Source: an uncultured Clostridia bacterium
GTDB taxonomy: Bacteria > Bacillota > Clostridia > TANB77 > CAG-508
Direction of reading: 5' to 3'
DNA: 64,000 nucleotides
Assembly (NCBI GenBank): GCA_944386685.1
Contig: CALXCA010000003.1
Span: 1 to 64,000 of the forward strand
Position 1 is the stretch's first letter, and each line of letters starts with the position of its first letter. Position numbers and translations under genes: made by a program. This document shows positions 1-64,000 of this stretch, piece by piece. The notes under the pieces are model-generated. The model was not told the DNA's origin. It ran no database searches and saw nothing but the letters and a program-made list of their open reading frames with translations.

Positions 1-1
1 G

Positions 2-232
2 GAGGTTTTTGGTAGTCTTACTGAAGAAGATAAAAAACATCATATTTATTTTGATGAGATTGTTGAGAATATTTTAAGGACTGTACCTAAGCAAAGTCAA
101 AAATATGTTAAGAAACAGTTAGATAAACTTGATGAGAATTTTATGGATTATCTATGCTATTGGAATGAGAAGTATTATAGGAATGGGTTTTGTGATGGGA
201 TACAGTTAATTAATGGATGCTTAATTTTATAG
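2..232 (+). CDS. C-terminal part of a small hypothetical protein (start outside window)
   Basis: The frame from position 2 is open up to a TAG at 230-232 and gives about 76 residues rich in acidic and aromatic residues, ending near the motif YWNEKYYRNGFCDG. The start lies upstream of the window. I do not recognise the family with certainty; it has the look of the short helical proteins often seen in clostridial mobile elements. A second, damaged copy of the same coding sequence lies at 5416-5643, so this gene has been duplicated on either side of the Hachiman/ATPase segment. It is convergent with the helicase gene that ends at 293. A short dyad (ATGGGATTTTTGAA / TTCAAAAATCCCAT) at about 246-286 probably ends both transcripts. 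Confidence 0.6.
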   Translation, partial: EVFGSLTEEDKKHHIYFDEIVENILRTVPKQSQKYVKKQLDKLDENFMDYLCYWNEKYYRNGFCDGIQLINGCLIL

Positions 233-292
233 ATTACATAATAAATGGGATTTTTGAAATAATCTATAAAAATTCAAAAATCCCATTTTATT

Positions 293-2623
293 TTATCTAG
301 TCAATTCTAAAAATTCTCTTATCATTATTTTTTCATAATTATCAAAATTATCTATGTTCTCCAAATTATCTATATTTAATTCAACATCTAAACTTTTTAT
401 TTTTTCAATCAAATCTTTTGAAAAACCATATTCATAATAATTTATATATTCTCTGTCAATTCCCATATTTTCAACGTTTGTCATTATTTCGGCAACATCG
501 AATTCTTCGGTCATTTCTATATTATTTACAGATATATAGTACAAATATACATTTACAAATAATGATAAATAATATGGAATCTTATATTCTATTATATTGG
601 ATATAAATTTAAAAGTTTCTTCATACAGTTTATTATAATTAAAAATTCCATTGTCAAAAAAATATTTTCTTACCCATGATTTTTCATAATATTTTCCGCT
701 TAACATCTTTCGTCGATTAAGTATTCTTGTTCTGTTGTAATTCAATACTTTTTTTATGTTTCCATCTATATGGTATTTATATAATTCTCCCCAAATGAAT
801 GTTCCGTTTTTACTAAATGCATTTATATTAGAATAGTCATTCTTAAATTCAATTCCAATATTTCTTAATATTATAAATATATTAGTAATAGCATTTAATA
901 CATTATCATTTTCTTCTGAAGTTATATTTGTTATATATTCTTTATACGTTCCAATATTTGATTTGTTTTCCATGAAATAATTATATAATTTCAATTTCCA
1001 TTCATTGGGAGCAGATATAGACATCCTTTTAAAATCGTTCGCATTTTCACCAATATTTTTTATTTTCTCTTCAATTTCTCTTTTTCTATTTTTTTCTTCG
1101 TCATTCAAGTATAATTCATCAATCATTTCAATCTCATAATCATTTCTTATTTTATTAGAATTATTATCTTCATAATTAGGATTACTAAGACTAACTCCTT
1201 CATCTTTTATTTTTTCTACTCTATGATATATATCATCAGATATAAATATTACCTTTCCTACATATTTTTTTCCAAATCTTCCTGCTCTTCCTGATATATT
1301 TAGTAAAGCCATATCATTTAACGTTATATTTCTGGCTGTACAACCACTAGTTAAAATTATGTTCTCTGCTGTACAATTCACTCCCTCAACAAAAGCTGTA
1401 GTAACAAATAAACAATTAATTATTCCACTATCATATAATTTTATAATTTCTTTTTTTACATATCTAGGCATTGAAGATATATATATTCCTATTCCTCTTT
1501 TCAACGCTGAAATTATGTACCAGTCTTCTCCATCATCTAAATTGTAGGTTTCTTCTAGATGTTTTATAAATATCTCATATCTGCTTTTTTCTTCCACTTC
1601 TAGATTTAAAAAACTTAAATCTTTATATTGTATTAATTGAAAGATATCCAATCCTTTTGATATATCACTTATATACACAATATTTTTATTTGCTGTCATC
1701 TTTTCCAATATTAAACTTACTTTTTGTGGAATAGTTTTATAATTTTTAATTAACGGTTTGTCACATTCAAAATAACTTGAATATGCAATTGCTGTTGATA
1801 GATTTTCATATTCATGATAAACATATTTAATGTTTCTATTTATTTCTATTATATTATATTTACTCATATATTCTTTCATTGAATCTTCTTTTTCATATGT
1901 ATATGGTGATAAAGCTACAACTTTTATATTAGTATTACTTATAAGTTCTAAAACTTTTCTAAACTTATAAGATCTATTATCAACAACTGAACCATCTATC
2001 TGTCTACCATCATTTTCAATTTTATATACCTCATCCATAACTATAAAATCCACATTATATAACCCACTATATTCATAATAATTTAGAAATTTTTCAGGGG
2101 TTAATACTCTTATTGTCTTTCCAGTTTTTTTCAATATATTTAAAGTAATATTATATTTTTCAAAGAAATCAATTTCTTTATTAATTTTTAATAATTTAAT
2201 ATATAATTCTTCTATTAAGGATTTTGTTGGTAATATAAATATTATGTTATTTAAATTAGAAACATTGTTAACTAAATATTCTAAAATAAGAGTTGTTTTA
2301 CCAAATGAAGTTGGAGCTGAAATTAATACTTTTTCATTCTCTGATATTGCTTTAATTAGTGATAATTGTCCATTATTTAAATGTCTGATTAATTTCCCAT
2401 CATAAGAATGTAATTTAATGTCAAATGAATCATATAAAAACATATTATCATAATTATGTATTTCTTCTATATATCCATATAATTGAAATGCATCTATCAA
2501 AATTGAAATAATATCTTTAAACTCTTCATTTTTTATATATTTACAAATTATCTCTATAGCTTTTTTTCTATTATCATTTATTATTATTTCATTTGCCAAG
2601 TTTAACAAGTTTAACCTGTCCAT
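293..2623 (-). CDS. hamB: HamB, Hachiman defence helicase
   Basis: Superfamily 2 DExD/H helicase of 776 residues. Visible motifs are the Walker A sequence APTSFGKT (about residues 105-112), motif II as MDEVYK (about 195-200), and motif VI with SGRAGRFG (about 445-452) in front of a long C-terminal region without a recognised domain. The start codon lies four bases after the stop of the HamA gene and its ribosome binding site is inside the end of hamA, so the two are translationally coupled. In the described Hachiman system a DUF1837 nuclease (HamA) and a helicase of this size (HamB) form a complex that senses and degrades aberrant DNA. The pairing with a good HamA candidate is the main reason for this call; alone it would only be called a DEAD-type helicase. 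Confidence 0.8.
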   Translation of the reverse strand: MDRLNLLNLANEIIINDNRKKAIEIICKYIKNEEFKDIISILIDAFQLYGYIEEIHNYDNMFLYDSFDIKLHSYDGKLIRHLNNGQLSLIKAISENEKVLISAPTSFGKTTLILEYLVNNVSNLNNIIFILPTKSLIEELYIKLLKINKEIDFFEKYNITLNILKKTGKTIRVLTPEKFLNYYEYSGLYNVDFIVMDEVYKIENDGRQIDGSVVDNRSYKFRKVLELISNTNIKVVALSPYTYEKEDSMKEYMSKYNIIEINRNIKYVYHEYENLSTAIAYSSYFECDKPLIKNYKTIPQKVSLILEKMTANKNIVYISDISKGLDIFQLIQYKDLSFLNLEVEEKSRYEIFIKHLEETYNLDDGEDWYIISALKRGIGIYISSMPRYVKKEIIKLYDSGIINCLFVTTAFVEGVNCTAENIILTSGCTARNITLNDMALLNISGRAGRFGKKYVGKVIFISDDIYHRVEKIKDEGVSLSNPNYEDNNSNKIRNDYEIEMIDELYLNDEEKNRKREIEEKIKNIGENANDFKRMSISAPNEWKLKLYNYFMENKSNIGTYKEYITNITSEENDNVLNAITNIFIILRNIGIEFKNDYSNINAFSKNGTFIWGELYKYHIDGNIKKVLNYNRTRILNRRKMLSGKYYEKSWVRKYFFDNGIFNYNKLYEETFKFISNIIEYKIPYYLSLFVNVYLYYISVNNIEMTEEFDVAEIMTNVENMGIDREYINYYEYGFSKDLIEKIKSLDVELNIDNLENIDNFDNYEKIMIREFLELTR

Positions 2624-2627
2624 ATTT

Positions 2628-3536
2628 CTATTCCTCCTCCATCTTGTTTTTCAAATCCATTGATGTGTTAAAAGTAGGAATAAAAACAATTTCTATACTA
2701 TAATTGTTTACTTCAGTTTGCTTGACCTGTTTTTCAAATTCTTTTAATATTTCATTTATTGAATCTTCAAAGTTTTCTATTTTTCTATTATTTTCATATT
2801 GAAAAATCGCAAAATATATAAATCTTATAGAATATCCCAATTCATTTATGGCATCTACAAATTTCTTGTCCTCTAATATAATTTTTTTGTTAATTTCAGT
2901 TATTTTAAATGTAACATTTTCCTTTCTTCTACTATCTAAACCTTGCTGTCTATTAAGTACAAAATCCATATAATTATTAATATATTTTGAATTGAGATGA
3001 TTATCTTCTCCTGATATATCTCCAATTAAACTATTTTTAGCACTATTTAAATTACCAACAAATTTTGCTTCTGATAATATTATCTCTAGTATATCTTTCT
3101 TATCCTCACAACATACTAAATCTATACCTTTGGCTTCATTTCTATTATTAAATTCTTTTTTTGAAACATATGCTAATAATATTTCTTCATTTAATACATT
3201 CTTCAAATAATAATCATTAAATAATTCTCCAAAAATTCCATTAACACCGGTCTTTCGATCTGGAGTTATTGTCTTATATATTTTTTTAAATTCTTTTTGT
3301 AATTGTTCTGATATGTTTTTGGATAAGTCATATAGATTAATAATATCATCATTTCTTACATACATAGTCATATATTCTTGAAATACTTTTTTAAAATTTT
3401 CTAATTCTTGTTGTTTATTAAAATCATATAAATATACTTTTACATTCATTAATTTTGTTAATGATGTTTCATTAACAAATATCAATGGTGTACATACTTC
3501 TTTATAATATTTTTTTAATATATCTATATTTCCCAT
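2628..3536 (-). CDS. hamA: HamA, Hachiman DUF1837 nuclease
   Basis: The 302-residue protein has the layout of DUF1837 (HamA): an N-terminal region of about 95 residues, then a PD-(D/E)XK-like core with GELFNDYY (E104), KGIDLV (D139) and ILSEAKF (E156, K158). The E-x-K pair is the catalytic signature expected of an active HamA nuclease, and all residues appear intact. Start: ATG at 3536 with GGGGG seven bases upstream. It is the first gene of a two-gene operon with hamB. Upstream are a TGTCGAAA box (3578-3594) and the terminator of the neighbouring ATPase gene, so the pair is an independent transcription unit. Confidence 0.82.
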   Translation of the reverse strand: MGNIDILKKYYKEVCTPLIFVNETSLTKLMNVKVYLYDFNKQQELENFKKVFQEYMTMYVRNDDIINLYDLSKNISEQLQKEFKKIYKTITPDRKTGVNGIFGELFNDYYLKNVLNEEILLAYVSKKEFNNRNEAKGIDLVCCEDKKDILEIILSEAKFVGNLNSAKNSLIGDISGEDNHLNSKYINNYMDFVLNRQQGLDSRRKENVTFKITEINKKIILEDKKFVDAINELGYSIRFIYFAIFQYENNRKIENFEDSINEILKEFEKQVKQTEVNNYSIEIVFIPTFNTSMDLKNKMEEE

Positions 3537-3577
3537 AATTATCCCCCATATTAATATATATCACTACTTCTAAAAAA

Positions 3578-3594
3578 TTTGTCGAAACTTGTCA
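3578..3594. promoter_or_regulatory. TGTCGAAA box upstream of hamA
   Basis: The sequence TTTGTCGAAACTTGTCA sits about 45-60 bases upstream of the hamA start. Almost the same sequence, reverse-complemented, occurs at 22975-22990, and related boxes are at 8253 and 17109-17150. The core TGTCGAA resembles a Spo0A box, but no regulator is proven. On the minus strand the same bases supply a TCGACA that could serve as a -35 element. Confidence 0.5.
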
Positions 3595-3607
3595 TTTATT
3601 ATCAAAA

Positions 3608-3650
3608 AAGCAAAATAATTCAGTAATATATAATCACTATTATTTTGCTT
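3608..3650 (-). terminator. Terminator of the DUF4143 ATPase gene
   Basis: Inverted repeat AAGCAAAATAAT / ATTATTTTGCTT with a run of T after it on the minus strand, placed 18 bases beyond the stop of the gene at 3669-4898. The same hairpin arms recur at 8282-8323. Confidence 0.75.
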
Positions 3651-3668
3651 TTCTTCCGTTTATTTAAA

Positions 3669-4898
3669 TTAATCTTTCTTTTCTAGTAACCAATCTAACA
3701 CATTTATCTTTTTTATTCCATCAAAATCAGCATCTAGGTCATCATCTAATGTTAAAATATATTTTGGATAATTATCATTTATTTTCTTTAATGGTGTTAG
3801 TTCTCTATCTAAAATTTTATGTTCTTCTTCTCCTTCTGCTCTAGTTGTCAATGCCACTTGATAATAAATTATATTTTCAGGTTTTTTAGCAACAAAGTCA
3901 ACTTCTAATTCGTCATACTTTCCTATATATACCTCATACCCTCGTCTTAATAATTCTAGATATACAACATTTTCTAATATATGTCCCATATCTCTACCAG
4001 AACCTTGACCTAACATATAATATCTTAGTCCGATATCTACTGCATAATATTTTTCTTGAGTTTTCAAATATTCTTTTCCTTTTATGTCATATCTGCTTGC
4101 CTTAAATATTAAATAACTATCTATAAGTGCATCTACATAATTCGCAATTGTATTATAAGATGAATTCTTTTCTACACCTTCAATATTATCACTTATGCTT
4201 TTCATGCTCGTTCTATTTCCTATATTATCATATAGATATTTTGTAACTCTTTCTAAAACATTTTTATCTGTTATTCCTTTTCTTTGCATTACATCTTTAA
4301 ACAGAACAGTATTATATATACCATCTAAAAACATATTGATATTTTCTGGATTAATTTTAAATAATTCTACTGATTGTGGAAAAGAACTATATCTTAAATA
4401 ATCTCTAAATTTTCTCGATATATCTGTTTTATCTTCAAAAGCTGAAACATATTCCTTGAAAGATAGTGGCAACATCTTTATTTCTATATATCTTCCAGTA
4501 AGTAAGGTTGCTAATTCTGAAGATAATAAATAAGCATTTGAACCAGTTATATACAAATCAACATCTTTATTTATAAATAAGCTATCTACCGTTTTTTCAA
4601 ATTCATCTACATTTTGAATTTCGTCTAAAAATACATAAGTCTTTTTTCCTTTAACTAATTTTGCTTTTATATATTCATATAATTTTTTCCTATCTTGTAA
4701 TTCTTCATAATCTGCATTTTCAAAATTTATAGATATTATTTGATTATCTTCTACTCCACTTTCTCGTAAATAGTCTTGGTATATTTCTAATAATGTAGAT
4801 TTTCCACATCTTCTAATTCCCGTTATGACTTTTATTATTTGTTGATCTTTGAAATTTTTTAATACAGATAAGTAATTATCTCTATTTATTCTTTCCAT
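3669..4898 (-). CDS. AAA+ ATPase with DUF4143 (AAA_14 family)
   Basis: The 409-residue protein has Walker A as TGIRRCGKST (about residues 26-35), Walker B as FLDEIQ (about 92-97), a sensor-like TGSNA, and a C-terminal domain of the DUF4143 nuclease-like type with E-D-F-V (ELEVDFVAKK, about residue 334). Such proteins are common single-gene cargo in bacterial genomes and mobile elements; the physiological role is unknown. The start has a clear AGGAGG. It stands alone with its own terminator, and no antitoxin-like partner overlaps it. Confidence 0.85.
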   Translation of the reverse strand: MERINRDNYLSVLKNFKDQQIIKVITGIRRCGKSTLLEIYQDYLRESGVEDNQIISINFENADYEELQDRKKLYEYIKAKLVKGKKTYVFLDEIQNVDEFEKTVDSLFINKDVDLYITGSNAYLLSSELATLLTGRYIEIKMLPLSFKEYVSAFEDKTDISRKFRDYLRYSSFPQSVELFKINPENINMFLDGIYNTVLFKDVMQRKGITDKNVLERVTKYLYDNIGNRTSMKSISDNIEGVEKNSSYNTIANYVDALIDSYLIFKASRYDIKGKEYLKTQEKYYAVDIGLRYYMLGQGSGRDMGHILENVVYLELLRRGYEVYIGKYDELEVDFVAKKPENIIYYQVALTTRAEGEEEHKILDRELTPLKKINDNYPKYILTLDDDLDADFDGIKKINVLDWLLEKKD

Positions 4899-5072
4899 CG
4901 AATCTCCTCCTAACTATAATAATTATACTATTTTTTTATAGTGTAGTCAAGTTTTTTCAAAATTATGAAAAAACTTTTAGTTTTATCGTATTTTTTTCAA
5001 ATTATTATTGAGTGTTAAAAAAATTTAAATATAATCATTAATCTTTTACGTTTAAATCTATGTATCACATAA

Positions 5073-5378
5073 TTATTTAGGAATTTCTTCTTTATTTACT
5101 AAATTTTCTTCATTTACTATATAAGTAACTTTTTCAATACAACCTTCAATATAAGAAATATCATTAGCTGTATACTTAATTTCAACTTCTTGTAAATACC
5201 AATTTTGTAACACATCTTCATAATATACATTCAAAAACATTTTGTAGTCTTTACCTTTTAACAAACTAAATAATCTATATATTTCTATATTTTCTCCTTT
5301 TTCAATTAGTACTTGTGTATCCCTTCCTATCGCTCTATCTTTATTAATAAAGCATTCAGATTGTATATCTACAATCAT
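5073..5378 (-). CDS. Hypothetical protein, 101 residues
   Basis: An open frame of 101 codons from ATG 5378 with mixed charged and hydrophobic residues and no signal peptide, membrane segment or motif I recognise. There is no strong ribosome binding site before the ATG, and the gene begins just beside the degenerate duplicate at 5416-5643. It may be the remnant of a longer gene that lost its 5' end when that duplicate arrived. It is in an otherwise empty gap of about 500 bases after the ATPase gene, whose promoter region is AT-only. Confidence 0.4.
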   Translation of the reverse strand: MIVDIQSECFINKDRAIGRDTQVLIEKGENIEIYRLFSLLKGKDYKMFLNVYYEDVLQNWYLQEVEIKYTANDISYIEGCIEKVTYIVNEENLVNKEEIPK

Positions 5379-5415
5379 TCGTTTAACATTATTTAATCCT
5401 ATATTCTTAATGTTT

Positions 5416-5643
5416 ATAAAAATATCATATTTATTTTGATGAGATTGTTGAGACTATTTTGAAGAATGCACCTAAGCAAAGTCAAAAAATGTTAAGAAAC
5501 AATTAAATAAACTTGATGAGAATTTTATTGATTATCTGTGCTATTGGAATGAGAAGTATTATAGAAATGGTTTTGTTGATGGTTCTCAACTAGTGATGGG
5601 ATGTTTTAATGAATTGTTATTTTACATCTGTGCTATAAAATAA
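5416..5643 (+). pseudogene. Frameshifted copy of the window-start gene
   Basis: This stretch matches positions 39-225 closely at the DNA level (for example both contain the run encoding IYFDEIVE and the run encoding YWNEKYYRNGF). One base is missing after the codons for KQSQK, near 5490, so the reading frame breaks and hits a stop. Restoring one base gives a frame that runs to a TAA at 5641-5643. The copy lacks the 5' part of the gene, so it is dead. It marks one end of a segment (233-5415) that carries Hachiman and the DUF4143 ATPase. Confidence 0.75.
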
Positions 5644-5667
5644 TAAAAATATAGCACAGATGTAAAA
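5620..5667. repeat. Perfect 17-bp inverted repeat
   Basis: Arms TTTTACATCTGTGCTAT and ATAGCACAGATGTAAAA with a 14-base loop. It is longer and more perfect than the usual terminators in this window, and no clean T-run follows on either strand. It overlaps the end of the pseudogene frame. Confidence 0.7.
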
Positions 5668-5669
5668 AA

Positions 5670-5699
5670 TGTGCCACAAAATTATAAAAAAGTGGCACA
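5670..5699 (-). terminator. Terminator hairpin, minus strand
   Basis: Arms TGTGCCAC and GTGGCACA followed on the minus strand by ATTTTTTAC. Together with a second weaker hairpin at 5755-5790 (AAAATGGCAAA / TTTTGCCATTTT), which lies directly after the 99-residue gene, it closes the PHP-ATPase operon. Confidence 0.6.
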
Positions 5700-5801
5700 A
5701 TTGGATTTTTAAAAGTTTTTTCAAATTTCTAAAAAATCTTTTTTGATATAATCTAAAATGGCAAATAATAATTTGTTATTTTGCCATTTTGAGGTACTCT
5801 T

Positions 5802-6101
5802 TTATTTATATATTTCCTTCCATTCTTCAGAATTTACTAGTTGCTCTATCTCATCATTTAATTCAGCAATATATGTTGTTGCAACCTCTTTATATAATTC
5901 TACATCATAATTTTCATCAATTTTTAGTTCAAAACTAAAAATATTTTTTGTTAACTCTTCTAAAATTGTTTTAAAAACTTCTTTTATATCATTATTATCT
6001 GATTTAATAAAGTTAATTACTAATTTGTTTTTAAATTGAAATTCTAATATATCATCCCTTTTTTCTTTTTTTAATTCTACTATTATTTTATCTTGATTCA
6101 T
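5802..6101 (-). CDS. Small acidic partner of the PHP-ATPase
   Basis: A 99-residue, acidic, mostly helical protein. Its ATG overlaps the stop codon of the PHP-ATPase gene by 14 bases, so the two are translationally coupled and the product is probably made in ratio to the ATPase. I see no known motif and no membrane segment. The gene is followed by two terminator-like hairpins. A regulatory or immunity-type partner of the large protein is plausible but inferred only from coupling. Confidence 0.6.
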   Translation of the reverse strand: MNQDKIIVELKKEKRDDILEFQFKNKLVINFIKSDNNDIKEVFKTILEELTKNIFSFELKIDENYDVELYKEVATTYIAELNDEIEQLVNSEEWKEIYK

Positions 6102-8208
6102 ACACTATTCTCCTATCATCGAAAGCTTCTTTTCCACCCTCTAATACTTTAATACTTTCATCTTTCCAATTTTTTACATCGGTACTATCATCTATATTTA
6201 TCAATTGATTTATAAATGGATTTCCAATATATGTTTTATACTTTCCATTTTCATATGATTTTAATATTGATATAAAAGGCAAAGTTCTAACTGCTATATT
6301 TGCATTATGTGTTGCCACAATTACTGTTTTTCCTAATTTACCTAATTCTACAATTCTGGGTACAATTACTGAATTTATAAAAGTATTTCCCAAGCTTCTT
6401 TCAGGTTCATCTAACAAATACACATCTGCCTCTTCATATATTTTCTTATGTAGTATTAGCATTATCTTTTCTCCATCTGATGGCTTATAATATTCTCCTG
6501 ATTTATTTTCATATTGCTTTTTTATTCCAATAAAATCTTTTGCTTTTAGATTAAGTTTCTCAATTTCTTCTTTTATATTGTCTATTTTTTCATTAAGTTG
6601 TATTTTATAATTTTTATCTAAACCTAAAATTAAATTAGATATTTTATTTAAATCACTTATATTTTGTCCATATTTAAATTCTTTAATTTTACTTTTAAAT
6701 ATCCTATGCTCAACAGATAAATAAACTTCCTTACCTTCATCTAAATTTCCTATTTTTTCTCGAGTTTTTTCTGTTTTGCTATCCATACATTTCCTAAAAT
6801 TTTTAATGCATTTCTTCAAATCTAAATATTTTTGCGAAAATTCTAAAAATCCTGTACTATCAGGCAAAGACTTAGAAGTTGTACATAGATCAGCTTTATT
6901 TTTAATTATTTTTATTGTGATATTGCTTAATTTATTTGAATAATATTCAATATGCTCTAACTTTAATATCGAAAAACAATTTTTTCTTATTTTATTATTA
7001 ATTTCTTTATATAATTTTGCATCTTCTGTTTCTAAATATTTTTCTAAATTATATTCATCTATTTGATTCATAATATTTGTTACTATTCGATATTCTTCTT
7101 TTAATTTGGTTAGTTTAACATTATTTTTAAAAGTAGTTTTTAAAGATGTAATTTTTAATTTTTCTTTATTTTTATTGTACTTTTTTGTCCTAGAATATTC
7201 AATGTAATCATTTAATGATGTTGGTAATATTTCTTCCCATCTTTTTATAAATTCTAGCATTTCTTTAATAGGAGTTATATCTATATTGGTATTTGTTCTT
7301 TCTGTATCATTAAATTTTAATTTTTGATCCATTACTTCATCAACATCTGAAGCTCTATATAAAGAATATTTACTTCCATCTTTTAAATATTTATTCTTTA
7401 ACCCCTCCAAGACAGCTGTTTTTCCTGTTCCTTTTGCTCCAAAAATTATATTTATATCATTATATATTGGAATTTTTATTTTTTCTTTTTTGGAATCATT
7501 GATTTTTATTTGAATTTCTTTTATTTTTTTTTCTTTCTTATTTAATAATGTATTTATTGTGGATTTATCCTTTTTGGCTAATAAAACTAATTTTTCAAAA
7601 CTATCTATTTCTAATTTTAATTCAGGTAATTCACAATTCGGATATTTGTTCCAGTCTTTAATATCACTTCCTAGCATTGCTTGTATTCCATTATCTAGCA
7701 TAATGCTCAAACTCTTAAAGTTGCTCGGCTCTGAAAAAACTCTATATTTTTCATTAATTCCATTCTTTAGTATTTCTATCATTTCCCCAGTAAAGCATTG
7801 TGCCTTTCTATAATCATGAGCAATAAAAATCGCATCTTTATCCGAAAAATATTTTATGAATTTATTTAAGTCAATTTTTACTTCATCAGGTTTTTTACCA
7901 TTTATCAATATTTTCAACAAACTCTCAAATTCACTTGTTCTATCCGAATTATATATAACAATTAAATGTCCAATACATTCTTTGTAATTTATATCTAATT
8001 CCACTCCAGGCCAAACTTGTGCAATACCATCAACACATTTCTTTAGTTCATTATATTGTTGAATATCAAACAAATTATGATTTGTTATTCCAATAATTTT
8101 AACATTACTATTAATTATCTTTTCTTTAAATAATTCTGAAGTAACATTTCTAGTTTCAGCATCTCCTATTTTTGCTTTTTTAGTATGACAATGCAAATCT
8201 ATTTTCAT
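6088..8208 (-). CDS. PHP-domain/ABC-type ATPase fusion (TrlF-like)
   Basis: The 706-residue protein joins an N-terminal PHP phosphoesterase to an SMC/ABC-type ATPase. The PHP part shows LHCHT (H6, H8), GVELDI (E70), H81, AHDYR (H131) and GSDIKDW (D182), so the metal site looks complete. The ATPase has Walker A as GAKGTGKT (257-264), a long charged helical middle, a signature-like SDGEK (about 577), Walker B as LLDEPERS (about 596) and an H-loop ATHN (about 632). PHP domains act as metal-dependent phosphoesterases or nucleases; the fusion resembles proteins named TrlF-like AAA ATPases, whose role is not established. Position among defence genes suggests an anti-phage nuclease gated by ATP. Start ATG 8208 follows GGGGGAA. 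The upstream box at 8253 matches that of hamA. Confidence 0.75.
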   Translation of the reverse strand: MKIDLHCHTKKAKIGDAETRNVTSELFKEKIINSNVKIIGITNHNLFDIQQYNELKKCVDGIAQVWPGVELDINYKECIGHLIVIYNSDRTSEFESLLKILINGKKPDEVKIDLNKFIKYFSDKDAIFIAHDYRKAQCFTGEMIEILKNGINEKYRVFSEPSNFKSLSIMLDNGIQAMLGSDIKDWNKYPNCELPELKLEIDSFEKLVLLAKKDKSTINTLLNKKEKKIKEIQIKINDSKKEKIKIPIYNDINIIFGAKGTGKTAVLEGLKNKYLKDGSKYSLYRASDVDEVMDQKLKFNDTERTNTNIDITPIKEMLEFIKRWEEILPTSLNDYIEYSRTKKYNKNKEKLKITSLKTTFKNNVKLTKLKEEYRIVTNIMNQIDEYNLEKYLETEDAKLYKEINNKIRKNCFSILKLEHIEYYSNKLSNITIKIIKNKADLCTTSKSLPDSTGFLEFSQKYLDLKKCIKNFRKCMDSKTEKTREKIGNLDEGKEVYLSVEHRIFKSKIKEFKYGQNISDLNKISNLILGLDKNYKIQLNEKIDNIKEEIEKLNLKAKDFIGIKKQYENKSGEYYKPSDGEKIMLILHKKIYEEADVYLLDEPERSLGNTFINSVIVPRIVELGKLGKTVIVATHNANIAVRTLPFISILKSYENGKYKTYIGNPFINQLINIDDSTDVKNWKDESIKVLEGGKEAFDDRRIVYESR

Positions 8209-8252
8209 TTTTATTCCCCCTTTTCTATTTTACAGCCTTCAATGATAATTTT

Positions 8253-8268
8253 TTGTCGAAATTTGCAA
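8253..8268. promoter_or_regulatory. TGTCGAAA box upstream of the PHP-ATPase operon
   Basis: TTGTCGAAATTTGCAA, about 45-60 bases upstream of the start at 8208. This box and the adjoining terminator align base for base with the hamA junction (3578-3620), with few differences. Confidence 0.5.
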
Positions 8269-8280
8269 ATTAATATCAAA

Positions 8281-8326
8281 AAAGCAAAATAATAACGTAA
8301 TTAATTTACAAATTATTTTGCTTTTT
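8281..8326 (-). terminator. Terminator of the DpnII-type operon
   Basis: Arms AAGCAAAATAAT (8282-8293) and ATTATTTTGCTT (8312-8323) with T-run on the minus strand, just after the stop of the restriction enzyme gene. The arms are identical to those at 3608-3650 while the loops differ. Confidence 0.75.
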
Positions 8327-8333
8327 CTTATGT

Positions 8334-9212
8334 TTATTTAAAAACTTCTTGCATAATGCCACTTTCCATGTCTGCTATGTTATAAATATTATCCATTATA
8401 TCGAATGTTTCTTTTAAGTTATTTCTAGCTGAAATCCATCCCATTCCATCTGTGAACCATACAAATTCAAATCCAACAACATTTTTAGCCTCTTCAGCAA
8501 TCATTTTATAACTTCTAGCAGTTTCATTAAGTTTTGAACCACCTGAAGCATAAAAATTAGTTTCTATACCATAAATACAATTGTCTGTTTTAATAACAAA
8601 ATCAAATCTCTTTGTTGATTGATTTTTATTACTAATAAACGACATATCTAATTTCCATTTTTCTTCTATTTGTTGTAAATACATTTCTTTAAAATATGTT
8701 TCATTTTTCTTAAATCCTGCTTTTTGAATAAATCTTTCTACAACATCTTCCATTAAATGTCCACCTCGATTTTTCCTACCATTCGAATCAAGGCCTGTTT
8801 CAACACCTGTTGCATAATCAACCAAATTGTTTATAATATGATTTTGTAATAAGTCAAACAATCCTGTTTCTCTCATAAAATATTTATATTTTTCATAATA
8901 CACATGACTATTTGGAGGATACTTAGCAAAATCAAACTTGAATAAATATCCACCGTTTTCATCTTGGCAATAAATTTCATTGGCTCTAACTGCTAATAAA
9001 AGAGGTATACACTTTAAAATTTCAGGGTATTTTCTTAGTAATTTTTCAAAATCTTCTTCTATATTTTTTGAACCAATAAGAGAATTCAAAATATTAAGTT
9101 CAACCTTAATTAAATCCACATTTCTATGAACTTTTTCAAAATCTATGTAATATTTATAATTAGCTATACTATGTGTAAAAGTTAATAGCCATTCATCAAA
9201 ATTTCTTTTCAT
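8334..9212 (-). CDS. dpnB: DpnII-family type II restriction endonuclease (GATC)
   Basis: The 292-residue protein follows Streptococcus R.DpnII along its length as I remember it: NFDEWL at the start, LNSLIGSKNIEEDF, IPLLLAVR, FDLLQNHIINNLVDY, TGVETGLDSNGRKNR, KRFDFVI and GSKLNETARSYKMIAEE. The catalytic PD-(D/E)XK core is in KRFDFVIKTDN..GIETNFY. The enzyme cuts unmethylated GATC. The two matching methyltransferases lie upstream in the same operon. Start ATG 9212 follows AGGAGG, 11 bases after the Mrr-type gene ends. Length is normal for the family. Confidence 0.93.
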   Translation of the reverse strand: MKRNFDEWLLTFTHSIANYKYYIDFEKVHRNVDLIKVELNILNSLIGSKNIEEDFEKLLRKYPEILKCIPLLLAVRANEIYCQDENGGYLFKFDFAKYPPNSHVYYEKYKYFMRETGLFDLLQNHIINNLVDYATGVETGLDSNGRKNRGGHLMEDVVERFIQKAGFKKNETYFKEMYLQQIEEKWKLDMSFISNKNQSTKRFDFVIKTDNCIYGIETNFYASGGSKLNETARSYKMIAEEAKNVVGFEFVWFTDGMGWISARNNLKETFDIMDNIYNIADMESGIMQEVFK

Positions 9213-9223
9213 CTTACATCCTC

Positions 9224-10033
9224 CTACTCGAATTCAATTATAATTTTATTGTTTTTTTCGTCCATTTTCCAAAATGATTTCTTTTTATTATCTCCAGTAT
9301 AATCGTAATATCCAATATTTCTGTATATTTCTGTCACTCCACCAAAATATCTTCTTGTTGAATTTATATTTAATTCCTTTATCTTGTTATTAATTTCTAC
9401 TTTATATTTTGTATATTCTTTTATTTTTTCAAATATTTCATTAGGAATCGGTAAAATACGCGCTCTTATATCATTTCTACTAATAAGTCTTATTATAGCT
9501 TCCATTTTAAATTCATCTTTAAGCTTTATAGAATCATTATTTGCATTTATTATTTGTCTAACTTTATCAATAGAAACCGTTGGATTCCATTCAAAAATAT
9601 AATCTTTTTCTGGATGTTCCATATAAAATTTTAATATAGCTTCACCATTTATTAAAATTATCTTTCTAGATATATCATTCTCAGCTTCTTCTATTCCACT
9701 TTTTGAAAAATCACTAGTTGTTATAAAGATTCTTTTTTCGTACGATGCTGTTCCTTTAAATTCGCGAATTTCTTTTACTGGTACGGTATTTTTATATCTT
9801 TTTGCTTGAATGATATATTTTTCCGGATCTATTTCTAAGTCACTTATAGAATTTTTGTATGCAATTAAATCTATTCCTTTATCTCCACTTCTTTTGGTAA
9901 CTTTTATATCTGTAAATCCTAAATCTTCTAAAAATTTCTTTAAAAAATACTCAAAATCATATCCTGTTTTAAAACAATTATAAAAATCATCAATCATTTT
10001 TCTTGTTATTTCTAAATTCATGTATTTGTTCAT
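9224..10033 (-). CDS. Mrr-type restriction endonuclease inside the DpnII operon
   Basis: 269 residues with an Mrr_cat-like PD-(D/E)XK domain at about residues 20-135: FEYFLKKFLEDLGF, then KRSGDKGIDLIAY (D for metal binding) and YIIQAKRYKN (Q-A-K in place of E-x-K, as usual in Mrr), followed by FITTSDFS. The C-terminal half has no family I know. It overlaps the end of the DpnA-like gene by 44 bases and leads directly into the endonuclease gene, so it belongs to the same operon. GGAGG sits only one base from the first ATG; the ATG at 10021 is an alternative start. Mrr proteins often attack methylated DNA, which would be risky beside two GATC methylases, so its specificity is probably different. 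Confidence 0.8.
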   Translation of the reverse strand: MNKYMNLEITRKMIDDFYNCFKTGYDFEYFLKKFLEDLGFTDIKVTKRSGDKGIDLIAYKNSISDLEIDPEKYIIQAKRYKNTVPVKEIREFKGTASYEKRIFITTSDFSKSGIEEAENDISRKIILINGEAILKFYMEHPEKDYIFEWNPTVSIDKVRQIINANNDSIKLKDEFKMEAIIRLISRNDIRARILPIPNEIFEKIKEYTKYKVEINNKIKELNINSTRRYFGGVTEIYRNIGYYDYTGDNKKKSFWKMDEKNNKIIIEFE

Positions 10034-10784
10034 ACCTCCTTATAGATAAATCCAAATATTCCTGAGAATTATCTATTCCAATAAAGTTTCTGTTTAATTT
10101 ATTTGCTGCTATACCTGTCGTACTACTTCCACAAAAAGGATCTAGTATAAAATCATTTTCTTCTGTAGATGCTAATATAATTCTCTCTAGTATCTCTAAA
10201 GGTTTTTGTGTTGGATGTTTTCCTTGTTTCTTTTCAGATGGTTTTGTTAAAGAAGTGGTCCAAACATCTTTCATCTGTTTGTTATTATTTAATCTTTTCA
10301 TTAGGTCATAATTAAATTTATATTTTATTTTTGGCAAATCTTTTCTTGCCCATAATATTGTTTCTGTAGAATGTGTAAATGTTTTACATGCTAAATTTGG
10401 TGGAGGATTAGTCTTTTGCCATGTTATATTATTAATTATTTTAAATCCTTCTTCTTCCAATGCCATGCCTATTGAATAAATATTATGCAATGTTCCACTA
10501 ATCCATATAGTTCCCTCATCTTTTAAAACTCTATAGCATTCACGAATCCACTTTTTATTGAATTCATGTTTGTCTTTTACACTCAATGCCTTATCCCAAT
10601 TTCCTTTATTTACACTAACCATTTTTCCTGCATTACAAGTTATTCCATTGTTTGACAGAAAATATGGCGGATCAGCAAATATCATATCAATACATTTTTC
10701 TTCAAAATTATTTAATGTATCAAAAGTATCATTATTGATTAATTTAAAGCTATTTTCTTCATAATAGAATTTTCCTGGATACAT
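9990..10784 (-). CDS. dpnA: DpnA-type adenine-N6 methyltransferase (GATC)
   Basis: 264 residues with DPPYFLS (catalytic DPPY, about residues 35-38) first and the SAM-binding FCGSSTTGIAA near the C-terminus (about residues 217-227), i.e. the beta order of motifs found in DpnA/MboI-type methylases. Conserved TWQKTNPPPN and KHPTQKP are present. In the DpnII system DpnA methylates GATC also on single-stranded DNA, which helps the system establish after transfer. The start overlaps the end of the first methylase by 46 bases. AAGGAG precedes the ATG. Confidence 0.92.
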   Translation of the reverse strand: MYPGKFYYEENSFKLINNDTFDTLNNFEEKCIDMIFADPPYFLSNNGITCNAGKMVSVNKGNWDKALSVKDKHEFNKKWIRECYRVLKDEGTIWISGTLHNIYSIGMALEEEGFKIINNITWQKTNPPPNLACKTFTHSTETILWARKDLPKIKYKFNYDLMKRLNNNKQMKDVWTTSLTKPSEKKQGKHPTQKPLEILERIILASTEENDFILDPFCGSSTTGIAANKLNRNFIGIDNSQEYLDLSIRRYEQIHEFRNNKKND

Positions 10785-11686
10785 TTCTCCATCTCCTTGT
10801 AATTAGTAATAAGTAATTCTGAAATCTCTCCCCTTCTTTTTGCGTTTGCATTTATCATTCTTTTAGCTGAAATTTCATTTATATTGAATCCCTTATATAT
10901 TTCTTCAAAGAAATTATCATCTTGGTTTGTATTTTTAGGGTTTGAATTTGATAACATCAGTTTTGCATTTTTTCCATCTAATTTTTTAAAATAATTTGCT
11001 AATTCTTTTTGATTTTCATCGTTAAAATCTTCTTTTGTATATGATGTAAATCCTGATGTTATTGATAATGGTCTATATGGAGGATCAAAATAAACAAAAG
11101 TATTACTATCTATATATCTCTCACTTTTTTTATAATCTCCATGCTGAAACACTACATTTCTAATCAAATATGATAAATTTCTTAAATTTTCAGAATCGCA
11201 TATTGTTGGATTTTTATATCTACCAAACGGTACATTAAATTCCCCATTTTTGTTAACTCTATATAATCCATTAAAGCATGTTCTGTTTAAAAATATAAAT
11301 TCAGATGCTCTTTTTACGCTTAATTCATTTTCTTTAATTTTATACAAATTGTATTCTCTTCTAATATTATAATAATACTTTTGTCGCTTATCATTTTCTA
11401 ATTCTAAAAATTCTTTTTCTTTTCTATTTAATTCATTTATTAAACCTTCAACATCTACTTTTATAATATTATAACAATTTATTAAATCTAAGTTTATATC
11501 AAACGCATAAGCTTCTTTAACATTATATTTTTGTAATATGTTTATTAAAACAGCTCCTCCACCAACAAATGGTTCCACATATTTATTTATTGTCTCATTT
11601 TCTAATTCAAATGGGTAAAAGCTTTTTAATTGTGGGATCAAACTTCCCTTTCCTCCAGCCCATTTTACAAAAGGTTTTATTTTCAT
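10739..11686 (-). CDS. dpnM: Dam-family GATC adenine methyltransferase (DpnM-type)
   Basis: 315 residues of the D12 class: KPFVKWAGGKGSL at the N-terminus (SAM loop, about residues 4-16), YVEPFVGGGAV, FLNRTCFNGLYRVN, and FDPPYRPL (catalytic DPPY, about residues 198-202). It protects host GATC sites from the partner endonuclease. First gene of the operon dpnM-dpnA-mrr-dpnB; all junctions overlap or nearly so. Ribosome binding site GGGAGAA before ATG 11686. Sequence is complete. Confidence 0.93.
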   Translation of the reverse strand: MKIKPFVKWAGGKGSLIPQLKSFYPFELENETINKYVEPFVGGGAVLINILQKYNVKEAYAFDINLDLINCYNIIKVDVEGLINELNRKEKEFLELENDKRQKYYYNIRREYNLYKIKENELSVKRASEFIFLNRTCFNGLYRVNKNGEFNVPFGRYKNPTICDSENLRNLSYLIRNVVFQHGDYKKSERYIDSNTFVYFDPPYRPLSITSGFTSYTKEDFNDENQKELANYFKKLDGKNAKLMLSNSNPKNTNQDDNFFEEIYKGFNINEISAKRMINANAKRRGEISELLITNYKEMEKCIQENSIMKKIALN

Positions 11687-11726
11687 TCTTTTCTCCCAAA
11701 TATAATTTTCTATTATTATATATCAT

Positions 11727-11774
11727 AAAAAGCCAAAATTCACAATATTAAAACACTGTAAATTTTGACTTTTC
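11727..11774 (-). terminator. Terminator of the GHKL operon
   Basis: Imperfect arms AAAGCCAAAATT and AAATTTTGACTTT directly after the stop at 11776, with T-rich sequence on the minus strand. Confidence 0.55.
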
Positions 11775-11775
11775 T

Positions 11776-12546
11776 TTATCTTTTTCTCTGTAAATATAAT
11801 TGCTCTATTTTATTATACATATACTCATATATATCTTCAAATTCTAATGAATCTAACAAATGAGCACTTCCATACAAAGATAACTGTTTTGCAGCTTCTG
11901 TATAAAGATTTGTTTCATACTCTTTAAAATCTGGATATTTATCATATAAATCTTTTGCAGCCTTAATCGCAGGAAAAATATTATTTTTTCTGTCAGAATT
12001 TATTCTCCAAGTATATTCCCTAAATCTATATATATAATCAAATATAAATCTTGTATATTCGTATTTATTTTCTTTTGTTTCATCTATAGTTAAAGCAACT
12101 CTAAAAAACTCTCTTGCAAAAACATTAAAGAAATTTCCTCTTCTTTTTCCATCTTTATAAGCCCACATATTAGGAAATGTAGAATCACTTTTTATAGGTA
12201 TCAATTTTAATCCTAATTTAAAAGCTACTTCAAACTCAAACCACATCCAAAAGCCTCTATTAGTCAATATATATCTTGGTAAATGTTTTAAAGTTTCATA
12301 GATTTTTATTGCTATTTCACATTCATCTTCTTTAGCAGTTTCACTATCTTTGTCAAATCTCATAGAATCAAAATCAATGTAATTGAATTTATATCTTTTA
12401 GGCTCATATAATTCCCCTTTATATATTTCTTTTAAAAAACTACTATTTTGGGGATTTGTTTTCATAAACTCTGTTACTTTCTTTGAATTACTAAGAAGAG
12501 TTTCAATCGCTTCTTCCTTCATAAACATTACTCTAATACTACTCAT
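11776..12546 (-). CDS. Last gene of the GHKL operon, unknown function
   Basis: 256 residues from the ATG at 12546, chosen because GAGGAGG lies seven bases upstream and the ATG overlaps the stop of the preceding gene (ATGAGTAG). The protein has a conserved-looking centre with LPRYILTNRGFWMWFEFE and many aromatic residues, and a helical C-terminus. It looks soluble. I do not recognise a catalytic motif and cannot name the family with confidence. The tight coupling to two upstream genes says it works with the GHKL ATPase. Confidence 0.7.
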   Translation of the reverse strand: MSSIRVMFMKEEAIETLLSNSKKVTEFMKTNPQNSSFLKEIYKGELYEPKRYKFNYIDFDSMRFDKDSETAKEDECEIAIKIYETLKHLPRYILTNRGFWMWFEFEVAFKLGLKLIPIKSDSTFPNMWAYKDGKRRGNFFNVFAREFFRVALTIDETKENKYEYTRFIFDYIYRFREYTWRINSDRKNNIFPAIKAAKDLYDKYPDFKEYETNLYTEAAKQLSLYGSAHLLDSLEFEDIYEYMYNKIEQLYLQRKR

Positions 12547-13462
12547 CTTCATCCTCCTCTCTATCAGTTGAAGGAGCAAATATTGTCATTAAATCATTAA
12601 TTGCATTAACAGATGCATTATTCATAACTATTTGAGATATTTCTACAGCATCTAATTCCTTGAACTCATCCGTATCTATATTAATTTGCTTAATTTTTTT
12701 ATATGCATCTATTATTGATCTTAACCATTTGAAATCTTCCATATAGTCATCTAATTTAAGCTCTTCTAGATTAATTTTATCCTGAATATATTGTATTGCT
12801 TTAGTCAATGCAGGTATTGCAATTATTGAGAAAAAAATATTTTGAAAATATTCATTTGATTTTAAACTATAATATTTATCATATTCTTTAGGCGGCATAT
12901 AAATTTTAATTTTCTTTCTATCGTCAGTAATCACCTTTATATTCTTTGTTTCTTCGCTATCTCTTATTATCAAAAATATTGATGAAACTTTTTTATCATT
13001 TATAGTAGAATAATCAACATAAGTATCAAATCCATCTTCTATCGCCAAAATACTTCCTTTTTCAACATTAAATTCATAACCACTATAATCATCTAAAAAA
13101 TCTCCATTATTCAAATTAAAATCACATTTGGATGCTATAAAACTAGTAATTTCTACTTTTCCCTCAAATAATCTTATATCTAATTGTATATCTTCTCCTT
13201 TATCATATGTAATTTTAAATTTTTCCCTATAAATAGTACCTGGACATTCAATCAATAAATATGCTTGTACTTTTCCTTTATCTATAAGATTTTTAAATTC
13301 ATCATTATTTAATTCAATTCTTGCTTGAGTAATTATTAAATAATTATTATTTACAACTACATTATCATATTCTAGTCTATAGATTGAATTTTTATAACTA
13401 CTACTATCTTTATTACTATATAAAACAGGATATGGAAATAATCTATTTTGACTTATTCGCAT
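12539..13462 (-). CDS. Unknown protein of the GHKL operon
   Basis: 307 residues. The first two thirds read as beta-rich with several segments like MRISQNRLFPYP and YNVLIDKGKVQAYLLIECPG-type strands; the last third is helical and ends in a strongly acidic tail (DREEDEDE). No known catalytic motif. The ATG overlaps the end of the GHKL ATPase gene by 20 bases and the stop overlaps the next start by 8, so three genes are translationally linked. A beta-rich adaptor or recognition subunit is possible; this is inference from shape only. Confidence 0.7.
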   Translation of the reverse strand: MRISQNRLFPYPVLYSNKDSSSYKNSIYRLEYDNVVVNNNYLIITQARIELNNDEFKNLIDKGKVQAYLLIECPGTIYREKFKITYDKGEDIQLDIRLFEGKVEITSFIASKCDFNLNNGDFLDDYSGYEFNVEKGSILAIEDGFDTYVDYSTINDKKVSSIFLIIRDSEETKNIKVITDDRKKIKIYMPPKEYDKYYSLKSNEYFQNIFFSIIAIPALTKAIQYIQDKINLEELKLDDYMEDFKWLRSIIDAYKKIKQINIDTDEFKELDAVEISQIVMNNASVNAINDLMTIFAPSTDREEDEDE

Positions 13463-15350
13463 ACATCTTCACCTCACAAGCATATAATTCTTTAATATTT
13501 GTTTTTAATTCTATTTTTGTTTTACCAGGTTTTATTGGAAATTTTTTTGCAACACCATTGTGGACCTCTACTTCGTTTCCATTTACAATGCATTGTTCAA
13601 TTTCTGCCTTGTATCTAACATCTGAATCGTCTAAATAATACAATCTAATTTCACAATCATTTTCATCATAATCCGAATCAAAAGATACAACATATTTTCC
13701 CTCTTTTTTGTCAACAACAAAAAATCTATATTTTATTCCTGTCATATCGACTGTTCTCATTATATCACCATCTCCATCTTCGTTAAATCCACATTTTTCA
13801 TTTCCAGGATGAACTTCTGAACCACTACCTTCATTATGACCACTAGGAACATACACCTTATCACCATCTTCAATTGTTCCAATTTCGGGCTGTGCAGTTT
13901 CTATGTCTTCACTTTCAATTACAGGATTTTTTGTGTTTTTTCCTTTTTTCTTTTTAACTACTATTTCCGGAATATCTTCCGGTACAGCATCTTTATTACA
14001 ACCTTCAAATAATGATTCATCTTCCTCAGTTTCATCTGGTAACAAATCTCCTGCGCCTTCCAAATCACTTTGTTCTGATGCAGATGTCATTAAAACAGTA
14101 TTTGCATAATCTATAATAGTATTTTCTATTTTATCTAATATAGCCTTATACATCTTTTTCTTTAAAGGATCATTTGTAATTCTTGTATATTCCCAATCTG
14201 TATGTTGTGCATTTTCTATTTTTATTAATAATTTACTCAATGTGTTTTTAGGAATAATACATAATGCTGAACACGGAACATGCGAAATATTTTTTATCTC
14301 CTTTATTTTCATTAACGGGTATCTAACCATCACACATTTTTGGGTTGCAAACTCTTTTTCCTCTCTTCCATATGGTTCAATAAAAACTTCAATTTCACCA
14401 TACATATCTATATTAAACTTTTGTCTATGTACATTTTCATTAACCAATAACCTATATTGAGCCATTATACTTTTCTTTATAGTTCCATTTACTATTTTTT
14501 CATTATTTAAAATATCTTTTATTGTATTAGAATCTATTAAAAATTCATCTACTCTAACCTCTAATTCGTCATACATTATTGATACCATAAAACTATCTAA
14601 TATCTTTTTTATTATTTGAGATTTCCAATTTTCATTTTTTTCAAACCCCATTATATATATATCTGTTCCAGTTTCATTTCTCGTATAAAATGGATCTATC
14701 CTGCATTCTTCCATTATTGGAGAACGTTCTTCATCAGCAGAATAATACATTGTTCCCGATGTTCTTTCTTTTGTTCCATCTAATTTTCTTGAACCTAATT
14801 TAGATACCCCTAAATATCCAATCTCACCAGCTTCATTCATTGTTGAGTAAAAAACTGTATTAAAATCACTTGCAACAAAAGATGCAAATTTTCCAACACC
14901 CTTCGATCCTCCACTTAATTCATCTTTACTTGATAATCCATTTCCTTTTGTGAGATAATAAAATGTGCCTTCTTCTGCTTCTACTTCAGACAAACCTTTA
15001 GTATTAAAATCACTTATCCTTAAACACGAAATATATTCTTTGTTAATATTTTCTTTATATTCCATTGCTGCATTGTATTCTTTTTCACTTCTTCCTTCTT
15101 GCCATTTTAAAATTTCATCTATTTCTTTTTCTAATTCATCTATTCCCAGTACATCTTCTTTTTTTAAATTAAATGAATGAAATTCTAAAATTGTTTTCTT
15201 TTTTCCTTCTTTTTTTGCATCAATTGAATTTTGACATATCTCTCTAGCTAATGATGAAATTGGATCTTTTTTAAAAGTTTCTATATCTGTTGGTTCAGCA
15301 CCATATGATTGTCCAAAACCATTTTTAATAATTCTCCATTTATTTTCCAT
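13443..15350 (-). CDS. GHKL ATPase (MORC/MutL-like), core of a candidate defence operon
   Basis: 635 residues. Bergerat-fold motifs are visible: N box AREICQNSIDA (E37, N41, D44), a G1-like LRISDFNTKGL (110-120) and a G2 loop SGGSKGVGKFA (146-156), close to the form seen in MORC and related prokaryotic ATPases. Residues 160-400 match the usual transducer region in length, and an acidic linker with KKKKGK (about 440-500) leads to a C-terminal beta-rich domain (about 540-635). GHKL ATPases dimerise on ATP and act on DNA. Related prokaryotic MORC-like proteins are known from restriction-type operons. Start ATG 15350 directly follows the stop of the previous gene, with AAGGAGC upstream. Confidence 0.78.
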   Translation of the reverse strand: MENKWRIIKNGFGQSYGAEPTDIETFKKDPISSLAREICQNSIDAKKEGKKKTILEFHSFNLKKEDVLGIDELEKEIDEILKWQEGRSEKEYNAAMEYKENINKEYISCLRISDFNTKGLSEVEAEEGTFYYLTKGNGLSSKDELSGGSKGVGKFASFVASDFNTVFYSTMNEAGEIGYLGVSKLGSRKLDGTKERTSGTMYYSADEERSPIMEECRIDPFYTRNETGTDIYIMGFEKNENWKSQIIKKILDSFMVSIMYDELEVRVDEFLIDSNTIKDILNNEKIVNGTIKKSIMAQYRLLVNENVHRQKFNIDMYGEIEVFIEPYGREEKEFATQKCVMVRYPLMKIKEIKNISHVPCSALCIIPKNTLSKLLIKIENAQHTDWEYTRITNDPLKKKMYKAILDKIENTIIDYANTVLMTSASEQSDLEGAGDLLPDETEEDESLFEGCNKDAVPEDIPEIVVKKKKGKNTKNPVIESEDIETAQPEIGTIEDGDKVYVPSGHNEGSGSEVHPGNEKCGFNEDGDGDIMRTVDMTGIKYRFFVVDKKEGKYVVSFDSDYDENDCEIRLYYLDDSDVRYKAEIEQCIVNGNEVEVHNGVAKKFPIKPGKTKIELKTNIKELYACEVKMYANKSK

Positions 15351-16844
15351 TTAATTTGCTCCTTCCTTTTTTATAATTACTTCTTCTTCAATCCTATATA
15401 CATTATTAAAATATTTATCAATAACCGCTTTAAGCAAATATCTATTCCAAGCATATTTTATTTTTGGAAAAAGCATATATCCTTTAAATGTATTTAAATC
15501 TAATTTATTTTTATTTTCAAAAAGCGAATTTAAAATTATTTTAACATCAACAAAATTTTCATCAGATATTTCAAATTCATCCTTAGAAATTATTGTTTTT
15601 TCTTCATCTAACACATAATATCCATCAATTATTTCGTTAATAAATTCATTAAAGTCATTTTTAGATAAATTGGATAAGGTTAATTCATTATACACATCAT
15701 TAACCATTCCAAATGTAATTAGTTTTTTATTTTTTAAATTGTCATATAATATTTCATTTATTGATGGTACATTTTCTTTTCCAAAAAACTCATCTGTATA
15801 AACATATATATTATTAAATTTATATTTTATAATTGAATATAGTAATTCTGGCTTATTTTCTATTTTTAATGATTTAAATAATTCTTCATCTAGCAAGGAA
15901 ATATTTGCATATAGAACTTTATATCCCAAATATTTTTTTCCAGTGCGCTCAAAGATATTATTAATAAATTTTTTTAACTCTTCTATTGTCTTATCTGTTA
16001 TATTTAACTTATCAAAAAATATATATTCTTTTTTTCCACATTCCAACAAGCCATTAATTTTTTCATTATTTATTAATTCGTCTATTTGTTCATTAGAAAT
16101 TCTATTGTATTCTCTTTTTATATCATCTATTGAAAATATTCCATCAAATTGTTTCAAATTATATTCTATAACATTAAAATCTGTATTTACGGATTCAATT
16201 GTATAATCCTTATTCTTCCAATCAAGTATTTGCCATTTAAACCATACTGGATTTTCTTTATTAAGATCATGTTCTATATATTTTAGTTTGCCCAAATACA
16301 TATATTTAGATTCTTTTATACTATTTCTTTTAAATAAATATATATTATTTATCTTTTCATCATGATTAATAAAATTAATAATATCTGGAGATTTAAAGTT
16401 TTGTCTTGGCTGAGATTGCCAACTAAATATTCCATTTTCATCAATACCTTCTATAAACTTATGCTCACCTCTTTTAGTATCATATGTAACAAAAAAAATG
16501 TAGTCCTTTGTGTTTGGAATCCTTATAATTCCATGTAATCCCCATATACCACATCCCGCTTTAAAATTACTCTCTGCTGCAAATACATCATGCACATCTT
16601 TTCTTGAATACATTGCATATCTTTCTAAAATACCCTTTTTAATAACAATATCATTTTTAGGTTTTATTAAAACATTATCTCTTTCTTGAAATAAAGACAT
16701 TTGATGGTTTATATATTTATTTTTTAATTCTTCCGTTTTGTTTTGTTCAATATATTTAATCTCTTTTTTATTTCTATTTAAAATAAACATCTCAATTCGA
16801 GATAAAATACAATCAAGAATACTTTTTCCAATGTCTTTAAACAT
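15351..16844 (-). CDS. DUF3427-like protein of the GHKL operon
   Basis: 497 residues from ATG 16844, preferred because AGGAGG is six bases upstream. After a basic N-terminal helix region, residues about 70-220 carry a domain with RYAMYSRKDVHDVF, GIIRIPNTKDYIFFVTY, FSWQSQPRQNF and YMYLGKLKYIEH. This resembles DUF3427, found at the end of many restriction-type helicases and nucleases and thought to be a DNA or modified-base reader. The C-terminal half is helical and unknown. It may give target recognition to the GHKL ATPase. The next gene starts right at its stop codon. Confidence 0.6.
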   Translation of the reverse strand: MFKDIGKSILDCILSRIEMFILNRNKKEIKYIEQNKTEELKNKYINHQMSLFQERDNVLIKPKNDIVIKKGILERYAMYSRKDVHDVFAAESNFKAGCGIWGLHGIIRIPNTKDYIFFVTYDTKRGEHKFIEGIDENGIFSWQSQPRQNFKSPDIINFINHDEKINNIYLFKRNSIKESKYMYLGKLKYIEHDLNKENPVWFKWQILDWKNKDYTIESVNTDFNVIEYNLKQFDGIFSIDDIKREYNRISNEQIDELINNEKINGLLECGKKEYIFFDKLNITDKTIEELKKFINNIFERTGKKYLGYKVLYANISLLDEELFKSLKIENKPELLYSIIKYKFNNIYVYTDEFFGKENVPSINEILYDNLKNKKLITFGMVNDVYNELTLSNLSKNDFNEFINEIIDGYYVLDEEKTIISKDEFEISDENFVDVKIILNSLFENKNKLDLNTFKGYMLFPKIKYAWNRYLLKAVIDKYFNNVYRIEEEVIIKKEGAN

Positions 16845-16854
16845 AAGACTCCTC

Positions 16855-17076
16855 CTATAATTCAAATTTCTTTTTGCTTTTCTTTTTATCATTATTAAAG
16901 TATTTCTTTTGTTTATCTAATTCTTTTTGTATTGCCTCAAAAATTGCTACTATTTGTTCATCTGTATATTCATAAAAAGATGTATTTGTTAAATTTTGAA
17001 GTTTTGAAATTGATTCTATTATTTTATTTGTTCTTTTCTCTGCTATTCTTTTAAAATTATCTTTTTTATTATCCAT
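16855..17076 (-). CDS. Small helical protein, first gene of the GHKL operon
   Basis: 73 residues from ATG 17076, chosen over an upstream in-frame ATG because GAGGAAA precedes it. The core reads KIIESISKLQNLTNTSFYEYTDEQIVAIFEAI (in pieces) and the tail is lysine-rich. I have no family name; small proteins with a similar SFYEYTDEQI-like pattern occur in mobile elements of clostridia as far as I recall. The upstream 14-bp inverted repeat makes this the operon's promoter-proximal gene and a candidate autoregulator, though no helix-turn-helix is obvious. Confidence 0.65.
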   Translation of the reverse strand: MDNKKDNFKRIAEKRTNKIIESISKLQNLTNTSFYEYTDEQIVAIFEAIQKELDKQKKYFNNDKKKSKKKFEL

Positions 17077-17108
17077 AATTCTATTTCCTCTCAGTAATAT
17101 ATTAACAC

Positions 17109-17150
17109 TTTCGACAATATTTGTCAAATATTTTGAAAATATTGTCGAAA
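17109..17150 (-). promoter_or_regulatory. Inverted TGTCGAAA operator of the GHKL operon
   Basis: Two perfect 14-bp arms, TTTCGACAATATTT and AAATATTGTCGAAA, separated by 14 bases, 33 bases upstream of the first gene. Each arm contains the TGTCGAA core that also precedes hamA, the PHP-ATPase and the 310-residue gene. A strong operator candidate. Confidence 0.6.
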
Positions 17151-17348
17151 TATTACCATAGTATCATACAGCATCTTTAAATTTTATTTTTCTATTTTCT
17201 TATTTATTTTTTACATTTATATCTATTTCTAAGGTTAAATTCCATTTTATCTAAATATTCCATTTCTCTTTTTATTCCTAAAAAACTTTTCTCAATTTCT
17301 TTACACTACCTTTATAAAATAATTTTTTATCACAAGTTTTAGATTTAA

Positions 17349-17531
17349 TTACTTCTTATCTACTTGGATATTTATGCAAATATTATTTTCAATAAAATAA
17401 TATTTCCGCAAAGCTCTTTCTATTTTAATATTTCTTTTATATATAAACCTTCTTATACTAATTTTATTTACTCTAAAATACACTTGATATCTCATATCTT
17501 TTAATTTTTTATAAATACTTAATATGTCCAT
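17349..17531 (-). CDS. Possible small basic protein or gene remnant
   Basis: 60 codons from ATG 17531, rich in lysine, arginine and isoleucine, with no family resemblance and no good ribosome binding site. It is in a gap of about 680 bases (17128-17812) between two operons that otherwise holds only an operator at one end and a terminator at the other. It could be the end of a decayed gene. Low confidence. Confidence 0.2.
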   Translation of the reverse strand: MDILSIYKKLKDMRYQVYFRVNKISIRRFIYKRNIKIERALRKYYFIENNICINIQVDKK

Positions 17532-17765
17532 GACTGTTCTATTTCATAATCAATTACATACTCTAATCTATTGTCCACTTTCACAAACTTGTAGTCTCAA
17601 TTCTAATTTTTTCTTTTTGTAAAAAAAAGGGATTGGGAATTTTCCCATTTAGAATTTCGGTCTCCCAAATTCAGTGCTTGCTAGGACATAAAATTGCATT
17701 TTTCTTATTTTTAATGTACCAATTTATATACCAAAATAGATCATTTAAATGTTCTTATAAGTTAG

Positions 17766-17802
17766 AAAAAGCACCTAAATTTTTCCAATCCAGGTACTTT
17801 TC
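17766..17802 (-). terminator. Terminator of the replication-module operon
   Basis: Minus strand reads AAAAGTACCT, a 15-base loop, then AGGTGCTTTTT; it lies 11 bases after the ParB-like gene. Confidence 0.65.
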
Positions 17803-17812
17803 GTTTTACTTT

Positions 17813-18127
17813 TTAGATTTTTTTTAATTTATAATTTTTTCTATGAAAGTTCATTTCTTTTATTCTGTCGTTCATTAATTTGTTACCTATAATTTTACAT
17901 GGTACCTCTTTAAGTCCTGCATTTTTAGCAGCAATAAATGTATTTAATGATTTATAAATGACATAATCTTTTCCTACTTTCGTAGCAGTAAATGGTCTTC
18001 TAACTCCAAATAATTTTATTTCCATCTCTTTACTTTTTATTATATCATTGTATTTAAATTCAAAGAACTCATCTCCTATTTTTATTTTTTCTACTGGTAT
18101 ATTTTCAATTTTCATATATTTATTCAT
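17813..18127 (-). CDS. Short ParB-like (ParB/Srx fold) protein
   Basis: 104 residues. IPVEKIKIGDEFFEF near the start and RRPFTATKVGKDYVIYKSLNTFIAAKNAGLKEVPCKII give the pattern of a ParB N-terminal domain (a position-to-be-kept motif, then the ING-type GxRR-like region, then the strand ending in VPCKI). There is no helix-turn-helix DNA-binding part, so it is not a complete partition protein. Last gene of the operon xis, replisome organiser, dnaC, parB-like. GAGAGGAAT precedes the ATG. Such stand-alone ParB-fold proteins are frequent in phages and integrative elements. Confidence 0.6.
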   Translation of the reverse strand: MNKYMKIENIPVEKIKIGDEFFEFKYNDIIKSKEMEIKLFGVRRPFTATKVGKDYVIYKSLNTFIAAKNAGLKEVPCKIIGNKLMNDRIKEMNFHRKNYKLKKI

Positions 18128-18216
18128 AATTATTCCTCTCTTTCTATTTACTTTTTATATTTTTTATATTACAATAATAATAAATCACTTGGGTTAGTAT
18201 TTTTAGTTTTGCAGAC

Positions 18217-19032
18217 TTATACTAACTCTTTTTTCATACTTTTTAGTGTCAATCCATAACACATTTGATACAATTTTGAGATAATTGCATCTACTAATTG
18301 CTCGTCTTGACTTTGACTAAATCTTTCTATTAATCCTTGTTTATCAAATCTTGTTGTAATAATTATTGGTAATCTATTTTCGTTTCTATTTTCTATTATT
18401 GTGTATAATTTTTCTAATGCCCAATTGCTTATTTTTTCTGTTCCTAGATCATCAATTATTATCATATCTACATTTGAATATAGCTCAATTAATTCGTTTT
18501 CTGACTTCGTATTATCCTTAAAAGTTTCCTTTATCATATCTAATAAAGTCGTCAATCTTCCCATTAATACTATCTTGTCATTTTCAATTAATTTATTAGC
18601 AATTGATGCTGCTAAATGTGTTTTTCCAACTCCTGACTCGTCCATTATTATCAGTCCATTGGTATTTGCACTTGTAATATTTTTATTTACATAGTCTTTA
18701 GCAATTGCTATAGCTAATTCATTTTCAGAATTACTATTAAAATTTTCAAAGTTCAGATTTTGAAATTTCATGCCAATATAATTTTGTTTATATATCTTGT
18801 TTATAACCTCTCTAAAATGTTTTCTTTTTGCAATTTCATAGTCTCGTTTATCTTTCTCGTTCCAATATTCTTGTGCTTTTTTACAAGTACATCTTTCATA
18901 TTCAATATTATCTGGAGAAAAATTAGCATATAAATAATCAAGACCTATTGTATTTAATTCTCTTCCACAAAATTCACATTTTTTCATTTTTTTGTGGATA
19001 ACTTCGTTATATTTTATATTCCCTAAAACCAT
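18217..19032 (-). CDS. DnaC-type helicase loader of the mobile element
   Basis: 271 residues. The N-terminus has four cysteines (CEFCGRE and ERCTCKKA, residues 19-54) likely binding zinc. The AAA+ core has Walker A DESGVGKTHLA (about 128-138), Walker B MIIIDDLGTEK (about 188-198) and a sensor IITTRFD (about 227). This is the IstB/DnaC loader layout used by phages and integrative elements to recruit the host replicative helicase. The start overlaps the replisome organiser gene by 26 bases, so the two are co-translated. GAGGAGAGC lies upstream of the ATG. Confidence 0.85.
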   Translation of the reverse strand: MVLGNIKYNEVIHKKMKKCEFCGRELNTIGLDYLYANFSPDNIEYERCTCKKAQEYWNEKDKRDYEIAKRKHFREVINKIYKQNYIGMKFQNLNFENFNSNSENELAIAIAKDYVNKNITSANTNGLIIMDESGVGKTHLAASIANKLIENDKIVLMGRLTTLLDMIKETFKDNTKSENELIELYSNVDMIIIDDLGTEKISNWALEKLYTIIENRNENRLPIIITTRFDKQGLIERFSQSQDEQLVDAIISKLYQMCYGLTLKSMKKELV

Positions 19033-19525
19033 TTTCGCTCTCCTCTCTTATATTTTTTTCTTTTCTCATTCTTAATTCTTTTGTATTTTTTTCTTGTCCG
19101 TTACTTAACGTTTGAATAACGTTACTTTTTTCTTTTTCACTTTTTAATTTTTCACGATATCTTTTTTGTCTTTCTCTATTTTGCATTTGATATTTTTCAT
19201 AGTTTTCAATACTTTGATACTTGTCCCAATTTTTTATTAGAAATGTTTCCCCTTCTTTTATTAACATTTCTAATTCCAGAAATTTATTTAGAATTTTTTC
19301 TATTTTTTTCTTAGATTTTCCCATAATCTTTGAAAAATTTTCTATTGTCATAGGATTATTACCTCCTATTTCTAACCTTCCTTTGTTATTACATTCAACT
19401 GCTAATGCAATTAACTGTATCCATACTCTAAAATAAGTATCACCATCAGTTAATTTTAAAATCAACTGAATTTTTCTGTTTGAAAATATGTTGGTTTCTG
19501 TTTTAAACCATGGTAATTCATACAT
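19007..19525 (-). CDS. Phage-type replisome organiser (DnaD-like N-terminus)
   Basis: 172 residues beginning WFKTETNIFSNRKIQLI, typical of the winged-helix N-terminal domain of phage replisome organisers, with FSKIMGKSKKKIEKILNKF as the recognition region and a basic tail (QNRERQKRYREKLK). It is expected to bind the element's replication origin and hand over to the DnaC-type loader encoded next. AAGGAGG precedes ATG 19525. Length fits the short organisers of integrative elements. Confidence 0.75.
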   Translation of the reverse strand: MYELPWFKTETNIFSNRKIQLILKLTDGDTYFRVWIQLIALAVECNNKGRLEIGGNNPMTIENFSKIMGKSKKKIEKILNKFLELEMLIKEGETFLIKNWDKYQSIENYEKYQMQNRERQKRYREKLKSEKEKSNVIQTLSNGQEKNTKELRMRKEKNIREESENGFREYKI

Positions 19526-19552
19526 AGCCTCCTTTCCTCACTTTCCTTTTAG

Positions 19553-19753
19553 TTAGTAACTAACTGATTCTTTTTCTTTTCTATTTAGATATTCGTCTAA
19601 TGCTTGAACTCTAAATAGAAATTTTCCACCAACTTTTGAGCATGGTATTTGCTTTCTTCTTACTAATTGATTAATCAACCAATAAGATATTCCTAAATAC
19701 TCTGCTGCTTCTTTCATTGTTAGTGTTGTTCTTTGTACTTTTTGTAATTCCAT
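19553..19753 (-). CDS. xis: Excisionase-like helix-turn-helix protein
   Basis: 66 residues with TMKEAAEYLGISYWLINQLVRRKQIPCSK in the middle (given as parts TMKEAAEYLGISYW and LINQLVRRKQIPC), a MerR/excisionase-type winged helix. Such proteins set the direction of tyrosine recombinases. It starts the minus-strand replication operon and is divergent from the 425-residue gene. GAGGTGA precedes the ATG. The integrase is 3.4 kb away but shares its type of promoter with the divergent gene beside xis. Confidence 0.75.
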   Translation of the reverse strand: MELQKVQRTTLTMKEAAEYLGISYWLINQLVRRKQIPCSKVGGKFLFRVQALDEYLNRKEKESVSY

Positions 19754-19783
19754 AAAATCACCTCATCTTTCTTTTATTTAAAG

Positions 19784-19825
19784 TTGACTTTTGTTAACAA
19801 TTGAATTATACTAATTATAGTTAAC
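19784..19825 (+). promoter_or_regulatory. Promoter P1 with paired GTTAAC sites
   Basis: TTGACT at 19784-19789, a 17-base spacer, TATACT at 19807-19812. GTTAAC occurs in the spacer (19793) and downstream of the -10 (19820), 27 bases apart. The integrase promoter at 23042 has the same layout. Confidence 0.75.
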
Positions 19826-19918
19826 CAAAACAAGAATTTTAGTGAAAGTTTTTTATAAATGATAACAGCTAAAAACCCTTACTGTACGGATTTTTACTGT
19901 TAACACGGAGGAATTAAA

Positions 19919-21196
19919 ATGGCAAAAAACGAATCTTATTCTATAAAATTAAACTTATACAATGGAAAAAATCCTTTTGAATTAAATAAATTTTATTCAA
20001 TTTCATTTGATACCAATAAAATAAATTTATCTACTAAACAAACTGATAAACTTGTAGAACAATTTTATAAAGAAATGAATATAAAAAGAAAAGATGAACT
20101 TATGGATGATCTATTTCTTACTTTAATACATAAACAATTTCCAAATTTTCCAGCTAATACATTATTTGTACAAGATATAGAAAAAATAGATTTAGATTTA
20201 AAATTAAGCTATGATTATAACAAAATTGCATTAGGAGATAATTTAATGGGCTTTTTAAATTTAGATTTTTATAAATTTGAAGATTTCTTTAAATTTTTCT
20301 GTACTTTTATTTTTATGTATTTCATTAAAATATCTAAAAAGCAATTAAATAAAATATTCAAAGGATTTGATGAAAATATTATTTATATAGATTCAAAAAG
20401 ACCTACACATATAGTAGAAAAATCTTTATTAAAAGAATGTGCTAAACAACTCTACGAAAGTGAAAAATATTATTTAATAGAAAAACAAAAATTATTCAGA
20501 AACTTTGTAGATTATATATTTAATAATAACAAAGAAAAAAGATTATCTAAATTAACTAACTCTCAAAGATTTTATATATTTCAAAACATATCAGAAGAAA
20601 TTCAAAATTTTGCAAATAATTATATATGTGATTATACATTAGGATTTTGGTTTAATGATCCTACTTTTAAAAGTAATATTTTAAATAAAATCAAAGAAAC
20701 TCTATCTGATCCATTATCTAATGAAAATTTTTTAATAGAAAATATGTTAAAAAATGATCCAGATGGAAAAAAGATTATAGGACACAAATATAGCTTTGAA
20801 ACTAATAATTTATTTACATATTTCTATATTATCCTTTATCATATTACCTTAAATAATGTTGAATACATAAAAAAGTGTCAAGTATGTGGAAAATATTTCT
20901 TCTCTGATAAAAATAATACATTATATTGTAATGGTAAATACTCTAAAGATATTACTTGTAAAGAATATGGAAAAAAAACTTCTCAAAAAAGGAAGGAAAA
21001 TGAAGAACCTGTATATGGTAAATATAGACAAATATATGCAAAAAAGGCCATGATGGTAAAAAGAAATCCAGACATTGAATATTACAAAACTAACTATGAA
21101 AAGTGGAAAAAAGAAGCTAGACAATTTATTAATGATATTAAATTTGGCAAAAAGACTTATGATGAATTTAATAAATGGTTAGATGAAAATATCTAA
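19919..21196 (+). CDS. DUF6076-like protein with C-terminal zinc motif
   Basis: 425 residues from ATG 19919 (GGAGG nine bases upstream). The last 130 residues hold a likely zinc site, KKCQVCGKYFFSD and LYCNG..ITCKEYG, followed by a basic helical end (AKKAMMVKRNPD). The N-terminal 300 residues are helical with no motif I recognise. The shape recalls the DUF6076 proteins common near integrases in clostridial elements; function unknown. It is driven by the P1 promoter and followed by a terminator, so it is a single-gene unit co-regulated with the integrase. Confidence 0.6.
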   Translation: MAKNESYSIKLNLYNGKNPFELNKFYSISFDTNKINLSTKQTDKLVEQFYKEMNIKRKDELMDDLFLTLIHKQFPNFPANTLFVQDIEKIDLDLKLSYDYNKIALGDNLMGFLNLDFYKFEDFFKFFCTFIFMYFIKISKKQLNKIFKGFDENIIYIDSKRPTHIVEKSLLKECAKQLYESEKYYLIEKQKLFRNFVDYIFNNNKEKRLSKLTNSQRFYIFQNISEEIQNFANNYICDYTLGFWFNDPTFKSNILNKIKETLSDPLSNENFLIENMLKNDPDGKKIIGHKYSFETNNLFTYFYIILYHITLNNVEYIKKCQVCGKYFFSDKNNTLYCNGKYSKDITCKEYGKKTSQKRKENEEPVYGKYRQIYAKKAMMVKRNPDIEYYKTNYEKWKKEARQFINDIKFGKKTYDEFNKWLDENI

Positions 21197-21229
21197 AAAG
21201 GTTACGCACAAATGCATAACCTTTTATTT
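21195..21229 (+). terminator. Terminator of the DUF6076-like gene
   Basis: Arms AAAAGGTTACGCA and TGCATAACCTTTT with a four-base loop and one mismatch, followed by ATTT, starting at the stop codon. Confidence 0.75.
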
Positions 21230-21922
21230 ATGTTTTATATTTAACCTTTTGTCTATTCCAAATTTAATTAATATTTTACCTAAAGGTATCATTACTATAT
21301 ATTTCAATAATAATTTTATTAATTTAAATGGTAAAATAATAAAATATATTATTATTTTTATGCAAGGCATTTCTACAATTTTATATAGTGAAAGCTCAAA
21401 TTTTACTAAAAATAAATTTATTTTATACTTCCACCATTTGTAATTTATATTTGGATCAAAATATATTCCATTTGTAAAAAAAGATATTGCTTTAAACTTT
21501 AACGGTAATTCGAAATTGTATAAACCAATCTCTTTTCTTATTTGGTTTAACATATCAGCAACTATGTATAATATTGTTTGTGAATCATAATATTGACATT
21601 TTTTCACTATTTCTGACGAATATTCTCTAAAAGTGCAATATTTCTTATACATTTTTTTTGATCCATAAATAAAAATAGTTGAACCAAAATCAAAGAACTT
21701 TGATTTCATTTCTTCGTCTAAAAGCAATTCCCCACCTTTTATATATGTTTCTTTAAGTAAATTTATAAATTCCATATATTTTTCTTTTTTTAATTCATGC
21801 TTTTTAAATTTTAATTCGTTATATTTTCCTAATAAATAAATTAATACTGTTACAAATATAGATATAAGTGCAATTTGTTCTGAAGTCAATCCTTTAAATA
21901 TATTTATTATTGTATCTATCAA
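21224..21922 (-). CDS. Membrane protein of unknown function
   Basis: 232 residues from a TTG at 21922 (GAAGGTG upstream). One membrane segment at about residues 17-35 (ALISIFVTVLIYLLG) is followed by a lysine-rich stretch, a cytoplasmic domain of about 130 residues, and a hydrophobic C-terminus with two possible segments (about 180-225). No known domain. It shares the minus-strand unit with the 310-residue gene upstream (50-base gap). Membrane-anchored accessory proteins often accompany defence sensors, but no evidence beyond location supports that here. Confidence 0.6.
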   Translation of the reverse strand: MIDTIINIFKGLTSEQIALISIFVTVLIYLLGKYNELKFKKHELKKEKYMEFINLLKETYIKGGELLLDEEMKSKFFDFGSTIFIYGSKKMYKKYCTFREYSSEIVKKCQYYDSQTILYIVADMLNQIRKEIGLYNFELPLKFKAISFFTNGIYFDPNINYKWWKYKINLFLVKFELSLYKIVEMPCIKIIIYFIILPFKLIKLLLKYIVMIPLGKILIKFGIDKRLNIKHK

Positions 21923-21971
21923 TTATTTTCACCTTCTCTTATTTGATTATTTTTAATTATTTAAAACATTT

Positions 21972-22904
21972 TTATTGTATCAATCCTGCAATCTCATTTA
22001 AAATTTTTCCTAACCTTTTAGATTGTTTCTCTTTTTCTTCTTCAGTATTCATATATTCTAATTGCATATCTATTACTGTTTTTAAATATATATAATATTC
22101 TTTACTTTCATCTTCATCTAATTCATGTATGCTTTTACTTAAAATTCCATATAGATTTTTTAATAAGCCTCTAATTCTTGGATCAAATTTATCTTTAACA
22201 AAATTTATTTTTGTGTCCATGTGGTTATCATCTAATTTTGCTTCTCCTAAATAAAACAAAATTAATTTTTCAAATATTCTTCGCAAATATGCATATGCTC
22301 CCACGAAGAAATGATCTGCATTTGATAAATCCGCTTTTTTGTAATCATCATAAGCATTTAATTTTTCAAGAATATTTTTATATTTATCAAAGTCGAACCC
22401 CTTTATAGTTAACATTGATGGATTTTGTCCTATTTTTCTCACAATAAAACATCCATCCTTTAGTTCAATAGATATCATCATTAAATATCTATGTTGACTA
22501 TTATTGGTACATTCAAATAAATACTCAATATACCAAATTTTATTATTATATAATTTTTCTTTTTTATATGGTGGCATTGCTCCCCAAATGTTTCCTTTCT
22601 TTACATCTACTCTTCCTGCAACACCATTTGCAAAGCTTTCTGTAATAATCATATTTTCAGTTGTAAAATTTATATCCGTCATAAAATCTATGTATTTTAC
22701 TTGAATATTAAAAGGAAATTCTTTTTTGCATTTATGACAATATGTTATTATTTTTTCTTTATTAATTCCGATATATTTTTTAAATTTTTCAAATTCTTCC
22801 TTGTTTAAATGATATTCATCTTCTTCTAATTTGAATATCTCAAATCTTTCCTTTGTATATAATGATACATTGTTAAATAAGAAGTCTAAGCTTTTTTCTT
22901 CCAT
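21972..22904 (-). CDS. Zinc-motif protein with HEPN/DUF4145-like C-terminus
   Basis: 310 residues from ATG 22904. A CxxC pair (CHKCKKEF, about 57-64) opens an N-terminal domain, and the C-terminal 120 residues are helical with AYAYLRRIFEKLI and ILSKSIHELDEDES, similar in layout to the DUF4145/HEPN-like tails of small defence proteins (RRxxE-type helix, then a conserved H). The classic HEPN R-x4-H is not clear. It is preceded by a TATAAT on the minus strand (22932-22937) and the TGTCGAAA box at 22975-22990, and is followed by the membrane protein gene. Confidence 0.55.
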   Translation of the reverse strand: MEEKSLDFLFNNVSLYTKERFEIFKLEEDEYHLNKEEFEKFKKYIGINKEKIITYCHKCKKEFPFNIQVKYIDFMTDINFTTENMIITESFANGVAGRVDVKKGNIWGAMPPYKKEKLYNNKIWYIEYLFECTNNSQHRYLMMISIELKDGCFIVRKIGQNPSMLTIKGFDFDKYKNILEKLNAYDDYKKADLSNADHFFVGAYAYLRRIFEKLILFYLGEAKLDDNHMDTKINFVKDKFDPRIRGLLKNLYGILSKSIHELDEDESKEYYIYLKTVIDMQLEYMNTEEEKEKQSKRLGKILNEIAGLIQ

Positions 22905-22974
22905 ACATCACATCTCCTTTCTTTCTGTCGCATTATATCATATTTTCTGCAAAAAATCCAGCAAATTCCTGATA

Positions 22975-22990
22975 TGACAAGTTTCGACAA
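22975..22990. promoter_or_regulatory. TGTCGAAA box upstream of the 310-residue gene
   Basis: TGACAAGTTTCGACAA, the reverse complement of the hamA box with no mismatch over these 16 bases. It lies 70-85 bases upstream of the minus-strand start and upstream of a minus-strand TATAAT. Confidence 0.5.
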
Positions 22991-23041
22991 TTTTCTTAAT
23001 ATTATTTTATTCAACTTGTCCAAATTTAATACCAAAACCTC

Positions 23042-23083
23042 TTGCACTTTGTTAACAATTGTATTATAATGATTGCAGTTAAC
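23042..23083 (+). promoter_or_regulatory. Integrase promoter P2 with paired GTTAAC sites
   Basis: TTGCAC at 23042-23047, 17-base spacer, TATAAT at 23065-23070. GTTAAC at 23051 and 23078, again 27 bases apart, as in P1. A common repressor binding both promoters is likely. Confidence 0.75.
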
Positions 23084-23138
23084 AATATGTAAATTTTCTC
23101 CCACCCATAGGTATGCCTGAAAGGAGGTGAAAAAGGTA

Positions 23139-24329
23139 ATGGCTGGGAGTATTGAAAAAAGAGGAAAAGATAGTTACAGGTTAGTATGTACAAATGGCTA
23201 TGACTTAAATGGAAATATAATTAAGCATACAAAAACAATACACGGAACTAAAAAAGATGCTCAAATAGAACTTGCTAAATTCGTTGCTGATGTTCAAAAC
23301 GGTCTTGTAATTGAAGGAAAATCTCTTAAATTTTCTGAATTCACAGAAATATGGAAAAGAGATTATGGTTCAAAAGAACTTGCACCTTCAACATATAAAA
23401 GATATTGCAGAATGTTAGAAACAAGGATTCTTCCCTACTTTGGACATTTCTATATTAACAAAATTAAACCTACAGATATTATGCAATTTTATGATTTACT
23501 AAGTAAAGATACACAATTAGTTAGGAAGAAAAGTAATAATGGTAAGAAAACAATAAAACCTTTATCTGGTAAGACAATATTAGAGCATCACAGACTACTT
23601 CGTGCAATGCTACATAAAGCTATATATTGGCAATTAATTGTATCTAATCCTGCAGAAAGAGTTCAACCACCTAAAGCAATGAAACCTAAAAGAAGATATT
23701 ATGATGATGAACAATGTAAAATACTACTAGAAAATTTAACAGAACTTGGTGAAGAACAAATTAAATATAAGGTTGCAATCATCTTAACCATATTTACTGG
23801 TGTAAGACTTGGTGAACTTATGGGCTTAGAATGGCAAGACGTAGATTTCAAAACTGGTATAGTAAGTATAAATCGTTCTAGTCAATATTTAGCAGACAAA
23901 GGTGTATTTACTAAGACACCTAAAACAGAAAGTTCTATTAGAGATGTAGCAATTCCTGATTTCGTCGTTTCTTTACTTGAAGAATATAAGTTATGGTATG
24001 ATGAACAAAAATCATTCTATGGCGAATTATGGACGAATTCTAATAGGTTATTTGTACAAGCTGATGGCAAGCCTATGCACCCTTCTACAATTAGCAAATG
24101 GTTTGTAAAATATGTAGCACAAATAGGACTACCTGTAATTAACTTCCACGGATTAAGACACACAAATGCTACACTTTTAATATCACAAAATATTGATGTA
24201 GCAGTAGTAGCAGCAAGATTAGGTCATGCACAAATTACAACAACATTTAATTTCTATGTACACCCTATTATTTCTCATAACAGAAATGCAGGAAATGTAT
24301 TACAAAACTTGTTACTACAAAAAAACTAG
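23139..24329 (+). CDS. int: Tyrosine recombinase (integrase) of the element
   Basis: 396 residues from ATG 23139; AGGAGG is at 23122-23127, so the in-frame GTG at 23127 that overlaps it is unlikely to be used. Order: an AP2-like arm-binding N-terminus (GSIEKRGKDSYRLV, HTKTIHGTKKDA), a SAM-like core-binding domain (about 60-170), and the catalytic domain with TGVRLGEL (Arg), HGLRHTNATLL (His-x-x-Arg), LGHAQITTTFNFY with the Tyr nucleophile at the end. This is the Tn916/phage-like Int family. The gene points toward the tRNA fragment 270 bases away, the usual place for an attachment site. Confidence 0.93.
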   Translation: MAGSIEKRGKDSYRLVCTNGYDLNGNIIKHTKTIHGTKKDAQIELAKFVADVQNGLVIEGKSLKFSEFTEIWKRDYGSKELAPSTYKRYCRMLETRILPYFGHFYINKIKPTDIMQFYDLLSKDTQLVRKKSNNGKKTIKPLSGKTILEHHRLLRAMLHKAIYWQLIVSNPAERVQPPKAMKPKRRYYDDEQCKILLENLTELGEEQIKYKVAIILTIFTGVRLGELMGLEWQDVDFKTGIVSINRSSQYLADKGVFTKTPKTESSIRDVAIPDFVVSLLEEYKLWYDEQKSFYGELWTNSNRLFVQADGKPMHPSTISKWFVKYVAQIGLPVINFHGLRHTNATLLISQNIDVAVVAARLGHAQITTTFNFYVHPIISHNRNAGNVLQNLLLQKN

Positions 24330-24395
24330 TCTAAAATCTTTTTTCAAATTTCACTAAAGTGATTTAAAAAGTCATTAAATTTTTCACGATAAAAA

Positions 24396-24443
24396 AGTAA
24401 AAGACTACTAAATATTAAATTAGGTTTCCCATAGTCTTTTACT
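24396..24443 (+). terminator. Hairpin after the integrase gene
   Basis: Perfect 12-bp arms AGTAAAAGACTA and TAGTCTTTTACT with a 24-base loop between int and the attachment site. There is no strong T-run; it may be a terminator or a protein-binding site in the att region. Confidence 0.45.
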
Positions 24444-24596
24444 GAAAATTTATTAGAAATATCAATGTTTTTTGAGGATTTATTCCCCAACTTTTCCCCA
24501 ATTCTACATAATAATGCTATTTTCAAGCATTATTGTAAACTGCTTGAAGAATATAAAAAATCGCTACAACTTAGATAGCTGTAACGACATAAGTTT

Positions 24597-24640
24597 GGTT
24601 GCGGGGGAAGGACTCGAACTTACGACCTTCGGGTTATGAG
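24597..24640 (-). other. 3' fragment of an initiator tRNA-Met gene, likely attachment site
   Basis: Read on the minus strand the 44 bases begin CTCATAACCCG (anticodon CAT and the 3' side of its stem), continue through GGTCGTAAG and the T-arm TTCGAGTC, and finish with CCCCCGCAACCA including CCA. The CCC next to the loop is typical of initiator tRNA. The 5' half is not present on the adjoining side (24641 onward is unrelated AT-rich sequence), so this is not a working tRNA gene. Its position beside int marks it as the att core, 3' end of the tRNA being the usual target. Confidence 0.8.
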
Positions 24641-24666
24641 ATATAATTTTGATTACTTTTTATTTT

Positions 24667-26026
24667 TTATAAAGCTATATTACTTCCGAATAATTTATTT
24701 ATTGCTTTTTTTATATTCTTATCATCAAGTCCAAATCTTTTTAATTGCATAATATAAACTAATCTTTCTAAATAAATAATTCCTACAAATCCATCCGAAT
24801 CTAAATCAATGTCCATATTTCCATGTGCGAAATCATTTCTTAACTTTTGTAAATTTGTAAATATTTTATCTTTATTTTTTATATGATTTAAACTACATAA
24901 ATGTTGTAAGAATGCTTCAGATGCGTCTTTTAATTCTTTATTAGTATAGATAAGTTTACTTTCTAAGTTATCTTTTCCAATATTCTCTACTATTTTTTCT
25001 ATTATCTTGCTTTTTGTTTTATCATAATTACTAGATAATTGTAACAAATCCTTTTTTATTTCTTCAATTTTATTTATTTTAGTCTTTCTATGTTTCACAC
25101 CATTAGGAAATAATTGACTAAATTCCCATTCAAATGCAGAAGAAATTACAACAAAGATTTGCGGTGTAATCTGATTTCTCTTTATTTCATTCTCTGGTAT
25201 ATGTCGTATAAAAATTTTCTCATCAATAATTGCTTGCAATATTTTATCATCAATTGGTTTTATAAAATCATATTCTATATAATGTTTTTTTACATAATCT
25301 TCTTCTGGATTGACCATATTATGTACCCAGATAGTCATTTGCCCAACCTTCAAATATCTGCCTTCTTTATCTCTTATAAGTAATTCTATACTGTTTAAAT
25401 TAATATTTTGCCTATAGTATAAATAAGATATGAATGTATAACATGACATTATAATATCATAAATTAACTCATAATTAACTAATAAACTATTCCATTCAAA
25501 TTTTAGAATAGTATTGGCAGAAAAAAATTATTAATATTTTTTTTGAGATTTTTCTTTTTATTTCAAAACTATAGTCAATTATAGTATTTTTTACCTTTAT
25601 CTGCTTTTTTCTCGAATTTACTTCTTCAAATGGTTTTATTGAAATATCCATATTTCCTTTTTCATAATATTTAAATTCACTTAATACCCTTGTGGAATCA
25701 TATATATAATCTAATTCCTTTGCATAAATGTTTAGAGCATCAATTCTTTGTTCTTCATGTTTAAATTCTATCATTCCAAATATTCTAAAAGTTGAAACTA
25801 AGCATATACTATCCAAATTATGATTATGAAATATAATAGCATCATTCCAATTTGGAAACAATTTAACTTTTAACACTTGTATATTATAAGTTTCTTCATG
25901 TTTTTCATCTAAATTATCAGCAAATTTTTTCAGATTAACTCCATTTTCATTAACTACTGTTATATATTCATCATCTAACTCAAATCTATATTTTTCATTA
26001 TTATAAATATAATATCCGCTTTTCAT
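24667..26026 (-). pseudogene. ApeA-like HEPN protein, broken by a frameshift
   Basis: Two open frames, 25496-26026 (start ATG 26026 after GGAGG) and the frame ending at 24667, form one gene of about 450 residues if one base is restored. The break lies at the run of eight A (minus strand, at about 25536-25543): with nine A the first frame reads on as ISKKNINNFFSANTILKFEW and joins the second. The C-terminal part has the HEPN ribonuclease motif RNDFAH (R-x4-H) near an NLQKL helix. The N-terminal part looks beta-rich as in ApeA N-terminal domains. HEPN proteins of this type act in abortive infection. A real mutation, phase variation or a sequencing slip are all possible. Confidence 0.65.
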
Positions 26027-26255
26027 GTTCCTCCTATCTATCACAATTGATATAAAATGTTGTTTCTACCATTATATCACCATACATAAAATTCAGAATA
26101 TAATATACTACTCGATGTTGCTGAATATTCTGCCATTTTTAATTTTATTATTAAATGCACATCTTGACAGCAATTCTAAAATGATGTATTGTCAATATAT
26201 CCATTTTTCAAATAATTTTATTATGTATAAATATAACTAGATTATTTTCACTCAC

Positions 26256-26459
26256 TTATCTCTTAAAAAACTTTTGTAGCTCGCTCTCTTTATAATAAAA
26301 CACTTTATCTGTATCCTCTAACCTAACAGCAATCTTATTCCCAACAATATTAATAACTTCTCCCGCTTCCAAAGTTAATTTTACTCTAACAAAATCACCA
26401 ATTTTAAATTTACTAAATTTAGAAGATGAAGAATTTAATAAGTCCTTAAAGAATCCCAT
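26256..26459 (-). CDS. Small SH3/KOW-like hypothetical protein
   Basis: 67 residues: a serine-rich start, then FKIGDFVRVKLTLEAGEVINI and KIAVRLEDTDKVFYYKE, the pattern of a small beta-barrel (KOW or SH3-like, as in proteins that bind RNA or DNA). Ribosome binding site AAGGAGG before ATG 26459. It stands alone between the HEPN pseudogene and the ASCH gene. I know no specific function. Confidence 0.6.
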   Translation of the reverse strand: MGFFKDLLNSSSSKFSKFKIGDFVRVKLTLEAGEVINIVGNKIAVRLEDTDKVFYYKESELQKFFKR

Positions 26460-26555
26460 AAATATTTCCTCCTTTTTACTAATACCTATTCTTTAATTTA
26501 TAGAACCTTAATACAAATCACTTTTATACATTAAACTTTCATTTTCCGTGGCATT

Positions 26556-26945
26556 TTAATTTAAATCATTAAACTCCCACAAACTCAAATGACCTTTAGC
26601 CTCAATTAGTTCATCAAAAACTTCTACATTATCTAACTGCCAACCATAATTTTCTTGAAAAGAACTTTTTGTATAAATTTCACTATTTTCCTTCAGTAAT
26701 TTTTCTTTAAAATCTGGTGACATTTTTATACAATCTACTAATGTTACTTTTCCAAGTATTTTTCCAATTGGCAACTCTTTTGGCAAATATTTTTCTAATC
26801 TCTTTACTGCCTCTTTATCAATCCCTTTGCCAGCATGTATTAATAATTCACCTCTATATTTTGTTTTCCAACTTCTAAATTCAAATCTTTTATCTCCTTG
26901 TATTATTAAAGTCGCCCATGGTTGTTTTATTGTTAATACTTTCAT
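26556..26945 (-). CDS. ASCH-domain protein
   Basis: 129 residues from ATG 26945. MKVLTIKQPWATLI, GDKRFEFRSW, YRGELLIHAGKG and ILGKVTLVDC are the hallmark strands of the ASCH domain (PUA-like beta barrel, N-terminal KxxPxW and G-x-K-x-x-E-x-R type motif). ASCH proteins bind RNA or hydrolyse modified nucleosides such as N4-acetylcytidine. Two further ATGs upstream are in frame, but AAGGA is at a workable distance only for 26945. Single-gene unit. Confidence 0.8.
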   Translation of the reverse strand: MKVLTIKQPWATLIIQGDKRFEFRSWKTKYRGELLIHAGKGIDKEAVKRLEKYLPKELPIGKILGKVTLVDCIKMSPDFKEKLLKENSEIYTKSSFQENYGWQLDNVEVFDELIEAKGHLSLWEFNDLN

Positions 26946-27604
26946 ATTAAATTTCATTCCTTTCCAAGGCACAAATAGTTATAAAAGAATTTTCTTTCAA
27001 ACTACCTCCCCAAAAGTTTGTATATATTTTTTATATCATATATTAAATATTTTCTCAATGATTATGTAGTACAATTTTATAACAAAGTATGTGTCAAGTA
27101 AATGTAGGCAAAATATAAAAAATGCCTACATTAATTTCACACTAACCATAACAAATATTATACAACATCAATTTTTATGCTAACATTACATTATAAACAA
27201 AAATCTTAATTTTAGGCAGTTTGCCAAGTGACAAATCAATAAAAGGCTCTTTTGATAGTGATATAAAAAAAGGTGAATTTAATGATATAAAATATCTTTT
27301 AAATAAATTTCTAAGCATAAAAACTGTATTGGTAAAGTCAGAAATGGCATTTAAATAATATATAAAATACAATAAAATAGTTTATAATTATAAATATGTT
27401 CCTTCCTCTAGTAGTGCAAATACAAAATACTCTCTTTTAGAAAAAGTAGAATATTGGAAAAAAGCTATGTTTGAATAAACATAGTCTTGAACATCAATCA
27501 ATTGTAATACTACCTTATAAAAATAAATTTTTACCAATTATTGTTGACAGCCATTAATAAATATGATACTTTCATTCTATACAAACCTTAAATATGGAGG
27601 ATTC
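26946..27604. other. Decayed intergenic region
   Basis: No intact gene. A 10-bp perfect hairpin lies at 27101-27132 (AATGTAGGCA / TGCCTACATT). On the plus strand 27213-27357 reads without stops as LGSLPSDKSIKGSFDSDIK and onward to a TAA, and 27404-27478 gives a short tail ending VEYWKKAMFE; both look like C-terminal scraps of lost genes. I could not identify either. Confidence 0.4.
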
Positions 27605-28111
27605 ATGATGTATAATAATATTGATAAACGTTGTATTCTAATTTTTCCAAAATTCAAGAATATAGACTTAATTCAAAAAATAAGGAACAAATATGATCCA
27701 TTAGCAAATTTAATAGCACCACATATCACTTTAGCATTTCCATTTTCTGATGATATATCTAATGAAGAGCTAATTTCAAAATTAAACAGTTTGCTAAAAA
27801 ATTTTAAACCATTCACAATTAACTTTAAAGGAATATCTTTATCTCATGATAATTATATATTTTTAAATTGTGTTAAAGGAAATCAAGAAATTATACAATT
27901 ACATGATGAAATATATAACGAAATATTACCAAATCATCTCAAAAAATCTATTAAATACATTCCACACATTACGCTTGGGCAGTCAAACAGTATTGAGGGA
28001 CTAAATTCTTTTACATACGAATTTAAATCAATTGTTAATGAAGTTTCAATTGAATTAATAGGAAAAAATGAAGAATCAATTTTAATTAAAACCATAAATT
28101 TAGGAGGTTAA
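27605..28111 (+). CDS. 2H phosphoesterase (2'-5' RNA ligase family)
   Basis: 168 residues from ATG 27605 (GGAGG four bases upstream). The two signature motifs are present, APHITLAF and IPHITLGQ (H-x-T-x in both), as needed for the two-histidine active site. The family hydrolyses or ligates 2',3'-cyclic or 2',5'-linked phosphates on RNA and small nucleotides. It is the first gene of a plus-strand run; the next gene begins six bases after its stop and shares an AGGAGG that lies inside its end. Confidence 0.88.
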   Translation: MMYNNIDKRCILIFPKFKNIDLIQKIRNKYDPLANLIAPHITLAFPFSDDISNEELISKLNSLLKNFKPFTINFKGISLSHDNYIFLNCVKGNQEIIQLHDEIYNEILPNHLKKSIKYIPHITLGQSNSIEGLNSFTYEFKSIVNEVSIELIGKNEESILIKTINLGG

Positions 28112-28116
28112 TTGTA

Positions 28117-28623
28117 ATGCCAAACCTATATATCATAACTGGTCCAGCAGGAGTTGGAAAAAGTACAGTTTCAAAAAAACTTGCTATAGCAAGTAAAAAA
28201 TCTGCATTAATTGAGGGTGATGATATTTATCACCAAGTTGTTGGTGGATATGTACCAGCCTGGAAATGAAAAAATCATTTACAAACATTTTGGAAAGTTT
28301 GTATAAATATGATTAAAACATATTTAGATGATGGTTTTGATGTTGTTTTTAATTACATTGTTACTCCTGAAAATTTGGAGTTAATTAAAACTAAAATTAA
28401 TGATTATAATATTAAGTTTGTTGTTTTATTGGTAGATGAAGCTACTTTGCTTTTAAGAGATAAATCAAGACCTGAAGATTGTCAAATGAAAGAACGTTGT
28501 ATTACTTTATTAAATAATTTTAAAAATAGGAATTATAATCCTCAAAATATATTGGATACAACTAATTTGTCTGTTGAGGAAATAATTAATATTATCCAAA
28601 ATGATAATAAATTTATTTTGTGA
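28117..28623 (+). pseudogene. P-loop kinase gene with an in-frame TGA
   Basis: From ATG 28117 the frame gives MPNLYIITGPAGVGKSTVS with an intact Walker A (residues 9-17), then GDDIYHQVVGGYVPAWK and a TGA at 28267-28269. The same frame continues KNHLQTFWKVCINMIKTYL to a proper end at 28623. Homologous AAA_33/nucleoside-type kinases read through this region (usually WK followed by Gly or Glu, then x-N-H), so a single change to TGA has split the gene. Neighbouring genes use TGA as stop, so recoding is not supported. An internal restart at ATG 28309 would lack the P-loop. Confidence 0.8.
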
Positions 28624-28634
28624 GAGGTCTCTGT

Positions 28635-29396
28635 ATGAATAGTATAGAATTTTTGAATAAAACTTTAAATGTAAAAATTGATAGACCAATAGGAAGTAGC
28701 CATCCTGACTATCCGGATCATATTTATTTAGTTAATTATGGATATGTTCCAAATACAATTAGTGGAGATGGCGAAGAACTGGATTGTTACATATTAGGAG
28801 AATACAAGCCTTTAAAAGAGTATACAGGAAAATGTATTGCAATAATCCATAGATTAAATGATGATGATGATAAACTTGTTATAGCTCCAGAAAATAAGAA
28901 TTTTACCAATAATGAAATCAAATTATTGACAGATTTTCAAGAAAAATTTTTTGAAAGTGAAATTATAAGAAGTTCAGGTTATCTTGAGTTTAATAAAAAT
29001 ATTCCTGAATTATCTGTTACTAATTTGGAAAATAGTTTAAATTTTTATAAAACTGCCGGTTTTAAAATTGAGTATGATAGACCTGAAAATAAATTTTCAT
29101 TTATTAGTTTGGGTAAAATACAATTTATGTTACAAGAAATTTCTACAAATGATAAATGGGATATTGCCCCTCTTACCTATCCTTTTGGTAATGGAATAAA
29201 TTTTCAACTGGAAGTAACTAATTTAGATAAAATCTATAATAGTTTTAAAAATGCAAATTATAAAATTGCATTTGATCTTGAAGAAAATTGGTATCGTCAA
29301 GATAATAAATTATTAGGAAATAAAGAATTTTTAATACAGGATCCTGATGGATTTCTGCTAAGATTTTCTGAAGATTTGGGTGAAAAGGATGTATGA
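28635..29396 (+). CDS. Inorganic pyrophosphatase-like / VOC (glyoxalase) fusion
   Basis: 253 residues from ATG 28635 (GAGAGG upstream). Residues 1-105 resemble the small pyrophosphatase-type proteins of clostridia: VKIDRPIGSSHPDYPDHIY, NYGYVPNT, GDGEELDCYILG (acidic metal site). Residues about 115-250 are a VOC domain of the bleomycin-resistance type: LSVTNLENSLNFYKTAGF, FSFISLGKIQFMLQE, FQLEVTNLDKIY, FLIQDPDGFLLRFSE. Both halves look complete and the frame is uninterrupted. The fusion is unusual; a combined role in handling a phosphorylated or metal-chelating toxic compound is speculation. Confidence 0.8.
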   Translation: MNSIEFLNKTLNVKIDRPIGSSHPDYPDHIYLVNYGYVPNTISGDGEELDCYILGEYKPLKEYTGKCIAIIHRLNDDDDKLVIAPENKNFTNNEIKLLTDFQEKFFESEIIRSSGYLEFNKNIPELSVTNLENSLNFYKTAGFKIEYDRPENKFSFISLGKIQFMLQEISTNDKWDIAPLTYPFGNGINFQLEVTNLDKIYNSFKNANYKIAFDLEENWYRQDNKLLGNKEFLIQDPDGFLLRFSEDLGEKDV

Positions 29397-29399
29397 AAT

Positions 29400-29879
29400 A
29401 TGGTTGAAATAATAAATTATGATAATAAATATGCTGAAGATATTTCGAGAATTATTATACAAAACTTGTTAGAAATTAATTCTAAAGATTATAGTTTAGA
29501 ATTTGTTAAAAAAACATCTGAAGAATTTACTCTAGATGAAATTAAAAAGAATTTTCCTAAAAGAACAAAAGTATTTATTTCTTTAGAAAATGATGAAGTT
29601 GTTGGTACTGCTAGTCTTGATAAGTCTTGGTACAATAATGATGGCGAATATTGGATTTTAAGTGTTTTTGTTGATATATCTCATCATAACCAAGGTATTG
29701 GAAAAATGCTTATAAATAAAGTAGAACAATTTGCCAAAACTATCTCAGCAAAAAAATTAGTAATTCCTGCATCTATTACTGGATGTGAATTTTATCATAA
29801 ATTAGGATATGAATATAAAAATGGTAAAAAAGAATTAAATGAAGAAAATATGTATATAATGGAAAAATATTTGTATTAG
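29400..29879 (+). CDS. GNAT acetyltransferase
   Basis: 159 residues. The acetyl-CoA site is SVFVDISHHNQGIGKMLINKVE (given as VDISHHNQGIGKMLI, about residues 92-106; Q-x-x-G-x-G/A form), followed by LVIPASITGCEFYHKLGY, the typical beta 6-7 end. Start is four bases after the stop of the fusion gene with AAGGA upstream, so it is in the same operon. Substrate unknown. Confidence 0.88.
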   Translation: MVEIINYDNKYAEDISRIIIQNLLEINSKDYSLEFVKKTSEEFTLDEIKKNFPKRTKVFISLENDEVVGTASLDKSWYNNDGEYWILSVFVDISHHNQGIGKMLINKVEQFAKTISAKKLVIPASITGCEFYHKLGYEYKNGKKELNEENMYIMEKYLY

Positions 29880-29913
29880 TAATTATATTTCTAAAAAATT
29901 TAGGAGGTATCTT

Positions 29914-30327
29914 ATGAACATAAAATTAGATTATTCTATTTCAACTGATGAGTTTTTAGAAATGGTTGAATCTGTTGGATGGAAGACCTATTCAAAGGAG
30001 CAAGTTGAAACAGCTCTAAAAAATACAATATATATGGTAAAAGCATCTGTTGATGGCAAACTTGCAGGAATCGGACGAGTTGTTGGTGATAACAGCATTG
30101 TTTGTATGTTGACTGATATTTGTGTTAAGCCAGAATTTCAAGGACATGGTATTGGACTAAAAATTACGTTGGAATTAAAAAAATTAATTGAGGAAAATGT
30201 ATCTACTGGAGAAAAAATGCAAATAGAACTTACCCCTACTGCTGGAAATGAAGCTTTTTATCAAAAAGCTGGTTTTAAATATAAACCAGATAAAATAACT
30301 GGTATGTATTTATGGATTAAAAAATAA
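29914..30327 (+). CDS. GNAT acetyltransferase
   Basis: 137 residues with LTDICVKPEFQGHGIGLKIT (acetyl-CoA loop QGHGIG, about residues 78-83) and the final ELTPTAGNEAFYQKAGFKY. Close in build to short GNAT proteins such as those annotated as arylalkylamine-type acetyltransferases. AGGAGG precedes ATG 29914. Last gene of the plus-strand run of small enzymes. Confidence 0.88.
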   Translation: MNIKLDYSISTDEFLEMVESVGWKTYSKEQVETALKNTIYMVKASVDGKLAGIGRVVGDNSIVCMLTDICVKPEFQGHGIGLKITLELKKLIEENVSTGEKMQIELTPTAGNEAFYQKAGFKYKPDKITGMYLWIKK

Positions 30328-30481
30328 TTTCATATAATTGACAAAAAATATAATCAATGTTTTAATATTATTAAATATCAAAATAATTAATTATAATACA
30401 GTTTAATAATAGTTTAAATTGTTGTAAATAAATAGAAAAGATATAAATATTAAAAAAATATATAGAAAGGGTTTTAATAAT

Positions 30482-31234
30482 ATGGATGAACAACAATTAA
30501 GTAATTTAAAAAATGAATTATCTAAAATAAGAGATAATATAGGACAAGTATATTCACAAGACAGCAATAATCAAACAAAAGAAGAAATTTCTAATGAATT
30601 ACAATCTAGTTGGAGAAAATTTAAAGAATTACTACAAGATGCTCCAATTGAAAATAAAGATATTTTATTAGATGAATTAGGAGCTGATTTCTTTAATGGT
30701 TTAAGTGATAGATGTGTTACTGATAGAGCAGATAATTTTATTATGATACTTGAGGGATATATTAGTGGAATTCAAACTCATTTAAATGAAAAAGATTATG
30801 ATACTTTAAATCAAAGCAATATTAGAAGTGGCCTTGTTAGTTCTATAGAAGAATATGGTGAAGATAGAAGTTCTGAGCCAATGATTGAAACTTATAGAGA
30901 AGAAGCTTATTATATTATAAGAAAATTAGGAACAAGAATTGATATAAATCCAGAGGACTTTATTATGCAATATAAAACAGCTTTTGATAGAATTCTAGAA
31001 CACAGTCATGAAAATATAAATGAACTATTGAAAAATGATAGAGTTAGTCTTATAAATGAAATTGAAAATTTATTACCAGAAAGTGAAAAAGAAGCTTTTA
31101 AAAATTCTTTAAAAGAAGGTGCCCCTACTTTGGAGCAACAAGAAGAGGATAGTAAAAAGTTTATGGATAGCCAAAAAAATCAAGATGATTCAAAAGATAT
31201 TAAGCCTTTAAATACTGATTTTAGAATGATATAG
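30482..31234 (+). CDS. Hypothetical helical protein, 250 residues
   Basis: Acidic, almost wholly helical protein with no signal peptide or membrane segment and a hydrophilic tail rich in K, D, Q and N. AAAGGG precedes ATG 30482 and a strong terminator follows, so it is a single-gene unit. No family recognised. The style of composition (Q/N/E-rich, low complexity end) recalls the proteins of the 34.4-43.7 kb operon. Confidence 0.6.
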   Translation: MDEQQLSNLKNELSKIRDNIGQVYSQDSNNQTKEEISNELQSSWRKFKELLQDAPIENKDILLDELGADFFNGLSDRCVTDRADNFIMILEGYISGIQTHLNEKDYDTLNQSNIRSGLVSSIEEYGEDRSSEPMIETYREEAYYIIRKLGTRIDINPEDFIMQYKTAFDRILEHSHENINELLKNDRVSLINEIENLLPESEKEAFKNSLKEGAPTLEQQEEDSKKFMDSQKNQDDSKDIKPLNTDFRMI

Positions 31235-31295
31235 AACATATCTTTGCATACCACTGGTAAAACCTGTTGATTATTCAAGCTAAAGTGCCATTTAT

Positions 31296-31333
31296 AAAAA
31301 CCTTCCTTGATGTTTTATCATGGAAGGTTTTTT
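31296..31333 (+). terminator. Terminator after the 250-residue gene
   Basis: AAAAACCTTCC and GGAAGGTTTTTT with a 15-base loop, T-run on the plus strand. Confidence 0.85.
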
Positions 31334-31424
31334 CATATTTTTTCTCTAATATCTTATATATTATTATCTTCAAGTTTTACAGTGGAGTGGATCAGCACTT
31401 TCTCCCCTACAAAAATTCTCAACT

Positions 31425-31898
31425 CTATTTCAAATCATTATTAATTTTGTGTGCTGGAAACTTGTTTTCTTTTAATATTGTTTTTGATACTTGTGGCAAT
31501 AATGGATATTCGTCTATTTTGTCTAAATCTAGCCATTCGTATTGCAAGAAGTCTTCCCCTTCATTATTTTTTAATGTGTATTCTATTTTTTTATCTTCTT
31601 CATTTACAAATTCTGCTTTATGAATAAATAGTATTTCATGAAATTTACTGCCACTCATTTTGAAGAAATTTTCTATTGTTCCTATATATCCAGTTATTTC
31701 AATTTCTTTATTAAGTTCTTCTTTTATCTCTCTTTTTACAGTTGTTTCTGAATCTTCTCCTATCTTTACCCTTCCACCTAATAATGCATAATGGTCTGAG
31801 TTTATGTTTTTATGTACCAATATTTTATTATTGTGAATTATAACTACTACTGCTCTTATATTTAATTTATAATCTTCTACATCTATTGTTAAATCCAT
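31425..31898 (-). CDS. NUDIX hydrolase
   Basis: 157 residues. The Nudix box is GGRVKIGEDSETTVKREIKEEL (given in part: GGRVKIGEDSETTVKREI, then KEEL, about residues 41-62), with the REIKEEL helix intact. These enzymes cleave nucleoside diphosphates linked to another moiety. GGAGG precedes ATG 31898. It is downstream of maf with a gap of about 30 bases and may be co-transcribed. Confidence 0.88.
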   Translation of the reverse strand: MDLTIDVEDYKLNIRAVVVIIHNNKILVHKNINSDHYALLGGRVKIGEDSETTVKREIKEELNKEIEITGYIGTIENFFKMSGSKFHEILFIHKAEFVNEEDKKIEYTLKNNEGEDFLQYEWLDLDKIDEYPLLPQVSKTILKENKFPAHKINNDLK

Positions 31899-31927
31899 TT
31901 TTGCTTTCCTCCCATTATAATAATTTT

Positions 31928-32506
31928 TTAATATATATAATCTTTTATAATGTCATAAAGCTTATGTGTTGGAAATCCTATTGCAGTTGTGTAATTTCCT
32001 TCTATTTTTTCTACAAATACGCAAAATTCATTTTGCATGCCATATGCTCCTGCTTTGTCCATTGCATTTCCTGTTTTTATCCATCTGTCTATTTCTTGGT
32101 CTGTCATTTGTTTTAGAAATACTTTTACTTCATCATATGTTTTTATTTCTTGGTGATTACCGTCTTTATCTATTATTACACTTAGCCCAGTAAATATGCT
32201 GTGTGTTCTGTCTCCTTCTAGTAATTCTTTTATCATTTGTTTTGCATGTTCTTTGCTTTTTGGCTTTCCATATATTTTACCGTTTTTTGTTACAATTGTG
32301 TCTGACCCAATAATTATTCTGTTTCCTTTGGTTTTTTCGTAAATGTCTTGTGCTTTTATATGTGCTAATCTTTCAACTTGTTCTTGTGGTGTTAATCCGT
32401 CTTTTAGTTCTTCGTTTACTCCACTTACCATAATTTCAAATTCTGGTACTATTAGTTTTAATAGTTCTTTTCTTCTTGGTGAACCAGATGCTAATATGAT
32501 TTTCAT
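31928..32506 (-). CDS. maf: Maf-family nucleotide pyrophosphatase
   Basis: 192 residues beginning MKIILASGSPRRKELL, the Maf signature, with IIGSDTIVTKNGKIYGKPK (catalytic Asp region) and DKAGAYGMQNEF near the C-terminus. Maf/YhdE proteins remove pyrophosphate from dTTP, UTP or modified nucleotides and are linked to division control in Bacillus. Length is normal. RBS AGGAGA. Confidence 0.93.
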   Translation of the reverse strand: MKIILASGSPRRKELLKLIVPEFEIMVSGVNEELKDGLTPQEQVERLAHIKAQDIYEKTKGNRIIIGSDTIVTKNGKIYGKPKSKEHAKQMIKELLEGDRTHSIFTGLSVIIDKDGNHQEIKTYDEVKVFLKQMTDQEIDRWIKTGNAMDKAGAYGMQNEFCVFVEKIEGNYTTAIGFPTHKLYDIIKDYIY

Positions 32507-32648
32507 TTTTATTTTCTCCTATCAATTTTTTATTACTATATCATAATAATTTCCAAAAGTCTACAAAAATTTTGCATTTATCTTGTTATCTTTCTCGTTT
32601 TGTGATAAATTAAATTTAGATATTAATAAATTTATTGAGGTGATAAAA

Positions 32649-32906
32649 ATGGAGTATATTTATAATCCTAAAGGTGTATGTTCAAAAGTTATGAAAATAG
32701 ATGTTGAAAATGATGTAATTAAAAATGTTGAAATTATTGGTGGATGTCCAGGAAATACTGTCGGTGTGGCTAATTTAGTCAAGGGAATGAATATTGATGA
32801 GGCAATTAAGAGACTTAAGGGAATATTATGTGGAAATAAAGGTAATTCTTGTCCAGACCAATTGGCAATGGCTTTGGAGAATATTAAGAACTCTAAAAAT
32901 TCATAA
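32649..32906 (+). CDS. TSCPD-domain protein (TIGR03905-like)
   Basis: 85 residues from ATG 32649, chosen because GAGGTGA precedes it; the frame is open further upstream without a ribosome binding site. GVCSKVMKIDVENDVIKNVEIIGGCPGN and the ending NSCPDQLAMAL show the TSCPD domain, also found at the C-terminus of class II ribonucleotide reductases. The conserved cysteines (positions 10, 35, 63 and 69) may bind a metal. Small stand-alone versions are typical of clostridia; role unknown. Confidence 0.88.
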   Translation: MEYIYNPKGVCSKVMKIDVENDVIKNVEIIGGCPGNTVGVANLVKGMNIDEAIKRLKGILCGNKGNSCPDQLAMALENIKNSKNS

Positions 32907-32957
32907 ATTCTCCTTAAAAACTACCTATTTAAAAAGCAAACACCTTCATTTTGTAGT

Positions 32958-33563
32958 CTAGCTGTTTATGGCTTCTTCAATTTGTTTGATTGTGATTGGA
33001 CCTTGTCGTATTATTTTGATTTGTTCTTGTGTGCAATCTACTATTGTACTGGCTTTTCCAAAAAATACTTTTCCATCCATCATTCCATCTAAATTTGGAC
33101 ATGATTTTTCTATTTCGTCTAAATTAGTGCAAGTTGGTTCTCCACTTTTATTTGCACTACTCATAAAAATTGGACTTTCTACTTTTCTGATTAATTTTTC
33201 TAATGCTTTTGATGTTGCCATTCTTACTGCAATGGTGTCTTTTCCATTGTTTACATATTCAGGTACTTCTGGTTTTTTCTTTAAAATTAATGTAATTGGT
33301 CCTGGCATGAATGTATGAATTAATTTTTCTGCTTTTTTGTCTACTAGTGCTATGTTTTTTATTTGTTTTTCATCTGCACACATAATTGGAAGTAGTTTCG
33401 TGATTGGTCTTTGCTTGATTGCTATTAATTTATCATGTGCTTTTAATGAGTTTATTCTTGCACATATCCCATAAACTGTGTCTGTTGGTACGCTAATAAT
33501 ACCATCATTTTTTAGTATTTCTGCTAATTTATTTATTTCGTTTTGTTTATATCTTTTTATCAT
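32958..33563 (-). CDS. tsaC: Threonylcarbamoyl-AMP synthase (TsaC/Sua5/YrdC)
   Basis: 201 residues. GIISVPTDTVYGICARINS, IKQRPITKLLPIMC, PGPITLILKKK, TIAVRMATSKAL and SPIFMSSANKSGEPTC are YrdC-domain hallmarks. The enzyme makes the L-threonylcarbamoyl-AMP used for the t6A37 modification of tRNAs reading ANN codons. It lacks the extra C-terminal Sua5 domain, so it is the short TsaC form. Convergent with the TSCPD gene. Confidence 0.92.
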   Translation of the reverse strand: MIKRYKQNEINKLAEILKNDGIISVPTDTVYGICARINSLKAHDKLIAIKQRPITKLLPIMCADEKQIKNIALVDKKAEKLIHTFMPGPITLILKKKPEVPEYVNNGKDTIAVRMATSKALEKLIRKVESPIFMSSANKSGEPTCTNLDEIEKSCPNLDGMMDGKVFFGKASTIVDCTQEQIKIIRQGPITIKQIEEAINS

Positions 33564-33641
33564 ATTTATTTCTCCATTGTTTTAATTTTTTGTAAACAGC
33601 ATAAATTATAACATCTTATCTAAAAAAGGTATATAATTTTA

Positions 33642-33671
33642 TTGACATTTTGTATATAAAATGTGTATAAT
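33642..33671 (+). promoter_or_regulatory. Sigma-A type promoter for the NUDIX gene
   Basis: TTGACA at 33642-33647, 18-base spacer, TATAAT at 33666-33671; leader of about 135 bases to ATG 33816 with no obvious riboswitch. Confidence 0.8.
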
Positions 33672-33815
33672 CAATAGTGGCTTTTAAAGATAAGCTTTTT
33701 ATTCAATGTTCTAAAATATTTTTTCAAAATTAAAAAGTAAGCAATATGTTAAAAATATTTAATACTTTCATTACTATGTGTGATTTTAAACATAGTAAGA
33801 AAAAAAGGAGTTTTT

Positions 33816-34238
33816 ATGGATAAGTTTAAAGAAATAAGACCTATCGTTTTGGGTCTTGCAATTAAAAATAATAAATTACTTGTTAGTGAAGGTTATGACA
33901 AAGTTAAACAGCAAACATTTTATAGATGTTTGGGTGGTGGTATTGAGTTTTTGGAAAAAAGTTCTGATGCTTTAAAAAGAGAGTTTCTTGAAGAAATTAA
34001 CGTTAATATTATAGTCAAAAATTTTTTAGGTGTTTCTGAAAATATTTTTACATACAATGGTAAAAATGCTCACGAATTAGTTTTTTATTATTCTATAGAT
34101 TTGCCTGATGAAGATTATAAAGATGAATATTCAGTTATAGATGACCACGGCAAGTGCACGGCTATGTGGGTTGATATTGATGAGTTTAAAAATAAAAATA
34201 AAATATTATATCCTGAAAGTGTTTTTAAGTATATTTAA
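33816..34238 (+). CDS. NUDIX hydrolase
   Basis: 140 residues from ATG 33816 (AAGGAG five bases upstream). The box is GGGIEFLEKSSDALKREFLEE (given in part: GGGIEFLEKSSDALKR and EFLEE, about residues 40-60). Similar in size to the single-domain NUDIX enzymes encoded near resistance and housekeeping genes. It has its own promoter and a terminator at 34379. Substrate unknown. Confidence 0.85.
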   Translation: MDKFKEIRPIVLGLAIKNNKLLVSEGYDKVKQQTFYRCLGGGIEFLEKSSDALKREFLEEINVNIIVKNFLGVSENIFTYNGKNAHELVFYYSIDLPDEDYKDEYSVIDDHGKCTAMWVDIDEFKNKNKILYPESVFKYI

Positions 34239-34378
34239 TTTTATGTATGATGAGTAAATATATCTTTGGGAATGCCATATAAAACCTGATTGACTATTAA
34301 TATATACCAAAAACGATGATAAACTTATTTTAGTGTTAACTCGTACAGAATCATGCTGATTTATTCGAATAAACAGTA

Positions 34379-34416
34379 AAAGTCGCAGATTGTTTATCAT
34401 TTGCGACTTTTTTTAT
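34379..34416. terminator. Terminator between the NUDIX gene and the large operon
   Basis: Arms AAAAGTCGCA and TGCGACTTTT, 14-base loop, seven T after it on the plus strand. It lies between convergent genes and may serve both. Confidence 0.85.
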
Positions 34417-34441
34417 AATAGTACTAGTCATTCATTTTTAG

Positions 34442-36895
34442 TTATCTACTCATTCCATTATCTTTTTTCTGTTGATTTACTTGATGTTGATTTGTTTGAT
34501 ATATCTGTTGTAATTCTATAAATCTTCTTTCTTGTTCTTCTGTTCTATTTTTTCCAATTAACATTAATCGTCTCATTTCATCTCTTTCTGCCATTCTTTG
34601 TTGTACTTTATTAAATTCCTTAGAAGTCACACGACTACTGGTTATAGCTCGTTTTAATAGTGAAATTTGATATTTTCTTTGGCTATTAATTTCTTCATTA
34701 GTTTCTTCATTTCGTTTTCTTCCTTCTTCATCTTGCTTAAGAATTACTTCATCAGTTTCTTTTTTTTGTGCTTCTGATTGTGATGTTTTTATTTCTTGTT
34801 GTAAACTTTGTTCTCTTGGTGCTTTTGTCCTTATTCCAACAGATATAGTTCCATTATTTGCAACAGTCATAGCTTCTAATAGTGCATTAATATCTCCATT
34901 AAATCTTTCTTGTCCTTCAAACATTACAGCTTCTTCAATAAACTGTTTTGCAGGAATACTCGTTCTGTTACTTTTTAATATGAACTTTCCATCACTTGGA
35001 ATATGAGGTGCAACTACTTCTTGAATATATTGAGTTGCTGGGATTTCTACACCATTTGGCAATTTTACTTTTCTTTTCATCAATTCAGGACTTAACTTAT
35101 TAACAATCTCTACTGCTTTCATCTGGTCGCCATTTATTGTTATCGTTCCATTGTTGTTTCTTGTATTTTCGCTTAATAATTTAGATATATTACCTTTGTA
35201 TTTTTTTTGCCCTTCTCCTAAAATGAATTCTTCTATATATTGCTTAGCAGAGACTTGTGAACCATCGTTTAGTATATATGTTCCATTGCTTGGAATATGA
35301 GGTGCAACCATCTCTTGAATATACTGTCTTGCTGGGATTTTTGTTCCATTTGGCAATTCAATTTTTTGTTTTAACAACTCTGGTTTTAATATTTTAACAA
35401 TTTCAACACTATTTATGGATGTGTTTGTTTTAGCTTTATTTATATTTAATTTTTGTACTGAAGATTCTTTCTTTGCTGTTAGATTATCCTGGAGAGTTTG
35501 TACTGTTTTAGTTTTATTTGTTCTAATAGGTTGTACTGAATCAATTTGTTCAAATCTTTTTTTTGAGCCTTGTTGAAAACAAAATGTATCATCTATGCCA
35601 TTCTGTTTGCATCCTGCTTGAATCTGACTTTTTACTTTATTCATAAATTCCGAATCAATTTGTTGCATAATAGGAATCATACCCTTTATTATTCTATCCA
35701 TATCATAAGTATTTATTGAAATACTTTTTCCGTCTCTAGTAGGAATAGTAAAAATTGCTTCTCCATTACTTCCACCTAATTGTGTTTTTACATCTTTAAT
35801 ATTTATTAATTGGTCTAATCCTTTTTGAATTTTTTTTCTTAAATGTGCTTTAATATGCTCTTTGAATTTTTCACCTGTTAAATCAGATTCTTTTAATCCT
35901 AATTCATTAAGTTTAGTTACAAAAAGCTTCCTGTTTTTAGTTAAATTTTTCAAATTTTCCAATATAGTTTGAGTAGCTTGTTCCATAAACAAATCATTAA
36001 ATCTTGTTAGTTTTCCATTAAATGTAACATCTTTTCCTTTAAATTCAGTTATATCATTTAAAAGAACTTCCTCAATTGAATTTTCAAATATATCTGCTCT
36101 TAATGTATTATAAGATTGACTTTCACCATTTTCCTTTTTTGGAGGTTCATCTCCAATTCCAATCCATCCATCAATTTTTCCTGTTAAAGCAGGAGGCTCT
36201 CCACATCTTTGTATAATTTCAGGATATTCCTGTGCAATTTCTTGCAATACACTTATATAATTTCTTAAATTATCTGTATCGGCATAAATTACCATTTTGT
36301 CATCTCGTTCACTTGATGCCCCTAACTTAAAATAAAAAGGTATTTGTTGTTCTTCACATTTACTTTTAAATAATTGTGCTAGTTTCCACATATCTTGATT
36401 TTGACAACCTACATAAAGTCTATGTTTTACAGATATTCTTTCTTCTATTCTTCCAGAAATATATTGAGATTTGATATGTTCCCAACCATCATTTAATTCC
36501 CAACCATTGATTTCTTCGTCAAAAAGAGGATTACTTTTTAATTTTTTAATATCATTCATTGATGATACTTTACCGAAACTTCTAAGATATTGTTGCATTT
36601 GTCTAGCATCCATACCTCTGCTTTTCTCTAAATATTGAATGTGTGCATCATCAAGGTTTAGCATATTTTCAATCCATTGATTGTATGCTTCTACCATAAA
36701 TGCCTCTTTATCATCTACATTTATTTGACTACTATCTTTTGTTTGATTCATTTTCACTAATGAACTATATAAATCAGAACGACCAAATATATCAGTTCTA
36801 TTTGACTTAGCATAGGCTGATACTATTTGTTGTAAAATTTCTTGATTATCTAAAGGACTTTCAACACTTGAATATATATCTGTTAATTTTACCAT
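34442..36895 (-). CDS. 817-residue protein with HopA1-like segment and internal duplication
   Basis: Last gene of a four-gene operon. Residues about 153-275 read RLYVGCQNQDMWKLAQLF, QIPFYFKLGASSERDDKMVIYA, ALTGKIDGWIGIG and SYNTLRADIF, which resembles in order and spacing the HopA1 family (known from type III effectors and lanthipeptide-linked proteins). Residues about 500-685 hold two copies of a unit of about 90 residues, each with LPNG..IPA.QYIQE.VAPHIPS.G followed by a second AKQYIEE or AKQFIEE half. The C-terminus is helical and Q/R-rich. No signal peptide. AGGGAGA precedes ATG 36895. Function unknown; the HopA1 resemblance is from memory of motif spacing. Confidence 0.6.
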   Translation of the reverse strand: MVKLTDIYSSVESPLDNQEILQQIVSAYAKSNRTDIFGRSDLYSSLVKMNQTKDSSQINVDDKEAFMVEAYNQWIENMLNLDDAHIQYLEKSRGMDARQMQQYLRSFGKVSSMNDIKKLKSNPLFDEEINGWELNDGWEHIKSQYISGRIEERISVKHRLYVGCQNQDMWKLAQLFKSKCEEQQIPFYFKLGASSERDDKMVIYADTDNLRNYISVLQEIAQEYPEIIQRCGEPPALTGKIDGWIGIGDEPPKKENGESQSYNTLRADIFENSIEEVLLNDITEFKGKDVTFNGKLTRFNDLFMEQATQTILENLKNLTKNRKLFVTKLNELGLKESDLTGEKFKEHIKAHLRKKIQKGLDQLINIKDVKTQLGGSNGEAIFTIPTRDGKSISINTYDMDRIIKGMIPIMQQIDSEFMNKVKSQIQAGCKQNGIDDTFCFQQGSKKRFEQIDSVQPIRTNKTKTVQTLQDNLTAKKESSVQKLNINKAKTNTSINSVEIVKILKPELLKQKIELPNGTKIPARQYIQEMVAPHIPSNGTYILNDGSQVSAKQYIEEFILGEGQKKYKGNISKLLSENTRNNNGTITINGDQMKAVEIVNKLSPELMKRKVKLPNGVEIPATQYIQEVVAPHIPSDGKFILKSNRTSIPAKQFIEEAVMFEGQERFNGDINALLEAMTVANNGTISVGIRTKAPREQSLQQEIKTSQSEAQKKETDEVILKQDEEGRKRNEETNEEINSQRKYQISLLKRAITSSRVTSKEFNKVQQRMAERDEMRRLMLIGKNRTEEQERRFIELQQIYQTNQHQVNQQKKDNGMSR

Positions 36896-36907
36896 ATCTT
36901 TCTCCCT

Positions 36908-37369
36908 CTATTTTTTAAAAAAACTCATTATTTTATGCAACAATTTTTTTATAAAACCTTGTTCTTTTAATTCAATAAGTTGCATATTTTCACTATTATC
37001 AGTTATTAGTTCTTTTACTTCATTTTTCTTTTTAAATATATTATCTGGATTATACATTTCTGCAAGTTCTTTTTCCTCTTGTTCTTTTAATTTACTGTTT
37101 CTTATTAATTCTTTTTGTATCTCTTTCTTTTCTTCTTCGCTATCACACCAATAATTATAGTTTAAGATTGCAAGTAAAACCATTGTTTCTCTTTTTAGAT
37201 TTTGATCATCTAAAGATATATTTACGTTTATTATAGGTTTATATTCTTTATCTCTTTCCACTTCAAAAAAATCCATTATTCTTTTTGGAATTCTATTTAC
37301 ATATTCATCTTCTATAAATTTTAATATTTCATAAACTTCTGAATATGCTAAACTACTATTTTCTTCCAT
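36908..37369 (-). CDS. Small protein with C-terminal amphipathic helix
   Basis: 153 residues from ATG 37369, chosen because GGAGGGG precedes it; an in-frame ATG 60 bases upstream has no ribosome binding site. Mostly helical and acidic, ending FIKKLLHKIMSFFKK, a basic amphipathic helix that could bind membrane or a partner. The gene lies 12 bases upstream of the 817-residue gene. No known family. Confidence 0.65.
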   Translation of the reverse strand: MEENSSLAYSEVYEILKFIEDEYVNRIPKRIMDFFEVERDKEYKPIINVNISLDDQNLKRETMVLLAILNYNYWCDSEEEKKEIQKELIRNSKLKEQEEKELAEMYNPDNIFKKKNEVKELITDNSENMQLIELKEQGFIKKLLHKIMSFFKK

Positions 37370-37447
37370 TTTCCCCTCCAAAATATTCTTCAGTTGTTTA
37401 TTTATTAAGCCATCGATTATTTTTTTCATTATTTTATAAAATGTATA

Positions 37448-37870
37448 TTAACTAGTTGTTTTTAATTTTAATGCTGTATTTTCATCTACCAAACTTGTTA
37501 TTCTTTTATCTAACTCATTTAATTTTTGCTCTTGTTCTGATATTTTTTCTGCATATAAAGACTTTTCATTTCTTAATAAAATTGTTACTTGTATTAAATC
37601 TGTTATTAATAAATCATCAGCCTGTATTTTTCCATTTTTTAGGTTTGCGTATATTTTCAATATTCGTTCTTTTTCGACTTCATATTGTTCTCTTTTTTTT
37701 CTTATATTACTATCTTTGACTTTATTTTCATTTGAGACATTTTCATTTGAGTTACTTTCATTCGAATTTTTTTCATTTAACAAGTATTTTTCTTCTTTGG
37801 TAAATATTTTTCGAAAAAGTTCTTTTATTTTATTTAAAAAATTTTTTATTATATTGTTATTTTCTTTCAT
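37448..37870 (-). CDS. Coiled-coil protein with N-terminal amphipathic helix
   Basis: 140 residues. The start IIKNFLNKIKELFRKIFTK is a basic amphipathic helix very like the end of the next protein (FIKKLLHKIMSFFKK). A linker of repeated Asn-Glu-Ser follows (NESNSNENVSNEN), then a coiled coil to the C-terminus (about 65-135). It lies 38 bases after the 1918-residue gene. Function unknown; the shared helix suggests that both small proteins sit on the same surface. Confidence 0.65.
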   Translation of the reverse strand: MKENNNIIKNFLNKIKELFRKIFTKEEKYLLNEKNSNESNSNENVSNENKVKDSNIRKKREQYEVEKERILKIYANLKNGKIQADDLLITDLIQVTILLRNEKSLYAEKISEQEQKLNELDKRITSLVDENTALKLKTTS

Positions 37871-37908
37871 TTTTAAAAATTTTCCTTCTCTTACGTAAAA
37901 TTTTTATT

Positions 37909-40900
37909 TTACCTAAATTCTGTTAAATCTCTAATATTTTGTAAACCTTGCTCAAGCATTGCTTTTTCCTTTTCTAATTTTTGAATTTTTCCTTTTTTGC
38001 CTTTTACATTTTCATATAATTTATCTAATTGTTCTTGTTTTTCTTGTATTTCTTTCATCGTTTTTTCTATTTCATTCATTAAGTCTTGTTTTATTTGTGG
38101 ATACATCTCTCCAGCAGCATATAATATATATGTAATTCTATATTTTTCTTCATCAGCATTTTTGTCTTTAAAACTTCGTAAATACTCTTGAGCTGATTTT
38201 AAATATTGATTGTTTTTTTCTGTTGATAACATTCCTTGTATATAATTTCTTGCAAATGTAATATATTCGTGTTCTTGTCCATTTCTCAATTTTCCATTTT
38301 CATCTACATGGTATGCATTATATCCATTGTAAAAAAACTCTCCTGTTTCTATATGTTTACCATCTTCATCAAAAAATTCACTGTCATATTTTGTTGTTAT
38401 TTCTTTACCATATAATCTTTCAGTATTATTACCATCAATATCAAATCCTCTTAAATCTCTTTTCTTTTTTGTAATAATATGTCTTCCATCTATATTAAAT
38501 TTTCTTTTATTGTATGTTAATCCTGTTTCCAAATAAGTTCCATCTTGTTTAAACCCATGTGGGTCATAAATTTGACCATCTTGATCATGATAAAATCCTC
38601 TTTTACTAAATCCATGTAAATCATATCCATTAATAGTATATCCTTCTGGATCTACTATTTCTTGTGTATCTATATATTTTCCATTTGATTGTAGTTTGCA
38701 ATAATGTCCTAACCTATTAAATCCTCTTTCATTAACCCTTAAGCCAGTACTTTTTAATTTTCCATCTTCTTGTCTTTTATAGTAAATTCCATTTCTGTCA
38801 AAGTTATTTTCATCTAATCTACTACCTGTTTTTATATTTATTCCATTTACATCAAATCCAAAATTATCATACTTACCATATGGTTTATCTGAATATCTTC
38901 CTCCTCGAATTGGATAATAGTTTCCTTCTAAATCAAATCCATATTGGTTTTGTTTTATTCTAATTTGCTTTCCACTGACTGTTTTTCTAGTACATAATCC
39001 GTCTATTTCAAAACCATTATTGTCAAATTTTCTATCTGTTTTTTCAATTGTACCATCTTTTTTCTTTATATACCAATAACCATCTCTATCAAAACCTCTA
39101 TCATTAATTTTTTGATGTGAATTAACATATTCTCTTCTATTTATAAATGTTCCGCTTTCACCTTCTTGAGCAGGTCTCCAATAATATCCATCCATATCAA
39201 AAAAATTATTATCTACAATCCTTCCTTCATAATAATCTGAATAATAATAGGCATTATTAGGGTACCAACGTCCATATCTGCTAAAACCATAATAATTTAT
39301 TTCACTTTCTGTTTCTATATATGTTCCATCTTTTTGAAGTTTGCAAAATTTACCATTTTTATTAAAACCATTATTGTCTACTTTTCGTCCTGTATTAATA
39401 AAAGTTCCATCTTCTTGTTGTTCATAAAATATACCATCTTTGTCAAAGTTATATCTATCTATCCCATTTTTATTATAGCCATTTATGTTATAACCATAAC
39501 TATTATAACCTTCTTTATTATATCCTGTTTGAATATTATATCCATCTATATCATACATGTTACCATCTTGATCTTTGAAATAGTTTTTTCTTGTTTCTTT
39601 ATATGTTAAATCTTGTTTAAATCCTTTAGGATTATATCTTTTTCCAGTATCTAGATATGTTCCATCTACTCTGAAATTATGTTTATCATATATGGTTCCT
39701 GTATTTATATTGATTCCATCTCTTCTAAATCCAAAATCATTAATTTCTTGTCCTGGCTTAAAATTGTATATATCACGTCCATCTGCGTCTATTCCTTCTT
39801 CATTCCAGTAAGTTCCTGTTTCTATATTAATATTACCATATTCACTTGGTCCATTTATAATAAAACCATCTTTTACTGCACATATAAATCCTTTACCTTT
39901 TTTAAATTTTTCAAAAATACCACATTTTCTTAAAACATTAATATCATATTGTAGAAATTCACTTCTTCCATTATAAAATACTGTTTTAGCATATTGATAT
40001 TCTTGTCCTATTGGATAATCCATTGGAAAATCTACTTCTTCTAAAATCAATTTTTTTATCTCTGGTGTTAAAGTTTCAAATATTTCTCCTAAAGTACTTT
40101 CTGGTTTTATACTATCATTATTAATGTCTATGCCATATTCTGATAATACATCTAATATAGAAATAATATTCCTTATTCTTAATTTTGCTCCTGGTTTTCT
40201 CTCTTTCTTTATTTCATTGGCTTTCTTAAATAAGTCTAAAAATCTTTTTTGTTCACCTACAACCTTAAATACATTATTTCTAGTAATGTTTTTTGCTCCT
40301 TCTTTAATAGGTATTTCTGGAATCTCTAAATTCCATAAGTCAATTGTTTTTCCTAATTCTAATACTTGTTCTATTTCATATATTTCTGTTTCACTTAAAT
40401 TATGGTTATTTATTCCTTCAAGATATTTCTCATATTTAGTTTTTATTATTTTTAATGTTCTCGCTTTTTTAAATTCTTCAATATCTTCGCTTTCTATGTC
40501 TGGAATATATCCGTGAAGATTAACCCAATTTACTATTAATTGTAATCTTTGTAAATCAGATGTGGGTGTAGTTCTGTTTGCCTCTCTATCCATATTTTGT
40601 TCTAAATAATTGTTATATACATCAAAAATTATAGGTGTCTGATTTTCTTCTATAGGCTTTTGGGGGTCTACAGAATAAATACATCTTCCAATTTGTTGTA
40701 AATACAATATTTTATGTTCAGCACTTATTGGTCTTAACATTATAATTCCATCTATACCATCAACATGAACACCTTCATTTAACATATCTATTGCAAATAT
40801 TAATTTTAAGTGTTCTGATTGTGATGATTCAAAATTTGATATTGCTGTTAAGTTTTCGCTTTTTCTTTCTCTATCACTTAGTAAATAGTCTATTTGTGGT

Positions 40901-43665
40901 TCTGAATCTATATTTTTTAAATTCTCTTTTATTTTTTCTATTTCTGCTTTAACATATTCTTCTGAACTCATATCAGTATTGTTTCTTGGTAAAAATACAA
41001 TATATCTTCCGTGTTTGTTGTTTATATTTTCTTCAAAAATTTTAGACATACCTTCTAATTGAGATTTTTGTATAATATCTTTCATTTCATCATATATTTT
41101 TTTTATTTCCTCTTTTTTTTGAGGATTTGTTTCTTCTTCATACATCTTTCTAATTTCTTGATATTGTTCACTGTCTTGTAAAGAATAATCAAAAGTAACA
41201 ACTCTTGGGCTAACAACAATTCCATCTTGCATTGCATCTAATAGATATATTTCAGATGCTAAATATCTTTTTTGTTTTAATTCTTCTATTGTATATTCCC
41301 CTGTAGCTTCTGCAATTTCTCTTGCCATATTTCTTTTATCTACGTCTCTTACAGGAGTTGCTGTTATTCCTAATATTTTGGCATTTGGATTTCCTTTTAT
41401 TAAGTTTCTTATTTTGCCATCCCACTTTGTAGCACCTGTTCTATGTAATTCATCAAATATGATCAAATCTGCATCATAACTTTCTAAAAGTTCCTCATCT
41501 CTTCTTGTTAGACCTTGATAACAAAACATTTTTAAGTGTGGAAAAGCTTCTTCTATATTTGCATTCTCATCTTCCAATATATTTTTAGCAATATGTCTTT
41601 TTAATTGATTTAGAATTTCTGTATTAGGAGCAAAATATAAAATATTTCCATTTTTATATTGCATCATTAAAGACATCGCTACAAATGATTTTCCCGCTCC
41701 TGTTGGTAAAATTGTAGCAGCATATCTTTTTTGCTGATGAATTTCGTTTACTTTATCAAGTGCACTTGCTTGATAATCTCTTAATTTGATTTTTGTTTCT
41801 GGTACAATATATGAATTATCTTCAATTCCTAATTGTTTATCCAATCTTGTTGGTAGTATTCTACAATTTAGATTTGGAACATTCTTTTCTATTATATTTT
41901 CTAAATCTTCTGCTTTAGACAATTCAACGAAATCATATTGTTTATATCCATTGTCCATCAATAAATTTGTAATATAACCAGATATATTTTCTTGTTCAAC
42001 TCCAGCATTTACAAAAGCATTGTATAATCTTTTACAATCAGCTTTTTCTATTTGAGAAATTAACTTTTCTCTTTCTTCTCCTGTCATATCTTTTTGTACA
42101 ATTGCTGTTTTATAAATTTTAGAAAAGTCTAATCCGTCTATTATAGTTTCTGCAAAATATCTATTTAATCTTTCTTCTCTTGTTTGATTTGTGTCAATAT
42201 CACTATGATTTAAATTTTCAATATATATTTTTTGCTCTAATTCTGCTCCGTTATTAGATATTATTGTTTCAAGATCTTTTTTTGAAAGACTTTTTACTTT
42301 TTCATATATTTTTCTTTGTTCCTCATCTGAAAATTGTTTTCTACCGCCTCTATTCATATCAATATTTACAGATTCAGATATTTGTATTCCTCTTCCATTT
42401 TTTCTAGTAATTATTTTGTCATTTATTGCAACTGATTTTTGAGCTATTTCATCTATGGTTGCGTCTAATTCACTATCATTTATAATTTGTTTTAAAACAT
42501 TTGCAAACTCTATTGATTTTCTTTGTGCTATACTTAAATTATATACAAATTGCGTAGCATTTTGAGCTTTTGAATAACTTATACTACCATTTGTTTTATC
42601 AAATATTTCTTCAACAGAAAAATTAGTATTGTTTTTCAAATTATTTTCATTTATAAGCACACTATCATTACTTAAATGTAAATCTATTTCTTCTCTACCA
42701 TTTGAATAATATAGTTTGTTATCTCTTTCAATTAGTTCGTATCTTTGGTTTGTATATTCAATCAATTTGTTTTCTATTTCATTTATTGCTTGCTGTTCAA
42801 TTCCTTGTTCTTTTGCGACTTGTAACAAAGCAAACATATTAAGGTTAATCTTAGATATTGGTACAAACTCGTCTTTACTTATTTCTCCATAATGAACAAA
42901 CTCTCTATTGGAAAATTCACTACCTATTGTACTTGTTAATGATGATATATTTATATTGTTAAAAATTTCTTTTGGTAACATTCCATATATTTCAAGCAAA
43001 GTAAGTTTTCCAATTATTTTGTTGTATTCTAATTGTTGTTCTTCTGAAAAAGCTTGTCTTTTATTAAATCTTTTAAACATTGATTCTCGTGTTCTAATAT
43101 TATTTGTAGTTGTATATCTTCCACTTAAACTTGTACTTTTAAATCTATCTACTATTATTTTTTTTATATCATTATAATTTTCTTTACTTTCTATTTCTTG
43201 TAATAATCTTACAATTTCAGAGTCTTGAGGTATTTGTGATATTCTGTTCTCTAAAATTCTATTTAGTTCTGAAATCATATATTGCCCTGCATTATAGATT
43301 TGACTATCTTGTTCTTTTGGTACTTTTATCATTAAATATTTTTCACCATATTTTGAACCATAGTCTATAGAAACATTAGCATTTGAAGATAATGAAATAC
43401 AATTAGTTCCTCTATAAAAATTTACACTTTTGGTATGATCCCATATTTCTTTTAATGAAATTTCTGTTTCATTTGCATATCTATCATTTTCTGGGTATCT
43501 TTGCTTATTTGTAATTACTTTTTGTATCTCTCCATTATTTGAATTTATTCCTTCACTTATTTCTCTTTGGTCATCTAAATTTAATGCTCTAAATAAGTAG
43601 TAGTTCTCTCCATCTTCTATTATATTAAAATTATTGATTGAAAATACATCCTCATTCATATTCAT
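37909..43665 (-). CDS. Giant SF2 helicase with possible ART-like N-terminus and G-F-D-x-D-G repeats
   Basis: 1918 residues. N-terminus (about 20-280): YYLFRALNL (R26), FYRGTNCISLSSNANVSIDYG (84-103, given in parts) and NREFVHYGEISKDEF (about 252-266) follow the R / S-x-S / E order of ADP-ribosyltransferase-like folds; this is tentative. Helicase: Walker A LPTGAGKSF (about 655), FDELHRTGA (about 737), GITATPVRD, and QQIGRCIYS (about 990). Residues about 1268-1780 are a long array of units with N-x-G-F-[DN]-x-[DN]-G and often T-G, about 20 to 35 residues each. The last 130 residues form a coiled coil. First gene of the operon; AAGGA precedes ATG 43665. A nucleic-acid motor tied to an effector and a repeat recognition surface is my inference. 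Confidence 0.75.
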   Translation of the reverse strand: MNMNEDVFSINNFNIIEDGENYYLFRALNLDDQREISEGINSNNGEIQKVITNKQRYPENDRYANETEISLKEIWDHTKSVNFYRGTNCISLSSNANVSIDYGSKYGEKYLMIKVPKEQDSQIYNAGQYMISELNRILENRISQIPQDSEIVRLLQEIESKENYNDIKKIIVDRFKSTSLSGRYTTTNNIRTRESMFKRFNKRQAFSEEQQLEYNKIIGKLTLLEIYGMLPKEIFNNINISSLTSTIGSEFSNREFVHYGEISKDEFVPISKINLNMFALLQVAKEQGIEQQAINEIENKLIEYTNQRYELIERDNKLYYSNGREEIDLHLSNDSVLINENNLKNNTNFSVEEIFDKTNGSISYSKAQNATQFVYNLSIAQRKSIEFANVLKQIINDSELDATIDEIAQKSVAINDKIITRKNGRGIQISESVNIDMNRGGRKQFSDEEQRKIYEKVKSLSKKDLETIISNNGAELEQKIYIENLNHSDIDTNQTREERLNRYFAETIIDGLDFSKIYKTAIVQKDMTGEEREKLISQIEKADCKRLYNAFVNAGVEQENISGYITNLLMDNGYKQYDFVELSKAEDLENIIEKNVPNLNCRILPTRLDKQLGIEDNSYIVPETKIKLRDYQASALDKVNEIHQQKRYAATILPTGAGKSFVAMSLMMQYKNGNILYFAPNTEILNQLKRHIAKNILEDENANIEEAFPHLKMFCYQGLTRRDEELLESYDADLIIFDELHRTGATKWDGKIRNLIKGNPNAKILGITATPVRDVDKRNMAREIAEATGEYTIEELKQKRYLASEIYLLDAMQDGIVVSPRVVTFDYSLQDSEQYQEIRKMYEEETNPQKKEEIKKIYDEMKDIIQKSQLEGMSKIFEENINNKHGRYIVFLPRNNTDMSSEEYVKAEIEKIKENLKNIDSEPQIDYLLSDRERKSENLTAISNFESSQSEHLKLIFAIDMLNEGVHVDGIDGIIMLRPISAEHKILYLQQIGRCIYSVDPQKPIEENQTPIIFDVYNNYLEQNMDREANRTTPTSDLQRLQLIVNWVNLHGYIPDIESEDIEEFKKARTLKIIKTKYEKYLEGINNHNLSETEIYEIEQVLELGKTIDLWNLEIPEIPIKEGAKNITRNNVFKVVGEQKRFLDLFKKANEIKKERKPGAKLRIRNIISILDVLSEYGIDINNDSIKPESTLGEIFETLTPEIKKLILEEVDFPMDYPIGQEYQYAKTVFYNGRSEFLQYDINVLRKCGIFEKFKKGKGFICAVKDGFIINGPSEYGNINIETGTYWNEEGIDADGRDIYNFKPGQEINDFGFRRDGININTGTIYDKHNFRVDGTYLDTGKRYNPKGFKQDLTYKETRKNYFKDQDGNMYDIDGYNIQTGYNKEGYNSYGYNINGYNKNGIDRYNFDKDGIFYEQQEDGTFINTGRKVDNNGFNKNGKFCKLQKDGTYIETESEINYYGFSRYGRWYPNNAYYYSDYYEGRIVDNNFFDMDGYYWRPAQEGESGTFINRREYVNSHQKINDRGFDRDGYWYIKKKDGTIEKTDRKFDNNGFEIDGLCTRKTVSGKQIRIKQNQYGFDLEGNYYPIRGGRYSDKPYGKYDNFGFDVNGINIKTGSRLDENNFDRNGIYYKRQEDGKLKSTGLRVNERGFNRLGHYCKLQSNGKYIDTQEIVDPEGYTINGYDLHGFSKRGFYHDQDGQIYDPHGFKQDGTYLETGLTYNKRKFNIDGRHIITKKKRDLRGFDIDGNNTERLYGKEITTKYDSEFFDEDGKHIETGEFFYNGYNAYHVDENGKLRNGQEHEYITFARNYIQGMLSTEKNNQYLKSAQEYLRSFKDKNADEEKYRITYILYAAGEMYPQIKQDLMNEIEKTMKEIQEKQEQLDKLYENVKGKKGKIQKLEKEKAMLEQGLQNIRDLTEFR

Positions 43666-43805
43666 TTGTCCTTAATTATTTATTTTTTTATCATTTTATC
43701 ATTTTAAAAAATCTTAGTCAATATTCGTTACAACTCAACATTATATAAAGTTTTTTTATTTGTTTTTCTTATATTTAGTATTAAAATTTATAATAATTCA
43801 TTGAG

Positions 43806-43834
43806 TTGACTTTTTATGTAAAATTTGTTAAAAT
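43806..43834 (+). promoter_or_regulatory. AT-rich promoter of the GC-rich MYG1 gene
   Basis: TTGACT at 43806-43811, 17-base spacer, TAAAAT at 43829-43834. It has the base composition of the host, unlike the gene it serves. Confidence 0.7.
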
Positions 43835-43862
43835 ATAAGTATAATTGCATTGTACAATTATA

Positions 43863-43882
43863 GACAATTCTGTTGAATTGTC
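43863..43882 (+). promoter_or_regulatory. Leader hairpin before MYG1
   Basis: Perfect 8-bp arms GACAATTC and GAATTGTC with a TGTT loop in the 5' leader. The jump to GC-rich sequence starts right after it, at about 43886. Confidence 0.5.
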
Positions 43883-43926
43883 AAGATTTGACCGCCGAAC
43901 ATTGAAAAAAAATGGAGGTAAACATT

Positions 43927-44835
43927 ATGTTCCATATCGTGAAAAAAACCATCGAAGCCAATGCTATTACCCATGGTGGCTTGTTCCACGCCGACGAAAC
44001 GATGGCGACCGCCATCCTGAATAAGGTTTTTAACAACCTTATTCTCTGCCGGACTTTCAAAGTTCCGGAAGAAGTTGCCGCACCTGTTATCGTTTATGAC
44101 ATTGGTGGTGGCAAGTATGACCACCATCAGAAAGGAGGCAATGGTTGCCGTGAAAACGGCGTGCCGTACTCCAGCGCCGGCTTGATTTGGCGAGACTTCG
44201 GGAGACTGATTCCCGAAGTTTCGGAATCTGCCAATCCTGATTTGGTCTGGTCCCTCATTGACAGGGACCTCATCCAAGGCATCGATGCCATTGATAATGG
44301 CAAGATGCCCAGTGCAGACTATGTCTGCAAGCCGATGTCTATCTCGGCTGCTATCTCGGGATTCAATCCCACTTGGGATAGCAATGTGAACTCTGACACT
44401 GCCTTTATGGAGGCTGTGGAATTTGCCTCTACCATTTTGGACAATGCTCTGGCAAATGCCATGAGCAAAGCCAAGGCCGAATCCATTGTGGAGAAGGCTA
44501 TTGACAGGACTGAAGGCCCTGTCATGGTACTCGAAAGGTTCGCTCCTTGGCAGGAATTCATCTTCTCGTCCAAAAACGAGAAGGCGAATGACATTCTGTT
44601 CGTTGTCTTCCCCTCTAACCGTGGAGGGTACAACTGGCAGTGTGTGCCTGCATCGTTGGGCAGTTTTGCCCAGCGTCATCCTGTTCCGCAGGAATGGAGA
44701 GGCCTTAATGGGAAGGCTCTTCAGGATGTAACTGGTGTTGCATCCGCAACGTTCTGCCACAACGCCGGCTTCATCGGCGGGGCAGATACTCTCGAGGATG
44801 CGATTCGGCTTGCCGAAATCGCTGCCAACAGCTAA
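43927..44835 (+). CDS. MYG1-family (UPF0160) metal-dependent hydrolase, foreign GC-rich gene
   Basis: 302 residues from ATG 43927 (GGAGG eight bases upstream). Motifs: THGGLFHADETMATA (residues about 16-30; H, D), VYDIGGGKYDHHQKG (DHH-like, about 56-70), PYSSAGLIWRDFG, LIDRDLIQGIDAIDNG, WQCVPASLGSF. These match the MYG1/GAMP1 family, DHH-type phosphoesterases with exonuclease activity in the eukaryotic member. GC content is far above its surroundings: 44161-44220 has 35 G/C of 60, 43681-43740 only 11. Codons are GC-ending. After the stop a second AAAGGAGG lies without any gene behind it, as if the gene had been cut out of a foreign operon. Recent transfer is the best explanation. Confidence 0.9.
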   Translation: MFHIVKKTIEANAITHGGLFHADETMATAILNKVFNNLILCRTFKVPEEVAAPVIVYDIGGGKYDHHQKGGNGCRENGVPYSSAGLIWRDFGRLIPEVSESANPDLVWSLIDRDLIQGIDAIDNGKMPSADYVCKPMSISAAISGFNPTWDSNVNSDTAFMEAVEFASTILDNALANAMSKAKAESIVEKAIDRTEGPVMVLERFAPWQEFIFSSKNEKANDILFVVFPSNRGGYNWQCVPASLGSFAQRHPVPQEWRGLNGKALQDVTGVASATFCHNAGFIGGADTLEDAIRLAEIAANS

Positions 44836-44860
44836 AAAAAGGAGGTCAAAACTAACACAA

Positions 44861-44906
44861 CGAGAAGCTGGAGAAAACAACTGTTTTCCCAGCTTCTCGC
44901 TTTTTT
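44861..44906 (+). terminator. Strong terminator after MYG1
   Basis: Nearly perfect 18-bp arms starting CGAGAAGCTGG and ending CCAGCTTCTCG, short loop, then CTTTTTT. It lies between convergent genes. Confidence 0.9.
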
Positions 44907-44910
44907 GTAT

Positions 44911-47214
44911 TTAAATCATTTTCTCAATTTCATTTACAAATTCACTTTTACTATTTCTATTATTTGGAACAACTAAATAAACCTTGTTTCTTGTTCTTGT
45001 TAATGCAACATAGAACAATCTTCTTTCTTCAGCATAAGGTATTTTTTCTGTAATTGAGTCTAGTTTAAAATATTCAAATATCCAATGTGATGTTCTATTT
45101 TTACTAGGAAACACTTTTTCTCTAAGCCCAAAAACAATTACTTGGTCTGCAGTTAATCCTTTTGATCTATGCATAGTTAAAGCTTCTATTCTAGCATCTG
45201 GTAAGTCTTTACATATTAAAACATCTTCTATTCCTTTTGTAAAAAACTCACTTTTAGCCAATTTTTCTAAGCATCTATTTGTTCTAGCTAGAATTAATAT
45301 TTTACAATTAGGATTTTCTTTATAAATTTTATGTACTAGTTCATTTATCTTTTTATATTCTTCCATCCATTCATATTTACACATTTCTATTGGATGATTT
45401 AAATGTTTTATAGATTTTATATTTTTAATAGTTTGTTCTTCATTTTTTAATATAAATTCACTTGAAATATCTACTAATTCTTGCCCATATCTATATGTTG
45501 TTGATAGATACATATCATCTTTTGAATTTAAAAATAATTCACTAAATTTATTAAATAATTCCAATCTTGAACCAGCAAATGAGTATATTGATTGCCAGTC
45601 ATCCCCTACTGATATTAGTTTTGCATCAAAATATTCTACTAATCTTTTTACAAACAAGAATCTTTGAAAAGTAATGTCTTGGTACTCATCAACAATTATA
45701 TATTTAAAATTTAATTCTGGAAATCTATTTTTAACTTCTTTAATAATAAATTTATATGATAAATTAATCATATCACTGTAATCTATCATATTATTTTTGG
45801 TTAAATAATCTTGATAATAATGATAAATTTCTTGTAAATACCCTATAGCTTTAATTCTATACCTAGCTTCTTCCTGCTTGTTATTTGAAAAATATTTATA
45901 TTTAAAATTTTCTTTTGCTATTTCTATTTTTCTTTTTTCAAACATATAATCTTCATTATCTACTAACATATTTTTAAAAATATCTATATAAGAAATTATT
46001 AAATTTGTGAACTTATAAAATTCTGCATTTATATTATTATCTAAAATTCTGTTAAAAATTTCATTATCACTTCTTGTTGAGAATTGTATTTTCCTTTTTA
46101 GCAATTCTTTTTCTAGTGTAGTTATAAAATCTCCATCAGGTGTTTGATAATCAAGGTTTATAAAATCATAATGATTTGCTTTTTGATAATTTTCTTTTAT
46201 TTTTCTAATTCTATTGTATCTTCTAACTTCTTGTTTTATAAGTTCATTATTTTCATTGTAACAAGATGATAAGCCAAAATATTCAATATATATCTTTTTT
46301 CCTTGATATTCTATTGTAAAGTCTGGATTATATGTTGTGTCTTCATTTACTTTTTCTTCAAATATTTTTTCATAAGTATAATCTATGCCATTTATATAAA
46401 GAAAATTGGCTATTCTAACTTCTCCTAAAGATTTTACTTTTTCTCCTCTTATTGTATAAAGTGAACTTCTTGAATTAAGTCTATTTATTAAGTATTGATG
46501 TATGCCACCTTCTCTTTGATTTTCGATAAAATATTTTCTCCTTTTATAGTCTTGAAAATATTCTTCAAATGTTTTAAATTTTTCAAAATTTTCTACAAAA
46601 CCTTTTGCAATATAGTTTTTCTGTTCACATTGTTTAAATAGTTCAATTAATTCTCTTAATTTTGCCTTATTTGGAAATAAGTCTTTTATATAATTACTTA
46701 TAATGCTTTTTTGTTCATCTGGTCCAACTACTTTTACAGGAAATGGATAACATTTTTTTATGAATTTCATTCCTAATGAGTGAAATGTTGAAACAGGTAC
46801 TCCTAAATCTAATAAATCATTTACTTTTTCATCTAAATCTTCACTGGATTTTTTGGTAAATGTTAGCATAATAATTTCTTCTGGTTTTACATTTAGTTTA
46901 TCTACTAAATATTTTACTTTTCCAGCCATAGTTGTACTTTTCCCTGAACCAGCACCTGCATTTATTAAACAATATTCTTCATCTCTTAAAATTACTCTTC
47001 TTTGTTCTTCATCAAGATTTATCTTTTCTCCTACATCTGTAAACATATTGTCAAAATAGTCTTTATATTCTATTAATTTTCTTTCTATAAATTCTTCATT
47101 TATTTTATTTAATTCTTCTTCATCTATTTCTAGTTTATTTTCTTCACAATATTTTTTGTATTCATTATATGTTAAATATTTGTCTGCTTTTACTCGTTCT
47201 TTTACGTTTTCCAT
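44911..47214 (-). CDS. UvrD/HelD-like SF1 helicase with inserted nuclease-like domain
   Basis: 767 residues from ATG 47214 (TAGGAG upstream; an earlier in-frame ATG overlaps that site). Walker A NAGAGSGKST (about 88-97), MLTFTKKSSEDL, Walker B IVDEYQDI (about 507-514), ISVGDDWQSIYSFAGS, and LTMHRSKGLTADQV with FYVALTRTRNKV near the end. Between motifs I and II, residues about 262-310 contain GEVRIANFLYINGIDYTYE, YNPDFTIE and IYIEYFG, a PD-(D/E)XK-like insertion also seen in helicase IV-type proteins. DNA repair or defence helicase. Two copies of ACCGGACT, 19 bases apart, lie upstream (47258-47284). Confidence 0.82.
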   Translation of the reverse strand: MENVKERVKADKYLTYNEYKKYCEENKLEIDEEELNKINEEFIERKLIEYKDYFDNMFTDVGEKINLDEEQRRVILRDEEYCLINAGAGSGKSTTMAGKVKYLVDKLNVKPEEIIMLTFTKKSSEDLDEKVNDLLDLGVPVSTFHSLGMKFIKKCYPFPVKVVGPDEQKSIISNYIKDLFPNKAKLRELIELFKQCEQKNYIAKGFVENFEKFKTFEEYFQDYKRRKYFIENQREGGIHQYLINRLNSRSSLYTIRGEKVKSLGEVRIANFLYINGIDYTYEKIFEEKVNEDTTYNPDFTIEYQGKKIYIEYFGLSSCYNENNELIKQEVRRYNRIRKIKENYQKANHYDFINLDYQTPDGDFITTLEKELLKRKIQFSTRSDNEIFNRILDNNINAEFYKFTNLIISYIDIFKNMLVDNEDYMFEKRKIEIAKENFKYKYFSNNKQEEARYRIKAIGYLQEIYHYYQDYLTKNNMIDYSDMINLSYKFIIKEVKNRFPELNFKYIIVDEYQDITFQRFLFVKRLVEYFDAKLISVGDDWQSIYSFAGSRLELFNKFSELFLNSKDDMYLSTTYRYGQELVDISSEFILKNEEQTIKNIKSIKHLNHPIEMCKYEWMEEYKKINELVHKIYKENPNCKILILARTNRCLEKLAKSEFFTKGIEDVLICKDLPDARIEALTMHRSKGLTADQVIVFGLREKVFPSKNRTSHWIFEYFKLDSITEKIPYAEERRLFYVALTRTRNKVYLVVPNNRNSKSEFVNEIEKMI

Positions 47215-47444
47215 TTTAACTCCTAACATTTTTCTTTAAAAAATACGGTATTGACCGGACTTTTTTATATATAAAACCGGACTATATTAAATTATAAAAT
47301 ATTTTTACTTTTTTATTCTATCATTTCTCATAAAAACTGTAAATTATTTTTTGAAAATATTACCTATTTTTTATAGCAAATAACATTGATTTATAAAATA
47401 AATTTTTATATAATTAGGCTATACAAAAAAATTGGAGGTTTTAT

Positions 47445-48479
47445 ATGATAGTAAAAAAAGCAGGAACTATTTTGCTAAATTTACAAACGAAAAAAATCGG
47501 ACTAGTTTATAGAGATTCAGAAAAAGACTATACTTTTCCAAAGGGACATCTTGAATCTGGAGAAACACTTGAAGAATGTGCAGTTAGAGAAACTGAAGAA
47601 GAAACATTACGAGCTAATCATTTATTAATAAACAAAGAAATTTGCATAAATACATATACAACTCCATCAGGAGAAAATGTAGAAAATTATATGTATATTG
47701 CAATTGATGATGGTCCTACTTCAAAAAATATAGATATAAAAGATCAAGAAAATTTAAAGTGGATTAGTCCAGATGATGTTGAAAATATCCTTACTTATGA
47801 TAATTTAAAAGAATTGTGGAACAAAATAAAAAGTCCTATAAAAGACATTTTTGAAAATAATGGCAATATTTCTCCCGCAATTTTAACAGATTTAGGAATT
47901 TGTCCTACTTGCTATGATAAAGAAAAAGTCCAAGAAATTCGTAATCTTATAAAATCTATAAATTCAGATTTCGTAAATAATTTAAAAATCAGATTAGCAA
48001 AATATACAGACTGTACTGAATTATCTTATTTAAAAAGAGAAATCTGGGAAACTACATATAGAGGAGTTTATCCCGATGAGAAAATTGATAATTATAACTA
48101 TATAAATAATACAGAAAAATTTAAATCTTATATTGATAATCCTAACCAACAATTATTTGTTGTTACTGATAATAATGTAATTATAGCTTATATTGAATTT
48201 GGCAAACCTTATAGACCTTTTGAAGATTATAAACAAGAAATTGGATTATTTTATATTAGAAAAGATTATCAAGGAATTGGTCTTGGTAAAAAGTTATTTG
48301 ATTTTGCTTATAATAATATAAAAACTACTAATGTTGATAAATTTTTTATTTCTTGTCATAAATATAATTTAAATGCTCAAAAGTTTTATGAAAAAATGGG
48401 TGGCAAACTTGTTAAAATAGACGAAGATTTTGCAAACAATGGACTACCTCAAATTAAGTTTGAATTTAAAATTAAATAA
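47445..48479 (+). CDS. NUDIX-GNAT fusion protein
   Basis: 344 residues. N-terminal half: GTILLNLQTKKIGLVYR and TFPKGHLESGETLEECAVRETEEET (given in parts; Nudix box about residues 33-55), as in diadenosine polyphosphate hydrolases. A linker (about 125-180) leads to a GNAT domain: IRLAKYTDCTELSYLKREIW, LFYIRKDYQGIGLGKKLFDFA (acetyl-CoA loop QGIGLGK, about 283-289) and NLNAQKFYEKMGGKLV. GGAGG precedes ATG 47445. Both domains look intact. Substrates unknown. Confidence 0.88.
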   Translation: MIVKKAGTILLNLQTKKIGLVYRDSEKDYTFPKGHLESGETLEECAVRETEEETLRANHLLINKEICINTYTTPSGENVENYMYIAIDDGPTSKNIDIKDQENLKWISPDDVENILTYDNLKELWNKIKSPIKDIFENNGNISPAILTDLGICPTCYDKEKVQEIRNLIKSINSDFVNNLKIRLAKYTDCTELSYLKREIWETTYRGVYPDEKIDNYNYINNTEKFKSYIDNPNQQLFVVTDNNVIIAYIEFGKPYRPFEDYKQEIGLFYIRKDYQGIGLGKKLFDFAYNNIKTTNVDKFFISCHKYNLNAQKFYEKMGGKLVKIDEDFANNGLPQIKFEFKIK

Positions 48480-48501
48480 TAGAAAATTTTATTTTGTTCT
48501 C

Positions 48502-48544
48502 GCCCGATTTGAGTTTTCGACAGTAAGGAGAAAATCTCAAAGGG
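48502..48544. repeat. GC-containing hairpin of unknown type
   Basis: GCCCGATTTGAGTTTTC and GAAAATCTCAAAGGGC pair over most of their length around the loop GACAGTAAGGA. It sits in a 195-base gap and is not a terminator by sequence. It may be a dispersed intergenic repeat. Confidence 0.5.
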
Positions 48545-48560
48545 CTAGCGATTGTAGCAT

Positions 48561-48642
48561 TTTATATAATAAGAAAGTTATACTTTCCTATTATATAAAG
48601 CAAGCAATAAGAAACGCCTATTTTAAGACGTTTCTTATTGTT
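48561..48642. terminator. Two hairpins between convergent genes
   Basis: 48561-48599 pairs TTTATATAATA with TATTATATAAA around a GAAAG/CTTTC inner stem. 48606-48639 pairs AATAAGAAACG with CGTTTCTTATT. Both strands can form T-rich ends, so this region probably stops transcription from both sides. Confidence 0.65.
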
Positions 48643-48674
48643 TATTTATTTACTTATTCTCTTCTTTGCAACCT

Positions 48675-49358
48675 TTAAATATCTGCTTTTGCCCAGATGA
48701 TTAAACGAGCTTTACTATCATCTGTACATGTTGTTAATGAAATTTCTGTTGCACCTTGTGTATCTCTTGTCATATATTCTGCATCTGTATCAGAAGTTTC
48801 ATATTTATTATAAATAGTATATGATAATCTTTTTCCTGTTAAATCTGTTATGTAAATTTTATCTCCTATATTCAATTTTTTGTTATTTGAGAAAAAGTTA
48901 CCATTTCTGTAGTTATGTCCTGCAATTGTAGTATTTCCTGGTTGGTTTAATCCTACACCATGTAATATTACAACAGAAGTTTCTAGAGCAGATTTACTAT
49001 ATTCTTCTTCTGCTAGTACAGGGCAGCTTAAACCTGTAGCTGGTATTTCTATTGTTCCTGCAACTAAATATCCATTAAATCTTTGTTCTTGTGCAGGTGC
49101 TGTTTCATTATTATCTGTTGTATCTCCTGTATTTTCTGGTTCAGTAACATCTACATCTAAATCTCCTTCTATTACTGGTTGTTCTTCTGTTGGCTCTGTT
49201 TCGTTTGGTTTTTGGAATGTATCTACAAAGTTTTCTGCCTCTTTTTTGCTATTAATACTTGATATATATCTAAATCCTAGAAATCCAATAACCCCAACTA
49301 TTGCAACAATTATAACTACTAAAAGAATTGTTAAAAAAGTACTATATTTACTATTCAT
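48675..49358 (-). CDS. Sortase (class D/E-like)
   Basis: 227 residues from ATG 49358 (AAGGAAGGG upstream). One N-terminal membrane segment (about 8-30, LTILLVVIIVAIVGVIGFLGF in part), a Glu/Thr/Pro-rich spacer (about 45-90), and a sortase barrel with TIEIPATGLSCPVL, TTIAGHNYRNGNFFS (catalytic His), and SLTTCTDDSKARLII (Cys and Arg). It attaches proteins or pilins to the cell wall by transpeptidation. No sortase substrate or pilin is next to it, so it likely serves genes elsewhere. Type II membrane topology. Confidence 0.9.
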   Translation of the reverse strand: MNSKYSTFLTILLVVIIVAIVGVIGFLGFRYISSINSKKEAENFVDTFQKPNETEPTEEQPVIEGDLDVDVTEPENTGDTTDNNETAPAQEQRFNGYLVAGTIEIPATGLSCPVLAEEEYSKSALETSVVILHGVGLNQPGNTTIAGHNYRNGNFFSNNKKLNIGDKIYITDLTGKRLSYTIYNKYETSDTDAEYMTRDTQGATEISLTTCTDDSKARLIIWAKADI

Positions 49359-49523
49359 ATTACCATCCCTTCCTTTAATAAATTCAATATTCACATTTAT
49401 ATATCTATTATAGCACACTTTTCAAGAAAAATCTACCTTTTTCTGTAAATTTATACGATTTTCCTTTAAAACTAGCATTTGGTCTTGAATTTAAAACTAG
49501 AATTTCCATTTGTAATTATCCAT

Positions 49524-49871
49524 TTATACGATTTTATCACCCATTTTTGTTCCTGCTAGAACATGGAAATGTAAATGTCCTACTTCTTGACCTGCATCTT
49601 TACCACAATTTACTATAACTCTATAACCTTTTTCTTTAAATCCTTGTTTTTCTGCAATTTCATTTATTACTTTATATATTTTAGAAATAATTTTTTCTTC
49701 TCCATCTTGCATTTCTGCTAAAGATTTTATATGTTTTTTTGGAATTACTAAAATGTGAATTGGTGTTGCTGGGTTTATGTCATTAAAAGCTAATATTTCT
49801 TCATCTTCATAAACTTTGCTTGATGGTATTTCTCCTTTTATAATTTTGCAAAATGTACAATTTTCATCCAT
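49524..49871 (-). CDS. HIT-family nucleotide hydrolase
   Basis: 115 residues: CTFCKIIKGEIPSSKVYEDEEI, FNDINPATPIHILVIPKKH and EVGHLHFHVLAG (H-x-H-x-H, histidine triad). Hint-type proteins hydrolyse nucleoside phosphoramidates and aminoacyl-adenylates. CxxC near the start is usual for the bacterial zinc-binding form. GAGGAT is upstream. Co-directional with alaS but separated by about 170 bases of AT-rich sequence. Confidence 0.93.
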   Translation of the reverse strand: MDENCTFCKIIKGEIPSSKVYEDEEILAFNDINPATPIHILVIPKKHIKSLAEMQDGEEKIISKIYKVINEIAEKQGFKEKGYRVIVNCGKDAGQEVGHLHFHVLAGTKMGDKIV

Positions 49872-50044
49872 AAATATTATCCTCCTTAATTTCTTCTGTG
49901 TTTTTCAAATTTTTATAAATAAGCCTAAAAGTCTATTATAATATACTCTATATCTAACCCTTTTATTTGTTAAATATCTTATAAATAAATTTTTTAATGT
50001 TTTATTAAATATTTTTATTATATAAATACTTTTATTTGTAAAAA

Positions 50045-51802
50045 TTATTCTTCTAAAATTGCTTTTATTCTTCTTACACCAGAAGAACTTGATTCTTCTT
50101 TCTTAATTTTAAAATGTCCTAATTCTGATGTATTATGAACATGAGGTCCTCCACATAATTCTAAAGAAAAATCTCCTATTTTATATACAGATACTATGTC
50201 TCCATATTTTTCAATGAACATTGCTTCTGCTCCCATTTTTATTGCTTCATCTTTTTTCATTTCCATATGTTCTACTGGAATTGCATCTTTTATCCATTTG
50301 TTGACTAAGTCTTCTGTTTTTTGTTTTTCTTCATCTGTCATTTTTGATGGATGAGAAAAGTCAAATCTCATTCTCTCTGCAGTAATATTACTTCCTTTTT
50401 GATGTACATGTTGACCTAATACTTGTTTTAATGCTGCATTTAAAAGATGTGTTGCTGTATGATATTTTGTTTCCATTTCTCCTGTTGAAGCTAGTCCGCC
50501 TTTAAATTTTTGTTCTGAACCAGCTCTTGATTTTTCTTGATGTTCTTTAAATAATTTGTTAAATTCTTCTTTATCTATTTTCATTCCATTTTCTTGTGCT
50601 AATTCTTCTGTTACTTCTGGTGGAAAACCATAAGTATCATATAATCTGAATACAATTTTTCCATCTACTACTTCTTTTCCTTGTTTTCTTATTTCAGCAA
50701 TTTCTTTTTCAAATTCTTTTTCACCTTTTGTTAATGTTTTTACAAATTTGTCTTTTTCTTCTAAAATTACATTTTTTATAATTTCTTTTTTATTTTCAAG
50801 TTCTGGGTACATTTCTTTAAGGTTTTCCACATTTAATTCTATTAGTGTTGATAATTCATCTAATGATATTTCTAATTTGTTCATATGTCTTATCATTCTA
50901 CGAATTAGTCTTCTTAAAATATATCCTCTATCTATGTTGCTTGGTCTTCCTCCATCAGCAATTATCATCATACTTGAACGTAAATGTTCTGCTATTATTC
51001 TTCTACTTGAGATGTTATCCACTTTTTGTAATTCTACTAATTTGTCCATAATATGTGAGAATAATTCTGTCTCAAATGGTGTTTCTTTACCTTCTAGTAT
51101 CATTGTCATTCTTTCTATTCCTAAACCTGTATCAACATTTTTTTGTTTTAATTTTGTATATTTTCCATTCTCATCTTTATAAAATTCCATAAATACATTG
51201 TTCCAAATTTCAACATATTTTCCACATCCACATGATGGATTACAATTTGGTGAACATTTTGGTTTTCCTGTGTCATAAAACATTTCTGTATCTGGTCCAC
51301 ATGGTCCTGTTTCTCCTGCAATCCACCAGTTGTCATCTTTTCCAAAATAATATATTCTTTCTTCTGGAATTCCTGCTTTTTTCCAACATTCTGCAGTTAC
51401 TTCATCTCTTGCACAGTCTTCGTCTCCTGCAAAACATGTTACAGATATTTTTTCTGCTGGAATTTGTAATTCTTGTGTTAAAAAATCGTAACTCATTTGT
51501 ATAGATTCTTCTTTAAAATAGTCTCCTAATGACCAGTTTCCTAGCATTTCAAAATATGTCAAATGCCTGTTATCTCCAACCTCTTCAATATCATTTGTTC
51601 TTACACATTTTTGATAATCTGTAAGTCTTTTTCCTTGTGGGTGTGGCTCTCCTAATAAATATGGTACTAGTGGTTGCATTCCTGCAGTTGTAAATAGTAC
51701 AGATGAGTCATTTTCTGGTATTAATGGTGCTGATGGAATAACTGCATGTCCATGATTTTTAAAAAAGTTTAAATATTTTTTTCTAATTTCTATTGCTTTC
51801 AT
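50045..51802 (-). CDS. alaS: Alanyl-tRNA synthetase, short form without C-Ala domain
   Basis: 585 residues. Class II motifs in the N-terminal domain: FFKNHGHAVIPSAPLIPENDSSVLFTTAGM (in part), RLTDYQKCVRTNDIEEVG, MLGNWSLGDYF, GPCGPDTE. The tRNA-binding middle follows, then the editing domain with YHTATHLLNAAL (H-x3-H) and CGGPHVHNTSELG (zinc Cys and His). The protein ends after SSSSGVRRIKAIL at the point where ordinary AlaRS (about 870 residues) would continue with a linker and the C-Ala domain. The shortness is not due to a broken frame, since the stop is clean. Such short forms exist in some lineages. No T-box leader is visible upstream. Confidence 0.93.
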   Translation of the reverse strand: MKAIEIRKKYLNFFKNHGHAVIPSAPLIPENDSSVLFTTAGMQPLVPYLLGEPHPQGKRLTDYQKCVRTNDIEEVGDNRHLTYFEMLGNWSLGDYFKEESIQMSYDFLTQELQIPAEKISVTCFAGDEDCARDEVTAECWKKAGIPEERIYYFGKDDNWWIAGETGPCGPDTEMFYDTGKPKCSPNCNPSCGCGKYVEIWNNVFMEFYKDENGKYTKLKQKNVDTGLGIERMTMILEGKETPFETELFSHIMDKLVELQKVDNISSRRIIAEHLRSSMMIIADGGRPSNIDRGYILRRLIRRMIRHMNKLEISLDELSTLIELNVENLKEMYPELENKKEIIKNVILEEKDKFVKTLTKGEKEFEKEIAEIRKQGKEVVDGKIVFRLYDTYGFPPEVTEELAQENGMKIDKEEFNKLFKEHQEKSRAGSEQKFKGGLASTGEMETKYHTATHLLNAALKQVLGQHVHQKGSNITAERMRFDFSHPSKMTDEEKQKTEDLVNKWIKDAIPVEHMEMKKDEAIKMGAEAMFIEKYGDIVSVYKIGDFSLELCGGPHVHNTSELGHFKIKKEESSSSGVRRIKAILEE

Positions 51803-51958
51803 TTTTCATTTCTCCTTGTACTTAATAAATTATTTCTCATAAATAATAATTTTTGATTTTCTCTATATTTTCTTAGATTATTATATTTTAAAAATAAAAA
51901 AAAATCAATGTATATATTTTTTCGCTAACATTTAGTAAGAAATTATGCAATAAATTTC

Positions 51959-52663
51959 TTATTTAACTGTAACTACATTTTTTAAAATACACCAAGTTCC
52001 ATTACTTTCTGGTATGCTTTTAAAAGTCATTTCTTGTTTGGTAATTGGATGCTCAATTGTAAGTTCATATGCCCATAATGCAATTTGTTTTCCTTGTCCT
52101 CTTGTTCCATATTTTTGGTCTCCAAAAATACTATGTCCTGCATGTGACAATTGAACTCTTATTTGATGATGTCTTCCTGTATGTAAATTTATTTTTAATA
52201 AAGATAAGTTTTTTACTTCATTATAAGCTAAAACTTCATAATCTAGTTTTGCTAATTTTGCATTTTTCTTTTCTTTTGAAACTACTTTGCTAATATTATT
52301 TCTTTCATCTTTATATAAATAATCTTCCAAAGTTCCTTTGTTATTATCAAATTTTCCATCAACAACTGCTAAATATTTCTTTTTAAAAATTTTTTCTCTT
52401 ACTTGGTCACTAAGCCTTGTAGCAGATTTTGATGTTTTGGCAAATATCATAACACCTCCAACAGGTCTATCTAATCTATGTACTAGTCCTAAGTATACAT
52501 TACCTGGTTTGTTGTATTTTTCTTTAATGTATTGTTTAACTATTGTTAACATATCAATATCTTCTGTTTTATCTGCTTGTGATGGAATATTAGGTTGCTT
52601 TTCTACTACAATTATTTGATTATCTTCAAATATTACTTTTAAATTTTGCATGTTTAATTTCAT
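51959..52663 (-). CDS. RluA/RluD-family pseudouridine synthase
   Basis: 234 residues. VYLGLVHRLDRPVGGVMIFAKT holds the catalytic Asp in HRLDRP (about residue 66); LLKINLHTGRHHQIRVQLSHAGHSIFGDQKYG (in parts) is the second family motif. There is no N-terminal S4 domain, so it is the short RluA-like type. It modifies uridines in rRNA or tRNA; the exact site cannot be told. AGGAGGG lies before ATG 52663; the ATG at 52651 is an alternative start. Confidence 0.9.
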   Translation of the reverse strand: MKLNMQNLKVIFEDNQIIVVEKQPNIPSQADKTEDIDMLTIVKQYIKEKYNKPGNVYLGLVHRLDRPVGGVMIFAKTSKSATRLSDQVREKIFKKKYLAVVDGKFDNNKGTLEDYLYKDERNNISKVVSKEKKNAKLAKLDYEVLAYNEVKNLSLLKINLHTGRHHQIRVQLSHAGHSIFGDQKYGTRGQGKQIALWAYELTIEHPITKQEMTFKSIPESNGTWCILKNVVTVK

Positions 52664-52711
52664 TCCCTCCTAATGCATAAGTCTAGTTAAAAATAGTTGC
52701 AATTTTAAATA

Positions 52712-53575
52712 TTAACTTTCCCATCTACCATATATTCCACAAGGTAATACTAATTTAGAATTTTCCATAGGTAATCCAATTTCTCCTGAACTTGTTTTTC
52801 CTTTAAATTTTTTACTTATTGTTAAGTTTAAAATATTTTCTAGTACTTTACTAGAAATTCCTGTTGTATATGAATTGATTAGGAAAAATAGTGGATGGTC
52901 AGAAAGTACTTTTGTACATAAATCTACCAAATCATATATATTGTTTTCAAATTGCCAAACTTCTCCATTTGCACCTCTTCCATATGATGGAGGATCCATT
53001 ATAATTGCATCATATTTATTTTCTCTTCTTATTTCTCTATTAACAAATTTTACAACATCATCAATAATATATCTAACTGGTTTATCCGCTAAACCTGATG
53101 AAGTTATATTTTCTTTTGCCCAAGTTACCATACCTTTTGAACTGTCAACATGACACACAGAGGCTCCAGCTGAAGCACATGCAACTGTTGCTCCTCCTGT
53201 ATATGCAAATAAATTTAATACTTTTATTTCTCTATTTGAATTTTTTATTTTAGAAATCATCCAGTCCCAGTTGACAGCTTGTTCTGGAAATAATCCTGTA
53301 TGTTTAAAGTTCATTGGTTTTATATTAAAAGTTAAATCTTTATATTTTATTTGCCATTGTTCTGGCAATTTTTTATGATATTCCCAAGAGCCTCCCCCTG
53401 TTTTACTTCTATGATATGTTGCATTTGCTTCTTTCCATTTACTTGGGAAAGTTTTTTCTTTCCAAATTATTTGTGGATCTGGTCTTGATAAAATTATATT
53501 TCCCCATTTTTCTAATTTCTGCCCATCTGCCATGTCTAGTATTTTATAATCTTTCCATTCATTTGCTATGTTCAT
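52712..53575 (-). CDS. Class I SAM-dependent methyltransferase (RlmI/RlmL-like)
   Basis: 287 residues from ATG 53575 (AGGAAGGA upstream; a nearer ATG overlaps it). KVLNLFAYTGGATVACASAGA is the SAM-binding motif I, HVDSSKGMVTWAKEN motif II, and AIIMDPPSYGRG the catalytic DPPSYG motif of rRNA cytosine/guanine methyltransferases such as RlmI and RlmK. No PUA domain precedes it. Its neighbour is a pseudouridine synthase gene with the same direction, so an rRNA modification pair is likely. Confidence 0.88.
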   Translation of the reverse strand: MNIANEWKDYKILDMADGQKLEKWGNIILSRPDPQIIWKEKTFPSKWKEANATYHRSKTGGGSWEYHKKLPEQWQIKYKDLTFNIKPMNFKHTGLFPEQAVNWDWMISKIKNSNREIKVLNLFAYTGGATVACASAGASVCHVDSSKGMVTWAKENITSSGLADKPVRYIIDDVVKFVNREIRRENKYDAIIMDPPSYGRGANGEVWQFENNIYDLVDLCTKVLSDHPLFFLINSYTTGISSKVLENILNLTISKKFKGKTSSGEIGLPMENSKLVLPCGIYGRWES

Positions 53576-53750
53576 TATTAATCTCATTCCTTCCTATGGC
53601 ATAAATTGAATTGGAAAAGAATATCTTTCAGACTTTTTCATTCCAATTCTTATATTTGTAATTTATTTAATAATTTTTATAATTAATTTTTTATTTACCA
53701 AGAATAATATTCACTATTATATAGCAATGCTATTAACCATAAGAATTATA

Positions 53751-54614
53751 CTATATTTTTCCTGTTTTTTCAAGTTCTTTAAGCTGTTTCTTTGTCTGTT
53801 TATATCCTTTCTCATATAAAAGATTTATTTTACTATTATCTAATAAAGAAATTTTGTTTAAATTTATTAAGATTAAGTTATCAATTCCTTGTCTTTCATA
53901 TGAAGATAGTTCTCTTCCTTGTAATTCCATTGACCTTGTTGCTACATCTATTAAATTTTGACAACATTGTTTTTCATTGTGAATTGTATCAAATGCTATT
54001 CCATATATTTCATCTGCTCCTATATTTCTTAATGATTTCCAGGGTAAATTTTCACGGATTCCCCCATCTACTAATTGTATTTCGTTAAATTTGCATGGAG
54101 AAAATACAACAGGAAAACTGCAACTTGCTCTTACTGCCGTACTTATTGGAATATCTGTTATAATTTTTGTATTGTCTAGCAAATTTCCTCTTGTCTGTAA
54201 TGATGATGCCATATACACTGTTCCTTTTTGTACATCTACCATTGGAATTAATAAAGGCATTTTTATTTGATTTATATTAGTTATCTTACTTTCCTTGCAG
54301 ATGTTTTCTATAATTCTTTCAATTACTTTGCCTGTGTTTAAACCATCTATAATAATTTCTCTTTTTAATATTAATCCTAAAATTAATTTTAATATCTGTT
54401 TCCATTCTGCATATTTTATTTTTTTACAGTATCTTTGAAACATATTCCACATTTCATCACTTGTGTATCCTAATGCATACATTGTTGCTACTATACTTCC
54501 AGATGATGCTCCTGATACACAATCAAATTTTATATTTTCTTCTTCAAATGCTTTTAATGCTCCTATATGAGCTGCTGCTTTTACTCCTCCTCCTGCCAAA
54601 CATAATCCTTTCAT
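53751..54614 (-). CDS. Patatin-like phospholipase
   Basis: 287 residues from ATG 54614 (GGAGGAAA upstream; the ATG at 54632 overlaps this site). GLCLAGGGVKAAAHIGAL gives the oxyanion loop, CVSGASSGSIVA the G-x-S-x-G nucleophile (Ser about 41) and LVDGGIREN the D-G-G with catalytic Asp (about 189). The family hydrolyses membrane phospholipids; a RssA-like cytoplasmic form is likely, as there is no signal peptide. Position next to rRNA modification genes gives no hint of role. Confidence 0.92.
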   Translation of the reverse strand: MKGLCLAGGGVKAAAHIGALKAFEEENIKFDCVSGASSGSIVATMYALGYTSDEMWNMFQRYCKKIKYAEWKQILKLILGLILKREIIIDGLNTGKVIERIIENICKESKITNINQIKMPLLIPMVDVQKGTVYMASSLQTRGNLLDNTKIITDIPISTAVRASCSFPVVFSPCKFNEIQLVDGGIRENLPWKSLRNIGADEIYGIAFDTIHNEKQCCQNLIDVATRSMELQGRELSSYERQGIDNLILINLNKISLLDNSKINLLYEKGYKQTKKQLKELEKTGKI

Positions 54615-54697
54615 AATTTTATTTTCCTCCATATCCTATTATATGTTTTAAATTATAAAAGTGATTATTCTTTATTATGTTTTTATTCTTAAGTAAG

Positions 54698-54731
54698 GAG
54701 CCTCTAGCTAAGCTAGAGGCTCTTGTTTTTT
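54698..54731 (+). terminator. Perfect 12-bp hairpin with T-run
   Basis: GAGCCTCTAGCT and AGCTAGAGGCTC with a one-base centre, followed by TTGTTTTTTT on the plus strand. Both neighbouring genes are on the minus strand, so it may block readthrough from outside or end an unseen plus-strand RNA. Confidence 0.7.
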
Positions 54732-54760
54732 TACTTGATTTAGATTAGAATTGTTAAGCG

Positions 54761-54961
54761 TTACATATAACTATGGTATTCTCCATCTTCGTCAATGAAG
54801 CCACTCTGAAGCCAAGGCATGCTTTTGCTGGAAACCTCGCCATATTCAGAAACGTTATAACCCCTTTTTTCATAGTATCTCTTTGTACTTTCATATTGTC
54901 TCCGCCTAATGATCCTATAATCAAGATCATTATCATCATCAAAATCATGATACATAAACAT
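54761..54961 (-). CDS. Small acidic/basic hypothetical protein
   Basis: 66 residues from ATG 54961, chosen because AAGGAGAA precedes it; the frame is open upstream without a ribosome binding site. Begins MFMYHDFDDDNDLDYRIIRRRQ, with alternating acidic and basic clusters, and ends YHSYM. No domain or membrane segment. Less AT-rich than its surroundings in its second half. Unknown function. Confidence 0.5.
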   Translation of the reverse strand: MFMYHDFDDDNDLDYRIIRRRQYESTKRYYEKRGYNVSEYGEVSSKSMPWLQSGFIDEDGEYHSYM

Positions 54962-55150
54962 TTCTCCTTTTAAGTATTTACTTGTGTAAGGTAATCTGTA
55001 CATAATGCCTTTTGCATTATGCATTTTTTTTATATCACAATTACTGTTACATGTCAACTAGAAAACTGTATCTATGCAGAAAAAGTAGTAAATTTGATTT
55101 TACCTTTTTTATCTTATATTCTAATTAGTAATATATGGTAATTATTTTTT

Positions 55151-55264
55151 CTACCTTATACTTAATTTTATTAATTCAAAAATCATAAAAAAATTAACTC
55201 CTGATAAAATAAAAAAACTTGCAATTGCAAAAGAAAGCATTTTATGCTTTTTTATAAATTTCAT
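55151..55264 (-). CDS. 37-residue single-span membrane peptide
   Basis: Frame MKFIKKHKMLSFAIASFFIL continuing to a TAG at 55151-55153, with GGGAGG eight bases upstream of ATG 55264. A basic N-terminus is followed by one hydrophobic segment (about residues 10-30). It may be a small regulatory or toxic membrane peptide. No antisense promoter is obvious next to it. The gap from 55265 to 55497 is AT-rich with nothing else visible. Confidence 0.5.
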   Translation of the reverse strand: MKFIKKHKMLSFAIASFFILSGVNFFMIFELIKLSIR

Positions 55265-55497
55265 ATACAAACCTCCCTTTAGTGTAACTTGTCTACACTA
55301 TTAAATTTCTTGTCCTTAATATGTATATGTTTAAATTTAAAAACTATTCATAAATTACTTTCTTTTTTCATCGCAATATATTACATTTTTTGATTATTCA
55401 TAAATTTAAAATTGATTTAGTTTTTTATTCTATATATTATCATAAATCAATTTTTCTAAAATGTTTTCTCTTTGTAAAATTAACTAATTTTATATTT

Positions 55498-57291
55498 CTA
55501 TTTATTTAATTGTTGAATTATACTTTTAGCTAAGTTTTCATTTATACCTCTAATTTCAGTAAGTTCTTCGATTTTAGCATTCTTAATTTTTTCTATACTT
55601 CCAAATTGCTTTAGCAAATCTTTTTTCTTTGTTTCTCCTATTCCTTTTATTTCGTCTAGAGCTGATTTGGTAATATCTTTATCTCTTAATTTTCTGTGAT
55701 AAGAAATTGCAGTATCATGAACTTCATCTTGGAATTTTGTTATTAATTTAAATAAATTTTCAGATATTTCAAATTCTTCTCTATTTTCATTTATTAATGC
55801 TCTTGTTTGATGTTTATCATTTTTTACCATACCAAATACTGGTATATCTAATTGTAAATCTTTTATTGCTTGCTTTATTGCTCGTATTTGAGTAATTCCT
55901 CCATCTGCAAAAATTGCATCTGGTAATTTTCCAAATCCTGATGAATTCTCATTTTCAATTGAATGTTTTAATCTTCTCGTTACTACTTCTTGCATACATT
56001 TAGGGTCATCTTGTGTTAAAACTGTTTTTATTTTGAATCTTCTTGATAAGTTCTTTTTTATTGTTCCATCTACCATTACACACATTCCCGCTACCATATA
56101 TTCTCCAGAAATGTTTGAAATATCAAAAGTTTCTATTTTTCGTGGTAATCTATCTAATCCTAAAACTTTTTTTATTTCTAATAAAATTTCACTTCTATCT
56201 CTTTCTTTGTTTTCAAGTGTTATTTTTGCGTTGTTATCTGCCATTTCTACAAAACGTAATTTTTCACCCTTTTTTGGAGATTTAATTTCAACTTTTCTCC
56301 CTGCTTCTTTACTAAGCCATTCTTCTATTGCATTTTTGTCTTCTATTTCTTCTCTAATCATTATTTTATTCGGTAAATTTGTACTATCTATATAATATTG
56401 TTTTATAAAACCAGATAAAATTTCTTTATCTTCCATTTCTTTTAAATCTGGGAAAAAGTAGTGTTCTCTTCCAACCATTTTACTTCCTCTAACGAAAAAG
56501 ATTTCTACACAAACTTCTATTTCCGATTTTGCTATACCAATTACATCTATATTATTTTCTGTAATATTAGAAACTTTCTGCTTTTCATTTACTCTTTGTA
56601 TTGCTAACATTCTATCTCTTATATATGCTGCATTTTCAAACTCCATTTTTCCCGCTTCTTCTATCATTTGCTTTTCTAAGTCTTTTAATACCTTATCTAT
56701 TTTACCATCTAAAATATCTATTATTTCGTCAATTTGCTTTCTATAATCTTCTTTAGAAATATATCCCATACAAGGTCCAGAACATCTATTTATATAATAA
56801 TTTAAACAAGCTCTTGTTTCTGACCTGAATTTTCTGCATTGACGTATTTTGTATTTTTGTTTTATAAAATCTAATAATTCTTTTGCAGAACCAGGATTTG
56901 CATATGGTCCAAAATATTTTGACCCATCATTTATTATTTTTCTTGTTATTACAACATTTGGATAATCTGATTTTACATCTACTTTTATATATGGATATGT
57001 TTTATCATCTTTTAATAACACATTAAATCTTGGTCTGTTCTTTTTTATTAAATTACATTCTAATATTAATGCTTCTGCTTCATTATCAACAACAATATAT
57101 TCAAAGTGGTCTATTAATGATACCATTTTTTTTATTCTTTCTGTTTTGTCTGTTTTTCTGAAATATGATTTTACTCTTCTTTTTAAATTTATTGCTTTTC
57201 CTACATATATTATTTTGTCTTCTGCATCATGCATAATATATACTCCTGGCTTGTCAGGCAGTAATTTTAATTGTTCTTCTATGTTGAACAT
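55498..57291 (-). CDS. uvrC: UvrC, excinuclease ABC subunit C
   Basis: 597 residues from ATG 57291 (GGGGGAAAA upstream). GIY-YIG nuclease: LLPDKPGVYIMHDAEDKIIYVGKA (in part, about 8-31). Cysteine motif CLNYYINRCSGPCMGYI (about 165-181). UVR/UvrB-binding helix KMEFENAAYIRDRM (about 212-225). RNase H-like 5' nuclease with FDISNISGEYMVAGMCV and FADGGITQI (Asp residues), and C-terminal helix-hairpin-helix pair LDEIKGIGETKKKDLL and LTEIRGINENLAKSI. It makes both incisions in nucleotide excision repair with UvrB. Complete. Confidence 0.96.
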   Translation of the reverse strand: MFNIEEQLKLLPDKPGVYIMHDAEDKIIYVGKAINLKRRVKSYFRKTDKTERIKKMVSLIDHFEYIVVDNEAEALILECNLIKKNRPRFNVLLKDDKTYPYIKVDVKSDYPNVVITRKIINDGSKYFGPYANPGSAKELLDFIKQKYKIRQCRKFRSETRACLNYYINRCSGPCMGYISKEDYRKQIDEIIDILDGKIDKVLKDLEKQMIEEAGKMEFENAAYIRDRMLAIQRVNEKQKVSNITENNIDVIGIAKSEIEVCVEIFFVRGSKMVGREHYFFPDLKEMEDKEILSGFIKQYYIDSTNLPNKIMIREEIEDKNAIEEWLSKEAGRKVEIKSPKKGEKLRFVEMADNNAKITLENKERDRSEILLEIKKVLGLDRLPRKIETFDISNISGEYMVAGMCVMVDGTIKKNLSRRFKIKTVLTQDDPKCMQEVVTRRLKHSIENENSSGFGKLPDAIFADGGITQIRAIKQAIKDLQLDIPVFGMVKNDKHQTRALINENREEFEISENLFKLITKFQDEVHDTAISYHRKLRDKDITKSALDEIKGIGETKKKDLLKQFGSIEKIKNAKIEELTEIRGINENLAKSIIQQLNK

Positions 57292-57462
57292 TGCTTTTCC
57301 CCCTATTGCAAAGCTTTTTCTTTTTATATTATATAATATTTTTGAGTTCAATTTTATCTGGTAATCTCATTTCATGTTTACAGAATCTTTGTCTTTACTT
57401 GCTAATAATCTTTCATAGTAAAATGATATTACCTATTTTTTTAATTATTATACATACTTTAA

Positions 57463-57491
57463 TTGACATTTTCTATAAATCTGTGTATAAT
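57463..57491 (+). promoter_or_regulatory. Consensus sigma-A promoter of a small RNA
   Basis: TTGACA at 57463-57468, exactly 17 bases, TATAAT at 57486-57491. No open frame of useful length follows before the hairpin 50 bases on. Confidence 0.85.
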
Positions 57492-57497
57492 ATAGAT

Positions 57498-57592
57498 AGA
57501 AAATGAGAAACCATAGTAATATGGTTACCACTTTTGTATAGTAATAACAGCACATTCCAGGTAAAAAAGTAGAATGTGCTGTTATTTTATTC
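57498..57592 (+). ncRNA. Small RNA, probable antitoxin of a type I system
   Basis: Predicted transcript of about 95 bases from the promoter at 57463 to a 15-bp perfect terminator stem (57543-57557 with 57572-57586) followed by TTTTATT. Its 3' end is antisense to the end of the 37-residue membrane peptide gene at 57587-57700 and to that gene's downstream mRNA. A 12-codon frame (ATG 57504) has no ribosome binding site. The arrangement fits txpA/ratA or bsrG/SR4-type pairs, in which convergent RNAs overlap at their 3' ends. Confidence 0.65.
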
Positions 57593-57700
57593 CTTATCTA
57601 ATTTTTTATTTACATATTGTATGTATATAAAAGCCAATAAGGTTACGTTTATGACTAATGATATCATTAAAGCAAATATTATATATAATATAAAACTCAT
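57587..57700 (-). CDS. 37-residue hydrophobic peptide, probable type I toxin
   Basis: Frame MSFILYIIFALMISLVINVT and onward to KKLDKE, with GTGAGGTGG eight bases before ATG 57700. One membrane span of about 25 residues and a charged C-terminal tail; the ALMISLVINVTLL core resembles the ALxLMIxF pattern of TxpA/BsrG or 'holin-like toxin' peptides. The mRNA leader holds a stem-loop GATAAC/GTTATC just upstream of the ribosome binding site, able to limit translation. The stop codon lies inside the end of the convergent small RNA. Toxicity is inferred, not shown. Confidence 0.65.
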   Translation of the reverse strand: MSFILYIIFALMISLVINVTLLAFIYIQYVNKKLDKE

Positions 57701-57780
57701 AAACACCACCTCACTTTCTGATAACAATGTTATCTAGTAAAGTGGCAACACAACTACTTATCTCATTTCCTATGTAAAAT

Positions 57781-57809
57781 AGTATATCATAATAATTCGG
57801 AAAAATCAA
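57781..57809 (-). promoter_or_regulatory. Promoter of the toxin-like gene
   Basis: On the minus strand TTGATT (57804-57809), 17-base spacer, TATACT (57781-57786), giving a leader of about 75 bases to ATG 57700. Confidence 0.7.
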
Positions 57810-57837
57810 TATTCAAGAACAGATTTTCGCATTTTAT

Positions 57838-57863
57838 ATCAAAAGTTCAGTGAGAACTTTTGA
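57838..57863. repeat. Perfect 11-bp hairpin upstream of the toxin promoter
   Basis: ATCAAAAGTTC and GAACTTTTGAT around AGTGA. It lies between the toxin-like gene and the mntP-like gene and could be an operator for either; there is no T-run. Confidence 0.45.
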
Positions 57864-58008
57864 TATATTAATAATAAGTAAATTTCTCTATGAACTGTAA
57901 TATTTCTTCATTTTTTGTCACATTTTGTTGAGTTTTATCATATTTTTATACTAGTAATAGTCTATTAAAAATAATAGGCAGAAAGGAATTATTAGGTTAA
58001 ATAAAAAT

Positions 58009-58560
58009 ATGTTACACTGTATTTTACTAGCAATATCAGTAAGTATTGATGCTTTAAGTTTAGGAGTTACATATGGTATTAAACACTCTAGAATAAGAGG
58101 AATAAGTAATTTAATTATTTTTACAATAGCACTTCTTTCTACAAGTATTTCAATATTTTTAGGTAGTAATATTGCAAAATTATTTTCAACTGATGTTGCT
58201 TTAATTTTAGGTTCAAGTCTTCTTATAATTTTAGGATTATATACAATTTATAAAAGCTTTAAAGAAAATAACAATGATTTTGATTTTGATAATTCTAATT
58301 CTATTGAAAAAAAAGAAGCTTTCCTTCTTGCTTTGGCAGTTTCTGCTGATGCAAGTTGTGTTGGGCTTAGTTGTGGAATTATTGGGCTTGATAGTTTTAT
58401 ATATCCTATACTTACTGCATTTTTCCATATATGTTTTATAAATTGTGGAAATTTTGTTGCTTATCATATTGCAGAAAAAATTAAAATCTCAAGTAAAATA
58501 TTATCTATTATCTCAGGAATTATTTTAATTTCTATTGGTATTATTAGATTAATATTTTAA
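58009..58560 (+). CDS. MntP/YtaF-family membrane protein
   Basis: 183 residues, six hydrophobic segments in two groups of three. AISVSIDALSLGVTYGI and ALAVSADASCVGLSCGI are the two repeated half-motifs with intramembrane Asp, as in the manganese exporter MntP and the sporulation protein YtaF. The short loop with acidic residues (NNDFDFDNSNSIEKK) separates them. There is no visible yybP-ykoY riboswitch upstream, which argues slightly for the YtaF branch. Ribosome binding site is distant (AAGGAATT). Followed by a gap of about 190 bases. Confidence 0.82.
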   Translation: MLHCILLAISVSIDALSLGVTYGIKHSRIRGISNLIIFTIALLSTSISIFLGSNIAKLFSTDVALILGSSLLIILGLYTIYKSFKENNNDFDFDNSNSIEKKEAFLLALAVSADASCVGLSCGIIGLDSFIYPILTAFFHICFINCGNFVAYHIAEKIKISSKILSIISGIILISIGIIRLIF

Positions 58561-58756
58561 TATTCTATATAAACAATTCAGTAAGAAATTTAGTGTATTA
58601 ATAATTGCATAAATTTCTTGCTGAATTACAAAATTTTATTAATACAAAATTTTTAGAAAATTGTCATTTTATGAAATCTATGATAGAATATCCAAGTACA
58701 AATTAAAATAAATATTTACAATTGTATAAAAAAATTACAGAAAGGATTGAATTTAA

Positions 58757-59287
58757 ATGAATATATTTGTAGGATGTTCTTCAAGAGATACAGATAATAA
58801 AGAATACAATAAATTAGCAGAAGATATTGGTAAATTTATAGTTAATGAAAAGCATAATTTTGTTTTTGGAGGATGTGGAACAGGATTAATGGGAAAAATT
58901 TATTCTGTTGTTTCTAAAAGTCATGATAGTAAAATTATTGTGACTATTGCAGAAGCTTATAAAAAACAATTAGAAGATATTTCTTATGATGAGTTTTACA
59001 TCTCAGATACTGTAAATGAAAGAAAAGATTGTTTTATAAAAAAATCTGATGTTATGATTTTTATTCCTGGAGGAATTGGAACTGTTGATGAAATTTTAAC
59101 AGCAATTGAAACCAAAAGAAGTGGGCAGCATAATTCGCCAATTATTATAATAAATATAAATCATTATTTTGATAATTTATTAAATATGTTTGAGCAAATT
59201 TATGATGAAAACTTTGCAGATTCAAAAAATAAAGAATTATATAATGTTGTAGATTCATTAGATGAAGCTATAAAATATTTAAGTTAA
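58757..59287 (+). CDS. LOG-family (lysine decarboxylase-like) phosphoribohydrolase
   Basis: 176 residues: IFVGCSSRDTD, FVFGGCGTGLMGKIYSVV and IFIPGGIGTVDEILTAIETK. The P-G-G-x-G-T-x-x-E motif is the signature of the LOG family, which cleaves nucleoside 5'-monophosphates to base and ribose phosphate. The first GG-x-G-T-G-L-M loop binds the nucleotide. AAAGGA precedes ATG 58757. Convergent with smc, with the large inverted repeat between them. Confidence 0.88.
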   Translation: MNIFVGCSSRDTDNKEYNKLAEDIGKFIVNEKHNFVFGGCGTGLMGKIYSVVSKSHDSKIIVTIAEAYKKQLEDISYDEFYISDTVNERKDCFIKKSDVMIFIPGGIGTVDEILTAIETKRSGQHNSPIIIININHYFDNLLNMFEQIYDENFADSKNKELYNVVDSLDEAIKYLS

Positions 59288-59291
59288 CTTT

Positions 59292-59523
59292 ATATTGGGG
59301 TCAGTCCTTTTTTGGTCTGGGGTCGGTCCTAAAATCAAACCCAATATATAAATTGTTTTGTAATACCGCGTAAGCGACCAAATGAGCGTAGCGAATGCGA
59401 TTTGGAGCAACCTACTTATTGAAATTCTTTTGTAGGTTGCGACACACAAGGTATAAAAAACAATTTATATATTGGGTTTGATTTTAGGACCGACCCCAGG
59501 CAAAAAAGGGACCGACCCCAATG
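59292..59523. repeat. 232-bp near-perfect inverted repeat (MITE-like)
   Basis: Outer arms of about 75 bases each (59292-59366 and 59449-59523) pair with only a few mismatches; both contain GGGGTCGGTCCTAAAATC or its complement. Inside are further stems: CCAAAT/ATTTGG and GCAACCTAC/GTAGGTTGC. No frame of useful length. It looks like a non-autonomous mobile element or large dispersed repeat placed between two convergent genes, where its hairpin can also act as a terminator. Confidence 0.85.
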
Positions 59524-59539
59524 TCATTAACTGCAAAAT

Positions 59540-62500
59540 TTAAGCCTGTTTCAATTTTATAGAAAGTAATTTAGAAATGCCTTTTTCCTCCATAGTAACA
59601 CCATAAACACTATCAGCAACTTCCATTGTTCCCTTTCTATGAGTAATAACTAAAAATTGAGTATCTTTTGTATATTTTTTTAGATATTCAGCATATCTGT
59701 AAACATTAACATCATCAAGTGCTGCTTCAATTTCATCTAAAACACAGAATGGAGCAGGATTTATTTTTAAAATAGCAAATAATAATGCTATTGCTGTAAA
59801 TGCCTTTTCTCCACCAGAAAGCAAAGTCATATTTTGCAATTTCTTTCCAGGTGGTTGAACTGTTATTTCTATTCCACTTTCTAAAATATTATTTTCATCA
59901 GTAAGAGTAACTTCTGCTTGTCCTCCACCAAATAACTCTTTAAATACTTCTCCAAAATTTTTGTTAATAATTTCAAATTTTTCTTTAAATTGTTGTTTCA
60001 TAGTTTCAGTCATTTCTGAAATTACTTTTCTTAATTTTGTCATAGATTCTTCTAAATCTAATCTTTGTTCACACATAAAGTCATATCTTTGTTTTAAGTT
60101 TTTATATTCTTCTATAGAATTAACATTTACACTTCCCAATTCTCTTATATCAGTACGTAAAATATTAACTTTCCTTTGACTATTTTGAACATTTTCAGGT
60201 TTTGGAAAATCTCCAGCTTGATTTGGAGTCAGTTCATATTCTTCCCACATTTTATTTATAATTTCTGTAATGTCTTCTTCTATTTTGCTTTTTCTAACTT
60301 CTAGTTTTGTTACTTGAGATTTTAAATCTTCTATAATTCTAAATTCTTCTGTTTGTTCATCTTCTTTTTTAGATAATTTCTGATTTTTCTCAGTCCTATC
60401 TTCTTTTAGTTTTTCAATGTTTTCTCCACTATTTGCAACTTGCATTTTTACATCTTCTATACTTTTTTGTGTATCTTCTATTTGCTTTAGTAATTCAACA
60501 TTTTCTTTTTCGTCATTTTCAATTTGTAATTTTTTACTTTCTATATTTTTAGTATGTGTTTCTATTTCTTTATTCAACATTTCTGCCATTTCTTCTATTG
60601 AGGCTTCACTTTCATTAAATGATGATACAAATATCTTTAAATTGGTTATATCTTCATTTAAATCATCTATGTATTTTTGACTATCTTTGTTTGAACTCGT
60701 AAATTCATCAATTACTTCTTGATCTTTTTGATTTTGCTTAGTAATTTCTATAATTTCTTTTTCTTGTTTTTCTTTTTCTTCTAGTAATTTTGCTTTTGAT
60801 TTTTCTGAATTGATTTGCTCTTCTTTTTGTTTAGTTATTCTATCTTGTATATTATTTATATTTTCTTTTATAGATTCTAATTTTTGTTTTTCTGTTGCAT
60901 ATGTAATTTCTATTTCTTGTAATTGTTTTGACAAATTTTCTGTTTCTTCTAATATATCTTCTGATGAATTTTCATATTCTTGTTTTTCTTTTTCAATTCT
61001 TTCTATTTCATTTTTTATTTTTTCTATTTCTTGTTTTAATTGTTCTATTTCTTTACTTCTTCCAAGAATATTCACTGTTTTCTTTGCAATTGAACCACCT
61101 GTCATAGAGCCTGATACATTTATAATATCTCCTTCTAAAGTTATTATTCTAAATGTATTATTATTTTCTTTTGATAAATTAATTGCATTTTGCATATTGT
61201 CTACAATCACTGTTCTTCCAAGTAAGTTTAATATTATTTGCTCATATTTTTTATCAAAATTAATTAAATCTGAAGCTATTCCTATTACACCTACTTTTTT
61301 GCCTTTTATTGCTTCAAGTTTTTTTCCTTTTACAGAACTTATTGGTAAAAATGATGCTCTTCCTAAATTATTAGCTCTTAAATATTCTATTAATTTTTTT
61401 GCATCTTGTTCTGTTTCTGTTACAATATTTTGCAAACTAGCTCCTAATGCCATTTCTATTGCTATTTCATACTCTTTTGGTACAGATATTAAATTTGCAA
61501 TAACTCCATACATTCCTTTATTTAATTCTTTATTTTTTTCACAGTCTAATAATAATTGTTTTACACTTTTTATATAACCTTCTTTTTCTTTCTCTGTTTC
61601 TACTAAAAAATTATGTCTAGAAGTTTTCATCCTTAATTCATTTGTTAAATTATTTATTTGTTCATCAAATTGTTTTAATTTTGTAGTAATTTCATCTCTT
61701 TGTTTTTCATTATTTTCTAATTCTTTTAAAACTTTGTTTCTGTTATTTTCAATAATATTAAATTCTTTTTCTATATCTTCTTTTTTTATTTTTATTCTAT
61801 CTATTTCTAATATTTGTGATGATATTTCTTGTTTTAATTGTTTTTGCCTTTTATCATAGTTTTCTAAATTTGCCTGTATTTTACTTATTTCTGCTTGTAA
61901 TTCATATTTTTTGTCTGTATTTACTTCTACTCTTTTTTTGATTTCTTCTATTTCAAGTTCTTTTGAACTTAATTTTTTTGTTAATTTTGCTAATTCTTCT
62001 TCTTTTTCTTTTAGTTCTTTTTCAAAACTTTCTTTATTTTGTTTTAAACTTGTTTTTCTAGATTCTTTTTGTTCTATATCTTGTTTTAATCCATCAACCT
62101 TTTTTTGTAATTCTAATATTTCTGCTTTATTTCTTTCTATAATTTCTTTATTACTTTGTATTTTATTTTTAGCAACATTTATATTAGAATTATATTGCTC
62201 TATTTGTTTTTGACTTTCAAACCCTATATTTTGCATTTGTTCTATTTTGTTTGTTATTTCGTCTATTTCTTCTTTTAACTCATCTTTTAATATTTTTATT
62301 TTTTCTAGTTTTCCTTCTTCTAAATTTAGATTAGATTTCATTATCTCTTCGTTTTTTACAATTTCATCTAAATCTTTTTTGTTTTTTTCAATTAAATATA
62401 GAAAAAGTCCTACTTCTATATTTTTTAGCTCTTCTTTTAAACTTAGATACTGTTTTGCTTTGTCTGATTGTTGTTGTAATGGCTCTAAATTTCCTTCTAT

Positions 62501-63091
62501 TTCTGTAATTATGTCATTAATTCTTAAAACATTTAATTTAGTTTGTTCTAATTTTTTTTCTGACTCTTCTTTTCTGGTTCTATATTTTACAATTCCTGCA
62601 GCTTCTTCAAATATATGTCTTCTATCTTCAGATTTGTTACTTAGTATTTCGTCTATTTTTCCTTGTCCTATAATTGAATATCCATCTCTTCCTATTCCTG
62701 TGTCCATAAATAATTCAACTACATCTTTTAATCTACATGGAGCCTTATTTATATAATATCCTGTTTCTCCGCTTCTGTATATTTTTCTTGTTATTGTAAC
62801 TTCTGAAAATTCTATTGGAAGTGTTCCATCTGTGTTATCAAATACTAAAGAGGCTTCTGCAAAGCCTAATGATTTTCTATTTTGTGTTCCTGCAAATATA
62901 ACATCTTGTGTTTTAGCTCCTCTTAGAGACTTCATACTTTGCTCTCCTAAAATCCATTTTATACAGTCTGCTATATTGCTTTTACCAGAACCATTTGGTC
63001 CTATTACACTTGTTATTCCTGGCATTAGTTCTATTACTGTTTTGTCTGCAAATGATTTAAATCCTTGCATTTCTAATCTTTTTAAATACAT
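59540..63091 (-). CDS. smc: SMC chromosome condensation ATPase
   Basis: 1183 residues from ATG 63091 (AGGTGA upstream; a GTG at 63100 overlaps it). Head: MYLKRLEMQGFKSFADKT, Walker A GPNGSGKSN (about 32-40) and QSMKSLRGAK. Two long coiled coils (about 165-500 and 670-1010) surround a hinge with MYGVIANLI, NLGRASFLPIS and SGSMTGGS. C-terminal head: signature LLSGGEKAFTA and Walker B FCVLDEIEAALDD. Works with ScpA and ScpB to organise the chromosome. Complete and full length. Confidence 0.97.
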   Translation of the reverse strand: MYLKRLEMQGFKSFADKTVIELMPGITSVIGPNGSGKSNIADCIKWILGEQSMKSLRGAKTQDVIFAGTQNRKSLGFAEASLVFDNTDGTLPIEFSEVTITRKIYRSGETGYYINKAPCRLKDVVELFMDTGIGRDGYSIIGQGKIDEILSNKSEDRRHIFEEAAGIVKYRTRKEESEKKLEQTKLNVLRINDIITEIEGNLEPLQQQSDKAKQYLSLKEELKNIEVGLFLYLIEKNKKDLDEIVKNEEIMKSNLNLEEGKLEKIKILKDELKEEIDEITNKIEQMQNIGFESQKQIEQYNSNINVAKNKIQSNKEIIERNKAEILELQKKVDGLKQDIEQKESRKTSLKQNKESFEKELKEKEEELAKLTKKLSSKELEIEEIKKRVEVNTDKKYELQAEISKIQANLENYDKRQKQLKQEISSQILEIDRIKIKKEDIEKEFNIIENNRNKVLKELENNEKQRDEITTKLKQFDEQINNLTNELRMKTSRHNFLVETEKEKEGYIKSVKQLLLDCEKNKELNKGMYGVIANLISVPKEYEIAIEMALGASLQNIVTETEQDAKKLIEYLRANNLGRASFLPISSVKGKKLEAIKGKKVGVIGIASDLINFDKKYEQIILNLLGRTVIVDNMQNAINLSKENNNTFRIITLEGDIINVSGSMTGGSIAKKTVNILGRSKEIEQLKQEIEKIKNEIERIEKEKQEYENSSEDILEETENLSKQLQEIEITYATEKQKLESIKENINNIQDRITKQKEEQINSEKSKAKLLEEKEKQEKEIIEITKQNQKDQEVIDEFTSSNKDSQKYIDDLNEDITNLKIFVSSFNESEASIEEMAEMLNKEIETHTKNIESKKLQIENDEKENVELLKQIEDTQKSIEDVKMQVANSGENIEKLKEDRTEKNQKLSKKEDEQTEEFRIIEDLKSQVTKLEVRKSKIEEDITEIINKMWEEYELTPNQAGDFPKPENVQNSQRKVNILRTDIRELGSVNVNSIEEYKNLKQRYDFMCEQRLDLEESMTKLRKVISEMTETMKQQFKEKFEIINKNFGEVFKELFGGGQAEVTLTDENNILESGIEITVQPPGKKLQNMTLLSGGEKAFTAIALLFAILKINPAPFCVLDEIEAALDDVNVYRYAEYLKKYTKDTQFLVITHRKGTMEVADSVYGVTMEEKGISKLLSIKLKQA

Positions 63092-63142
63092 GTTTCTCAC
63101 CTTGTTTTCTATCTGTTTCTTTGAATATATTTATTTTATATG

Positions 63143-63186
63143 AAAAAGCTAAAAATAGCAAGTTTTAATTGCATTTTTAGCTTTTA
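63143..63186 (-). terminator. Terminator upstream of smc
   Basis: AAAAGCTAAAAAT and ATTTTTAGCTTTT with a 16-base loop; lies 7 bases after the end of the thioredoxin-like gene's restored frame and ends that transcript on the minus strand. Confidence 0.75.
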
Positions 63187-63192
63187 TCAATA

Positions 63193-63970
63193 TTAATCTC
63201 TAAATGCTCTAAAGTATTGTTCATATAACTTTTCTTTTTGCTCTTCTGTTAAGTTTGAATATTGGCTTTGACCAACACTATAAAAAATTCCGGCTAATTC
63301 CTGATTTCTTTTCTAAAACTTCTCCTGACTTTGTTTTTGCAACTAAAGGTGTTGTCCAAGATTCGTTTCCTTGCGAATTTCTTGATATTAATCCTTTTTC
63401 TACTAATTGGTCTAATAATTCCTTTCTTTTTGTTTCATCTGTTACTGTCATCCCTGTATCTAAATCATAATAGTATAATTTTTGAACTCCTAAGTCTTGT
63501 AAAGCTTTTAATAAAGTTTCTATTGTTGCTCTACAATATGCACATGTTGGACTACTAAAATATATAAATGCTTCTTCATCACTATTTATTATATTTACTA
63601 GTTCTTCTATATTTACATATACAATTGGATTTGCTTCTGGAATATTTACTGTATTGTAATTTTCTCCACTTTCTGCAACTTGTGTATTATTTAGTGCTTC
63701 ATATTCTTGTTTAAACCTTTTAGAGTCTTCTGTTACTGTATATGTAGCTGGTTCTTTGTCCATTTCTTCTATGCTTGGAATTTCTATATTTGTATTTTGT
63801 GAATTTTGATTTTCATTGTTTGTATTTTCTGTGTTCGAATTGCTTATATTTTCTTTATTATTTTTTTCTTGGGATATATTCCAAATCATAATTCCTTGTG
63901 CAATCGCTAAAACAAATAATATTATTAAAATTATTATTACTATAGTTAAAACTAATTTTTTATTTTTCAT
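63193..63970 (-). pseudogene. Membrane-anchored thioredoxin-like protein, frameshifted near its end
   Basis: From ATG 63970 the frame gives an N-terminal membrane segment (about residues 5-28), an Asn/Glu/Ser-rich linker, and a thioredoxin-like domain with FIYFSSPTCAYCRATIETLL (CxxC, about 143-146) and a late YYYDLDTG. It stops early at 63278 after KKSGISRNFL. Removing one A in GGAATTAGCC (near 63298) restores SGLAGIFYSVGQSQ and a frame to a TAA at 63193-63195, a typical tail for this kind of protein. So it is either a recent loss of function or a sequencing error. AGGAAAGGAA precedes the ATG. Confidence 0.75.
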
Positions 63971-64000
63971 AAATTTTACATTCCTTTCCTCTTTTGTAGT

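Follow-up and report, generated by a model that had tools for sequence, protein, structure and literature searches.

Spo0A-activated promoters, defence hotspots and mobilizable elements are each already known. At the spoIIE and spoIIG promoters an 0A box stands in the -35 place, 21-22 bp from the -10, and spoIIGA is a classical target of Spo0A. In C. difficile, Spo0A binds the core TGTCGAA, in which G2, C4 and G5 are required (PMC3485338). Defence hotspots of mobile elements, described for P2/P4 (PMC9122126) and for E. coli islands (PMC10121019), have constant flanks and exchangeable cargo, integrative and mobilizable elements (PMC5704250) carry an integrase, an Xis-like gene, replication genes and a MobA/VirD2 relaxase, and integron cassette arrays have a recurring hairpin-bearing joint between units of the same direction. 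In RptR-regulated islands (PMC12255303) one regulator is reported to control the defence genes of an island.

The junction studied here, which we call the seam, can be set beside each of these systems. Like the promoters of the spoIIG and spoIIE class it has an 0A box for the -35 and a long gap of 21 bp, and it differs from them in the mobile defence operons that it is predicted to drive, in the perfection of its 0A core and in the conserved terminator ahead of it. The bay in which it lies combines constant flanks with exchangeable cargo as the P2/P4 and E. coli hotspots do, whereas one of its flanks is a terminator-promoter joint that would set regulation and the other is a small convergent gene, the anchor. 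The loci resemble integrative and mobilizable elements in their gene content and would add a dedicated defence bay with seam and anchor. Unlike the joint of integron arrays, the seam has no fixed crossover point, its hairpin would act as an RNA terminator and each unit would have its own promoter. Whereas the RptR islands reportedly use a dedicated repressor, the regulator of the seam is apparently the sporulation regulator of the host.

The window, by which we mean the whole 64,000-nucleotide stretch of Clostridia DNA that was analysed, contains two seams. The features to which we refer are:

1..232, plus strand: anchor gene, right boundary, convergent and cut by the contig start (its cluster follows the cargo in 31 of 37 loci)
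293..2623, minus strand: HamB helicase of Hachiman (PADLOC HamB, 4e-59)
2628..3536, minus strand: HamA of Hachiman, predicted first gene driven from seam 1 (Pfam HamA, 1.4e-8; PADLOC HamA)
3553..3563, minus strand: seam 1, putative -10 region, TATATT 21 bp from the box or the alternative extended -10 TGATATATA at 19 bp (direct reading, spacing profile)
3580..3594, minus strand: seam 1, putative 0A box TTCGACA (3580-3586) and half-box GACAAG 10 bp upstream (direct reading, family conservation)
3603..3653, minus strand: seam 1, hairpin and predicted intrinsic terminator for the DUF4143 gene that lies upstream (the arms AAAAGCAAAATAAT/ATTATTTTGCTTTTTT are inverted; 37 loci have the homologous hairpin; G.U changes keep the stem paired)
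3669..4898, minus strand: DUF4143/AAA_14 ATPase (PDC-S01), unit upstream of seam 1 (PADLOC, 5e-154)
5413..5627, plus strand: remnant of another, second anchor gene with a frameshift, at which the first cassette ends on its right (aligns locally with window 33-239)
5802-6101: 99-aa gene after the PHP-type/ATPase gene
6088..8208, minus strand: PHP-type/ATPase gene (PDC-M49A), predicted to be driven from seam 2 (PADLOC, 1e-28)
8227..8232, minus strand: seam 2, putative -10 hexamer TAAAAT, 21 bp from the box (direct reading)
8254..8260, minus strand: seam 2, putative 0A box TTCGACA
8279..8326, minus strand: seam 2, hairpin and predicted intrinsic terminator of the DpnII gene (basis as for seam 1)
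8334..11686, minus strand: DpnII restriction-modification unit, which precedes seam 2 (REase, Mrr-like gene and two methyltransferases)
8334-9212: DpnII restriction gene
18217-19032, minus strand: DnaC-like gene, mobile-element core (Pfam)
19007-19525, minus strand: replisome organiser, mobile-element core (Pfam)
23127-24329, plus strand: tyrosine integrase, mobile-element core (Pfam)

From the integrase at 23127 the window thus runs through the replisome organiser (19007), the DnaC-like gene (18217), defence units, a seam, the PHP unit and the anchor remnant, and then through DUF4143, the other seam and Hachiman to the anchor at the contig start. An earlier note on this DNA had described one arrangement occurring on the minus strand at both 3578-3650 and 8253-8326, and both copies were found there, each with hairpin arms ATTATTTTGCTT and a TTTCGACA box. 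In gene direction the order at each is the upstream stop codon, the hairpin AAAGCAAAATAAT...ATTATTTTGCTTT with its run of T, then GATA(A/T)TAA and, a short way on, TTTCGACAA, past which the downstream gene begins after 40 to 50 bases (start codons of HamA at 3536 and of the PHP-type gene at 8208). Between the hairpin's 3' arm and TTTCGACAA the copies differ at few places, and, as the note had observed, their loops and flanking genes are unlike. Its further statement that the arrangement leads into the start of a defence operon is true of both copies but incomplete, since the gene upstream belongs to a defence unit too (DUF4143/AAA_14 at one, DpnII at the other); each window copy is a joint between two defence units. 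Scans of the window gave no Rfam match and no tRNA.

The recurrence of the seam goes beyond a local duplication. Although a longer junction pattern matches only twice in the 1.93-Mb genome, both times in the window, a survey of the family with a 36-base pattern allowing up to 3 mismatches detected 37 copies in 35 of 390 genomes and 17 of 39 genera (reversed-pattern control, 0), and a scan of GTDB genomes gave 23 loci, the titles of which are nearly all those of uncultured Clostridia or Clostridium MAGs. The exact pattern was not found in viral contigs, nor did the seam have a blastn match among annotated plasmids or phages. Since a pattern spanning 45 bases downstream matched only the two copies of the window, conservation stops at the box and the spacing to the -10, without the spacer sequence.

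Fetching up to 20 kb around each copy and clustering the proteins yielded 14 upstream and 24 downstream clusters in 30 combinations among the 37 copies. Upstream of the seam lie RloA/RloB (AbiL-like, RloB PF13707), DUF4143, DpnII, N6 methyltransferases and a GmrSD protein or helicase. Downstream units include Hachiman, Gabija, an AbiA-type reverse transcriptase, Thoeris TIR, Ppl, a HerA-type protein and a capP protein, together with PDC-S06, PDC-S53, PDC-M48B, Old/AriA-like ATPases and PHP ATPases, several of which are PADLOC candidate systems; where downstream proteins were scanned, PADLOC named a defence family at 15 of 18 loci and gave no match for the other 3 of the 18 units. The earlier note had expected a hotspot to place the same seam beside different defence genes in related genomes, and a mere local duplication to be absent elsewhere or to flank the same genes always. 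The former is what the 35 of 390 family genomes display: the junction is present elsewhere and its neighbours vary. Behind the downstream operon the convergent anchor, of about 97 codons and with no Pfam match, closes 31 of the 37 loci. In L096 and L107, from two genera, rloB is 95.3% identical, the seam 96.4% and the anchor 89.5%, and the cargo is different, which are the constant flanks and differing defence genes of a defence hotspot. Two simpler attachments of the seam were considered and rejected. It is not part of the DUF4143 gene, as a second DUF4143 gene in L099 has no seam, and it is not wholly tied to rloB, which is followed by the hairpin half without the promoter half in L133 and L135 and has neither half in L137 and L140.

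The genes found on the left side of the cargo are Xis-like, replisome-organiser, DnaC-like and MobA/VirD2 relaxase genes, and several loci also have an opposed tyrosine integrase there. The gene order of the window (DnaC-like, replisome organiser, integrase) is repeated left of the seam in L095, L104, L111 and L113; a relaxase was not identified within the window. From this gene content we infer that the loci are the cargo bay of a putative integrative mobilizable element, closed on its right side by the anchor.

The earlier note had suggested that the junction carries terminator and promoter control, and both halves can be recognised, the one by its stem pairing and the other by its -10 spacing profile. 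The stem is 13 bp long and followed by T6, and its 3' arm usually lies 40-60 bases from the upstream stop codon, that is, a stem-loop and T run stand directly after the stop codon as expected of an intrinsic terminator. Pairing is kept in 98.5% of cells, and shifting the partner by 1 to 3 columns lowers this to 50 to 66%. Variation in the stem is almost entirely A.U to G.U, mostly in the 5' arm, and 17 of 36 copies are so changed at one pair. Such changes preserve the RNA hairpin in the direction of the seam and are mismatches on the opposite strand; they fit a terminator of the upstream unit and argue against a folded DNA recombination site. We accordingly read the hairpin as the predicted intrinsic terminator of the upstream unit.

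What the earlier note had not recognised, and what we regard as the more informative half, is that the box appears to be the 0A box of a Spo0A-type promoter. TTCGACA reads as the 0A core TGTCGAA on the complementary strand, and nearly every one of the 37 copies has it. Genes of the fetched loci are preceded by it 31 times, a count that includes the seams by which the loci had been found; for 60 composition-matched words the mean is 0.47, and none exceeds 4. When the -10 hexamer was scored at every distance, the top peak fell at 21 bp, often with an extended TGNTATAAT, and a lesser peak at 16 bp; the loci keep the spacing between box and hexamer and have unrelated spacer sequences. The box thus replaces the -35 at 21 bp from the -10, as in the spoIIE/spoIIG type. 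In a search of 195 genomes for ACAANNTTCGACA followed by TATAAT at any distance of 14 to 28 bp, 46 of 91 matches were at exactly 21 bp and the remaining distances had 1 to 7 matches each. With the distance fixed at 21 bp, 78 of 243 genomes together had about 97 matches, compared with 2 for the reversed control, and most of them are non-seam sites; among the genes behind 30 fetched matches are Spo0E-like small proteins (slightly under the Pfam cut-off) and, by names read from their sequence, Y1-type transposases and a response-regulator-like protein. In the window TGTCGAAA occurs six times (0.81 expected; none of 100 shuffles reaches six), whereas as a bare 8-mer it is not enriched genome-wide (39 matches versus 90 for the reversed word), and therefore the box is meaningful only within the promoter geometry.

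The same form, GACA-21-TAnnAT, was found at 12 of 15 spoIIGA promoters read in relatives, about 50 bases before the start codon. The spoIIGA boxes are weaker than that of the seam, the half-box spacing is 13 bp there versus 10 bp at the seam, and the source genome's own spoIIGA promoter (L162) is without the GACA-21 form. As regards tandem boxes with a period of 10 bp, ACAAGTTTCGACA has the half-box only, a weak one, and at seam 1 the best extended -10 is at 19 bp, the TATATT at 21 bp being weaker. Spo0A_C (PF08769) was present in all 30 relatives checked, including the source genome, which has seven PF08769 matches, i.e. further proteins with this domain; a perfect 0A core also precedes the spo0A gene of that genome, at a distance of roughly 100 bases as estimated from frame length.

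That the two copies are a local duplication and nothing wider could be argued from their position within one 5-kb stretch as the sole two in the genome, and is hardly credible given copies in 34 further genomes and 17 genera next to other genes. If the seam were instead a site for site-specific recombination, of the integron attC or the dif kind, with a recombinase inserting defence cassettes and excising them there, this would account for a hairpin with a conserved tail between units of the same orientation, for two tandem copies in the window, for the mobile-element setting with a tyrosine integrase and for another TGACAAGTTTCGACAA copy upstream of the integrase. The constant crossover and single-strand-folded site of an integron attC are nevertheless not what is seen: breakpoints lie directly after the hairpin (L133, L135), at the stop codon (L137) or, between L107 and L121, only at the ribosome-binding site, promoter half and hairpin each occur without the other, the G.U changes of the sense RNA are mismatches on the opposite DNA strand, and the 21-bp gap to the -10 serves no recombination role. 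No integron integrase was noticed in the loci examined. We therefore hold such a site to be very unlikely; as the loci do not share one junction point, recombination of the homologous or illegitimate kind is likelier than one with a fixed site-specific core. The route that the earlier note had favoured, homologous recombination at the seam, is compatible with these sequences, and selection for a particular terminator could also preserve the sequence of the hairpin.

The remaining alternatives concern the reader of the box. TTCGACA might be the mere -35 of an ordinary sigma-A promoter, the likeness between copies being due to common descent of a convenient terminator-promoter piece, a reading to which one copy with TTTTGACA (L120) and the frequent second -10-like hexamer at 16 bp lend themselves. 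We think it improbable, as a -35 hexamer disfavours C as its second base, which nearly all copies nevertheless retain, the 46 of 91 unbiased matches at 21 bp are far off 17, and the spacing is kept despite unrelated spacers. Somewhat easier to entertain, though still unlikely, is a Spo0A-like paralogue or other response regulator, possibly encoded by the element, in place of Spo0A: the seven PF08769 matches would supply candidates and a gene with the same promoter in L198 encodes a response-regulator-like receiver protein, whereas the core is the exact 0A consensus, the geometry recurs at the classical target spoIIGA and the cargo loci that were examined showed no Spo0A_C gene.

We consider it likely that the seam is a joint of terminator and Spo0A-class promoter in the defence bay of a family of integrative mobilizable elements of gut Clostridia. 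Its first half would end transcription of the upstream defence unit, and its second half, a Spo0A-class sigma-A promoter in which the strong 0A box TTCGACA follows a weaker half-box at 10 bp and precedes a -10 hexamer at 21 bp, would start the downstream unit, with Spo0A presumably binding there to activate rather than repress. Any cassette set behind the seam would then join the Spo0A regulon of the host, the joint both insulating the incoming unit and putting it under host control, and the shared stretch of about 80 bp would be common ground on which recombination can join unrelated units. As the box of the seam is nearer to the 0A consensus than the spoIIGA boxes, a response is expected at low Spo0A~P, in early starvation. 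Whether the seam is a plug-in socket of portable terminator and Spo0A promoter, by which low Spo0A~P turns on exchanged cassettes ahead of sporulation or in its place, and to the benefit of the cell, is a proposal that we regard as evenly balanced.

Our literature search gave no direct precedent for defence systems under Spo0A control, and no report was found of a defence bay with a Spo0A-type promoter as constant flank. With 3 of 18 downstream units lacking a PADLOC match, the seam can serve to search for defence cassettes whose type is not yet known. If the proposal is true, a shared socket would explain how unrelated systems are swapped without rewiring, by way of a conserved host regulator, and phage defence would be linked to sporulation in gut Clostridia, where the starvation state of the host may control mobile immunity.

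Additional 0A boxes were found in the window, besides those of the seams, the junctions of terminator hairpin and Spo0A-type promoter between defence units. An opposed pair, TTCGACAATATT...AATATTGTCGAA, flanks the promoter of the PDC-M33A defence operon, and as one of the two boxes falls within the spacer, the arrangement resembles that of a Spo0A-repressed promoter. The copy of TGACAAGTTTCGACAA upstream of the element's tyrosine integrase is identical to that in seam 1 and is without a -10 hexamer at 21 bp.

Window 17108-17150: opposed 0A boxes with TTGACA-17-TAATAT promoter, PDC-M33A operon
Window 22977-22992: TGACAAGTTTCGACAA upstream of tyrosine integrase
Window 1-232 and 5413-5627: anchor gene copies, intact form and frameshifted remnant
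L088:6718-9297: large cargo gene downstream of seam
L094:8308-10026: large cargo gene downstream of seam
L101:3638-5404: large cargo gene downstream of seam

The three large cargo genes, from loci of same-family relatives, have no PADLOC match and are candidates for unknown defence systems. In 31 of the 37 loci the defence bay is closed by the anchor, a gene of ~97 aa whose family has no Pfam match. Between cargo and anchor a second recurrent terminator, AAAGGCGAG...CTCGCCTTT, is present in L092, L102, L103, L110, L111, L116, L117 and L119, and since the cargo preceding it is unrelated among loci, the cassettes may also share seams peculiar to their right end. Contigs often terminate at or near the seam, rloB (one of the genes upstream of it) or the anchor (window position 1; L092, L094, L103, L144, L148), as expected if the bay differs within populations.

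The window's own genome holds seven Spo0A_C domain matches (in C2, C5, C8, C16 and C22), several of which, besides true Spo0A, lie within full-length frames. Among relatives, 0A-21-TATAAT promoters of the seam's type precede Spo0E-like small proteins (L175, L177, L194, L196, L201, L202), which suggests feedback on Spo0A~P in this Clostridia family.
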